A DNA stretch of 64,000 bases. Origin: Dysidea avara (taxonomy: Eukaryota > Porifera > Demospongiae > Dictyoceratida > Dysideidae). The notes under the pieces were generated by a model that was not told where the DNA came from, made no database searches, and saw nothing but the letters and a program-made list of their open reading frames with translations. The stretch lies in the NCBI RefSeq assembly GCF_963678975.1, contig NC_089278.1, positions 11,869,479 through 11,933,478 of the forward strand. Reading direction: 5' to 3'. Below are positions 1-64,000 of the stretch, one piece after another (the first letter of the stretch is position 1; the number at the start of each line of letters is the position of its first letter). The position numbers were made by a program, and so were the translations under genes.

Positions 1-2543
1 TTTTTGACAACTGCTTTCGTAAGGTAGGTTTCCCTGATGTAGAAGATTCTTCATCATCTGACAATTCAGCAGACATAGCATTTACAAGAACCTCTAAAAT
101 AATGGAATGTGCAGATTCAATAGGGTCTTCTGTACTGCCAGGCAATGTGTTTGAAGCGGAAGTAAATTTCACATTTAGTAGGTCCAAAACATCATCTGGA
201 ATACGATCCACAATCTGTGAAGCAATATCATCAGCATCTCCTGTGTCTGGATTAAGCAATTGCCTCATTGTTTCTTCATCTTCTTCAGTGAACACTTGTT
301 CTGTTGCTGTGCTGTCTGATTTTGTGTCCGTGAGGGACTTTTGTAATGATTGCTGGAGTCCTTCTACATCTGCAGATGACAATTGCTGCTTAGACCGTAC
401 TTTGTGTTGCAGTTTCTCCATAAAACTGATAGTAAATTTGGAAGAATCACCAGACTGAAACTTAGTTTTGCTGCTAGAAAAACTCCCAGTAAAGCTGCCG
501 GCTTGCCAGTTGCGACCTAAACTTGTCTCAACTAAAGAGTTTCTCCTCTCGATGTGATTGACAGAAGCATCTACTACATTTTCAGCTTGTAAATATATTG
601 TGATGAGGGTAACCACTTCATTGGCTATCTGTTGACACACCTCCTCAACTTCTGTCCCATGTTCTTTGAATGGTTTTGTAGCTGATTTAGCTATAGCCGG
701 AACACAACAATACATATATGAACACTAACTTAATTTAACTATTCTGAAGACCATGTAACCACACAGGTCGAACAAGCCCCATTATATTGACCTATTAAAG
801 CCTATCAGCTTACCTGAATAAAACATGCTCCTTACTCTAACAGCTTGTCCAGCCAGATCAACAAATCCATAGAGTGGTTTGCTAGTGGTCACACTGCCGC
901 ATATTTTCCCTTCATCTTTGTCATTCAAAAACATATGCAGGTCTCCATTAAATTTCACCATTATCCCTATCTTGGTCTTGCATTTCAGAGTGTCCAGATT
1001 GAATGGTAGTTTGTACACATTACCACTGTGCCTCAGTGTATCTGTGATGGCTACCCAGTAGTCTGGATTGTGACTGAGGTAGAGAGAACTCTGGGGCATT
1101 TCTATGGATGATGGATCCAATGTGGTTATACCAATGCCCTATAGTTGCTTGTATATAGCTACGTAGCACAGTGCATGATACACTTACCAAAGAAACATGA
1201 TAATTTCCAGACAATTCCATCAATCGTACAGTGAATGTCTCTTCTAATCTTAGTGGCTCTTGAGTGAAAACAAACCCATTGGATTTTCCTGGCTGCTTAC
1301 GAATTGCAACTCCCCTGTTTTCTTTGAATGTAATATTAGGGCTGGCTTTCTCATGGAAACAACCAAACGCTCTGTTATTCCACCTCTTACTGTCCATTGA
1401 CAGTAACTGAAAACTGGTATCCACAGCCAGTGTCATGCTCCGGTTAATACTATCACCATGACTACTACTACTGACCAGCAGTGTACCACTTTTTTTCTTG
1501 GTCTCAGTAGGAACATTTGGGTCAAGTGTGTACTTCTTTGGTGGCAATGTTCTGTGTTGACGTCTCAGGCTACCACTGGAATATCCAGTACCTTTACCAC
1601 CAGATCGATCTAAGGTAATACAACCATGTGTTGTACATACTGACTGAATACAACAACAACTTACCCACTATAGGCAATGCTCTTACACGTATAGCATCAC
1701 CACAAAGATCTACAAATCCATAGAGTGGCTCATTATCTGGAAGGTTGGTGAGAACTTGTCCTTTGTATCTCTTGTATTCACCGTTGACGTAGAAACATAG
1801 TCGACCTCCTTCTCTCACTCTGCAGCCTATGATGTCACCTTGGCTGAGAGACTCAAGATCGTATTTTACAGCCCAGTGGACATTTCCATTCCATGCAGAA
1901 GAGCCAATTAAAATCCAGTGATCAAAACGTGTCTTGAGTTTATCAGAAGATTTGGCTATGTCTGAACTGTCTTCAGGCTTAAAAATAGTGAACCCGATTT
2001 TCTAAATAATAGGCAATGTTTGTGGTTAAAATTACATACAGGCTACAAAATTAATGTGATCAATAAGAGTTTTTGTTACATTAGACTTGTAACACACAGC
2101 CGTGTGGATACAATAATGCACTTGTCAATGCCCCCCATGTCTGACCAGGGATCTTGCCCCACTCTTGTGGCTTGACAACGGCAGCTTATTAGCTAAGACA
2201 AAGCAAAATTATTTTTTCATTTGGAGATTTGTTAAGCGCTTCTTTCAGTGACCGGGAAGGGGTGGGGCATGACAATGCTAGGTGCGTAATCCTAGATTAG
2301 ACACAAATAGTCTACTATGTCACAGTGAGGCCTCACCAAATTGCTGTTAAAATACTTGACTTTCTCTTCCAGCTTTACTTCAAACTTGCAGCCCAAGGGG
2401 ACCGGGTTCTCGGTGTAGAGTACTGCGTTTGATGGGTTCTTTTTGTCTTTTCTCGTTGCAACCACGCCATCTCGGAGAAGTTCAATATTGGAGCCGTGCA
2501 GTGGTGAAAACGTCGTCTTAACACCGCCTTGTTGATTACCCAT
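1..2543 (-). CDS. Two-NHR (Neuralized homology repeat) protein, 3' end outside window
   Basis: Five exons on the minus strand: 2543-2337, 2001-1665, 1609-1188, 1138-814 and 690 to beyond position 1, with introns in phases 0, 1, 0 and 1. The protein opens MGNQQGG, a possible N-myristoylation start, and goes straight into a first NHR: exon 1 plus exon 2, with KIGFTIF at the junction and LYGFVDLCGDAIRVR near its end. A Ser/Lys linker precedes a second NHR from exons 3 and 4, ending LYGFVDLAGQAVRVR. The last exon is acidic and Ser-rich with a predicted helical stretch (EEVCQQIANEVVTLI) and no recognisable domain. NHR domains mediate protein binding in Neuralized E3 ligases, but no RING is visible here; one could lie beyond the window. 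The NHR call is strong; the function is not known. Confidence 0.85.
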
Positions 2544-3492
2544 TGCCTGTCTGCAAAAGTACAGCGCGTGTTAAAGTGATATTTAGCCACATCCTTTACC
2601 TGATGCAGTGATCAGCTCGTTCAATTAATATACTGGGCTAATCTGTCAAGTATATTGGAGAAACTCTAGGAGTTCTTAATGTGCTTTGCTTGCACAATAG
2701 AATGACCTTTGCAGCCACACCCAACAAAATCGGTAGACGGTACGGTACCGCGTGACCAAATTGCACGTGACAAACATTTAAAAGACGCCATCACACACAT
2801 AGACTCTAATATCTATGCATAGACTATGTGCTGGTAGTGACTTAAAACAACTTCAGTGGAATTAATCCTGCAGATTTAGGAAGAAAGGGGCAATGTCATC
2901 TTGCAAAATCTTAATGGTGATTAAAGCCGGTATTTACAAGTGTAAATATCTCATCATTTAATTTTGTTGATAGTCTTTGAGTACTCCTTTATACTCAGAC
3001 TCTAAAAACATAAGGAACACAAAGATATAAAATACATATATACCAGAAGTTCATAAGCCCGTAGCTTATGAACTCCTGTTAGTCCTGTATATACTGAGTC
3101 AACTAACTGTTTTGACTGTCTGCCATGCTTTTCTACCATCCTGGGAGCATTTGTCAAATCTGTACTAAAATAATTTACATACGAACATGGTGTCTCATAA
3201 TAGGCCCGAGTGTCTCATAATTCCAATTTGCATGTGCTACAAAGAACTGATACATCATAGAGTCTACTGCATGCTATAAATTTTTTTGATAACATACATG
3301 ATGATTACACCTTTACCTACAATTAGTACAAGATATCAGACCGTTACTCTTAGGTCACAGCAATACTTTTAAGTTATATACCCCCCAAGCACTCTATATA
3401 GCTTGCAATTGGTACATACAACATACACTAATAAGGTGAAGATGTTTATATATCTGAGCTACGTGCACATACTAGCTATATCAGTTATGTAT
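2544..3492. other. Intergenic, tandem NHR genes
   Basis: About 950 bp between the stop of the upstream NHR-pseudokinase gene and the start of the two-NHR gene. I see no ORF with splice support. It holds one short hairpin (listed separately) and presumably the promoter of the two-NHR gene and the 3' UTR of its neighbour. Confidence 0.6.
3048..3074. repeat. Micro-hairpin A (GTTCATAAG family)
   Basis: An 11-bp perfect stem AGTTCATAAGC with a 5-bp loop. The same half-site recurs in hairpins at 12848-12887 and 42987-43040. Confidence 0.6.
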
Positions 3493-6400
3493 TCAAGATT
3501 CAAGCAGTGAGGTAGTCACTTGTTGCAGTTCACTACACAGGTTACTGGCTGATGGCCTATCCTCAGGCTTGACACGCAGGCATTGTTCTACCAAATCGGA
3601 AAGTGCATGATCTTTTCCAATTAGTTGAACAGCTTCTAATACCCTTTGCTTTTCTGCATCTTCATTAATGGGTTTATTACGATGACTTGGTTCTTTGTGA
3701 GTCACCAACTGAACAACGGTCACCCCAAAAGAGAATACATCAAGTGGTGGGGATATCTGTGGTGCATCTGTAATAGCCTCAAGTGGTAGGTAATTGTGTA
3801 ACGATGGTGAAACAGATCTGCTATTGATAGCAACCTCACCAAAGCCAACATTTGATAGTTTGGCACTGAAGAATGCTGTGAGGTGAATGTTGGCTGGAAT
3901 AATAGCACAATGGACTATGGGAAGTGACTGCTGGTGCAAGTAGCATAGAGCTTTAGCTACATCACTAGCTATGGTAAGTTTTGAACCGACTGGTAACTCT
4001 GAAGTGCTTCTTCTGTTTAGCACAGCATCAAGTGTCATTGGTAACTGTTCAGTGATTGACAACAATGCATCCTTTTCAGTATCTTTGACAAAACCTAACA
4101 GTTGTAACAAATTGGGGTGTCTTAGTTTCACCAGCTTCTTGTACTTCTCAAACAAAACCGCATCAGGGTACAAATCCTTTTTGTACCTTGTGATCAGACA
4201 GTCAGTCTCCATCCATTTTGACTGGTACGATAAGCCAAATGTGCCATTGGCGATGACAGTACTGAAATCTGTATTGACATCACCCCAGGAAATCAAAAAA
4301 TCTTTCAGCACAAGAGGCAACAAAACAATTTCTTTCTTGTAGTTATCCACAGCTGGTAGGTCACAAGTGTTTTCATCACTGTCAGTAGAGTCTTCTTTGC
4401 TTAACTCCTTCAGTAAAGGTCTTTCAAGTTGTACAGTAACCACTTTAGTTAGTCCAGAAGAAGAACTATTGCTGGAGAATGAAATAATGCTGTGTCTTTT
4501 TTTGGTGTTATCTTTATTTGAAATCTCTTCTATTACTGCACTATTCCAACTTCCAGTAGGCAGAGAGGTGCTACGTCTTCTTTGCAAAGTTGGTTGTTTT
4601 TGAAATGATTCTTGTTTCTCAACAGGATTAACACTTTCGTCAAGTAGGCTATCCTGAGATCCACTGGCTACAGGATTAAATGTTGTTGTTGCTTCATCTA
4701 ACTGTGTGGAAGCAATAGCTGGGATGCTCATAGCCCGTCTCATTGAATCACCTCGTGGTCTTTTAGGACTTTGAAAATGTCTGGCACTTTTTGGAGTAAG
4801 TTGAGGAGACCCTTGATGTCTGTGTTCAAGATCTACAGAATAGTAATAATACACAATTGATCTATCACTTCAGTTCATAGCAATGGACAAGGCCAAAACA
4901 CTAATATTATGAAGAAATTTGTGGACATTTGCTTTACTTTGTTCATGGCAAAAATGCCAGCTGAAGCACAGGCATGTCCAATACATTTCTATTGAGAACG
5001 ATTGTGTACCTTGTATAGTAACTTTCAGGGTGTGATATGTGTAGAGTAATTCTCTGCGAACACAATACTGCAAAATAGTCTAAACCAATGTGGCGTAGCA
5101 AATTCCCCCTTTGTATTGGGCATTCATGTATAAACCGTAACACATGACAGATACTTCAGATTCCATTGGTAAGAGCAGTGAATGACATAGCTATAGCAGA
5201 AGGAGTCAGTGAAAATTTAAGCGAGCCATTTTTGAGGTTGCATGAAAATCACTTTCTTATTTTATGGAGAATTGAATGGCGAATATTTGGAAGGGAACTC
5301 TAATTAAAATCTTACCTCTTGACACCTATTAACCCTCACTACATTAGTGTAACACTGAAACAAAAATGTTGTGATTAGCTCTGCAGGTTAATTTGTGATA
5401 TTTACAGTTTTTCTGTAACTAAGGACAATAACTGTCCAAAAAATTTTAGCAAACTTTTTTAGCATATTCACAAAAAAATTATAAACAAGGCGCTTAAAAT
5501 TGGTGTGGTAAGAAACCCTATACTACAGTAGAATAATATCACATTTTCATTCTTTTCCACCAGACCTGGTACAATTCGTGGCTATGTGGTAATCACCAAT
5601 GGATGGGTAATAGCATACTAGAAGTACAACCTCGTAGCTGGTCTACTTTTTGATATTGCAATAGAACGTCCCATCTGTTCACCCACGCATATCACGATAT
5701 AGTGGGTACTGTGGTGAATATTTCAAAAAGCAGACCAGCTACTCCATTGTGCTTCTAGTATGTCATTATCCATTAATAGACTGTTGCCATACTGCCAAAA
5801 ATTAGTTTTCTCACTACCTCTGGTGTCAAACTATGGGCCAAAATGAAACAATTCTTCTGTATGTCTTCTCACCATCACAAATGCACTGAACAGCCACTTA
5901 ATGGCAATTTGGTAGTCGCCTATCAATGGAGAATAAAGTGAAAAAATGACCATGGAGCCCACCAAGTCCCTACACAAGATGAAATTGTTCCACTGCTGCA
6001 TCAGGAAGTAGACTAGCTACGAGTTTATGCTTCTGGTATGTTGTTGCCCATTCATATGTGGTTACCACATAGTCATGAAATAGCTGCTCCTGTACAAGGT
6101 CTGGTAGAAAGAACGAAGACGCATTATTTTCTATTGCACCATTGGGGCTTTATCCACACGTCTCAAATAGACGTCGCACGTGTCTTAAATAAACACCAAA
6201 TTTGTGACATCACATGAATACGCTCTATATGAACCTCAAGAGACACATATATAACAAATGGTAATTAATAGTATAAGGCCAATATTACCACGGACATGGA
6301 ATATAATGTGGCCCTTCACACTTAGCTTCACATAGATAATGGGACAACAGCCACTGACACAAACTTGTGAAAATACTGTATTGCTTACTTGCCATTGGAA

Positions 6401-7058
6401 GTAAACTGACTTTGGAAATTGAACCAGACAGCTCCACGAAAGCATTAAAGACACCGAGATTTCTCCTCAAAGCTGGAATATTAACTGGTTTACCAGTGTA
6501 ACGTTTATACTTTCCATTGACATAACAGCAGATCCGACCATCGTCCTCTCTAACCCTAATACTCACAATATCCCCCACACTCAACTTTGTGTAGTCAAAT
6601 TTGATGGCTCGTGATTCTCCAAAGTTTGTCACAGTAGAATCTGAAGCAATCCAGTAATCAGCCACAGACAACAGGTCATCTCCATTACTGCACACTGCCT
6701 TAGGTAGTTTTGTTGTAAAACCAATTTTCTAGCGGACACAGAAATACATTGTTAGAATTTACACCTTAACCATAGATTTATAAACCCCAGATATAAATCT
6801 ATGCCTTAACAATGTCAAAATGCATGCAATTTGCACAAATTCAGTCTGACTCACCATGCTTCCTCCGGTCTGTCTGCTCTTTTCCTCCACTCTTATTTCG
6901 ATTTTGACTCCCTTTGGTACCTCTTGTTCCACGTATGCAATCGTGTCAACGGCGGTGGATTTATTTAACCTCGAGGCAACAACCCCGCCCTTGCTGAGTG
7001 CCACGTTTGTCCCGTGCAGCTTTTCATCGAAAGTGATCCGCGTCCCTTTGTTTCCCAT
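3493..7058 (-). CDS. Predicted NHR-pseudokinase fusion protein
   Basis: Three exons: 7058-6855 (phase 0 end), 6728-6389 (phase 1 end) and 4832-3493, totalling 1884 nt or 627 residues. The protein starts MGNKGTR, has one NHR in residues 1-181, then a Ser/Arg-rich linker with RRxS-type sites (RRAMS, RRRSTS), then a TKL-like kinase fold from about residue 365 to 620. Fold landmarks are present: HPNLLQLLGF, DVFSFGV and EDRPSA. Catalytic motifs are lost: the beta-3 VAxK lysine aligns with Thr in LITRYK, HRD reads HCA, and DFG reads NVG. This should be a pseudokinase with a scaffold or allosteric role. The join between exons 2 and 3 spans 1.55 kb and rests on matching phase, good GT/AG sites, absence of other exons and the identical phase in the neighbouring paralogue. 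If the join is wrong these are two genes. Confidence 0.7.
5531..6140. repeat. Inverted repeat element in intron of NHR-pseudokinase gene
   Basis: Arms at about 5531-5665 and 5990-6140 are reverse complements with scattered mismatches (for example ACCAGACCT and CTCGTAGCT in both arms). A third diverged piece at about 5690-5785 also pairs with the left arm. I see no flanking duplication. It accounts for much of this long intron. Confidence 0.65.
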
Positions 7059-7314
7059 TGTCTAGCTCAGAGAAGCTTGTATGTCCCAAAACAACTCCAC
7101 GTACGTGGCAAAAGTAACGCTCACTACGGTGTTAAATACCGCAACTGGTGAATCCAGCCGTGTATTTATATTTCCGGAGGAAATGTGTCACATGATATCA
7201 CGCGTAGAAAGGGACAATACATTGAATACAGTTGAACAATATATAGATACAAGAGTTTAATCAGCTATTAAACAAACACACACACACATACATAATTTAT
7301 ACTTAAAAATTGTG

Positions 7315-10300
7315 TCACTTCCTCCCCGATGCATTCGATAGTCCAGCTGTCAAACGAGCTTTCTCTATCGTTGCTTTGACTATAAACTGTCTTCTTGATA
7401 GCTCTCGGATATTCTGTAAACGGAGGTACAAAAACAATTTAAAATGTGCCACAGTGATTTTCCACATTTGTAATAATGACAATGAAGTCGTTTACTAGAT
7501 TTAGTGCCTTGGCTTTTTATTGTTTCATCCACTGTTGTTTACTACTTTAGCAAAATGCACATGTTGTGAATGTATATTTCCTGTTTCACATAAGACACTT
7601 GCCTTGTTTAGTGTTTGCATTTATGTGTTGACTACATGTGAAGTATGATTCCTACTACCATAATTGGTCTATTTTAAATGTTATGTGGTTGTTACCATGG
7701 TAATTAACAATGGGAACTCCTGTCAATACCTGGTGTGGTGTCTCTGACTAAACAATTTACGACCATTTACAATCATATGCTATGCAATTAGTACATTTCC
7801 ATACTAAAAGTGATGACAAATATGGCAATAATGCTTAGTCATCATACATACAAGATTAGCTAGAGTGATGATATATTATGCAACTACTGCGTACATGTAT
7901 ACAACACCAGAGCAACTAGTTGTTGTTACTTAGGCGTCGCCAAAAAGAGTTTGATGTCTTACTTGATGTCTTACTTTAAACAAAGACCTCACCCCAGAAA
8001 ATAAACATCAGCTTACCAAAACAATATGTACTGCTACAACCAACACTCGTGCGTTTGTAGGTAAACATGCTTCTGTACAGTTATGCAATAGCACAACGAG
8101 TAACAGCAATGTACTTTAAACATTAAATCAATCTATTTGCCCACACTCCACAAACATTGCCTTTAAGGTCCCCTTTGTTCCAGAATTATCATTTATCATC
8201 ACTTACGTATGGCAAACTGAAGCCAGCATGCAGAGGAAACACAAGTGAGCAGGAAACTAAATGCAACTTGTATGAATTAAGTAGCAATTGATCAATTTCA
8301 ATAAGCTCCATATTTAAGATAATGCAGAGACAATTAGAGCATAGTATATGGATTACTTTCAGAAACACTTCCAATGTGATGGCCTCTCTCCTAAGTGCCT
8401 CCCCCAAAAAGTACATAGCATCATCGATAGCATTCTCCTCAGCATACAAGTTGAGTATCCTGGAAAGTAGCATGAAAATAACAACATAAACACTAGTCAT
8501 GCCATAAACAATACTAAACATACATATGGACACATACGCACGCACACACACTCAACTGGTTAAACACCACATTTGTCCCCTGCACACTATCGTCAACATC
8601 AAATTCTTCTGGTTCTTGTTTCAACTGCTCTACTACAGATGCCAACTCAGCACTCTTCATTTGTAGTTCCTCAATAGCCTTATCAGCCTCAACCTGTATA
8701 TAAGTACATAATTATCTGTACCTTTTTAAGAACCAATCCTTAATATCCATTTTATACAAATGTAGTGCATAATACAATATGCTACTTATTGAAAATCCAC
8801 ATAATATACATCTACTGTACAAATAACTTGACAAACAAAGAGTATTATGCAACAAGATCAGATAGTTGTATATGTGAGAACAGACCATGGCATTGATCAG
8901 AATGTATTAAATATCTATATGGATATGGTATCAATGCCTTTTTCTTTAATAGAGACCTAAGCTGCTTAACGGCTATAGTTTCTGTAAGTGTAACAATCAT
9001 GTATAAGTTTACCCATAGCAACATTAAATCAAACCAATGGTCCATACATGGATCTCATTGTAAGTGATGAACTATACTATATCCCAGCACAGTGAAGATA
9101 TAGCATCCCCAGTGACATATTATATGCACATATGATAATGTATCATAATGATTAACAGTGTCAGCTAAAATCCTATTTACTAATCAAAGATTGGTCTTTT
9201 CAGAAACTTACTCCTCATACCCAAAATATGCACACTATCACATACTAGTGTGTGGCATAGCTGCGGCTACTAATTTTAGGGTCATGTACTGTCGTATAAG
9301 AAATATAGTCACACACAATGTACAGCCAAACATAGTGACTGATATTGGTACTGACATTAGGCAAGTCTTAAATGTGACTGGATCTGTGAAAACACTGTAC
9401 AATGTACTACTGTTTTCAAAATGTTTCTATTTTAAGATAAAGCCTTTACACCAGAACCATTTGGAGTTGCAGTACTGAAGGTAATAAAAACAAAAAAAGT
9501 TGATCTGTACAAAAATTATACTAGTAGGGATCATAAAAGGCCTGAAAATTACTTGATTTGCAAAATTAATTCTCTAATTTTAGCCATGTTTAAAAATTGC
9601 TGTTGACCAAATAGGAGCTAAATTTGCACATCAGGTGATGATCTCCCTTATTTCAGCAGTAATCATTCCTACTCTTTCTTGTAGACTGGTGATACACACC
9701 ATTAGGCCATAAACTAAAAATGTGCCCCACCAGGATAGTTACTTAATATTTCAAATGTAGGAGGCACAGTGTGAAAATTTGTGTTTGATAGCCAACACAC
9801 GAAGCCATTGAAGCACATACCCTACAGGTCACAACCTTAGCACTAGAAAAGAAAACAATAAAGGCTATAGACAGGTTGCAACAACTAAGGTGTGGTGTGG
9901 TAAAAATTGCTATGGCTTCAGATTTCCAGGGAAAAGTGAGGGCAAAACCATCAAGAGTTCTGTTGCAAAAACCTTCCCTAAGCAGAATTAGGCAAAAGTA
10001 TGTTATGTACTTTTACCATTTACCTACTAACTCACTTTGTAGTAATAATAATCTAACTTTCAGTATGATGCCTTTATTTATTTATTTATAATGTACAGGA
10101 CTCAGAATTAAGTACAGTGTACGTGTACAGATACAATTTATTAAATCTATAGATGATTTTCTAAAAGTGTTTGCAATAGCATTTTAAAAATTTTCCTAGG
10201 ATCTAACACATACATTTTTTTTGCCCCCAAAAATAGTTTCTTATTGTGCGCATGTGATTTTCTGGGGCCTAAGTAATGTTGTCAAACTGTGGAAAGTCAA

Positions 10301-13300
10301 GCCTGCATATGGAGCTACAATTGCACCAGTCATTAAATCGAAAAAAAAAAGTCTCAATGCTACAGCATATTCAGGCATACAACGGAAAACAATACTACTC
10401 TCCATTGTGAATTCAGTGGATACAATTTCTCAAAAACAAAATTATGCAAATAAGTCAGGTTTTTGCTCATTGGGTCACATATATGGTGATAGCATAATAC
10501 ATGTGGTAGTAACAGGGGTGGAGGGTGGCTTAACTATAAGACTATAAAGTGTAAAAAAAGATGAACAAAGCTGGAAGCCTCCATAGACCTTCCTTGCACT
10601 CAAATCAATACAAGACTTGCCACCCCTCCGTGGCTTCCACAGCATCATTCCAACCATGGCCACTGACACCAAACCTCTGCTGTCTGAGAGAAAATCTGCT
10701 GCAGAAATTAGGCTGAAGAAAAGACAGAGTAATCTATTAGGCCAGCAATCCACTTGTCATGTGCGTGGAAACCACTCAAATCCAATCACATATTCAGAAT
10801 ACCCACTGTAAATGACAACCTTTTTGTCCTGGATTTGTGACAGCATTCCAGTAAGATCTGCATTTCTCTGACGCAACTTCTCCTGTGTATTTAGTAGTGA
10901 GTCCATTTCTTTCTGCAGTAATAAAACAAATATAGTGGAGTACACGAAGGATTAGTGAGCATGCCATGTAGCTACTTATCCACACCTGAGCATCCCCTAG
11001 AACTTGAGATAACTGCTGTTTCACTTTATGTTCTACCTCAGTAGTAAGTGATTCTCTCTTTATAGACTCATCTTGTCTTTCTGTGGGAGCATTATTTGTA
11101 TATAACTATTTTACCAGGAGCACAAGCCTATATGAACACAAGGTGCACTATTAACCCTTTTATATGTGGCAAATTTACAAATAATATACGTATAGCACAT
11201 TTCTCTGTTTGGTGGACTGGACTGGAAAAAAAATTCAACCTCAAATGTTACTACAGTACACTTTTGTTAAAATCATTTGCTTTGCTGACACTACAAACTT
11301 ACACAAACAGTTACAATCAAAAGATAAGCCATTGGTATACACTGCATAGTATGCCAGCTTTTTTAACCCTTCCAGATCACATACACCTGGAGCCCATTAG
11401 CACTGAAGGCTTGTGGTGCTTATGTATGTGCATGGGCTCCTGTATACATACACATTTTGCAGGGTGTACATCCCAAGTGAGCATGCAATATGTTGATTCA
11501 ATTAACTCATATTGATATTAGCTAACATGTACATAGGTAATACCTTTTTCAACATTACTGGCAACAGTGGAGACAGCTGCAGTAGTGGCAGCAGTAGCCA
11601 CAGCAGGAGTAAAGGTACTGGGAGGTTGAGAAGGGTAAGGAGTAGGAAACCGAGTAGAACTTGATCCTGTAGGGTATGCAGCAGTATTAGCTGGTGGCAT
11701 CGGATAAGGTGTAGGATATTGTCCCTGAGGTGGATATGATGATGGAGCTATGGAGGGTACAGTATACACTATGGTACTATAACCATGACTGAAGTACACT
11801 TACTGGCAGTAGGCATTGCGTAGGACCCTGGTTGGTTGGACGTGGGATAAGGAGCTGCATTTGGTTGAGAAGTGGGATAACCCCCATATGGTGGTTGTTG
11901 TGCCTGATAACCACCAGCTACTGGATATGGTGGACGTGGCTGCTGAGGATATGCAGTGGTTGGCTGATTCCACTGTGGGCGTGGCTGATGAGCTGCAGTA
12001 CCTCCTGGTGGTGTAGAGAAGACAGGACATTGTTCACCAAATGTAACAATGAGTATTTGCACCAGATCAGATAAGTGTGATTTATCCTGTAATAAGCACA
12101 TATCACTGGATTCATAAGATTCTCAATTTTGTGACCTATAATATCAACAAAGCAAATGTAATGACCAACCTGTTTCCACTCATTCAAATATGGCAAATAG
12201 ACCATCCCTTTAGTGTCCATATATCGTGATGGACTAAGTGACATTCCAGCAGTTGGAGTAACATAGCAGTAAGGTGGATAATATGGATGGTCCTTCCTCA
12301 TGTATATGCATATCGGGATATTGTAACTATTGCCTAAACAAGATATTTGTATAGTTCTCCCAAATAACATGAGTCATGGTAAAGTACGCCAAATAACGTA
12401 AAATTTTGTGCAGACAAAATTTCCTCATCAAATGTCTCTTAAACATAACTTAAAACAGGGAAGTAGGACATTCATCAATTTTTCAATAGTGGAGCATTCA
12501 TCAGAATTGATATACAGCAATGAATATTCATTTCTTACAGGTGTATAGCATCTAAACCCTTGTACAGGAGTATACTTTCATCAACTAACATATATATAAA
12601 AAACATATTGTTTATGTATAGCTCTATGATATAAGAACATTATCTCAGTAGTGATGTGTGATATTGAGGTTCTAATTTTGTAATATAAAAATATCAGTCA
12701 GATATTGATATTACAAATGCAATCACTTATTAACTATGTGGATGGTATACAAACTTGTAACTACTGTAGAACTATGTATAGATTAGGGAACAAGTATAAA
12801 ACTTATACTTTAGCTTATATATATATATGCATTGCACTACACTAACTAAGAGTTCATAATATTCTAGTGACAATATTATGAATTCTTGCATTCCTTTATA
12901 ACGATTGAACCATACTGATAATCACCACAAACTACTGATCTTTAAATAAATACTTTACCTCCATGGCATTGTATGACACCACACCCTCAAACCACGTATT
13001 TAAATTAGAAATTAACTGAGGGTGTGCACGCCTTTGTAGGGTGTTTCTATTATAATAATACATGACCGGATCTGCAAAAATCTGACACAATCACTCTTTA
13101 TCCGAAATCCTGTTTATTAAATATTTATAATCCACTTAGCCAAGAGCATACTCTGGCAAAGTTTCAACTTCAAATGCCAATAACTTTGTAAGTTATGCTA
13201 CAAAGTAGCAACATTAGAAGATCGATTTGTACAGCAAGTATAGGGAAAATAAATTACAGGCGCTTACTAAAACTTATGAGCAAAATGACACATGGCATTG

Positions 13301-15189
13301 AAATGTGCACCATCGTGTTCGGCATGGATAGGGGAATTGATTACTGGGTATATATCACCTTTCTTCACTACATACAAAATCAGCAAAGAAAGATCAATTG
13401 TGTACTACCATTGTGATGTGACATAAACAAACGCCCATAACTTGCATATCCTTGGGTCTACTACAACGAAATAAAAGCTTTTTGATCTCCTCTTGAGTAA
13501 GTGAATAAGATGATATCCAGGTTTTTGTTGTTAGCCCCTTTCTTCACTGAGACCAAAGCATTTTAAAAATTTATGGAATTTTTTAAATGTTTTATAATGT
13601 AAATTTAAGCTTACATGATTGCATCGGGCTTAACCAGTCACATATTTTAAAATCCATTTATAAATACTTTAATCTATCATTCTAAGTAGTAGTGAAGTAC
13701 TACTACAAAGAATATTTTCAGCAAGTTTTACGGCCCCTTAAACCAGAGATTCATGAAATTATAGGGTAGAAGTCATTCCTTTGCCTTATGCTATAACTCA
13801 AACCTTACACCAGCTGTACTGAAAGCTGACTAGCACTGGCACTAATCGAAGTGATTGTCACCACCACTGGCCATAATACTTTTTTGGACCAACAAAACTC
13901 AGAGTGTTTGGAAACCATACCTCACAAGGCAAGCCAAGGATAAGTGAGCATGATTCTATGGTGATATTTTTTTGGTCAGAAAAAGCCAAAACCTTCCACT
14001 ATACACTATTACTCTACCATATGATAGTATGCACAGCCTGTACACCAGTACTTATTAGACGGTCTCAAATTGCATAATGGTAAGTTTCAAAGTACATCTG
14101 AGGTTTAGGCGAGTGAAAATAAAAAGAATCCAACATAACATGAGCATCATACATACACCAATTGTAGATTCCTTGTTTCCTGTCACCCGCCCGCATGGTA
14201 ATTTTAAAGCCGCACGCAAATTTATAATTGCATTTGAAAGTCACATGACCTAAATATTACTACTGGCAGCGGAGTGACAGAGAGTTGTGTGGTCATGTTA
14301 TTGGAATAAGACTAGTACTGTCATGGTGTATTATTGGATAGATGGACTCTGATGTGAGCTTCAGATGTTATATTATTTAGTGTATGGCTCCAAATACCAG
14401 CAGTGGATCTCTTCAAGTAGCCTTGGTGAAATTTAAGATACGTTAATGAACACAAGTCCCATTCTCTATTAATGTGTGTGAAACATTCGAAAAATTTGCA
14501 CTGTTGAAGATGATGGTACAGAGTCAGGCTAGTGCTATAATAGCATGTGTCACCACGAGCATGACAAATGCCTTTCTGGCTGTGCAGGAAACACAGGGGT
14601 CTGCAATAATTCGAATCTAACCTTCTAGAGGTTTGAATCTTGTTGAATTCGAGTAAAATCTTTCAAATCACAACTAACATTGAATCTAGCTCTCCTGAAT
14701 CTGGCAGTTAATGGGCTCCCTTTAATATTACATAATAGGTTTTAACAATAAATAATAGCCGCCCACCTGCATGATATTTTTTTTGTCTGACTAGGACGGG
14801 AACAAGGAATTTACATTTTTTAGCCTTATAATAGCACTGCCTGTATATACATACCTCTAATTGCCACTGGTATTGTACCAAATAAACTCAACAGTCGATC
14901 TCTCTGGACATAATTCGGTGGAAAAGCTACATACACAAGCATCCATAGTGTGTATTCTAAATATTTCGAGCACATACCAAATTCCTTTACTTCTGGTTTT
15001 AGTTCTTTAAAATTTTTGGAACAAGCAGACACATCTCTTGCAGTTAGGTCGATGTACCGATACTACACACAATAAAGATAAAAAGTACCAATAGTGAATA
15101 CTTCTAGTCCCGTGCAAGATTTAATTTACAGGGCGAACCAACATACTCACCCCGCTAGGCATGATTCTCTTGACATGGTTTATGTCCAT
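7315..15189 (-). CDS. TSG101: ESCRT-I subunit TSG101 (Vps23), complete
   Basis: Eleven exons, all phase-consistent: 15189-15151, 15062-14978, 14926-14855, 12333-12170, 12086-11804, 11747-11544, 11080-10986, 10912-10820, 8693-8557, 8459-8357 and 7413-7315, for 457 residues. Residues 1-145 form the UEV domain (YRYIDLTARDV, FGTIPVAIRG, NSYNIPICIY, YLPYLNEWKQ). A Pro/Tyr/Gln-rich linker follows to about residue 282, then coiled coil, then the steadiness box (NLYAEENAIDDAMYFLGEAL, VFLK) ending LSRRQFIVKATIEKARLTAG. TSG101 recruits ubiquitinated cargo to endosomes for multivesicular body sorting and acts in abscission. The UEV lacks the ubiquitin-conjugating Cys as in the family. The start of exon 6 could instead be about 20 bases upstream. 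Length is close to other animal TSG101 proteins (about 390) plus a longer linker. Confidence 0.93.
10240..10790. repeat. Possible dispersed repeat in TSG101 intron
   Basis: This stretch shares short blocks in the same order with 44330-44960 (for example TGGTAGTAA followed by AGGG and GGTGG runs, then CCAGCAATCCA near the end). The similarity is patchy and judged by eye, so it may be an old transposon copy. Confidence 0.35.
12334..14854. other. Large TSG101 intron (2.5 kb)
   Basis: No coding exon is needed here: the exons on either side join in phase and the UEV sequence is continuous. Contents seen are AT-rich sequence, hairpin B at 12848-12887 and a short hairpin near 13690. Nothing else is recognisable. 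Confidence 0.6.
12848..12887. repeat. Micro-hairpin B (GTTCATAAT family)
   Basis: A 16-bp stem, AAGAGTTCATAATATT against its complement with one mismatch, and an 8-bp loop. Confidence 0.65.
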
Positions 15190-15322
15190 CGTTTCTTGCT
15201 AAACGGAAGAACTCAAACACCACTATATCTACACTACCGCCCAGACACTCCCGCGAACACACAACTCATCCGTTGAAATACAATTACATCATAGAGGAAG
15301 TCACGTGAATTAAAGCTGAATC
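15190..15322. promoter_or_regulatory. Bidirectional promoter interval, TSG101 / TBC1D15-like
   Basis: Only 133 bp separate the divergent start codons of TSG101 (minus) and the TBC GAP (plus). Both 5' UTRs and core promoters must lie in or next to this interval unless upstream non-coding exons exist. It contains a TCACGTGA E-box-like palindrome at about 15301-15308 and no obvious TATA box. Confidence 0.7.
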
Positions 15323-18300
15323 ATGTCGCATACAGCAGCAGCAACAGAAGATCCTGGCGAAGAAGAACATGTCGATGTTGGTGATAAAGACTCTGTCCAA
15401 TTCGCAAAGAAACATGTAAAGCCTTGTTTGTGTGGATGTACACCGTTTAACTTGTATGCTAATGATTTAGTACATTCTGTCGCCTTACATAGGTACTGTA
15501 CTCGGTTCCGCACGTGTATTTGCACATTCCGAATGAATTATCAGCTACTAAATTTGAACTCGAAGTAGAGGGTGTGGCTGAACTAGCGAAAAAAGGAGAT
15601 GAGTTCTTTCTATCATGGAATCCAACTGACCTCAGCCACAATGATGTGTCTTGTCTGTATGCTTCAGAGACTGATGCTTGGACTGTAGTGGACGATGGTG
15701 AGTATGTACTTGTTTGTGTGAGAGCATTGCATACGTGTGACAACATTTAAATATACTCTTGAGTGTTAAGTTACATTCAGAATTATCATTTCAAAATGTC
15801 TGCAGTATGGTGGGTATGTTTGTCCTTGTACTGGAGTAGATCATGAAGCAAATTATAAATGTGTTACAATATTGTTTTAGTTATACAGATGGAAGAATCA
15901 GCAGAGATTATTGAAGATAGACCTCATTATGATGTCACCAACCTTGATGCTCCAGATCCCATTCTCCACACCACATCCTCCTCCAAGTCACAGTCCACAT
16001 CAGCTACTGCTACAACCATAGGGAAACAGTCATTCAGTCAACCAACACCATCGCATAAACTAAAATATGAACCTTTTCTGCTTCCCCTAATAGAGCTTCA
16101 TTCTATCCGAGAGCATAGGCCTAGTGGACAAGGACATCCACACCTTTCATTTTATCTTAAAGATGGAAAGACACTTCCAATGTTACATTTCCATGATGGT
16201 GGCATTACTGGCTTATTTAAAGCATTGAGTCCTCGTTATGTTTATTTGCTGAGATCAATTAAAGATCCAACATTAATCACTGTTGAGGAGTTCTCTAAAT
16301 ATAATACTTCTACCAGCAAGTCTCATACTGGTGTACTAGCTAGTTTGGCAGAGTTTCCTGGCCATGAGTTGAAGGTAAGTGTACAGTTGCACATGCGTGT
16401 TTTGTATGACTCCATAATATGGTTGCTTATGTGTGTATGTAGTGATGGAAGGAGTATATATTACATTAATGCTGCCAAGGAATGCTTCTTTAGGGCTGAA
16501 ATAGATTATCTGCTGTATTCTTAATATTACTCTAATAGAACATTCATTACCTTGGATGAAAATACTGTAGATGTGCTATATACTGGTGTGCGTGTTACAT
16601 CCTATGTGTGGCCTGGTTGTGTGTTTATACGTGACATATGATGCTTACTCTTACAGCATGATGTCAAGAATGTTGTTGTGGGTGCTGGCTCAAAAGTTGC
16701 TGGGTTTTTTCGCAAGACATTGTTCAACGATAAACAACTGATTAGTAAGTCACTGTCATACTGTTATGTAACAAGCTTCCAAAATATGATTACACAAATT
16801 TACTAAAATATTTGCCATAAGGATTTCTTGCTGTGTAGCTAACAATTATACATCCATTTAGTTTCATAGTATCCATATAACCATATAGTCTTGCATGATT
16901 GAAGTTTGCAATCTCCAGGCACACCTCGACCAACTGTTACTTTGGAAACACCTGAGGAAGGAGAGGAGGCCGGTGGTGATTATTCTACCACATCCACTGC
17001 TACTACTGCTACCACATCAGAATATTCTGTATTTGGGGACTACACTATGATCCCAGCTGTTGAGGTAATAATGATAAGGTTATCATTAGTTTTATGTTCA
17101 CTTGCTGTAGAAATTGCCTCCTCGTCCATCTAAGATATCACGTCAGGATCCTGTGTCACGTGAGGAATGGGAGTCATTTCGTGATCAACATGGACGCATC
17201 TCTGATTCCAATAGAGAACAATTCCTAGGAAGAGTATTTTATGGAGTAAGAGTAGAGTCTGTGTTGTACACACACACATGCACACGCACATGCACACTCA
17301 TGCACACGCACACACACACAGAGTTAACTTGTGTTGTTTATACCTGTATGTCTGTTCACTATTTATGTAAACCTACTAGTGCTGTTGCCAAGATGTTAAA
17401 TTATTCAATCATTTTCCCTGCTTTTTTTGTTTGTTTGTTTGTTTGTTTGTTCTTGGATTATGTTCATGTTTGTGTTTTAGGGCCTTAGTCCTGATATTAG
17501 AAATGAGACATGGAAGTACCTGCTTGACTACATGCCATATGACAAGACCGACAGTGAACGTATGATGCTGAGGAGAGAGAAAGAGTGAGTGTACATGTGT
17601 CTATGTTGTCTGTACTGATATAGTACCATATGCCATTGTTGTCATTATTGGTACCAGTACTGTTGTATGTATTGGGTAACAGTTAAATCTATAAGCACCA
17701 AAATGACTTGGTGACACAATGTTTTGCCCCAAGTAAGGCATGGGTGAACTCCTATAACTATAAACCATACAATATAATTCATATATCAAAATACTCGCTA
17801 TAGTCCAAGCAATTTGATTATCAAGTTGTTGTTACACAATGGCAACCACCTTCAAAATGCGAAAATTGGCCTGGGAGAAACCACACATAAAATTTCACAT
17901 CTTATCAGTCCTGTACTGTTACATATACATCGCTAACCTGTTGACAGTTGAAATGATTATCTCCAAGTCTGGTTTTCAGGTGTTTTAGCAAATGCACATA
18001 TACACATGAGGCCACTTATTTGAGCCATGCAAAAGTAGCTACTTTAACCTATATAATCTGTCTCCTTGCTGTTTATCTTCATTAGTAGTGCCAATATCAC
18101 TTCGAAAAATCCTCTACCATCTTCTTATTGACTATCAAAAAGTGTGTATTGATTTCATCTTTCCCACTATCGTGCACAAGGTCCCTGTTCCCATTTACTT
18201 AAGGGTGTGACATTACAGGATAAGTGTAGGGGCTACTGAAACATTTGGCAAAAGCTACAGAGCACTTGTAAAGTGATGTTACAGGCGTTTATAATCGATT

Positions 18301-21300
18301 CCGCCATGTGGCCGTGAATTTTTTAAAAGAGAGTGCTGACCTTGCTGGGAACTTGCATGTAAATTGTAGATTTTTTAGTTCAAGGTTATTATGTTCAGCT
18401 TTTCCTTATCCATACCCTTTGCTTCGACTCACATTATCACTTTCAATGGGCAAACGTTGCTTGTGTGATCATTGCAAAATCACATGATAACATTTTTATC
18501 ATGGCACCTAAATATACTCATGAATTAGAATTAAATTTTAAACACTGACATTCATCTTGTTTCATTTTATATGAGCGTATTTGGAGCATAATGAAACACA
18601 ACTGAGCATAATTGGAACATATGAGGGAAATTTTGGAGTATTGTTCAAAATAGGCAATTTCAAAAGCATAGTAGGCTCAGGCCTTTTATTGTATACTCTT
18701 GAGAGTATAAATTCTGTAACAAATACTGTATGCGATTTCTTATGCATAGTACCATTTATTGAAACTGAATTCAAAAGAATTAAAATTAATCTAGCTGTGT
18801 CACTGCAGTATCTAAATAGAACTTGTGTTCCACTATAATAGAGATTTGTGTATCATAGGGAGGAGTACTTAATAATGAAGAAACAATGGAAATCATTTTC
18901 TGCTTTACAAATTAAAAGGTTTCGTCTGTTTAGGGAACACACACAGTTAATAAGTAAGTTGCACATTACTGTAAGTGATGTAAGGTTAAAATTTGGCAAA
19001 CTAGTAGAATTCATCATACCTTTATGTAATCGAACTTGGCTATGTTAGTATTGTAAATTTACCAAAGTTTTATCTGACAGGCTGATAAGACTTGCTATTT
19101 CCATGTTACAGTCTGTAGCATACTGTGTATTGTGTGTGTGTGTGTGCATAATGATACATACAAGTTCTGTGTTGTTTACAGATAAGGATGTGTATCGTAC
19201 TGATCGTGAGGTGGACATGTACAAGAAATCAGATTCTTTCTCATTAGTACAGTTGGAGGATATCCTGACCACATATGTGATCTACAATGTTGACTTGGGT
19301 AATAATATTATCATCATGCATGACTCGGTGTTGCAAATTACAATTATCATGCAGTATGCAGGGGCATGTTTCCTGGGTTTCCAGAAAACCCCCTTTGAAA
19401 TTTGTGCAGCAAGAACACCAAACCATCATAGTTTGGCTGTACAAATAGTACAGAAAAATGGGAATAAAGGAAAACTATGCAGTGCATGTAATAGGGAAGT
19501 TGGTTTTAGGGAGAACAAGAGTATCAATTTAATTATACAAGGTTAATAAAGATCGGGATGCTCTAATAGAGCAGTCAAAAGTACTCTAATAGAACATTCA
19601 TAATGGATTGCAGATATAATGTAAATACAAAACTAGAGTTTTTAATTGGAGAATTTGGATATAGCTATTTGGATCACTGCAATACTCCTGGCCAGCCATA
19701 AACAATAATATTGATTATTTGATTAGCATATATTGAAGATAGCATGTGTTAATAGTTTGTATTATCTGTAGAGCATGAGCTAGTAAATTTTGAAACATTT
19801 GATGTTCAAAATCTGTCATCAAATCTGGAACCAATGGATACTTCATTTTTTCAGACGATAATTGACAGCTGGGGTGTGTGGTGCCATTTCTTTCTTTTGA
19901 TGCTAGGTTCACCTGTCATAATAACTTTATTTTACAAAAAAAAAGTTAACAAACAAGTACACAAAAAAGTGGAGTTTTCAACTAGAGTAGGGACCATAGC
20001 CATCGATAAAAGGTACTGAAACAAGTTGGAGTAGTGCATGATATTAAATCACAGCAAACAATAAGAAGTGTTATTTCCCTACTGTCATAGATACTATACT
20101 AATAACACGGGATTGGAAGCTCCGTTTCACATGCCAGCATTCCTCATTGTACTGGAAGCAATTAGTTTGACAGTTGTGTCATGTCATTTGTTAGGTTGCT
20201 ATCTCGATTGCTATGCTCTACTATCACAGGACGGGATTTGGCACTTGTTCCATGAGCTGCAAGTTCCTCCGTATAAAACCAAGAACTGTAATTGCTACAC
20301 TAAGCCACTCTTGAATCACTTAGCTTTGCCGTTTCAGCAATTGTCTGGATGACACTTAGAAATACCCAAATCAGGTACAGAAACTATGTGACTTCTCGCT
20401 TGGTTAGCACCTAAAAAAAAGCGTTACGCGTGGCACAAGCCATTTAGAATTGTCTCTAGTTGTCACTGTATGTCTTCAAAGACTTGGCAACAGTACGGTT
20501 TCGTGGTGTCGCCCAATTTACATTGTTCTACAAGGTAATTTGAGCTGAATTGCATAGAAATACTCACTCATATATCATCCTATACACTTATCTTGGTTCT
20601 TCACTACCCTTAGCGAAGTTGGTATCTAAATAACCAGATTTTTTAGTCCTTCACCAACTGAAAGGCAAGTCCGCGAAACTACAAGGAGTGCTTATTTGGA
20701 ATATACACGTTATATTGAGTCCGCAAATGGAGCTTCCAATCCCGATAGTATCTATGCTACTGTGCATTTCTATTATGATATCTTGAGCACAGTAACTTCT
20801 TATTGTTTTACTGTGATTTAATATCGTTTACAATTTCAGCTTGTTTCAGTGCTTTTTATCAATGTGCTATGGTCCTAATCTAGTTGAAAATTCCAATTTT
20901 TTGTGTACTTGTTATAACTACCTTCAAACTTGACTGTTGCATACATAATACTGTTCTCTATTAGGGTATGTACAGGGAATGAGTGACATGCTGGCTCCCA
21001 TACTGTATGTGATGGATAATGAGGTGGATGCTTTCTGGTGTTTTGCTGGTCTCATGGAACAAATGGTTAGTTAGCCATTTTTAATTGCTGGATGAGGTAC
21101 ATGAACTGACTATATTGTCAAGTTTATGAATACATTTTATTTTATATTTGTAACATGGGAACAAGTGATTTTCCTGCCCAGAGGCTGAGGGCTGAGGGCA
21201 TACATATAGGCAAATCACGAGTGCCCATGTTACAGCTAATATGTAACACTTCTGTGTAGGCTGATAGCCTTAATGCCAATACGAGTGTAACCACTGGATT

Positions 21301-22886
21301 CAGATTATATGCATGCCTGAAAGATTCGATTATGTTTGGGCAACAAGTAATGTTGTAGCTACCATTGTTACAATAAACGGCCGAGTCCTACGGATATCAC
21401 AGAAAAAACAAGTAGGGCAAATATTGGGGAATTTACAAGTGTTTTAATGCTTTTGCGTTGTTTAAAGACTAATCCCAATGTACACTAAAGACCTAAAGAG
21501 GTAAACTTCATTATAGAGTGGTTAACTCGTGTCGTCCGTAATGTGGGCTTGTCCGCATTCAAAAACGTGCTGAAACGCTTTACAAGACTAGCTCTCACCA
21601 GTACCATTTCCCAACCTATAGAACGGCAAGATACTGAAACACCTTCATTTGAGTGCTTCTTGTGCCAACACTTTAATTTATGGTAATCATCACATGAGCA
21701 TTAATTTATTCCCACAATCAATTTCGGTCTGAGCTTGTATAAAACAAACAGAGGGCGGTCCACTACCTCATCCACATCAAGCCATGCTTGCTTTGATGAA
21801 AGTAGCTTGCTATTTTTGAAGTGCAACCACTTTACTGGGATACATTTCAATGTACACCAGTGTACATTTAGATGTCTCCCTATAAAGAGGTATACATGAC
21901 AAATGTATCCTCTGGAATTCCTTTGATCTGAGTTGTCAAAGTGTTGCATATAACTGTTTAGCTGATACCCTACATTAAGTGAGTACTAGCTGTGTTTGAA
22001 ATGAATCTGGCTATAACATTAATGTAAAGTGCAAGCATAAGTATGTGTCAATGTTACGATAGATGCAATATTTTGAGCTAACCCAAGAACACACTAAGGC
22101 AAGAATTAAGAAGTTACGTACCCTGGTGATGATCGTGTGTCCTGTACTCTATGACTTCCTTGGTAAGTAGTTACTATCACTGTGACCATTAGTGTTAGTA
22201 CCTGAGTGTTTGATTAATGGTTTAATCTGTAAGATATCAAGATTTGTGATGTTTTCTCATCTTCTAGTCAAGCACAATGCTGACAACTTGTACTTCTGTT
22301 TCCGTTGGTTACTGGTATCTTTTAAGCGGGAGTTTAACTACGATGGTGTGATGAAGATTTGGGAGGTTAGTTATATACTCCTGATCTCAGCTAAACTATA
22401 CGTCTTATCAAGGTCATCTGGACTAACCGGTTGTCAACTGACTATGCATTGTTCGTAGCACTGGCCATATTAGACAGGGAGGCTAAGACAATATGTCATC
22501 CTGATAATGATTTTAGTGATATATTGAAGGTATTAATTATTACTGCAGCAAATCTACTCTACATAATTATGTGTACTTGTACAACTGTAATGTTTAAACA
22601 ATAATAGCTAGAAGGCATGATATATATAGTACTGTATATTGGAGATGTACTCTTTTATAATCAAAATTTGTAGCATATCAATGGATTAGCCTACACCATG
22701 GATATCGGTGAACTACTGGAACTAGCTGAGTGCTACGTTATACAGTTATCACAGCATAAGAGTCTGCCTGCAGAAATTAGGAACGTCATTAGAGATCCTT
22801 TGCCAGGAAGACAGGTAATACCATGGCAACATGATCTAACAACTAGAAGTGTCCTGTTGTCAGAGGCTTCCGAAGATTATAGCTAA
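15323..22886 (+). CDS. TBC1D15: TBC1D15/TBC1D17-type Rab GTPase-activating protein, complete
   Basis: Fourteen exons: 15323-15415, 15493-15697, 15881-16374, 16657-16744, 16919-17064, 17111-17245, 17481-17584, 18859-18953, 19182-19298, 20965-21065, 22063-22162, 22268-22365, 22413-22529 and 22674-22886. They join in phase to 701 residues. The N-terminal part matches the Rab-binding region of this family (LPMLHFHDGG). PVSREEWESF leads into the TBC domain at about residue 388. Both catalytic fingers are present: arginine finger in INKDVYR (Arg459) and glutamine finger in YVQGMSD (Gln496). YFCFRWLL, FKREF and LAILDREAKTI continue the domain. Family members inactivate Rab7 and act at late endosomes and mitochondria. 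The choice between TBC1D15 and TBC1D17 cannot be made, since the vertebrate split is later. The intron at 19299-20964 carries a nested repeat. Confidence 0.92.
17261..17455. repeat. Microsatellites in TBC gene intron
   Basis: An imperfect CA-rich tract (about 17261-17320) and a TTTG tetranucleotide run (about 17418-17452) lie in the intron between exons 6 and 7. A further TG run occurs at about 19127-19147. Confidence 0.8.
19930..20930. repeat. Fold-back element split by a MITE
   Basis: Outer arms at about 19938-20070 and 20785-20915 are inverted repeats (shared blocks include ATATTAAATCACAG and CAAGTACACAAAAAA). They surround the 7-bp-duplication MITE at 20086-20756. The simplest reading is an older hairpin element into whose loop a second element jumped. 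Confidence 0.7.
20086..20756. mobile_element. P-like MITE 1 (7-bp duplication CTACTGT)
   Basis: This 671-bp element has inverted ends CATAGATACTAT plus GGGATTGGAAGCTCC at both sides, with an 11-bp insertion in the left one. The flanks 20079-20085 and 20757-20763 are both CTACTGT. No ORF of note is inside. The same terminal signature bounds the elements at 28738-35489 and 36897-37476. It lies in an intron of the TBC gene. Confidence 0.8.
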
Positions 22887-24831
22887 TGTGATGACTGTTA
22901 GTTTTATAGCATATATTATATTATATAAAAACATGTTTATTGAATTTATGTATTGTATACACATGATATTCTTGATATTGTGTGTGTGTGTTGTATACTT
23001 CAGATCTGTACATCTATAAGTATCTGTTATCCTTTTTTATTTGTATAGTGCATGATATAAGTAGCTGATGTAATACTCCATGTATGTGTGGCGTTATGTA
23101 CCTTGTATTTCTACTGTTAATCACCACTGTGTGATTATCATGGCTACTATGATTATGCATAGGGTATACAACACTGGTACATTATTCTTCAAGCACAAAA
23201 TTTATAGCAATAATAAAGCAGCTAAGCAACAATTTTTGCAAAAAAAAACCGTTCACTATATAGCACTAAAATTTCTGTGAAAATTGAGTAAGGTATACTG
23301 AGACAGGGTCAAATTTGAAAACATTAATTCTAGCAGGTCTGGAAGCCATATAAGTATATTAAAATTGTCTTGGTTACTAAGCATGAATACAGAAAATCTT
23401 TCAAAATGTGGTAAAATAAAGGTGCCAAGTAAAAGTACAGGCACACCCTAATAGAAATAATATGTTGTGCATCTATGGCTTCATGTAATGATCCTCATTT
23501 GCTTCTGAACATTACAACCTAATGGCCTGGATGGATCTTTGTTTCCCTTGTATTGACCATCCTTTGTTGACATTTCAGTACGTTTACTATTGAGCACTTT
23601 TATGGCTTTATATACATTTGTTGGGTTCTTTGTGTGTGATGTTGGTAATTTTAATTCTACCCTATCTAATATGAGATGGTATGAATCAATCAACCAACTT
23701 TGGTGCTTTTATTAAAAAGTGAATGGTTTCTTACTTAGCCACTCTACTACAATAGCATATAGATTTGTATACACAATAAGGTGATTAATTTATTGACAGC
23801 GACAGGGGGTCTGAAGTTTCCAGAGACTGGTCAAGTAAGATTGAGAGCCTAATAGAACACGCAACAGCCATTATTATTCAGAAAAGTGCCTTCAGTTGAA
23901 TCTTAAGCACTTTGATAAATTGTGATTTTTTTTTTTGAGTTCATTTCAGGCTTTGTTTCAATTCAGGCTTTGTTTCTGATTGTTAGACATTGTTTCAGTC
24001 TAATTAGTACAGTACGTAATACTGCTATGTCCTCATAAAGGAATTTTAAGACTACACAGCTTTAACAGGAAAGTGGTGGTACTACTATAACCAGGAGCAT
24101 ATGAGCCACCGCTTCACAGCTCATAAGCTTCTGCTACAACAAAATTAATAAATTAGGGGATTACTTCGAAGCTAAAGTAGGCACCTCTAACACTTTGTAT
24201 TGTTTTTTCCCCATTATCAAACACTTTAGATGTTTACTGGCTATGATCCTACTATACAGTAACACTTGTTCGTTAATTTTTTTTTGTGGTTATTATCATT
24301 AGTGAACTTCTATAGTGGCATATCAGAAAGCTATATATACTGGACAGATAAAATTATAACTAAGCAAAAATTAAGTAGCTGTACTGCTAGTTTCTGACTA
24401 TGCTCTGCCCATGCATTACAAAGAGAATGATACATGATATAACATACTAGAAAATGTGTGCATACTTCTACTACTGGTGGCATGGTGAAAAGGTGATTTC
24501 CACTTTATTCAGGGAGTGAAAGCTAGATCGATCATGGGCTGTAATCAGTACTGTCAGTACCCCCTATAGATTGTTTGCTTTCTCACACTAAAGCATATAC
24601 AGGCATATAACTTCCTTTCTACACAAGTTTAGCTATAATGCATGTAGCTAGGCTCTGGTATAACAGGAATGAAAACTGGTCACCAGCCAGGCATGTAATT
24701 TGAAATACTGCAAACATGAGTTGTGTAATTTCTAAAGTTGCAAATTGTATAGATACAATTCCTACAAACAATGCAATATAGTTTAATGAAAACTGTGAAC
24801 TGTTAAGAACCAAAAGTATGAATAGGGTCAC
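22887..24831. other. Intergenic, converging genes
   Basis: This 1.9 kb lies between the stop codons of the TBC GAP (plus) and the BTB gene (minus). It should hold both 3' UTRs. I see no splice-supported exon or RNA gene, only AT-rich sequence. Confidence 0.6.
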
Positions 24832-26088
24832 TCATTTCCTATGTAGCAGAATCTGATCATTGTTATGGAACAGTGATACACAGAAATACAATTCATCATC
24901 ATCTATGGGAACTGACATGGATTTGTTTCCTATTTTAGCACGTATTCTTTGATTATGAACAAAAATAGACCCATCCACTTCTTTCCCTATTGAAATATGA
25001 TTGGCATTCATTTTGACTGAATGACGATATTCGTGAAAGTAATGTAATTCAAAGGTTATCTTGGTCTTGTCATTACACTGCTTTATGAGTACTTCAAATA
25101 TTATAGGGTTTTCTTCTGTGGGACATATCTGAAGTTCAGTACTGCTGCCATACATGTCACCAAAGAGTTCTGATGGTGGTCCAATCTTTGTAATTAGAGT
25201 GCCCTTAGGTATACATTCAACATTTAGTTCAAAAGAATTCTCAGGTCTGAAATGGAAATAGTAATTTCTCAGTTCTACTTGCTCTTCAGGGCCATCATAC
25301 TTGTCACCATTGTGATACTTTAAAGCAGCTTTGTAAAGACCTGAATCAGCCATTCCTGTAGGAAACACCTTGTTGAGTATATCGGTCTTACAGATTAGTG
25401 GGTAACGGATCTGTTTGAATACTGATTTAATATCATCATCACTTAACTTTTCTTGTTGATGCTTATACCACTCAACAACTGCAAGGAACAAGGCCATTTC
25501 CCCAACTTTGAGCTCATATGAGCTTACAAAGGTAAGCATGACTGTAAGTGGTAAGGAAACAAACCCTACTGTATAAATGACTTTTTTAGCTTTTACTTCC
25601 ATAAACATGATGCATCTTTCAAGGAGCAAGTCATAGTCATGTTCTGCTGCAAATTCAGCAACACTAGAGAAGTTATCAAGATCTAGTGCATTGCTAATTG
25701 ATTCACTGCACAAGTCTATCAGTTCATCAATAGCAAAGTATCGGGCAGCTTGTAATAGGTAACAACACTTTTCCACACTCACTTTTATGTGGCCAGTGTA
25801 CATAAAGAAAAGCAACGTGTCCAAAGTTGCTGTATCTATATTTGGCAGGTGTATCTCTTTCTGACCACCCTCTTTCATGTCTCCACACAACATGGCATGG
25901 AACACTGGTGAACCAGCAGCTAGTATCATCTTGTGAGCACCAACAAGATCACCATTAGAAGTCTTGAATGTCACATCATGTGTACTGGGATCTTGTAGTA
26001 CTGAATAAAACACATTAGCACACCAGTATGTATCATTACTTTCGCAAGCTTCTTCTCCTTTTGAATCAACTTCAGAACTTGATGATTC
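24832..26088 (-). CDS. BTB-BACK domain protein, first exon not found
   Basis: One large exon from an acceptor at about 26088 to the stop at 24832. The frame stays open through the Met at 26013 up to the acceptor TTATAAACAG, so the start codon is probably in an upstream exon I could not place. The sequence begins with a Ser/Glu-rich stretch, then a BTB/POZ domain (DPSTHDVTF, AHKMILAAGSPVF, LLFFMYTGHI, CCYLLQAARYF), then a BACK-like helical region (WYKHQQEKLSDDDI, IRYPLI) and a beta-rich C-terminal domain of about 140 residues with no Kelch repeats. BTB-BACK proteins commonly act as Cullin-3 substrate adaptors; the C-terminal domain would then bind the substrate. That role is inference. Confidence 0.82.
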   Translation of the reverse strand, partial: ESSSSEVDSKGEEACESNDTYWCANVFYSVLQDPSTHDVTFKTSNGDLVGAHKMILAAGSPVFHAMLCGDMKEGGQKEIHLPNIDTATLDTLLFFMYTGHIKVSVEKCCYLLQAARYFAIDELIDLCSESISNALDLDNFSSVAEFAAEHDYDLLLERCIMFMEVKAKKVIYTVGFVSLPLTVMLTFVSSYELKVGEMALFLAVVEWYKHQQEKLSDDDIKSVFKQIRYPLICKTDILNKVFPTGMADSGLYKAALKYHNGDKYDGPEEQVELRNYYFHFRPENSFELNVECIPKGTLITKIGPPSELFGDMYGSSTELQICPTEENPIIFEVLIKQCNDKTKITFELHYFHEYRHSVKMNANHISIGKEVDGSIFVHNQRIRAKIGNKSMSVPIDDDELYFCVSLFHNNDQILLHRK

Positions 26089-26239
26089 TGTTTATAAAAG
26101 CAAAGAACATTAGGAAATCAATGACTAAAAAGCTTTCAAAAAGCCAAGGTATTGAAATCAAATGTGGCAGCCAAGAAATGAGATGCCAATACTATCATTA
26201 TTTGACATTAATAACATTGTTTGTCACCATCAATTTTTT

Positions 26240-26400
26240 ATTCATTAAGGCTTTACAGCACAAGTGATGAAGGTCTGTAGGACACCTGGTCCTACAGCCT
26301 GTCTCAAGTTGTTACAGAAAGTGTGTTTGAAAAGGTGGAGAAAGGAGAAAAAATCCATGACTGGACCTAGGCAGCCTCGAACCAATGAATTCACAATAGC
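26240..26400 (-). repeat. SINE-like element, minus orientation
   Basis: Reverse complement of the family duplicated at 61525-61995. It carries the B-box-like GGTTCGAGGC followed by CCTAGGTCCAGTCATGG, and the shared tail CACTTGTGCTGTAAAG with a weak AT-rich end. It lies just upstream of the BTB exon. Confidence 0.55.
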
Positions 26401-28737
26401 AAGTACAAGCTCATAACTAGTCACCTAATTGGTTGAAAATTGTGTATGCACATGCCTGTATGCTGCCCGCAAGCAAGAAGTTTTATGTCAAATACAACCA
26501 ATGTGTAAGATCCTGTATTAAACTTCCAAAGAGGTAAGCTTTATTTAAAGGTGGTTTTTTGTGTTGGTTTGAAATAATTATAGGAATTGATTGATTTATT
26601 TGTTAATCCTATCTATGTGATATCTACAGGTTAAGCAACAGCTGGTTTTGGCACAGTGCCATGATGTGCATTAATAAATAGAACAGTCAACCACTCTAAT
26701 AGAACAGTCACTTTTACAATTTGAAAAGTATACCCCTATACTTAAAAGCATAGTGGAATTACCTAAAATACTTTCTAAGGTTTTCCTGGGGGCAAGCCCC
26801 CAGATCCCCACAAATAACATCCATATCTATTCTATGCTTCAGACTCTACTGCATTAGAATTTGGTTGACATATGGAGTATAAGAAGATTTTCTATTCTAC
26901 TACAAAAAAATTCTATAGTAAAGGAGGCTTCAGCCCCTTAGCCATCTCCGTTTTGTTGCATCAGGAATAGTGGATATCCTTTAAAATTGTAAGTGTGAAT
27001 ATGTCCTTACATGTAAAACTAACCTTGACGCTTTGTCTTGTGATTTATACAAGAAAACACAATATAAAAACTACGGAAAATACTTGTGTGTAAATTTTTA
27101 GTTGAAAATTATTTGTTTACGGTTCCATACTAACATAGTAAGCCAACCTTTTTTATTTAGTGAGGATGGGCAGTTATTAATTTTGATTAGGCCTATACAC
27201 TATCCATCAGCTATTAAACTACATGTTTATTAATGTATTCACAAGAGTCAAACTATTAATCAAGAAATCTAGTTACACAAAACAACACACTCTTAGAGGA
27301 ATTTTCCGGTTGTATGTGACATCACATGTGCAACGCTCAACTGAAACATGTGGTATTTGTACAGCCAGGTGCTGAAAATATTGTGTACTTCATTGTCCTG
27401 CTGTTGTAGAATGACTTTGGTGTTGATAATCAGGTACTAGAAAGGTGAGACCATAACCAGCCTTCTATCTGCCTGCTTACACTCAAAAACAGGTCCACTT
27501 ATGGCAAGGATATACAGCAGTACCTAACTCATGAACAGGAAACTCTATCAAACAAAATGGAAAAGGTAAATAGATCGCTGGCTACCTGAGCATGTCAGCG
27601 ATAAGCAGATTTTTTAATCATAGTATCAGAAACCATGCTCTCATCCTTCTAGTATGTTATTACCGGACTGCAGTACATGGTTAAGCCATTCGTGCATCTG
27701 CTGTGGTAGTAGAATCAAAATGCTATTTTTATGTACAGTGACAATGGATTCTTTGCTGCTCATTTTAGTTCAGCACACCTAACATAATTATTTGTGCAAC
27801 TGCTCTATACTATAGTATGTACAAGTTGAGCTGGATCCTGAAAAACAGCTAAAAAGTTATTATTATTATTTAATGGGCTTGTAGATGCCCAGGAAATGCT
27901 AAATTTCCAGGCCAGGCTGCAGGCCTTTGAAGGTTCCCATATCTAGATTGCTTCCAAAATTATCCAAGCGCTGCTTGAAGTAAAAGTGAATTTTTCTCAA
28001 GAGAGTTAATATTTCAGCCAACCAGATGATTAGTGGTGGCAGCAAAGGTGTCAACAACAGACACGTAGTGTTTGGCTCCATTACAAGTTTGGAAAAGGGT
28101 TGTAATAAACAATGTACTTTTATGGCTTCTTCCTATGAAATGTATGTTTAAATACTGTGTCAGACATTTGAACAAAAAAAAAACTGAAATATTTTTAGCA
28201 GGTCAAGCAGTGCTACAAATGAGCCAATTTCAAGATAGTGTGTAATTGCATCCATGAGTTAGTAAACGTTTTTGAGGATCCAGCTCAACGCATACATATG
28301 ACTTCACAAACAATATTGTGGTTAACTGCTCTATTAGAATATCTTCAAAATGTGGCTGGAAATGTTTATCTTGACTACCAATATGGTAGGGCAAAGTGGT
28401 ATGCAGGTGGGTGACAGGAAACAAGGAACCAATCAGAGGGCGGATCCAGGAGCTGGCAAGGGGAGGGGAACAAACAAGCTCATATCAACACTAGAATCCA
28501 CTCTGAGGCATGCATGGTAGCTAGTATATAGCTAGCTATATAGTCAGTTTAGTTGATGTATACACATAGCAGTGAATACAGTATACAGTCATGTTTCACT
28601 GCTTAATTTTACTATTTAGGCCATTGCAGAAGTTTGTGAAGTCTTGAAAGCTTTTACGAAAAGTTCTTAAACACTTGCCACGCACTTGGTGACAGTTAGA
28701 GTTTAGTGGGTGAATTTGCACTAAAGGGAACTAATAT
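26401..28737. other. Intergenic repeat-rich stretch
   Basis: Mostly AT-rich sequence with remnants of repeats, including two copies of the CTCTAATAGAACAGTCA motif near 26667-26710. Apart from the candidate exon pair nothing coding is supported. The missing first exon of the BTB gene may lie here. Confidence 0.5.
27410..27565 (+). CDS. Candidate exon pair of an unidentified gene
   Basis: Two short intervals, 27410-27444 and 27493-27565, each have an AG acceptor and GT donor and join in phase to an open peptide that includes STYGKDIQQYLTHEQE. I do not recognise the family and could not extend the model convincingly on either side. It could be chance or a transposon remnant. Confidence 0.25.
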
Positions 28738-29220
28738 CATAGATATACTAAACTTTACAACAGGATTGGAAACGGAAGTAACTCATGTGACGTCTCTGTA
28801 CAAACTCCCAATGTAACATAACAAAATTGAAAAAATTATACATGTTTTGCTTGTACAAGTGATAGTTGTTACGAGCACGAGCTCATCTTTAATGGCTTTC
28901 TTTGTCAGCTGTTCATAATTTGTCAGCTATTAATGTGACAAATTAGTTAATTAGTGTGATACATGGTGACACGAAATGATATGCTATAAGGGCAGCACCA
29001 CTGTTGTGAATTAATAAGCAGCTAGTACGGCCTGAGGTAAGTAAATTACAATACGGTCACACCTTCTTGTGCTTGTAGAGTTTTCACAAATTTCTGTGTA
29101 AGGAAGTAGCTTAACGTATTGTATTTTAACAATTATACCCAGCATACTGTGTAACTAGCTACTTATATTATCTATTGCCATGCTTCACAAATTCACTAAT
29201 TTGCAGTTTTCACTTGTATA

Positions 29221-29853
29221 CCACTTCCCTCCAGTACAGGTGCTACTCTACCACCACTGCCCTCCAGTACAGCTGCTACTCTACCACCACTGCCCTCCAG
29301 TATAAGTGCTACCATACCACCACTGCCCTCCAGTACAAGTGCTACTCTAACCATCACTGCTCTCCAGTACAAGTGCTACTCTACCACCACTACCCTCCAG
29401 TACAAGTGCTACTCTACCACCACTACCCTCCAGTACAAGTGCCACTCTACCACCACTGCCCTCCAGTATAAGTGCTACAATACCACCACTGCTCTCCAGT
29501 ACAAGTGCTACTCTACCACCAGTGCCCTCCAGTACAAGTGCCACTCTACCACCACTGCCCTCCAGTATAAGTGCTACCATACCATCACTGCCCTCCAGTA
29601 CAAGTGCTATTCTACCACCACTGCCCTCCAGTACAAGTGCTACTCTACCACCACTGCCCTCCAGTATAAGTGCTACCATACCACCACTGCTCCCCAGTAC
29701 AAGTGCTACTCTACCACCACTGCTCTCCAGTACAAGTGCTACTCTACCACCACTGCCCTCCAGTATAAGTGCTACCATACTACCACTGCTCTCCAGTATA
29801 AGTGCTACTCTACCACCACTGCCCTCCAGTACAAGTGTCACTCTACCACCACT
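29221..29853. repeat. 33-bp minisatellite, about 19 units
   Basis: Unit CCCTCCAGTACAAGTGCTAC followed by 13 more bases. As 33 is divisible by 3, long open frames appear on both strands: Pro/Ser/Thr-rich 11-residue units on plus and Gly/Leu/Val-rich units on minus. A one-base insertion near 29349 shifts the plus frames between units. It may be transposon 5' sequence or a true low-complexity coding stretch. Confidence 0.9.
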
Positions 29854-31227
29854 GAATTCTTGTGTTACTTCGCCACTGCTACCTCTCAGTGCTACCTTCC
29901 CTATCATCTAATGTTACCATACCACCACTGTCACCATTGTCTAGTACTGCAATGTCACCATTTCCTGGTACACAGCCATGGATGCTGCAGTTCATTTCAA
30001 CAAGTTAGCCAAATAAATGTAAGTGTGAACACAGCAACACAAGAGTACATGTTTATAAAATTGCAGATATTGATGAGTCTGTGGATGAACAACCCCTTGT
30101 TATTAGCCATAAAATTGTGATATTGAGTGACTGCACTTGGTCATTATGTGTTCATGGACATCAGGTGGATTCATCTATATGTTCTAATCTTGCCACTGTA
30201 CCATCAGTTTTAGAACCAGGGAGCTGTTTAGCTTTTCTAAAATTAGTAGATGGTTCAAATGTGTGTGTAGGTCAGCCAGATTCTCGATTTGTAGAATTGT
30301 TGCAGCAGAAGAGCAATAAAATTGTGTCACCTGATGGCAGTAGGAGTGCCTATATTGATGATTCTGCCTGTGTTCATTACAATGATCAGTGTTATTAAGT
30401 AACTGTGCGGTGTGAGATCCTTACAAGTGCAACAAAGTGCAAGCATCAAAGGAAGGCTTGGGTTTCAACCACAAGTGTTGGAAATGCTTCAGAAAGAATC
30501 AGACATAGACAACCTTCCTGAAGCAAAACGGTATGTAATACTAACTCTGGATGAAATGAAGATCAAGGAAGACATTGTATTTGACAAGAATACTGGTGAA
30601 ATGATTGGATTTATTAACCTCAGTGATATCAATAATGCTATTCAAGATTTACAAAAAGACAATACAGTTGACCACCCACCTATTGCAATGCATCTCCTCA
30701 CCTTGATGATTTGAGGAGTGTTTATCCACCTTGAGTTTCCTGTTGCACATTTTGGTACTGACAAATTAACAACAGGTACACTGTTTCCTATTGTGTGGGA
30801 AGGTGTACAACATTTAGAAGAAATGGGCTTCAGAGTGATAGGAATAATGCTGATGGAGCAAGCCACAATCAAAAACTTTCCGCATGCACAGGAAATCAAA
30901 TTCAGACAGCTCTTATGTTTACAAGACAGAAAATCCATTTTCAGAGGAAGAGCGTTTTATTTATTTTATTTCAGACCCACCACATCTGATCAAGACTGCC
31001 CGCAATTGCTTAAGCCATTCATACGGGCATGGATATACCGGGTAATTTACTACCTATAAGCATGCATACTGTTTGACTGTAGGCAGATTTGGCAAATATT
31101 AAACCAATGTAGTCTACCACAGGCCTAAGTCTGTAATATTTTCTGCTAAGATTATCATAATGTTGTTGTGAGTTGTCAAAATGCCTTCGCGCTAAATAGC
31201 TATGTGATACATGTATGTATACATCTA

Positions 31228-31535
31228 CAGGGGCGGATACAGGGGGGGTCAAAGGGGGCTCTTGACCTCCCCTCCAAAAATTTTTAGTATACCAAGATCA
31301 AGATATTCTAATAGAGCAGTCACTCTAATAAAGCAGTCACAGTATTAGAACAGTGTGTAGTGAGCTATTTAAGGACTTTTATGTACTTTATCAGCTATAA
31401 ATACGTGGTTGGTGAGGTGGGCAGCTATTGTCAGCTGGCTGTGACCTTTTTTTTTTTTTTTGGTCTCATCTTATCAAATATAGTGCCTCAGTTCATTTTT
31501 GACCCCCCCTTTCCATAAGTCTGGATCCGCCCTTG
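31228..31535. mobile_element. hAT-like MITE (CAGGGGCGGATCCAG family), copy 1
   Basis: 308 bp. Ends CAGGGGCGGATACAG and CTGGATCCGCCCTTG are inverted repeats; CATCTA flanks both sides (6 bp). The interior carries CTCTAATAGAGCAGTCA-type motifs and a T-run before GGTCTCATC. No ORF. Confidence 0.75.
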
Positions 31536-31564
31536 CATCTATACAATTATAATGCGTGCATGTT

Positions 31565-31796
31565 CAGTAGATCCTCAGTTATCTGACCCTCTTTTATCCG
31601 AAATTGAAAGTGGCTGTCCTATTAGAGCATTATTAGTAAGGTGTATGTTCTATTAGAGAATTTAAACAGGGCTCTGCATATAAACGTATGAGCTTCATTT
31701 ATCCAAACAATTTACTTATCTGAACAACTTACCCATTACCTGAGACATATTGGGGTTTGGATAACCGAGGATCTACCACTTGAAATTGCATGTTAT
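31565..31796. mobile_element. Pogo/Tigger-like MITE
   Basis: Left end TAGATCCTCAGTTATCTGAC and right end GGATAACCGAGGATCTA are inverted repeats resembling the Tigger-type terminus. Exact borders and TA duplication are not clear in this copy. Confidence 0.55.
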
Positions 31797-32274
31797 ATAG
31801 TTATTGACAACTACTTTTAGAACAATGGCCATGATTTATCCTGGCAACATATCTTCAATCTGTATAATAAGACGTCCACCATGGCTGCTCAGTCTAGCGG
31901 TGTTACATTTTTGCCACATCTAAAGAGGGAGCACATTGAGTTGACATCATTTTCCAGGATGCGAGTTGGGCTGGATACACAGGTAAAGTGACACATGTAT
32001 ACAGAACTGTAAATGCATAATATTTCAACTCTAGGTGTTAAGCAAATCTGTAGCTGATGGGCTATCATATTATGGTGACCCAGACACAAAGGCTACAGAG
32101 AAGTTTTGTCATGTTACGGATTGTTTCTTTGACTGCTTGAATGTGCGCTGTATGGATGCCTGGAAGAAAAAGAAAAAAAATGACTTGAAACCGTACGCTG
32201 ATCCAGATGATAAAAGATTAAAGGTAATGGATGCATACCATATGAAATCAAACTTTAGCTATGTATGTTTGCAT

Positions 32275-33565
32275 CAAGAGTTTATAATGGTGTAGGGAGA
32301 GTGTCGAACTACACTATACCTTGTTATACCTTGTGAAAAATGAGCCCGTAAAGTCCTATAGCATTGTTCAAATGACTCGGTAGTAGGGCATGAACGAAAG
32401 TTAAATTTTAACATTCAAACATTCTTTAATTTTTCTTAATGTATGTTCAAATGTTGTTACACCCACTCAATTAGTACAATAATAATAATAATTTTGCATT
32501 ATGAACATGTACCAAAGATAGGTTTACGTACATGTCTGAAACCTTTTACCTCAAAGTAATGTTAAAAACAACCATATAAAAGTAAAAACCTACTCTTACA
32601 ATGATAATAATTGAGTGTGGGCGAGATAATGAATGTTGAAATTTACATTCAAATGTTAAGCTTATCGAACATTCTAACGAATTTTTGACATTTGTTCATG
32701 CCCTACTCGGTAGAAATGTCACTTTTGCTATCAGTTTAAGAATGGTGACAATGATGAAATCTTGTATTAAGACGTCACGCGAAATTGATATCTATGGCTT
32801 TCCAGGTTAGTTGGCTGTCTTTCTCTTTGTACTAAGTTCCTCAGCACATTGTGCCATACCTTTCTCGAGTACACTGTTCTTTCTCTCTGTAGCTTCAGTC
32901 TCTCAACGTGTATGTGTGTGCCCACTGCACTTATAATTAGTCACCAATCAACACAAATGGGGTTTTAGCTATAGGGATTCAATGCGGACCACCCAACCAA
33001 ACTAAGAAGGTGTTAAATCTGCGCAATCAACAGCTTCTCAGGTGGGGGTGGCTGCTGCTGTTGGTGAGATAGCTAAGGACACTCAATACCAGGACATTGT
33101 GAAGGAGATTTTATTCCTTTTGTATGTGAGACATTCAGTGTTTGGTCACCATATGCCCTTTCAGTTTTAGGATCCATAGCTGACAGAACAACTGCTAGAA
33201 ATGGTTTGTATTGTAAGTTTGCTAGGCGCCAACTTCTCCAGCAACTGTCTGTGATTTAGTGGAGGTACAATGCGAAGATGATACTCCACCAGTATTCGGT
33301 AACTGCTGAGGAGACGAATTTCCTGACTTTGACTTTGGTTAAGTTAAGTACATAGCTAGTAATAAATATATAGGTAGCAGTTAGGTAATAAATAGTAGCA
33401 TATTGTAAAATTATGTAATGAAAATAAAGGATAGCCACTCAATTGGAGATCAACAGCGGTCAGATTTACGAGAGGACACAATGATATGCGGGCTACTTTT
33501 ACGGGCTCATTTTTCATTGGGAATAGTGAAGTTCGATACTCTCCCTACACCATTATAAACTCTTG
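32275..33565. mobile_element. MITE inserted in the transposase gene (7-bp duplication TTTGCAT)
   Basis: 1291 bp, ends CAAGAGTTTATAATGGTGTA inverted at both sides with about 70 bp of arm homology. TTTGCAT flanks at 32268-32274 and 33566-33572. It splits the transposase gene and itself contains the hAT-like MITE at 32384-32705. Confidence 0.82.
32384..32705. mobile_element. hAT-like MITE nested in the previous element
   Basis: 322 bp with ends TAGGGCATGAAC inverted at both sides. The 8-bp flanks CTCGGTAG at 32376-32383 and 32706-32713 match exactly, the size expected for hAT. No ORF. Confidence 0.8.
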
Positions 33566-34191
33566 TTTGCATGGATAATGGTTAGAAGAGGATTTTTTGC
33601 AATACTGGAGAGACTAGGAAGACAGCATTACACAGACATTTCTAAAGATTGCACCGACAGACAAAGAGCGAATGCAAATTAGCAGGAAAACTCTGGAAGG
33701 ACTGAGTATTACGGGTAAGTGATGGCAAACATATTATTATGTTCAATGTGTATTTTGTTATATAACATGTAGTAAATTCATTTGTGGATACGACAAGATA
33801 CCTGCTCAAGAAGTTCAAGGGATGTTCTTTTAAGTGAACGAGTATCACAAGACACAGTAGAGAATTACTTTGGAAAGCAGAGAGCCAGGGGTGGAAGGAA
33901 TGATAATCCTACAATTAAGCGAATGATGGAGCACTCCGGTTCCAAAATTCCCAAGTACTGGATCCTGTGAGAGGTAATTGTTCACAGAAAAGACATTTTT
34001 ACTATGATCAAGTGGATGCAGTAGACGTGGCTTTGAACAATCCACTGCCAAAAAGGCCAAGACATGCTACACAATTCTTGTATCATGCTCTTGATATGCC
34101 AGAGTGAATATGTATAATATGTTAATATCAAAATTACATAGACTTTAAAGTTCGTGTAAGCTCTTGCTCTTTTTTGTGTCTCTTCTTATAT

Positions 34192-34496
34192 CATAGGCGG
34201 TGGAGACGGGGAGCCAGGGAGGCCATGGCCCCCCACTTTTATGGGACACTGCTTGCAAGAAAAGATCGAGATACTCTAATAGAACAGTCAGGATCTAGAT
34301 ACTATAATAATAGAGCAGTCACAGTAATAAGAGAAGAGCTACTTTAATACTTAGCTACGTATGTGTAGTTATAAATAAGGAGATATAATTGGTGGAAAGC
34401 AGCTATTGTCAGGTAGCTAGTTACTTTCTTTTTTTTTGGTCTTCAGCTTACAGCTAGCCTGGTCCCCTCACTCTTTAGCCTGCTCCACCGCCCCTG
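34192..34496. mobile_element. hAT-like MITE, GGCGGTGGAG type, copy 1
   Basis: 305 bp, left end CATAGGCGGTGGAGA, right end GCTCCACCGCCCCTG. Exact 8-bp flanks TCTTATAT at 34184-34191 and 34497-34504. Contains the CTCTAATAGAACAGTCA motif. Same family as 41211-41470. Confidence 0.82.
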
Positions 34497-34654
34497 TCTT
34501 ATATGATTCCAATCATGAAGCTGCTAGAGAAAATCCTCTGATTGTTATCCACAGAGTAATGATCTCTTTTAACAAAGCATTGGATGGTTATCAATGTCTT
34601 TTGATATGATATTCCATTAAAGTAGTACCTGCTTGTTCTTCAAACAGAGTTCTA

Positions 34655-35384
34655 TCATATTTCTTTTGATGGTGTCTTCTTGTGAATTGCTGGTGTTATA
34701 TGTGGTACGAAGCAAGTGGCGAACCATGGACTCAAAAGCCAGAAAAAAACAAAACAAATTGTCATTTTCTCAATCCACTTAGCTATGTAGTTATGGATGC
34801 TACTCTCATCTCCAGCCACTGCCATGTTACCTAAGCAAGCCAAATGTGGTGCAACTCTCTCCTCCATCTCCTTTTCATACTTCTTCAGCAGCACATGTGG
34901 CACATATCCAGATACATATCTTAGTGCATTGAGTTCATCATCACTGTAAGTCATCTTGGGTGGCTTGTCACTAACAATTGCTACTCTGTTGTACAAAAAT
35001 GGGTCTTCATAAAGCTCTCAAATATCTTTAGGTTGACTGTTTGAGCTGCTAGTCGGCCATAATTCAACCCAATGCATTGGCAAAATGTTTTCCATAATGT
35101 AGGGAGGGTGTGGCTTCTCGTGCAATGAAATTCTCACCATAACTTTTCTTGCTTGGTGGTGACTAATTTGTGATCTTTCAACGTAGTGAAAATGTTTTCA
35201 AGTGCAAGCACGAGCTTTTCGCTAAAAGTGTCGAATCCTTCTACCAATGATGTTTCATCACCTTCTGCAATTCTCCTCAATAACTTTGTTGTAAATTCTC
35301 TTCCTTTTGTAGCCTGTTAAATTAACTGCCTTCTGTTTCATAACAATACTCGCTAATGAAACTTCGAACAATTCTGCTAGCCAT
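34655..35384 (-). pseudogene. Opposite-strand ORF of the P-like element, broken
   Basis: A possible start MASRIVRSF lies at 35384. Open segments then continue in changing frames: one with TSLVEGFDTFSEKLVLALEN, and a last one of 113 residues (34996-34655) with LNALRYVSGYVPHVLLKKYE. I recall the ALRYVSGYV-type motif from uncharacterised, probably transposon-encoded proteins of sponges and cnidarians, but cannot name a family. Multiple frame changes make it non-functional. Its position just inside the right end suggests that this element class carries two convergent genes. Confidence 0.5.
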
Positions 35385-35489
35385 GGTAGCTACAGTTAAG
35401 TCTCGGCCTTAGAAACAACTTTGTGATGTAGCCAAAACACATTTGTTATAGTGCGCGACTTCCGTTTCCAATCCTGTTGTGTATCTATG

Positions 35490-36896
35490 GTAATATTAAC
35501 CCAATATGTCATTGTCAATGAATGTTGTCCCTCCTACATTCTATTGGCTTCTGAGAGAAACGCATGAACCTTGGCTTAAATGCATAATCCACCTCAACCA
35601 AGCCAACTTTTCAGTGTGAATGTGGCTTGTAATATAAAGCCACCCTTACATAAGTTGTAATGCAGTTACCAATTGACTTTACTATTGCAGGATGCATGGC
35701 AAGGGAGTATTATGTAGGTACATGTTGTAAGTATATCTGCGACCATGGTTAAAAGTCTAGAAACCGGCTGAAATTTCTCTTTGACCTGTGACTAAGAGCC
35801 TTTCTCAATCTTTGACCTGTGACTTAGTGACGATATTTCAGTACTTTTCAGTGTTTTCATTGTGGGTTGAAAAACTTTACCTTTGACTGCTGACTTTGAC
35901 TTGGAGTTTAACCACAGTCACAGATTTACCTACAGTGAGTGCCTGTGTGTCACCCCCTTTGGATTGCCCACTTTGTTAATAATATGACATGCAGGAAGTT
36001 GCTCCCGACCTTAGGCGCCGCCAGACTTAAGTCTGACCATCTTAGCCCCTGGCCTGTAAGATTATTATTATTTTATAGAAAGGGTAAGTTTACATGTACA
36101 AAAGGCTTATAATAGGGATTTCCAACTAAATTAAAAAGTTTACATTCCTTAACTTCTTTGGTATGGCAAATATTGTGCATTCTTTTAGAATCATTTTAGT
36201 GCAAACCTCACCTCAATCGGTAGTTCCAATCAAGAAATACAAGCAAAAGAAGTTGGTAGAGCGGTGATTTTGTGTACGACATTTTTAGGGCTTTTCTGTA
36301 CATTAGCATGGCACCAGGCACAATATCCAAAGTGCCATAACTTTTAATAGGAATCTCCTAATGACATGAAATTTTCACCACGTAACCACTCAATGTAGTG
36401 AAATGCATGAGATAAGTAAAGCCTTTCTAAAGTGACCGATTCTCTGTAGAAAGACCAGTTGTAATATTTAATGACTGAGTCAGTAATTTGCTAAGAATAA
36501 TGCATTCTGTCACACAATATCACTAGTTAATTATCTCTAAATGTAAGTGGGGTACCTGTGTATAATTAATACTGCACAGAATTTGACCTTTGGCATCACA
36601 GGTCATAGTTAACAATTACTTTGTAAAAACATGACAATCAGATTACAACATACATGATCAGTAATGTTCAGTGCTATGGCAAGGTAGCATTTTTTAGATA
36701 CTACTTTACTTTATATGCAACACTAAATGTATGGAGAATACATATGATGACATCACTACTTAATAAAGAAAAACAATAAGCTGTTTCTGACAAGACCAAC
36801 CATTGCAGCTGCAAAATAATTAACAATAACAGCAGTAGTACATCAGATTATCACAACAGGTAGTTGAGAAGCTTTAGAAGGTATGTATCATGTGCC
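35490..36896. other. Interval between two P-like elements
   Basis: 1.4 kb of AT-rich sequence with a repeated TTTGACCTGTGACT phrase near 35780-35830. No exon or RNA gene is supported. Confidence 0.5.
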
Positions 36897-37476
36897 CATA
36901 GATAATAGACACCCCTACCTGGATTGGAAGCACACGTATAGTCCCCATACAAAACTACGGTTCTATCTGCATTTCGCGCCTGAAGTTTTCAAACACTCTT
37001 TTTCATTCAAAGATTCTGTTTTACTGTCTGGATACAGCTCGGTTGTTTTAACTAGTAAGTTTAGTAGATTGTTTCTTGGGTGGCGATTGGCCTACTACTG
37101 GTATAGGCGCTTTCCGTATAAAAAGTATTTGAACATGTTTGTGAAAGTGGCAGGGTGAACAAGTCTAGTTTAAGGCTGATGCTTATTACTAACTAATGCT
37201 ACATGTACTGGTGTTTCATGGTATATTCGCTCCAGTTTAGTCAAGTATCAACCTTTCGCGCTTGTCAAACTTCTAGCTAATACACATCAGTACACCCATT
37301 ATGAATAGGCCAAACCTTATATTCCATAGGGGTAGGTTTACTACTCACCAGTAAGCAAAACATGTTCTTATAAAATATACTCCCGGTACTGTGTACAGTA
37401 TAAGGGGCGCGAAACGTGGATAGATTAGGTGGCACTTAGAAGTTTCCAATCCAGTATGGGGTGTCTATTATCTATG
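36897..37476. mobile_element. P-like MITE 2 (7-bp duplication ATGTGCC)
   Basis: 580 bp, ends CATAGATAATAGACACCCC plus TGGATTGGAA inverted at both sides. Exact flanks ATGTGCC at 36890-36896 and 37477-37483. It shares the CATAGATA...GGATTGGAA signature with the 6.75 kb element 1.4 kb to its left. It holds a 91-codon plus-strand ORF (36883-37158) that I do not trust. Confidence 0.82.
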
Positions 37477-37985
37477 ATGTGCCTAACATTGATTTTTTTT
37501 AAAGTTATGCATGATGTGCATGCTATAAAGCTATTCCTCACAACACAATAAACTGCTCACTGTTAAATTATACTTGTACTGACGCGGATGGGTGTCTTGA
37601 ATACCAGGGTGGTTACGCAGGATTCTTAACAGTCCTAGATGGTGGTATACCTTTTTACAAGACATATTTTCGTCGTGGGCGACCGGAAAACGTCTATTCA
37701 CCAAAATACGGATAGTAAATTCAAAATCAGCGTGTCCACTTTGCCCAGGATGACTTCTTTCAGCCTCACAGGCCACAGAAACTCGCGGAAAACTCGATAA
37801 CTTTTGACAAGTGGTGCCGTAAAATCCCGTACTTTCCCATACATTACGTCGTACAGATTTTTACATATGGGTTTCCTATGGGGAATTTTATTTTTAGAAC
37901 TTTGATTTCGCATATTTCAATAATACTGGAAGAAATTTAATTCGGCAAAGTGCATTACGAAGTACGAAGCATTGGCTATCACGTA

Positions 37986-39389
37986 GAGTAAAGTATCAAT
38001 TATCGGACAATATGATGTTCGGACAGCTGCCACTCACTTCCTGGAAATTCTGCAGCTTAGGTTATTGTACCAAAAGGTAGACTACAATAAGCAATAATTA
38101 TCCTCCAACAATCAGCTTTGTGTGATTAAAAGCTTAAGGGTTACAGCCAATAGTATGCTTAGTCTGATAAAATCTATGCTCGGATAAAACTATCAGTTGT
38201 CGGACTTTGATTTTTACTACCAGTAAACAATGTCCAATTTATTTCAAATTTGTATGCAATATACCTGTACTCATTAGCTATTAATGGCCAAAAAATGGTT
38301 TTGTTATCTTTAGCATAGAGGGAGTACGAGCCTCCCAATTTTTAGCGGTATTGTCGGACGCCCTCCGCTTTAATTTAGCCATGCCCACCAACAGAGTTTG
38401 AATGCGTTTGCAACAAATGCACAGTGCTAAACCACAGAAGAAGGTAAATAAATATCTCTCAAGAGTAGAGGTGTGCTTTAAAGTTGATATTCAGGATATT
38501 TCCATTGGAACGCAGTATTTTTTGGCTCCTAAATGAAGGAGATGCGCGCAAGGTGGAAAAATGAAGTTATACAAAACCACCTTCTGACCACCTACATATG
38601 CTAGTCTTGGTGTCCTATCACAAATACTGTCACGGAAATTGAAAGGCTTTTCTTTCTCTACCTTATATGGGTGAAACAAAAAGGACGAAAATGTTGCTTT
38701 GTGCATCCATAGAAGGTAGAAAATGGAGCATCTTTCATTTCTAGGTAGTATTCGTGATTGAGACACCAAGACTAACAAATGTGGTTGGTCAGAAAGTTGT
38801 GCCTCGTAATTTCATTTTTCCACCTAGCGTGCATCTCCTTCATTTAGAAGCCAAAAATACTGCGTTCCAATAGAAATATCCTGAATATCAACTTTAAAAC
38901 ACACCTCTACTCTTGAAAGATATTTATTTACCTTCTTCTGTGGTTTAGCACTGGTACATTTGTTGCAAAAAGCATGAACTCTGTTGGTGGGCATGGCTAA
39001 ATTAAAGCGGAGGGCATCCGACAATACTGCTAAAAATTGGGAGGCTTGTACTCCCTCTATGCTAAAGATAACGAAACCATTTTATGGCCATTAATAGCTA
39101 ATGAGTACAGGTATATTGCATACAAATTTGAAATAAATTGGACATTGTTTACTGGTAGTAAAAATCAAAGTCCGACAACTGATAGTTTTATCCGAGCATA
39201 GATTTTATCGGACTAAGCATACTATTGGCTGTAACTCTTAAGCTTTTAATCATGCAAAGCTGATTATTGGAGGATAATTATTGCTTGGTGTAGCCTACCT
39301 TTTGGTACAATAACCAAAGCTGCAGGAATCTCAGGAAGTGAATGGCAGCTGTCCGAACATCATATTGTCCGATAATTGATACTTTACTC
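37986..39389. mobile_element. 1.4-kb near-palindrome with TA flanks
   Basis: Arms of about 625 bp pair with few mismatches around a short centre (about 38613-38754). Ends are GAGTAAAGTATCAATTATCG at both sides, flanked by TA at 37984-37985 and 39390-39391. Long palindromic arms and TA flanks suit a fold-back Tc1/mariner or pogo-type derivative. No real ORF. Confidence 0.75.
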
Positions 39390-39519
39390 TACTAGAACAG
39401 CAGCTCGTAAAACATTTATTGAATAGTTGTATTTTGATTAGCAAAAGTATGTGTGAAAAATCAGGAGGTTGGAAATCGATACTTATAAACAGAGTATTAC
39501 TATAGCAATTATGTTTTAC

Positions 39520-39580
39520 CATCTTCTGATGTTGGTTCCACCTTCAACCGCTTTGCTGAAGGTTCACGAAGTTCATCCAT
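39520..39580 (-). CDS. Candidate first coding exon, unknown gene
   Basis: ATG at 39580 opens MDELREPSAKRLKVEPTSED and ends at a good donor (GATG|GTAAAAC) in phase 1. The KRLKVE segment resembles a basic nuclear localisation signal. No following exon was found on the minus side before the 1.4-kb palindrome, and its upstream region is occupied by the 610-bp palindrome. It may be a gene remnant or a gene whose later exons I failed to see. Confidence 0.35.
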
Positions 39581-39679
39581 TGTCAGCAGTCCAGCAGTAA
39601 CGCCGTAAAAAAAAAAAAAAGTTACCGCGCAAGCGCTTAGGCTTGTTATGGTAGTTTGGAGCCCCGAGTGGAGCCCACA

Positions 39680-40289
39680 TAGTCTCGCGTAGCCAGACCG
39701 CTTTTTCTCCGTCACAGCGCTTATCGATTAGAGATTATAAGCGCCTACTCCGAAATAGGGTCTGGTCCAGAATCAATACGCAAACTCGTTTTCACACCCC
39801 AAGCAAGAGCTCGGGGTGTTTAATCAACTTTCGTCATAAAACGTATACTTCCTTTTAAATTTCAAGCCACGTACGCACTGGAAATGCCATGAACGATACC
39901 CGGTAGACTGTTGATGAGAGACACTGAGGCTGGTATTCTACGGTTAAAAAGGTAACGGATCGATTCCTTGTGAAAACGAAAAGGCTAAAGGCGAACTGAG
40001 CAAGGAATCAACCCGTGTTCTTTTTAGCCTTAGAAAACCAGCCTCAGTGTTTCTTATCGACTCTACCGGCTATCGTTCATGGCATTTCCAGTGCGTACGT
40101 GGCTTGAAAATTAAAAGGAAGTATACGTTTTATGACGAAAGTTGATTAAACACCCCGAGCTCTTGCTTGGGGTGTGAAAACGAGTTTGCGTATTGATTCT
40201 GGACCAGACCCTATTTCGGAGTAGGCGCTTATAATCTCTAATCGATAAGCGCCGTGACGGAGAAAAAGCGGTCTGGCCACGCGAGACTA
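39680..40289. mobile_element. Mutator-like fold-back MITE with 9-bp duplication
   Basis: 610 bp. Inverted arms of about 290 bp run almost to the centre and start TAGTCTCGCGT, AGACCGCTTTTTCTCCGTCA. Exact 9-bp flanks GAGCCCACA at 39671-39679 and 40290-40298. Long terminal inverted repeats plus a 9-bp duplication are the mark of the Mutator superfamily; the assignment has no transposase to back it. Confidence 0.85.
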
Positions 40290-40298
40290 GAGCCCACA

Positions 40299-41202
40299 GT
40301 CAAACCATAGATATGGTCAAACTTCCATGGAGACATAGCTGTTGTCTAGTCTTAGGTATTGATCTAGCTGCTACCGGGTAAGGCTGCCGGTGAATGTGAT
40401 TGGCCTGCATGCCGGACCCTTGAGTGGGCTAATGACCAAAAGGTTAGGGACTTGGGGATAGTTGCAAGGCATAATAAAGGGTATTGATCATGTTAGTAAT
40501 AACTGAATTACTGGGACCAGTGGAGGACTGGATGACTTCCTTGCCAGTTGAGGTTCAGCCGTTGGTGCAGTCACCTGGCCGGCATACAGGTATTACAGTA
40601 TGCAGCATAGTAGCTATAGGTAGCAGCCAAACATAGCTATGGTGTATCCAGGCATATACTATACTGAATCCATTTTATTACTTGATTGGCCACTAGTAAG
40701 TTAGCTATCTCATTGGCTGTCATAACTGCCAGATTGCATCACAGACATACTTACATATGGTCCATAAGTCTGTATGAGGCACTGACTTCCAATACTGTCA
40801 GTATGAAGTATAAATATGAGCTACTAATAGTTTATCCAGAAAGTTTGCATGAAATGGCAATAGATAAAGCTCAGGCTAATTGCATGGCATAATATATACC
40901 GGTACATTTTCAAGTATGAGACTAATGTATTTTTATTAGCTATTATTAATTCACCTGTGCTGAAATCACAGATGATTATAACACACAGATATCTTTTTTT
41001 ACAACTTTAGCTGTTCATGGTCTATAGATAAAGAATCATATGTGTATATATAACAGTTCAATAAAATGTGTGTTAAGGATCTAGGATGCTTTCCAGAAGC
41101 ATGCCAAAACTTCTATACAATATATTTCCATAATAGCATGCTGCTATCCTTTCAAATTACATGTACTGCAGATATGAGATTATAGGTAACTAATGTAGTT
41201 GT
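40299..41202. other. Unannotated interval
   Basis: About 900 bp between two short elements. No ORF with splice signals, RNA gene or inverted repeat was recognised. Confidence 0.5.
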
Positions 41203-41210
41203 GTATGCAT

Positions 41211-41470
41211 CAGGAGCAGGCCAAAGAGTGAGGGGCCGGGCCAGGCCAGCTGTAAATTGAAGACCAAACAAAAATATTAAAAAATCTCCATCAATTACAT
41301 CTCTTTATTTATAACTAAAGTTAAGTTGCTTGTTACACTACTCTGAATACTGTGACTGCTCTATTAGAGTATCCAGGTCCTGACTGTTCTATTAGAGTAT
41401 TTCGATTTTTTTGCTAACAGAGTCCCATAAAAGTGGGGGGGCCATGGCCCCCCTGTCTCCACCGTCTATG
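41211..41470. mobile_element. hAT-like MITE, GGCGGTGGAG type, copy 2 (reverse)
   Basis: 260 bp, reverse orientation relative to 34192-34496. Left end CAGGAGCAGGCC, right end GTCTCCACCGTCTATG. Exact 8-bp flanks GTATGCAT at 41203-41210 and 41471-41478. Internal CTCTATTAGAGTATC motifs. Confidence 0.82.
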
Positions 41471-41698
41471 GTATGCATGCATCTTAATTGTATACTAGAG
41501 TACTAGTGTGACGTGTATGTGCATGCGTGTGTGTGTGTATGTGTGCTGCAAAACACAGTAACAAAAAAGTAATGCAACAATTACAATCCAGAGCCAGTAC
41601 TATGCATGTACACTATTTACATATGCATATCAAAAATGTTCCAGTTATTGTACATAAAGTTGAACTTGGTCAACAAGAACAGCGTCATTTGAAAATTC

Positions 41699-42526
41699 TT
41701 AATCCTGACATATCCTGACTTCACTGTCTTCAAGTTGAGCAGTAGGAAATTCACAATGGAACCATGGCATCCCACTACTAGCACAGCAGTTGGTGTTAAG
41801 ATTAATGCACCCCACAGTGGATCAATAGTGTAATGAAAACTTGTATCAAAGTTCCCTTCATTTCCAGACTCACAGTAACAGTTATCTCGTACAAAAACAG
41901 GAGCAGTTGCTATGGTGACTGCAGCACAAGGACAGTTACTGTCAGTAAAAGAAGTGCCGTCTTCACTCAGCCCTACTGCATAATTCCACACATGCTGTCT
42001 TGGACTACCTAGTAATGTAATGGATACTCCCTCCATGTAGGGACCGTCAATGAGCTATGAAATGAGTCAGCAGATCCTTTCTGGTAGCCTCTTACTTGAC
42101 CACAGATTTTATAATAGCTTGTTCCACTAACAGTAAAAGTTGTAGAATAGCAACCAGAAGCATCATTTGATGTTTGACATACATCAATGGATGGTGGTGG
42201 ATCAGGTGTGGTGATTTTACTCCATTCAGCAGGACAATCGTCTCCCCTGCTTGTGTCAAGGTCAGCAAACCTCCCTAGTGTCCACCACACTCCAGTTCCA
42301 TATCACAGTAGACTTGGTGTATTCGTAGTCCAGTAGTAGTTTGAATCCAGTAGTCACCTGATACTCATCTGCTAGCCTTGTTGATCTGGTAGATGTCAGC
42401 ACAAGATTTTCCAGGATTAGTTTCATTTCCTAAACTACTACAGAAACTGGAGCAAACTCTCTCCTCTCCTATCACTAACTGAACAGTACATCCCAGAAGG
42501 ATGATGATACTGCAAGCTGCCATCAT
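41699..42526 (-). pseudogene. Secreted Cys-rich fibrinogen-like family protein, broken
   Basis: An N-terminal signal peptide (MMAACSIIILLGCTVQ) is followed by a Cys-rich region with SCADIYQINKASR and DYWIQTTTG, a pattern like the start of fibrinogen-related domains (VYCDMELECGG). After that SRGDDCPAEWSKITTP, YKICGQVRGYQKGSADSFHS, KHVWNYAVGL-like RQHVWNYAVGL and EDSEVRICQD continue the protein but in other frames. I count one premature stop (TGA after KASR at about 42365) and at least three frame changes (near 42275, 42045 and 41810). The family is common in sponges and cnidarians as secreted or membrane lectin-like proteins. Confidence 0.7.
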
Positions 42527-42986
42527 ACATCTATCCAAGTTGAGTGTGCAACAGCACTGATGAAACACTTTTATACTGTTTGTGGTATGCATGCTATCCA
42601 TGCATTGTATGGTAACATTATCATTCATGCATGATTACTGTTTGTTTGTACTCATTTCACTTTACTTAACATCATATACAGGCTCTGCCTTCAATGTATA
42701 CATATACCCTCCAGTGTCTAAGATAAAGTAAATAAACTGCAAGAATCATGCATGCTACATGTATACATTATTTTAACCTGTACCTTAATCAAACATTACC
42801 CTTAACATAAGTTGTCAGTTTCAAGTACTTGATTACACACTGTGCAGTGCCCTTCTTGTATAGGAAAATAAAAAAAAGTATAGCATATTCCATGTATATT
42901 CTATCTGTATACAGTAATGTAGCGGTTTGCTTTGTAGCTATTCCATTGACACACAAAGATGCTACTTGGCATCTATTATCTTGTAG

Positions 42987-43040
42987 TACAAAGAGTTCAT
43001 AATACTCTTACTACTGTATATTATGAACTCTTGGTAGTAC
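42987..43040. repeat. Micro-hairpin C (GTTCATAAT family)
   Basis: AAGAGTTCATAATA pairs with TATTATGAACTCTT across a loop of about 12 bp; an outer GTAC pair on each side extends the symmetry. Confidence 0.65.
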
Positions 43041-44329
43041 TGACAGCCTGGAAAACTGTAAAAAATTATTACAAACTACATCTGGACGGATAGAGGCCAC
43101 CAAGGAGGGAAAATAATTGAGTTAATGATTTCAAGAGAATATCATGTGTATGTGTACTTTCTTTGAATATAGTGATACCTTTCACCTTTGGGCCAAACTA
43201 GGTAGGCGGCTGCATGCACTAGATGTACAGGACAGGTATGAATCGTTGTGGGTTAAGATGTACATGACCATTCTATCTTAACTGCTATACACACACTATG
43301 ATACTATAAGAAAACTGTCAGTATAAACAGCTTTGGCTTAACCTTGCTATGTTGTTTCTCAAATCCAGGAATTGTATATTTGCTGAATTCTTTAATATAA
43401 GCATAGACGGTACTTCTGTCATAAAAATTTCTGCTTTATGACTCCTTTTTAACACTGGTGCTAAGACATGGAAAACAATAAAAGTTCGTTCTATGCTCCA
43501 ATTTTCCAACATCATCAAATGATGAACTGAATAACTACACGTGTATAGACAGTTATGTGTGAACCTATATCACACAACTAATGGCATTAAGGAAATCATG
43601 TCCATACAAGTTTTGTTTCCTTTATATGAAGCTCTGTAATGCATTGCAACCTGACTAAGTGAACAGCTTCCATTATTTGCATTGCTCTGTCATCATTTTG
43701 CAGACACCCATCTTTCATAGACACTACAGATAACTATGCTGCAATATAGAAAATGGGCACTCCATTGGAGTGTGCATGTATAGTGCCCTAGAAATGGAAA
43801 GAGAAGTTGACGAAAGTGGGCTACTCAATTCAAAGACTCACAGAAGGTCTGGGGATTATGTAATACGTCAGAGATTTGCTGCGCTTATCTGAGCCATTCC
43901 TTATATAGCTAAAATCAACTAAAAATAACACAAAGAAGACATGAGGTATATACAAAGACACAAAGTAGTTAAAAAGTTAACATGGTTTCAAAACTGGTTG
44001 GATGAAATTTTGAAAAGCTAATGGCAAAAATATCTATATATCAAGCACTCAATACTTAATCTTTCACAAACCAAAGGCCTACTAGCACAGATTCATACAC
44101 ACAGAAAGCAAATAACACCTATCAGGCTTACATGTTTGTACTACATGGCTGCATTGTGACAATTGACCAACTTCATGGAATAATGATAAACTGTTGAAGT
44201 TTCAGTAGCACATGAAGTACAACACATAAGTTGTCCTTAAAACATTACAGTGATCCAATCACTACTGCAGAGGTCAGATGACTGAAACAAATTCTCTGTG
44301 TACACAATATTCAAGACCATATGTGACTG

Positions 44330-44960
44330 AATTTGACAAAACAAGGCTTCGACGCACAAAGCTTTGTTAGGAGATATGGCGATTTTAAGGAATCATTGTG
44401 TAATAACTTCCCAGTGCCTACAGCTGTGCAAACAAAATTTGCACCAATTGTTCATCTGTTCACTAGCTATCACTGAGTGGGTGTATACATTTCTGATACC
44501 CAAAATTTGCCCTGTTTTGAGCAGCTTTTTCGAGCGGGTAATAATATCACAGATGGTAGTAATAGGGTGGGGGTGGACGGTGGTCTTAATATACGGGTAT
44601 ATAAAATGGAGTAAGAAGACGATTGGAATCCAGAGGCCAAGTTTGGGCTCTCCATGGCCCTCAAATTACTCCAAATTGACTGAGAACACTATTGGCGAGC
44701 TCTCTGTGAAGTCCCAGCTCACTACACACCATTATCACAAAGCCATGGCCATTTAATGGTGCCAATCTCACACTCGTGGCTTTGACAGGGTCGGAAGAAA
44801 GCTGCTACAGAAACCAGACTTGTCAGTGCTGAAGGAAGTACAGTGTGAAATATGATAGTGTATTAGACCAGCAATCCATTTCTGGTAAAATCGTAAGTTT
44901 GATTTTGTGTGTGTGGAAGCCTGGTTTTGTGAAATCCGGTCACATATATATATATATTTA
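44330..44960. repeat. Possible dispersed repeat, partner of 10240-10790
   Basis: Shares short ordered blocks with the TSG101 intron (see 10240-10790), ending with ACCAGCAATCCA. Judged by eye; uncertain. Confidence 0.35.
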
Positions 44961-45039
44961 TCAAAAAATTAAAATACAAAATACAATTAGTTTTCTTAGT
45001 CCTCATTACACTGTATTACATAACAGTATTATTTCTGTC

Positions 45040-48000
45040 TCAAATTAACTCTACATAGTTGGCAGGGAAGAGACCTCTCTGGCCATTCACTTCACCTACC
45101 CACCACCCTTCATCAACCTTCTCAATATTCTCTATGATGTCATCAGGATCAAATGTTATTTCATCATCACCAGCTAAAAATCAAAATTTACAAATCAAAG
45201 GGTGACAAAGTCATCAAGAATCTATGTATACACAACCGAACAGGCAGATCAATGAAACACATACAACAGTGTAAATACAAACTTATATGGCATATTAACT
45301 TGTACTGTAAGAAGTGTAAGGATCAAGCTCACCCGCTTGATAGTCATACACAGCTTTTGCCCTTAGTCCACCACCACCTCCACCACCACTAGGTTGGCTG
45401 TCTCCTCCAACTACATCATACAAGTTGTCATCTTCAGCTGCTTCTGGTTTCTATTAATAACACATAGAGACTAGATGGTAGTGTTCAGATAATTTTAAAG
45501 GTGAGACTTCATTTATCCAAACAATAACTACTATTTCACTGAGATTACTTCATTAGAATATTGGAATACTACATTATAAAAAGGTTTCTTTTTATAGATG
45601 TAGTTTCACACACAAGCTGTGCCTTTAGTAGGCACAGTTTTATCTCCCCATCGTTCATCCTACATGATATATCACATAGAATGAACCCTGACAGCAACAA
45701 ACTCAATCTGTGGAACCCCTCAAAAACTTTCTACAGTAGCATTTATGTGGCAGCATCTCCGTAATATCAGTGATACAAGCTTTCAAAGTCCAACTACAGT
45801 ATGAAGGTTGCTAATCTATCATGATGATGTGCATTAAGGATGCTATGGACAGTTTAAAATTCTTTATTAACTATCCACCAAACACACTAAGCAGGGGCGA
45901 ATCCAGGGGGGTTCAAAGGGTTCCATGGAACCCCCCTTTTGAAAGAGCCTCTCTTACTCAAGATACTCTAATAGAGCAGTCAAATCGAGATACTCTAATA
46001 GAGCAGTCACAGTAGTCTTTTTTGAAGAGCAGTGTAGCAAGCTATGTATCTAGTTATAAATCTAGTTGGTGAGGGCATCTATGGTGAGGGCATCTATGGT
46101 GAGGGGCAGCTATTGTCAGCAAGTGATGACCTTTTTTTTCTTCTGGTCTTCAACTTACAGCTAGGCTGAAGTTGCAATTCCAAAGTGGAACCCCCCTTTT
46201 TAAAAGTCTGGATCTGCCCCTGCTAAGCACAGCTCCTTCATTTGGTCTTGGTTTGTTAACATGATTTATCATACAAGCATGTAGAGTACAGAATAAAGTA
46301 TTAGGAATGAAGTAGTTATAAACAGTGGCCATAGTAACTGGCTTGAGTGCTGATACACCAAGGAACGATTTACTGGGTAACTTGGGAGCCAGTGTTTACA
46401 AAAAAAATTGTGAAACATAGCTACTTACAGGATCTTCATAAAGAGCTCCAGGCTGGCCTCCAGCATCATCATACAAGTCTTCAGGCATCTCATTAGCTGG
46501 CGGATGTGATGGTGGAATTGCTACATCATACAAATTATCTCCCTCGTTTTCTTCATGTCGTACATCACTGTACTCTTCATCAGGAGGTGCATCTGGGGGA
46601 GCATCAGCATTATAGTACGAGTCTTGTTGTGGCTCTGGCTCTGGCTCTGGTTCTGGTTCTTGTTCGGGCTCAGGTGAAGGTTGACGCTACATACAAGGTG
46701 ACAATACATATGAGTATTACTAAAGAAAATTAGGAAACCATGTGTGGATGGCATAGGGGTTATATACCTACGGTAGGTTTGATATCCAAGAATGTTTATC
46801 ACAAACATTGTAATAAATACTCTTCCTCTTTAGTAAACACAGGGAGCCCATAAATTCTACAATGTGGCGGTAATGGACTCACGGTAAACAACATCAAAAT
46901 TTTAGTAAAAGGAATAAAGTCCACTTTTGGTATAAGTAATTCACTTGCACTAACACACAGTTACCTCTCGTTCCTGAGTGTTTCTTGCTTCTGCTTCTTT
47001 TTCTCTTTGCTCACGTTGTTTCCTCCTAGCCTTCTCCTCTTCTGCACGTTTCCTGGCATCCTATAACAATATAAATGTATTATATATGCAGTACATTTTG
47101 GAATGCTTGGATCACATATCAATCAATGTGTTTGATTTAGTTTTAACAGCTTTTCATACGATTTAAAAAAAAAAGGAAGCAATGTCACCATGTACTGCCA
47201 CATGATCACTCAGCATTTTGTCTTGGTCAGTTAGTGAAAGTGGGATCTGTTAAATTTATGGCTTCGAGGAATCAAGGGATGCATAAAGATCCTTAAGCAA
47301 AACCTTACAAGTGACTGGTCTCAGTACGAACCCATATGCATCACTCCTGGTCTCAGTCAGACACATGATAGACTGTAGGGAAAGTTCAGATGATGGAAGC
47401 TCCAGAGTTAAATACTGACCAGATGATTAGGACTGACCCCTTAGATAGTAACAGACGTAGAAGCTCTATACTATATACAACTAAAATTGTCCAGAATGCT
47501 TTCCTCACACATCTTATTCTAAAGCTACCAGCCTCCTCCAAACACCTCCTTTACTAAAGTTACCAAGCCTGCCAGGGCTGTACATTAGAAGAGTAAACCG
47601 AGTTTAACTGGAGTTAATCTGCAGCAGCCTCAGGTATCTATGCACAAGTGTCTGCTGACATTACCCGTTTCAAAATTTTGGTACATATCTTAGTGACAAC
47701 ATAAGCAGTATCAGTCCTGGAGCTGCTTTGTACAATACTGACTAGTTTGTCCTAATGTTATGGCAATTCCAATGATGAGACCATGCAGAGATTGATTGTT
47801 GGCATGGTGGTGGACCATCTTCGGAACAAGGCTTCCAAAAAGTTGTCGTCTCAACTCTCAAGACTAGTTGCCACCAATGTCTACATCAATTAACAGAGCT
47901 CTGAAAATCTAGCAGCACACTTTTTAACTAGGCTCGTTTGTTACATACCTCATGTCCTAGCAACACCACGATGCTCTTCCTCATGCCCAAAAGTCATTCA

Positions 48001-51000
48001 GTGAACAGGATATTGCTGCTGAAAGCACTTTGGAGGTGCTAATGGTCCCCCCTTTCTCAATTCATGCTAATCTTGCCTGTGGGCAGGCAGAAGATGAAAT
48101 TTTCATGAGGAAAAAATCAGGGGACTCTGCCTTGGAAAACAATGGTAGCTTACTTATGGCTTTTAAATCCAGTAACAACCAGCAGTTTTCACTTTAGCAC
48201 CCATTGAATACAACAGTAAGCATCCAGCATTATAAATGCACACAGCAAATGCAGTAAGCAACCAGCACTACTCACTGTAGCGTACAGTGATTGCCATGAG
48301 CATTACTTGCAGTGAATACAGTCAAAAAGTGAGGGCAGTAGACAACCAACATTACTCACTGTAGCACACAGCAATGACAAACATGGTACAGTGACATCAA
48401 TGAAGTGGCAACAACACCACCTACTCAATTTAACATTGCTGCTATCTCATCAGGGCAGCAGGCCTTCAATTTGCAACAAGCACATCCTTATAGGACCAGC
48501 TGTCTCAGAGGAACAACTAACTCCTGCTAGAGGTTTAAGCAATTTGTGCTGCCTCACTTGACGGGCCAAGTAGTAGTCGTACAAAAAGATGAATCTCAGC
48601 TTTCTAAATTGTTTTAAGCATACTTGAGTCAATTTTCTGTCACAGTTCCTAACGAATCCCTGAACAATGCTGCTAGTGCGATGCTACGTTTATCAGATTG
48701 TGGTCGAACAAATGTACTTTACAATCTTGCCAAGGGTATTGGCACTATGTGGCCTGACCAGAGTGATTCATGTGAAACGACTGCCTTTTGGGCTTGTTAA
48801 CACATTTTTTTGCAGTTGACAATTTACAGTAGGTAAATCACTGTAGTATGTTAATTCATGTAGCTGTATGTAGACAATAGACTACTGTCAGTGGCTGTAA
48901 GAAAGTACACTAAAGCAGTTTATGGCTATTGTTGATTCATGGTCATTTAGGAAAAGATGAAACCAAAGTTGAAAAGTTGCATTCCATATTGGCACAATTG
49001 GAGTATATGCACCAGGTCAATCTCCTTCATTCTAAGGGGGCTCTTTTTAAGAATCACTTGTATGTGCCAGTGATTCATCTTATTACTGGCATAGAGTTTT
49101 GTGAGTAAGAAGATGAAGCTCATATTTTCAAAGTATGTGCATATTAAAATACAGGATGTTTTTATTTTCAGCGAATCGATAACAGTCTCAGACAGGGTAA
49201 ACCATGTCACTATCAATTACAGCATTTTGAAGAAGCACGTCATGACACAACAGTTGGGTTGACTTACTGTGCACTCTCTGGCATAAAACAAGAGTGTTGA
49301 GGATGTAGAGAGATTGCTTGGTCTTCCTCTGATAGAGTAGATGGAAAGCAAAGGGTACAGTAATGAAGCTATGCATCTCAGAGTTGTTCACAACTGGAGG
49401 CATGCTTGTGACGAAAGGGAACTATCTGATAGAGGTGTACCGATTATTGGATTGGCTAAAATATCGGTCACCAATATGGTTATTTTTTACCAATATCAGT
49501 AACTATCGGTACAGAACAGCAGGAGGACCGATATCGCTACCGATATTTATACAGCAATAGTTTGTACATAAATGGGTTATATATTGGTTTTCTACGTTAT
49601 CCATGTGCCAATGGCTTTTGTTCACTCAACAACTAGTGCTACACTACGAGAAGCCATACGATTCAAGTGTTCGTTGCTGGAAAGCTTATCAGCCTTTACA
49701 AATGAAGCAGTTATATAGTACCTTTGTAATAAAAAGAAAAGTCACAGGATAACCAAGGAACCAGCTTTCTCACAAGTCTTTAAAATGCGGAGTAACGCAG
49801 AAATATCCGTTTAAGGCTTCATGGGAGTATGCATAAATGTGTTTACTATCTGATGATAAATGTAGCACACTGAACAAAAACATATACTATGCGATTTTAG
49901 TCTTTTGGAAGTAAACCAGTGTGCTTATGTTAGCTACTATGTATCATAGCTTTTCTCTTATTTGATCAGCTAACTGTGAACAGGACACACCTCCATGTTG
50001 TTCCATGATGGATAATAACTTGCAGTGTGTCTAGATATTCACTATATTTAGATAAACTTTGTACTCAGAACATCAGAGGCTCTTCACAAGAGAGACATTG
50101 GTAGCACTAGCAGCTAACACTGAATCAAGATAGTGGAGAAGATGATACAATGCTAAGAATAATATGCCTGCAGAGCATCCTAGTTCCACTGATGATGTGG
50201 AATACATTTTCAGCATGCTGCGAGACACCATGGGGAATGATTTCATGCTTAAGGAGGTACATTTGGATGGAAATGGAATTATTTTGTCAAATTGTATATG
50301 TTGTTGCACAAAATTGATAGCTCTAATAATATTATTCATATTTTGGAAATGCAGGTTTATTATGGATGGAGAAAGGTGACAGAAGAGTTCGTCAAAAGAA
50401 TGGATCTGAAACTCCATTTTATTACCACACAACTTCAAAATGCAGATTTTATGAAGGATTGATGCCAGACTTTAGTGATAAGCCTGCTAAGAAGAAAATC
50501 AATTAAATTTGAGATGCTAGGAGACACAGTAATTCCAGCAGAGTCACCTTGCCTATGCATGGTGACACTTCCATTTGCACAAAGTTTCACAATGCACCAT
50601 TAAGCCTTCTACCACCACCTGTGGGACATCTAATACAACTTTATATGAACATTCATATGCTCGCAAAAAGCAATCTAATGATGTGAAAATTTGTACTACA
50701 TATCAGTCATAATCAGTTGCACAACTTTGAAGAACTTGTTGTGACCATTCGACATTTCTTGTGATCTGATTCCAGTGTACCAACCTCTGCTCTTGTAATA
50801 GGGTAAATATTTGATCCACGCAAATTTTTACATTTAGAATATTCTTGGTGTCAATTACACCCATATAGCAGCACTTCAGATGCTACTACTCAGATAGCTA
50901 ATTCGTTTTCATTCAGCACCTTCTCCTACTTCGATGATGTTAGCATTAAAAATGGGAAAACACAGGACTACATAATTGCCATTGGCCAATACGATTAATA

Positions 51001-54000
51001 AAATATAGAAGTTCTCATATAATTCTTCAGTCTCATGAAGGTCAACGGTGGACTACTCAGTGTGATCACTATCAAATTGGACACTTTCAGCCATCTTGGA
51101 ATGCAAAATATGTAATTACCATGGACTATTTTAAGGGCGCTTAAATCGTTTCCGACCTCCTCTGCTTCCACCCTGCAAAGAGCCAAGACAGATTGCAAAC
51201 AAAACCAGTAAAACAGATGTAATCTTGGTTGGTGGAGAAAAAGTTTGTGATAAACTTAAGAACACAGACCCTAAAGAATAGAGTATTTCACAAATACATA
51301 GTATTGAGCCTTATGACTCCATGTATACAGTTGTGAATATTTTCTGTAGTGTGTGTGTGTGTGTGTTGTGTGTGTGTGATTTTACCTCTTCTTCTGCTCT
51401 TGCTAAATTTTCAAATCTGCTCTTCAAACTGCCAGCATTGCCACCTATATACACATATTTATGAACACAATGAAGGCTACAATAACAAAATAACTTACGG
51501 ACACCTCCTTTGTCTGTTTTTGGTGCACCAGTAAGAGGCTCAACATCATCAAATCCTCTGGCAGACTACACATATTATTAAAGTGATTTCTCTTTTAAGA
51601 ATTATTATACACATACATGTGTTGATTTGAGTATGAGAAGTGTTTAATCATTTAATGTGAATACATTTACAAAAACATTGTACTGGAATTAAATGGATCC
51701 AAAAGAAACAGCTGTGAGTAGTGCAAAGTTTTAAGCAGGCACATAATTTCATCATCTTTTCATCACCTTGCTAGTAGTAGCCGTTATTAAATTTCTTACC
51801 ATTTTAAATTTTGGGACTGTTGGGTGACATACACAAGTCCTGGGGTATGAGGACAATGAGGTTACAAAATTAGAGGCCTGTGCTACTGCCTAATCTGACA
51901 AAATAGATACCATTGGTGGTATTAGATGGGCAAGAAATCTCTAATATCATACTAGTCACAAGACTAACGACATACAAACTGTATGCCAGTGCCAGATGTA
52001 ATTGTGTCATTTTATATTGACAATTGATACCTTTAGTTTTTCTCTGGGTGAATCTGGAATTGACAACCTCCTCTTAATTATTCACTTTAAAGTTCTTGGC
52101 AAAAGATGCTGCAGTAGCAAATTTGTATTGTAAAAAATTTGCAAGCATGTTTGGGCTTGTATTACTTGACAAATACCACCGGATTGCTATAAAACTTAGT
52201 AATTTTGTCACTACTTGAATGATCCCTTTACTTTTAATACTATCATAGATATATGACTCCTAAACTCCTAATAGGGATTGATCACGCACCAGAAATAGCC
52301 ATATTTTGAATGTGGATGTGGTTTCTGTAATTTGTATATAATTTTAATGGGATGTTTTATAGGTCTCCCAATTAGAACTGTGAGTGAAGTGTGCCATCAC
52401 AGCCACAAGGAAGTAGTGGTGTGTGATATCAAGTTTCATTTCGATACGATAGTGGGGGTAAATATTGAAATTTCGATTTGATTTTTGATAATTTTTAGTT
52501 GTGTGGGCGGATTATATTTATAAGTATCAATTTATACACTAAAACTATTGCATAATAAGCCTAGAAAACTGGTAGACAGGCTGGCTACATTGTACAGAAC
52601 CAATCTTCATTTCTAGCGTGATTGTGCAATCACACACTAAATGCTGTAAATTTATCGAAATATTCTTCAACATTTTGATAATTATCACAAAATATTGCCC
52701 TTTTGATAAATATTGAAATCTGCTAAAGCAGTATCGAAAATTGATACGATAACGATACTGATTGATATATCGCACACCACTACAAGGATGCCATACTGCA
52801 CTGCCGCAAATCTGCACCTTGTGTTGTCAGCGAAAAGAACTGGGACATAAAGGAGGACAAAGGTAAGTCTGTGATGCGTGTATTGTACGTACTTCAGTTA
52901 GTGAAAAGGCACACCTCAGGATGAAACAACGTCAAACAGTGAAAAAAGTCAAGCCCATAGTCTTATGCAATACCAAGTTATGCTTGATCAGTTAGTTAGT
53001 TAGTCACAGCTAGTAGAAAATTCAATTAAAGAGAAGATTCCATGGAAACTTGTTGGAAAGATTTGGGGTCATTCTGAACACATTTTTGAGCTTGGTTATG
53101 CTTAACCAATACTGCCAAGCTATTTTGAAGGAAATCTGGGGCTGTTTTTGGGGTGATTTTAAAGTGTAAGAAAGCCCAAAACACCATAATCCCTAATATA
53201 CAGTACTAGAGCTGTGAAACCTTACCAAGTAAATCAAGTTATCAGTTATTTTTTCCATAACCAAATAACAGATCTGTAACTCGTATGTTTTGAGTGAATA
53301 TCATGTATGTATGTTTTGAATGTATGTTTTTACTCTTCTCATGCTTTAACATTGATATCACACAAATAGTATAGTAGTACAGGTTAATAATCACTTGGTG
53401 CCTATTACGTACTTTGGCCGCTATTAAGGCAATCTGACAAACTGTACTACTACAAATTTTAAGGTACACATAGTTTACATACTAGGTATAGCATAAAAAT
53501 TGTTACTCAGTTCAATTAACTGGGTTATGAATTGCTCAGTAACTGGTTATGATATTCTGTCCAGTTTCACAGCTCTATATAATACTACCATACTGTATGA
53601 CACAACCATTAATAGGGATTGGATATGGTGTCACGTGCCCAATATACTACTTGTACAATTGACATCACTAGTTAGATACGCTTGCTATCGCTTTAAAGAG
53701 TTACATTAAATACTAAAATTTCTTATTATTTTATGTTTTAATAGTATAATATCTAAAGTTGAGTGATATAAGCTGTTTCAGCAGAAGCCACTGACTGGCC
53801 TTTCCCACATAAGTAATTCATTACATCGTGCCATTTTGGTACTGCTTCTACACTACATTTCTGTTCCGTAATGATTGCAGAGACACTTTTGTACTGTTCT
53901 TCTTTCGTATCGCTATGTAATGGACATATGGCATGCTATCAATAACAAAAATCTTGGCAGTGTAATATTGTGTTGTTACCGATGTCATATTGCACCGAAT

Positions 54001-57000
54001 TGCATTGACCAGCAATGTGCAATAATGCATTGAGTCAGTACAATATTCACCAAGTCTGTGCATCACGGTTATTTCTGCAACCGAAGCAGGAAATAACATG
54101 AATAGCTAACACGTGTTACCGACTGCTAGACAATAAAATGGAAGTTTTCCTTAAGTTTGAGGGCTCCAGTTGAGTTGTCATAAGAGATAGAACAATAGAG
54201 GACGAGCTCAGGAATGGTATGGCACATTTTGTGTATGTGATATGATGGGCCAAGAAGGAATTGATAATGAAGGTAAAAGTTCGACAACCACACAATACCT
54301 CCTTCAAAAGTATGAAGAAAAATGGAAAAAATTTGCTGATGTTGCTAATATATAAGAAAGAACTTAAGGATGGAGACTATTTTAACAGTGGCTGTGAAGC
54401 CAGGACAGACTGCAGACGCAGGGTGTACTATCCAAGGCGGCTCGCCTAAAGTGAGGCAGTGAGCTAGTTAACAGTAACACTTATATGTAGCATAGTGCTT
54501 TTACTCGCTTGCACAGGAAGAGGAACTGACATCCAAGAGTGCTGGTAAAATTAAAAAGCCTACAAAGATTGAAGCCAATGATTTAGCAAAATTGTTCCCA
54601 TCTTCAAGTGCCATAAAGTGACCAGTCCTGAAAGACACAAAAAGGCGTAAACAGTCATGGTTACAAGACAAATGAATGCAGATCAAACAAAAGCTGCTAT
54701 TTTAAAAGAATTTGCTAAGGACTATCCATCAAATGTTATGTAACTTCGTTCAACTTCATTTTTATATGAATACAACTTCTTGAAGCACTTATGTCAGGTT
54801 CTTTACGGCAATGCAATGGCCAATAAGAGAGGAATCCTATACACAAAGGAAACAATTTTGCTCTGCATGCAGGTAGTATGTGTTATGGTAAATATTATGC
54901 ATGTATAATAACAAAGATTTTTTCACAGGCTGAGAGACTGGACACTGAGTTACTGAGTGTTGAACCAAGAGACAATCAGTACTTTTACAGTACGTTCCAT
55001 ATAATGTAATGCAACTCTTGGTTAAAAAAAACAAACAAAAACACGAGTGCACCATAAGGCATTTGAGCACCTGAGTGGATCTTGGGTGTATCTCATCCCC
55101 AAACCCACATCCACAATTTTTTATTAAACATTCCATAATGAATTTTCAATATTGTGTAATAGTTATCATTATTATACATTTCTGTATTGTTCTAATTGCT
55201 GCACGTTATTGAGTCACGTGATTAAGAATTATTGCCCCGTGTAAAGTGTTAATCATTTCACATTGGTGCCAAAACCTGGGAGGAAGAAGCAGCTATGGCA
55301 ACAAGTGGAGGATTTGCAAATCCTTGCAGGATGAAGACTCGAGGACCTGGTTCAAAAGATTTGAAGTATGCGCTGTTGCCAATGGTTGGGACACAGTGAA
55401 GATGTTGTTACGCCTTCCCACCCTTCTCAAGGGACACACCTGTGCGATATTTGATTCCCTGGACAGATACTTACGAGTATTTAAAAGCAACGCTACTGAA
55501 GCACTTGAGCCCAGACACGGAGGAGGACCACTTGACAGCTCATAAACAATTGTCTGTGAGAAAATTTAGAGAGGGTGGAAACGGAAACAGATATTTACGA
55601 GCATTTAAAAGCAGCGCTTTGGAAGCGCTTGAGCCCAGACATGGAGGAGGACCGCTTGACAGCTCATGAACAATTGCCTGTGAGAAAATTTAGAGAGGGT
55701 GGAGAGAGCATTGATGAATTGGCTCGCGATCTCGAGAGATTACTCGACAAGGCCTCTCCAGGACTGCCTGCAGCTGTGAGAGACTCAGAGCTATGCTTCC
55801 ATCTGATGAACTCTCTCCCAGAAAGGGTTGCTCTACAGTTGAAGCTGCACACTTATGTGGAGATTATTGCCAAAGCTAGAGAGCTCTGCCTGATTTACAG
55901 TACGGTAGATACTACAAGTGCAGCTAAAATTAATCATGTTGCTGAAACCACTCGTCTGGACTGGATGGAGGCTACCCTACAAAGCCTGTTTGAGCAGCTA
56001 CTAACTCTTAACATTCATCAGAAGGGGCCCACTCACTGCTTTGTTTGTGGGAGGCTAGGCCACATCGCAAAGAATTTCAGAGCATGGTGAACTCCACCAG
56101 CAACTGCTGCCTGCTTCAGATGTGGGAACCTGGCTCGCAACTGTTGGCAGCAGGGAAACGGGAGACCAGAACATGCAAGCATGGAGTGCTCCCCCTTGCA
56201 AGTGAATGCTCGCACAACACAACAACACAAAACATTCCAGAAATGAAACACCGTGCACACAACATAGTTAGGCTTGCATACACAACAGGGAAGGTAAATG
56301 GCCAAGTGATGCAAATGCTCCTAGATTCAGGTGCCTCCTATTCTGCTGTCAGCAAACATGTTCAAATTGACCAACTGCAACCAGGACAGTGTACCCAACT
56401 GGTCAATGCTGATGGCAGAGTATTTCAGCCTTTAGGCACATCAACCATGATTATTACCTTAGGGGAACTCTCAGTAAACTACACATAGTTGTGGAGCAGT
56501 TATTTGTACCCATCATACTAGGCTGTGACTTCTTATCACAATATGGCCTCATTCTAGACATCCAGGGAAGAACAGTGTACCGGTTAGGATCCCCAGACTT
56601 CCTGAACGTTAATAGCGTAGAAATGTGTGGTCCTCTAGTCATGGATAATGAGCTGCCTCAGGCTGTGCCCTGTAGGAGCACTGGTTCCTGTCACCTTGAC
56701 CTTCCCAACAATGTACATCCTGCACTCACACACACATTGTCAATGAATACAACACACTCTTCTCACAACAGATAGAATGCACCAACATTACACAGCACAC
56801 CATTGACACTGGTGACTCTCCACCAGTTAAAGTACCATCCTGCCCCATACTCTTCCATTATGTAGACCGTGTCCAACAGCAGCTGGCTGACATGGCCCAA
56901 GAAGGTATCACAAGGCCAAGCAGCAGCCCCTGGTGTGCCCCAGCAGTATGTACCCAAGTCAAATGGGGAAATACGAATGTGTGTTGACTTTGTCCAACTT

Positions 57001-60000
57001 GAATGCAGAAGATTCATACCCAGTCCCTAGAGCTGATGGACTTCACCATTGTTTGGCAGGCAAGCAGATCTTAGATTTGAGAAGCACATATTGGCAATTC
57101 CCTATGCACCAGTTTTCCATCAAGAAGACTGATTTAAGCCCAGGGCCCGGATACGGCCTGTGGGAGTTTGTGGTGATGCAATATGGGTTGACAGGAGCCA
57201 CTCAAACCTGCCAGAGAGGACTTGACGAGATCTTTTGTGAGTGTCACGATTGTGTGAATAACTACGAGGATGATATTATTATTATTGTCTTTTCAGTTGA
57301 CATACACTCTCACAAGGAATATTTGCGACGGGTGTTGGGGTAACTTAAGACAGCTGTTCTGCGAGGTTCCAAGTGCCTCCTGGGGCAAAGCTCCATCACA
57401 CACCTGGGCTTCCACTACTCTGCAAAAGGAGTGACACCCTCTGCTGACAAAACTAAAACAATAGCTGAGTGGCCAATACCCAAGTCCTCCAAAGAGCCTC
57501 AGTCCTTTTTAAGCCTTGTTAATTTCTACAGAAACTTTGTCATTGGCTTTGCAAACATAGCTGCTCCACTCAACAACCACCAGTTGCTGATCCAAATTCA
57601 GTACCCACTTCATTTAGTTGGAGAAAATCCCCCCTGCATCATTACAAGCAACTATGGCATCAGCTGACAATGACAGATTCAATCCTGTATAGAATGATGA
57701 AATCTCCCACCATGGTAGAGGAGAAAAGATTGGTCATTGTTCCTCTGTCTTTACAGCAACGATTTTTAGTAGAAGCACATGACTCATGCAAACTGCCTAC
57801 TGGGTTGGCATGGCCAAGGAGGTACGTAGGCCATTACTGTAGCCACTGCAAAACATGCCAGGCCACCAAGGCCCACCCTGCAACTTCGAGAGCCACATCC
57901 TTGCAGATCTTTGCAAGGCCTTCCGAATTACCAAATCTCAAACCACACCATATCATCCAAATGGAGACTGCAGGGGATTGGGAAGAACATCTTCAACTAC
58001 TCTTGTTTGCACATCGCACAACAAAACACTCTTCCACAGGCTTAAGAATTATTGCCTCATGCAAGTTCGAGTGCTAATCATTTCACAATTGTACGAATGT
58101 CTACTTATATATATTTTAATTGTAAGTCCTCAGTAGTCTTTGCAGGCTTTTATTTTTATTTTTTACAATCTATTATTGAACAGAGAGTGCCAGCGGTGAA
58201 TTCCATTAGTGCAGAGCTCCAGCTGCGTACAATTAATGTAGTGCAATTTACCCTAGGGAACTGCTTATTAGACCTGCTTATAAACCAGGTGCGTGCCCAT
58301 ATCTGCCAAGAGACTGACTGTGGGTGAGAGCCTAGTTTTCTGAAGTTATTTTCAAAAACTCATGTGTATGTACATACGTATGTTTGAAGACTAATTACTA
58401 AAGACTTTAATAATAGGTAATATGAAGCAAGATAACTGCACCGTTTCATGTGCTTCATCACTGGCAGTTCTGTAATGATTGCCAAGGATCACTGCTTCAT
58501 TCAACAGTTTAGACAAGCTAGAAAGAAGACTGATTGACCACACATGCCCATGCGTCTTGGAATTTAGGTCATATCAATGTACATCGAATTTGAAGAATTC
58601 TCAGAGTACAATGCTAGCCAGTGAAGCATTATGGATATACACGGTTACCATCATCAATTTGTATGTAAATCAACGTGTGATCACACCTGGCTTAGTTGTT
58701 CTTATGGCAAGTGTACCGAGGATTGTGGAACAACCACTCCTCCTTTGTTTTCATCTTCATTGTCATCTCCAAATGAATCACTTGTATCATCAGCCCCAAT
58801 ATGCTTCATTCACTCTGTTGAAAAAAATCAAATGTAGATATGCAATAAAGAACTGATTAGGGGTCATGCCATGTGCAGTTCTTATTTCACAGCTATTCCA
58901 TCTTTAATGAAACTGTTATAGAACAGAATTTATCTTTGGTAGATAATTTATAAAACATAGCGAAAAGCAAATAGATGAATTTCATTTGTAGCATCCAAGA
59001 GGTATTGATGTTCCATCAAATGGTAATATAACCTTGTGACACATCTATACATCATAATCCTTTAGTGTTTTTAAACAAAATGAAAGGTAAGAACCAACGT
59101 CTTTTGAGATGCAGCTTAGCACTGCAGTCATATGATCTTTGTATTAAGCATATTCCTTAGTTATTAGGGTTTTTGTTGTAGGGTTCTTATTGTGTATGCA
59201 TCTTTCTTTATGTGGGGCGTGTGATAGTGTGTTACTGATACTATAAGAGAGGCGCATCCCAGTGTGGGACACGGCACTAATTAGAGTAACTGAAGTGACA
59301 CGTTGTATCGTGTACAGTCAGGTCCATAACACTGATGAAACCTGATAGTTGTTGTTTGCTTGAGAGTCTAACCTATCAACATACAATTGCCAATGTTCTC
59401 CAATTCTTCTTAACCAACCTAACAATTCTGTGAACTCAGTAGAATAGTGCTTGAGAATGTATGTATTACTTTCACTTTGCTGCCCACATTCCTCTAAGAA
59501 ACTATAGAATTTTGAAAGTGATCTCGTAAGTAAGATATGTTTGAAATGAATACTTTCAATTACATATTGGGAAAATCCTTCATTACACATTGCAAGTGAG
59601 CTGGTCATAAAAAGCTGTTAATTTCTTCAAAGAATGTCTCCCATCCTCACAATACCTGTCCCTCACAATACCTGTCCCTCAGATCTGTCAGTTATGTTAG
59701 CTGTTATAGCATTAGCCATAAAGTTAGCTGTCCATGAACTGTACCCATGGCTGTTTCTCAACAAAGGTTTCTGCTCAGGATGCAAAAATCACCAGTCACG
59801 GCATGTCCGCCATTTATGTCATGGAGGGGTGAAGACACTCTTGCACAAGCTCATATTGTACCAACTCAATGTATCAATGCACTGACTCAATGTATTACTA
59901 GCCAGTGCAATATGACATCCGAGTCAATGTAATACGACATTGATAATGATGCAATATAACATCACTAACAGTCAGAAATGCAATTTGATTTTTGTTACTA

Positions 60001-60722
60001 ATGGTATGCCATATGGGCGGAACATAGCTGAAGATGAAGTATAATGGCCACTGCACTTTTCAGTAATTGATTATTGGGGTGCACATTCAGACACATAAAT
60101 AATTTTATTGCACCATTCTTTCTTTTGATGCACTATGTGTGGGTTCATTAGCCATAACTATGCTATGCTATTTAAAAGTAAGCAAACAATTAGAAGGAAA
60201 AATTTGAAATTTTAAGTTGGATTAGGAATTAAAGAATAAAAAGAGGGAATAGCAAAAAGTAGTGAAACAAGAGAGGAAGCCTATACCTGTAAATATACTA
60301 ATGGACAATTAATCCCTAAATCAGTAATTTAGACTGAATTAGGAAATTAGACTGAATTAGGGATTAAAAGTCCATTAGCATATATCTGCAGGCATAGGCA
60401 ACTCTCTTGTTTCACTACTTTTTTTATTCTTTGATCCCTAATCCAACTTCTACTTGTATTTATACAACTGAGTACAAAAACTGACTTTATTAGTGGCACT
60501 ACAATAAAAACAAGAGTCATCTTAACTGCGTGATGGGATACCACATTAACTACATACCCCGAGTGTCCATGCACTTATTTATTACACAATCTATAATATA
60601 AATATTCTCACCTTATCTTGACGGTCAGCCTGGACACCATATTTCCCTCCAAATCCTTTACTAGCATCAGTTTGTGACTCGTGTTTGGACAAGTCTGACT
60701 GATAATCCCATCCAGCTGCAGA
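45040..60722 (-). CDS. CTTN: Cortactin, 3' seven exons (5' part beyond window)
   Basis: Exons 60722-60612, 51565-51499, 51444-51386, 47060-46965, 46686-46429, 45450-45333 and 45173-45040 join in phase to 280 residues. The first exon is exactly one 37-residue cortactin repeat ([31 protein letters not shown]). The next starts a partial repeat. A basic/acidic helix follows ([32 protein letters not shown]), then a Pro/Glu-rich linker with an (EP)n run and tyrosine motifs (NLYDV, DLYDD, ALYED) that may be kinase sites. A C-terminal SH3 ends the protein ([31 protein letters not shown]). Cortactin binds F-actin through the repeats and activates Arp2/3 through an N-terminal acidic region not in this window. 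HS1 is the alternative name in vertebrates. Confidence 0.9.
45892..46222. mobile_element. hAT-like MITE (CAGGGGCGGATCCAG family), copy 2
   Basis: 331 bp in a cortactin intron. Ends CAGGGGCGAATCCAG and CTGGATCTGCCCCTG; flanks CTAAG on both sides (5 bp). Internal double CTCTAATAGAGCAGTCA motif as in copy 1. Confidence 0.78.
47061..51385. other. Cortactin intron with transposon debris
   Basis: 4.3 kb intron. Contents include a hAT-like end fragment near 49430-49560 (ACCGATTATTGG and ACCGATATCGCTACCGATAT), a TE-like ORF fragment at 50164-50510 and a TG microsatellite at about 51345-51380. No further cortactin exon is needed, as flanking exons join in phase. Confidence 0.55.
50164..50510 (+). pseudogene. 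Transposon-type ORF fragment
   Basis: Plus-strand segment [20 protein letters not shown] up to a donor at 50257, then an acceptor at about 50355 and [18 protein letters not shown], with a frame change before [14 protein letters not shown]. It has the look of a decayed transposon-encoded protein; I cannot name it. Confidence 0.4.
52414..52782. mobile_element. hAT-like MITE (TAGTGGTGTG ends)
   Basis: 369 bp with inverted ends TAGTGGTGTGTGATAT and ATATCGCACACCACTA. Flanks CAAGGAAG and CAAGGATG match at 7 of 8 positions. Sits in the long cortactin intron. Confidence 0.75.
55244..58089 (+). mobile_element. Ty3/gypsy-type LTR retrotransposon, decayed
   Basis: The 5' LTR ends GTTAATCATTTCACA at about 55260, followed by a primer-binding-site-like TTGGTGCCAAAACC. 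The 3' LTR remnant ends the same way at about 58089. Between them are gag pieces with an Arg/Glu-rich region and two CCHC knuckles (the first lacks its last Cys), a protease with LLDSGAS (about 56322), reverse transcriptase pieces with NYEDD in place of the usual YxDD context (about 57260), RT-connection sequence, and integrase zinc-binding and late integrase pieces (CKTCQATKA). Frame changes, stops, a missing RNase H/early integrase part and a truncated 3' LTR make it dead. It is antisense to cortactin, within the 9-kb intron. Confidence 0.85.
55461..55706 (+). repeat. Direct duplication of about 122 bp inside gag
   Basis: Two adjacent copies, each containing TTACGAG(T/C)ATTTAAAAGC, GAGCCCAGACA and GAGAAAATTTAGAGAGGG, differ at several sites. 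The duplication shifts the gag frame, so it arose after or during decay of the element. Confidence 0.75.
58090..60611. other. Remaining cortactin intron
   Basis: 2.5 kb between the retrotransposon and the cortactin repeat exon. I see one palindromic element (60209-60450) and AT-rich sequence, no supported exon. Confidence 0.55.
60209..60450. repeat. Palindromic MITE-like element
   Basis: About 240 bp. Arms share AAGTTGGATTAGG, AGTAGTGAAACAAGAGAG and GCTAATGGAC/CTAATGGAC with small indels. No flanking duplication identified. It ends 160 bp from the cortactin exon. Confidence 0.7.
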
Positions 60723-61137
60723 CTAAAAACAACCACAAAACCCAGTACATGTTAATAACTTATTGCTATATACAGTGGCACTTCTATAATATATTAATTT
60801 AAAATTTATTTATTAAGGCTTTACAGCACAAGTGCTGACGGTCGGTAGTTAAGTTTGTGGATAGCCTTGTCCACTTTGTTCTTGGTTAGCATAAAGGACA
60901 GTTTCTGAGGTCCCTATAGAACTCTACCGATACAATTTTACCTCTGGAAAAGGACAACCTCCTTATAACAATATCAAAATCAGTTGGTCTATTATATCTT
61001 TAAACAGGCTGTAGGACCAGGTGTCTTGCAGAGGCCACAGGCTGAGGTACAATCAATTGTGGGTGGGTAGCCAAGCCAACATATCATTTGAGGGGTTCTA
61101 AATAACATAGAAATCAAGTGTCAGCTCGTTCTATGTA

Positions 61138-61367
61138 CAGTGAATCCTCACTAATCTGAACAGCTCTGTTTTCAAGTTGACAAAGGTCTGTTCAGATTAA
61201 CGAATTTGTTTGGATTAGTGAACCCACTGACTATATACAGAACCCAGTTCAATTACTCTAATAGAACATACACTTGTTTGCAAAGTACTCTGATAGAACA
61301 GTCATTTGTACTGTTCAAATTAGCAAGTGTTTGGATTACTGGAGTTTGGATTAGTGAGGATCCACTG
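61138..61367. mobile_element. Pogo/Tigger-like MITE with TA flanks
   Basis: 230 bp. Inverted ends CAGTGAATCCTCACTAATCT and its partner CAGTGGATCCTCACTAATCC, flanked by TA on each side (61136-61137, 61368-61369). Contains CTCTAATAGAACATACA and CTCTGATAGAACAGTCA. Confidence 0.82.
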
Positions 61368-61524
61368 TACTTTAAAATTTTTTCCCTAGGCGAGAAAGTG
61401 AAAACTGTGGCTGCTAGTATTCTCTTCAAGTTGATGATATTAATGCTACACCGTGACATTGGTATATCAAGTAATGCTAGACAGCACTTGTGCTGTAACT
61501 AGACAGCACTTGTGCTGTAAAGCA

Positions 61525-62085
61525 TTAATAAATAAACTAGTGTCCATTTGGTTCTACTTCGGGTACTAAGAGATAATGAGTTACTCTCTAGAATTCCTAT
61601 GGATATAATTACATGAAAATAACAAGGAGAAAACATCCTGACCACCTGGTAGACTCCTGTAAGCGTTCGAGCGTAAATCAGATGGCTGCAGGTTCGAGGA
61701 TACCTAGGTCCAGTCATGGATTTTTTCTCCTTTCTCCAACTTTTCAAACACACCTTAAGTAGTTTAATAAATAAACTAGTGTCCATTTGGTTCTACTTCG
61801 GGTACTTAAAGATAATGAGTTACTCTCTAGAATTCCTATGGATATAATTACATGAAAATAACAAGGAGAAAACATCCTGACCACCCGGTAGACTCCTGTA
61901 AGCGTTCGAGCGTAAATCAGATGGCTGCAGGTCCGAGGCCACCTAGGTCCAGTCATGGATTTTTTCTCCTTTCTCCAACTTTTCAAACACACCTTAAGTA
62001 GCTAAAGTCTTTGAGCAGGCTGTAGGACCAGGTGTCCTACAGACCTTCAGCACTTGTGCTGTAAAGCATTAATAAATAAATAATA
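61525..62085 (+). repeat. Tandemly duplicated SINE-like element
   Basis: Two units of 239 bp (61525-61763 and 61764 on), almost identical, each with GTTCGAGCGTAAATC and a B-box-like GGTTCGAGG or GGTCCGAGG, then CCTAGGTCCAGTCATGG. The second unit continues into the family tail CACTTGTGCTGTAAAGC and an AATAA-rich end. tRNA origin is inference from the B-box; no clear A-box was verified. Confidence 0.6.
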
Positions 62086-62691
62086 AAAAAATAAATAAAA
62101 ACGAATGGCAATGATGTTTATCTTGCCTGGAAAGTAAGCTAACAAGTCAAATAAACACATGGGCTTGATCATGTACAGGTTACTAACTATTTTAGTATCC
62201 TCACTACAGGTCTCTGTTGCCTCAGACATCAGTTGCATAAAGAGAAGATAAAATGTACAGTGTCCTTTATATGGAGGGTCCCTTAATAGAAGTTCCACTG
62301 CATATGACAGGGCCAGCAAAAAAAAACTGGACATTTGGGCACATAAAAATTCACCTACTTTTTCAAACTTTCACTTTTTATTCCATTACACTATGGCCAT
62401 ACAAATTTCAGCACTTACTAAACTGCTAAGTAGCTCTGTAGTATAAGTTAGAGAATGTACTTGTAGCTATTCCACCCAGGTGATTATATATGCGTAGTAA
62501 CTATATAATACCTATATTGCACTAATCACATGCACATTTGATTGTAACACATGCAGCACATGCATACATGATGTAACAATAAGTAACGTGATGAAGGATT
62601 ATTCGAGAACTTGATTAGTTGTATTGGCACGTGTATGGATGAACTATTGTATTGTTGATTGAATGAACTGTGTGTATTACATTGGTAACAG

Positions 62692-63696
62692 ATGATGGCT
62701 GTGTCACAGGCTAAACACATTAGTTTGCCCAGTATGTTTTCAAGTGGAAACATTTCGGAGTGGTTTGCGCGATTTGACATTTGCTCCAAGGCTAATGGAT
62801 GGAATGACGAGACTAAAGCACTCAAATTGCCTACGCTACTCGAGGGAGAGGCACTAGCATCATGGCTAGAGTTGTCGGAAGAGCGACAAGGCGATTTTAA
62901 GATAGCGAAAGAAAAGCTTGTTGGCAAAATGACACCGTTGCCCTTTACGGCTTTGGAAGAGTTTCACGCCCGGAAGATGCGCCCAGGAGAGGCGCTGTCA
63001 TTGTTTACCCAGGACTTAAAGCAACTTTTACAGACTGCCATGTCAGGATTAGACAAGAAAGCTGGTGAACAGATGTTGATTCATCAGTTTTTGACAGGTT
63101 TACCAACCACAATTAGTCGGCAGCTACGTGCGACAGGTGAGACAAATGAACTCGATAAGGTGGTGGAACGGGCTCGCCTTTTAATGACAATCGACAACCA
63201 GGACCTTCTGCATAGTGTAGCCGCTACAGGGACTTCTTCAGTACCCAATCAGCCAAATAAAGTAACTCGTTTAATGGACCAGATGGAATCGCTCACGCAG
63301 CAAGTACCAGCCCTTACAACACTCAAGTCAACTAACTCACGGTATCGTCCAGGACCAGTACGATGCTTTAACTGCCAAGGCTTACGCCACCTGCAACGGA
63401 ACTGCCCTAGTCCTCCTTACCAAGGCCGACAACCAAGATTTTCTCGAGGCTGTTTCAACCCGGACACATTCAAAAAGAGTGCCCGCAGCAGGGAAACGGG
63501 GAAGGGACATCTGGAATGGGTCATCGGCGTCCCAAACCCTAACTGTAGACCCACCCACTTCCATAGTTACTGTAGCTACAATCAAAACAGATGCAGCAGT
63601 CATTCAGGCCTACTTTGGAAACAAGTCAACAGAAATGATGTTGGATTCTGGTTCAGCAGTATCACTGGTAAGGCAAGATATTGTCAAGAGTTCTAA
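62692..63696 (+). CDS. Gag of a second Ty3/gypsy element
   Basis: 334 residues. The N-terminal half is a retrotransposon gag (capsid-like) region (SEWFARFDICSKANGW, LLEGEALASWLELSE) and the C-terminal part has one CCHC knuckle (CFNCQGLRHLQRNC). A second knuckle near 63450 is damaged: CFN is followed out of frame by GHIQKEC, as if bases were lost. The Met at 62692 follows a possible primer-binding TTGGTAACAG at 62681. Gag packages the RNA and forms the particle in this class. Confidence 0.8.
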   Translation: MMAVSQAKHISLPSMFSSGNISEWFARFDICSKANGWNDETKALKLPTLLEGEALASWLELSEERQGDFKIAKEKLVGKMTPLPFTALEEFHARKMRPGEALSLFTQDLKQLLQTAMSGLDKKAGEQMLIHQFLTGLPTTISRQLRATGETNELDKVVERARLLMTIDNQDLLHSVAATGTSSVPNQPNKVTRLMDQMESLTQQVPALTTLKSTNSRYRPGPVRCFNCQGLRHLQRNCPSPPYQGRQPRFSRGCFNPDTFKKSARSRETGKGHLEWVIGVPNPNCRPTHFHSYCSYNQNRCSSHSGLLWKQVNRNDVGFWFSSITGKARYCQEF

Positions 63697-64000
63697 AATA
63701 GAATCTCAGATGCCACTCTCACAGATACAGCTAGTCACAGCATCTGGAGACAAGTTGCCAATTCATGACTGTCTTAAGGTTACAATTAAGGTGCAAGGGG
63801 AGAAATTCACACATGACTTCTTGGTGGTTGACAAGCTGATAACCCCAGTCATCCTAGGAATAGACTTCCTGCAGAAACATCAATTAACTCTTAATTTCAG
63901 TCGTACCCCTGTTGTGATGACCAAGAACACTCATACTGCTGCAGCAACTGAAGTGTCAGTTGTCCTCAGACCAATTTGGGCTGCACACCAGCAAATACGT
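63455..64000 (+). mobile_element. Protease and start of pol of the second Ty3/gypsy element, cut by window end
   Basis: In the frame next to gag: GHIQKECPQQGNG, then an aspartic protease with MMLDSGSAVSLVRQD at about 63637, then PVILGIDFLQKH. The frame stays open to the last base. Reverse transcriptase and integrase would lie beyond the window. It shares gag style with 55244-58089 but is less decayed. Confidence 0.78.

Follow-up and report, generated by a model that had tools for sequence, protein, structure and literature searches.

A predicted gene joining an NHR to a pseudokinase, and its tandem neighbour, in the sponge Dysidea avara

The window, by which we mean the whole 64,000-nucleotide stretch of DNA that was analysed (C7:11869479-11933478 of a 550.8-Mb assembly), carries a gene, named NHRK1, that is predicted from DNA alone and almost certainly encodes an NHR and a kinase fold in one protein. 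The joining of NHR and kinase, which was the starting observation, is confirmed. NHRK1 is the upstream member of a predicted tandem pair; the second gene, NHRK2, shares this architecture and has two NHRs.

Gene model: NHRK1 is built from three minus-strand exons (Table 1) that splice in frame and yield a reading frame of 1884 nt, free of internal stops, for a protein of 627 aa. The start codon lies in the context ACAATGG, and exon 1 ends with ATG, directly followed by GTGAGT. GTAAGC comes directly after exon 2, and exon 3 opens in phase 1 with TTCTGTAG directly before it; the two introns, of 126 and 1556 nt, are both GT-AG. The first-pass annotation had read the exons 6728-6389 and 4832-3493 as ending and starting in phase 1, joined by good splice sites. 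The phases are borne out, and the added exon 1 completes the frame. The verdict on the splice sites holds for the donor at 6389, which ranks 58th among the strand's 4131 GT sites, but not for the acceptor at 4832, which is only fair (421st among the strand's 4054 AG sites); the ranking used generic matrices. Within 6728-4300, the same matrices place this acceptor 16th of 160 AG sites, with 15 scoring higher. Further AG sites that are in phase by arithmetic occur inside exon 3, at 4667 and 4352, and the agreement in phase of two exons is by itself worth about 1/3. Splice phase alone is weak evidence because the acceptor is fair and these other in-phase sites exist. About 560 of the 1556 bases of intron 2 belong to an inverted-repeat element with three arm pairs that are 73-90% complementary.

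Table 1. Positions of the predicted features of NHRK1 and NHRK2 (window coordinates unless L019 is given)
Feature	Position	Strand	Description
NHRK1 exon 1	6855..7058	-	204 nt, end phase 0; contains start codon, N-terminal MGNKGTR and initial part of NHR
NHRK1 N-terminal MGNKGTR	7038..7058	-	fits N-myristoylation pattern (permissive)
NHRK1 exon 2	6389..6728	-	340 nt, ends in phase 1; remainder of NHR
NHRK1 intron 2	4833..6388	-	1556 nt, GT-AG
Inverted-repeat element within intron 2	5554..6110	.	resembles small non-autonomous transposon
NHRK1 exon 3	3493..4832	-	1340 nt; Ser-rich linker, kinase-fold domain, stop
NHRK1 kinase-fold domain	3526..4266	-	residues 371-617; window positions by arithmetic from Pfam match
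NHRK2 exon 1	2337..2543	-	MGN start, first part of NHR1
NHRK2 exon 2	1665..2001	-	second part of NHR1, ends in phase 1
NHRK2 exon 3	1188..1609	-	linker, first part of NHR2
NHRK2 exon 4	814..1138	-	second part of NHR2
NHRK2 exon 5	1..690	-	linker; continues 576 bases past window to L019 9404
NHRK2 kinase exon	L019 9317-8134	-	comes after exon 5, in left flank

Domain content: Scored singly with Pfam, the exons of NHRK1 match Neuralized at 1.1e-5 (25.8 bits) and 0.0014 (19 bits) and a kinase at 8.8e-21. The spliced protein matches Neuralized at residues 13-177 with an E-value of 3e-15, covering profile positions 3-147 of 149 and reaching 56.9 bits against the curated PF07177 cut-off of 23.3 bits, and PK_Tyr_Ser-Thr (PF07714) at residues 371-617 with 1.8e-20. 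The domain annotation that the first-pass annotation had proposed thus finds PF07177 and a kinase match in one 627-aa sequence. For the kinase fold (PF07714/PF00069), NHRK1 and NHRK2 each score 73.8 bits, above the cut-off of 23.1 bits. Pfam scans at E up to 1 find neither a RING nor a SOCS box in NHRK1 or NHRK2, and a RING motif matches neither in L019, the ten kilobases to the left of the window, nor in the window's first 12 kb. The N-termini of the two proteins, MGNKGTR and MGNQQGG, both fit a permissive N-myristoylation pattern, so acylation is only predicted. An AlphaFold model of 291 residues of the kinase exon, made from one sequence, had a pLDDT of 33.6 and was unusable. RxxSxP is a motif like 14-3-3 sites, and the NHRK1 linker contains two such sites, a number reached or exceeded in 116 of 20000 shuffles; they were set aside because the motif was picked post hoc and NHRK2 has none.

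Tandem neighbour: The strongest support for NHRK1 joining an NHR and a kinase comes from the predicted architecture of NHRK2 in the flanking genome. NHRK2 is the next gene on the same strand; it starts at 2543 and extends past the left edge of the window into L019, which contains its kinase-like exon. Its six exons, also predicted from DNA alone, encode 1246 aa in the order NHR-NHR-linker-kinase, with Neuralized matched in two stretches (together 2.6e-59) and the kinase fold at 1.7e-20 in Pfam. The linker exon is open over 1266 nt; it runs on from NHR2, and an 86-nt intron separates its end from the kinase exon. NHR1 of NHRK2 is split at the same place as the NHR of NHRK1, exon 2 ends in phase 1 in both genes, and NHR1 is followed by an intron of just 55 nt, which opens in phase 1 at the corresponding position. 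The two proteins are 42% identical over NHR1 of NHRK2 and 34% identical over the N-terminal aligned block. A genome search with the kinase gave 722 first-look candidates in 550.8 Mb, which by arithmetic is about one per 760 kb; chance adjacency is very unlikely because two same-strand neighbours both have the NHR first and the kinase last. Homology of the linkers was considered and is not convincing, their likeness being reached by 116 of 2000 shuffles; for the first 60 residues only, a restriction made post hoc, the figure is 23 of 2000.

The split of NHRK1 into two genes is the reading on which NHRK2 bears most directly. On this reading, a first gene with only an NHR would stop within intron 2, and a second, for the pseudokinase, would start at one of the ATGs at 4743 and 4731 or further upstream within the intron. 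Such a split would suit an acceptor at 4832 that is fair, not strong, and both in-frame ATGs precede the kinase domain, the one at 4731 with G at -3. The first of them, at 4743, lies 3' of the acceptor in a weak context (T at -3, A at +4), and the three minus-strand ORFs of at least 60 aa wholly within intron 2 (61-70 aa) match nothing in Pfam at E up to 1. We also used a codon model trained on 18 kinase-family ORFs plus NHRK2 (6915 codons) to score the codons before this ATG. The 87 bases at 4830-4744 reach +5.6 bits, exceeding all but one of 720 overlapping stop-free non-coding windows, part of which also trained the non-coding model. This score is a coarse guide because negative values also occur in 9 of the 39 control windows from accepted coding sequence (range -8.4 to 13.4). 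Coding score ahead of the ATG counts against a separate kinase gene starting there, and it supports, without proving, that the NHR and kinase exons form one predicted gene. Because in NHRK2 an uninterrupted linker ORF connects an NHR and kinase of the same kind and the codons before 4743 score as coding, we set the split into two genes aside as very unlikely.

The exact course of the linker is less certain than the unity of the gene. The same gene and architecture could use another phase-1 acceptor (4667 or 4352) or include small extra exons in intron 2, and only the linker would differ. Better-scoring AG sites in intron 2, the two in-phase AGs inside exon 3 and a codon score that dips mid-linker, falling below zero in three windows between 4590 and 4441 (4590-4531; 4530-4441), are consistent with such a variant. 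Against it, the codon score is positive in every window from 4830 to 4561, and the short intron after NHR1 of NHRK2 opens in the same phase at the corresponding place. We consider a different linker unlikely and retain the acceptor at 4832.

Several other elements surround the pair. Just upstream of NHRK1, on the same strand, a gene at 7315-8551 (minus) matches Vps23_core (TSG101/ESCRT-I-like) at 4.6e-12 for one exon and at 0.00053, below cut-off, for the last exon; its end lies about 256 bases upstream of the start codon of NHRK1. A BTB-BACK protein is encoded by a 419-aa open frame at 24832-26091 (minus), and a minisatellite of 19.2 copies of a 33-base unit, with long open frames on both strands, occupies 29220-29854. 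LTR-type retroelement-like remains are found at 56891-58077 (plus), with reverse transcriptase and integrase zinc-binding matches that are both below Pfam cut-offs. A 335-aa open frame at 62689-63696 (plus) is gag-like with a CCHC-like knuckle by eye, and has no Pfam match at 0.01.

Loss of catalytic residues: The kinase domain of NHRK1 is very probably catalytically dead, as judged from its residues. The VAIK lysine is replaced by threonine, the alpha-C glutamate by lysine, HRD by HCA and DFG by NVG, which justifies the word pseudokinase used in the earlier annotation. At the places of the VAIK Lys, alpha-C Glu, HRD Asp, catalytic Asn and DxG Asp, NHRK1 has T, K, A, N and N, and NHRK2 has Q, M, L, C and D; NHRK2 thus lacks the first four and keeps the Asp at the DFG place. 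The set that marks active kinases (VAIK Lys, HRD Asp and DFG Asp) is found in neither protein, which have T, A, N and Q, L, D, respectively. The relatives in the same genome present a different picture. All 95 first-look candidates that were scored match, and 20 of these 95 places have loci, leaving 18 aligned relatives without NHRK1 and NHRK2. They keep the VAIK Lys in 16 of 17 (one row falls short), the alpha-C Glu in 17 of 17, the HRD Asp in 16 of 18, the catalytic Asn in 18 of 18 and the DxG Asp in 17 of 18. NHRK1 and NHRK2 should be pseudokinases within a family in which most of the aligned members appear active.

Some degenerate kinases still bind nucleotide or act as enzymes through other residues. 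An atypical domain of this kind would accord with the two of three loop glycines and the catalytic-loop Asn that NHRK1 retains and with the Asp at the DFG place of NHRK2; both proteins have lost the VAIK Lys, the alpha-C Glu and the HRD Asp, and NHRK1 the DFG Asp as well, making residual activity of this sort quite improbable. Tandem copies often decay, and loss of catalytic residues would also be expected of a pseudogene. Decay is hard to reconcile with the 1884-nt open frame of NHRK1, its good start context, its NHR and kinase-fold profiles above cut-off, and an NHRK2 that is open over 1246 aa despite only 34% identity in the N-terminal aligned block; we regard it as extremely unlikely and treat NHRK1 as a working gene for a predicted pseudokinase.

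In a tree the kinase domains of NHRK1 and NHRK2 group together, but the support is weak (78/35) and the branches are long. A single fusion followed by duplication is likely, and on a pairing of this quality no more than likely. The two kinases closest to the pair by tree path lie on C6 and retain K, HRD and DLG. Two same-genome kinases on C6 (18341418 and 18181196) are also the highest-scoring outside the pair among the matches listed; across the kinase domain tblastn gives 31% identity, and the genome search gives 33-34%. They are unlike the pair in that K, HRD and DLG are kept and, by eye, coiled-coil-like tails follow; no C6 match is among those listed from the NHR searches of the genome. 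Another near kinase relative on C6, at L053 6140-7819, keeps the catalytic K, HRD and DLG, and has alanine for the third loop glycine; by eye, its tail resembles a coiled coil and its C-terminus a zinc finger. Searches of viral contigs with the kinase exon and the NHR alignment, and of genome contigs with the kinase part, confirmed no relatives.

An NHR family search of the genome returned 18 exon matches: seven on C13, representing several NHRs, four on C9, one on C3, two on C15 and four in the neighbour on C7. The exons of NHRK1 itself were absent from it and matched only with their own sequence as query, so more divergent NHR-kinases may be missed. The two C15 matches have the same exon split as NHRK1, and the surrounding 5799000-5814999 (L025, L055) contains no kinase by tblastn with both proteins and no RING motif match. 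Across nine loci from the NHR places plus the flank, the RING motif has no match, a search that RINGs split between exons would escape. Five NHR genes, at C9 11901206-12250774 and C3 50127165, carry the domain in one open frame of 181-207 aa; they are 58-80% identical to one of their number, four lie within 350 kb on C9, and together they are a small expansion of short NHR proteins. A silicatein, which would be a sponge marker, was looked for among the cathepsin-type matches in the genome; 67 of these are listed, and the two stretches read are ordinary CGSCW cathepsins.

Proposed function: The overall best explanation, towards which we lean without great assurance, is that NHRK1 is a membrane-anchored adaptor made of an NHR and a TKL-type pseudokinase. 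Its N-terminus would be myristoylated and hold the protein at membranes, while the NHR would bind a protein partner, like the NHRs of NEURL1 and Neuralized. The TKL pseudokinase would transfer no phosphate and would instead offer a docking or allosteric surface, possibly one that serves active TKL kinases of the same genome. A signalling scaffold would in this way take the place of the RING end of Neuralized; the anchored-scaffold step, drawn by analogy, is tentative, and we stop just short of an even judgement on it. That the partner is a Notch ligand is a guess. A search of the genome for DSL ligands gave no matches and was uninformative, as the control genomes likewise gave none. It is a rather doubtful, more specific proposal that Neuralized-type recognition has been wired to a dead kinase rather than to a ubiquitin ligase, placing a Notch-ligand-like or other NHR partner under the expanded TKL kinases, with the tandem pair kept.

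We know of no NHR-kinase protein, and known Neuralized partners include ubiquitin-ligase domains. In the literature searched we recognised no NHR-kinase architecture. The first-pass annotation had inferred one gene of unusual architecture from the NHR and kinase fold, an inference now supported and matched by the tandem NHRK2. It had also stated that NHRs occur with RING or SOCS domains, which is incomplete: published work describes NEURL4 with six NHRs (PMC4565672), names the NHR in a figure legend among the domains of Aplysia TIR and COR proteins (PMC9334734) and combines TIR_2 with 'neuralized' (PMC5094078). A 2009 survey places Neuralized domains in non-bilaterians and pairs them with RING only in Bilateria (PMC2770060). 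If that pattern holds, the role in non-bilaterians of an NHR without a ligase comes into question, and the NHR-pseudokinase pair would be one concrete, testable answer. The pair would also be a natural case of a pseudokinase occupying the place of an E3 domain.

By sequence, the best solved relative of the kinase domain is plant CTR1 (2.1e-16), TNNI3K (4.9e-12) is also among the best, and the TKL-type kinase fold is common to them. Both are active kinases with other N-terminal domains, and their catalytic residues differ from those of NHRK1. The closest parallels in domain order are Neuralized, NEURL1 and NEURL1B (NHR-NHR-RING, Notch-ligand ubiquitin ligases), in which the NHRs are N-terminal to the second module, as here; NHRK2 shares with them its two NHRs. 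In contrast to NEURL1, NEURL1B and NEURL3, the C-terminus of NHRK1 and NHRK2 is a kinase fold in which no RING is found, and unlike NEURL2/Ozz (NHR-SOCS) the two proteins have no SOCS box. According to PMC6506465, it is the NHR domains of NEURL1 that bind PDE9A, and the RING does not. A study cited there found that NEURL1 is at the membrane and that this depends on myristoylation, a further likeness to the predicted N-termini of the pair, whereas PMC6506465 itself treats the location as unsettled and states that forms with and without myristoylation both reach membranes.

NEURL4 is a known case of an NHR adaptor tied to a kinase. PMC4565672 describes binding of NEURL4 by LRRK2 and an action of their complex on the Notch ligand Dll1, with NEURL4 and HERC2 linking LRRK2 to Dll1. 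There the tie is one of binding; in NHRK1 and NHRK2 the join is covalent, with one or two NHRs, and by eye the multi-NHR cluster on C13 is more NEURL4-like than either. The NHR-pseudokinase is a new domain architecture made from known domains. Shuffling with an expanded kinase family is unsurprising; the interest lies in the combination of NHR and kinase, in its occurrence in both neighbours and in the catalytic loss. If the more specific, rather doubtful proposal is true, a membrane-anchored NHR-pseudokinase would be the kinase-fold counterpart of the NEURL4-LRRK2 link, in one- and two-NHR copies.
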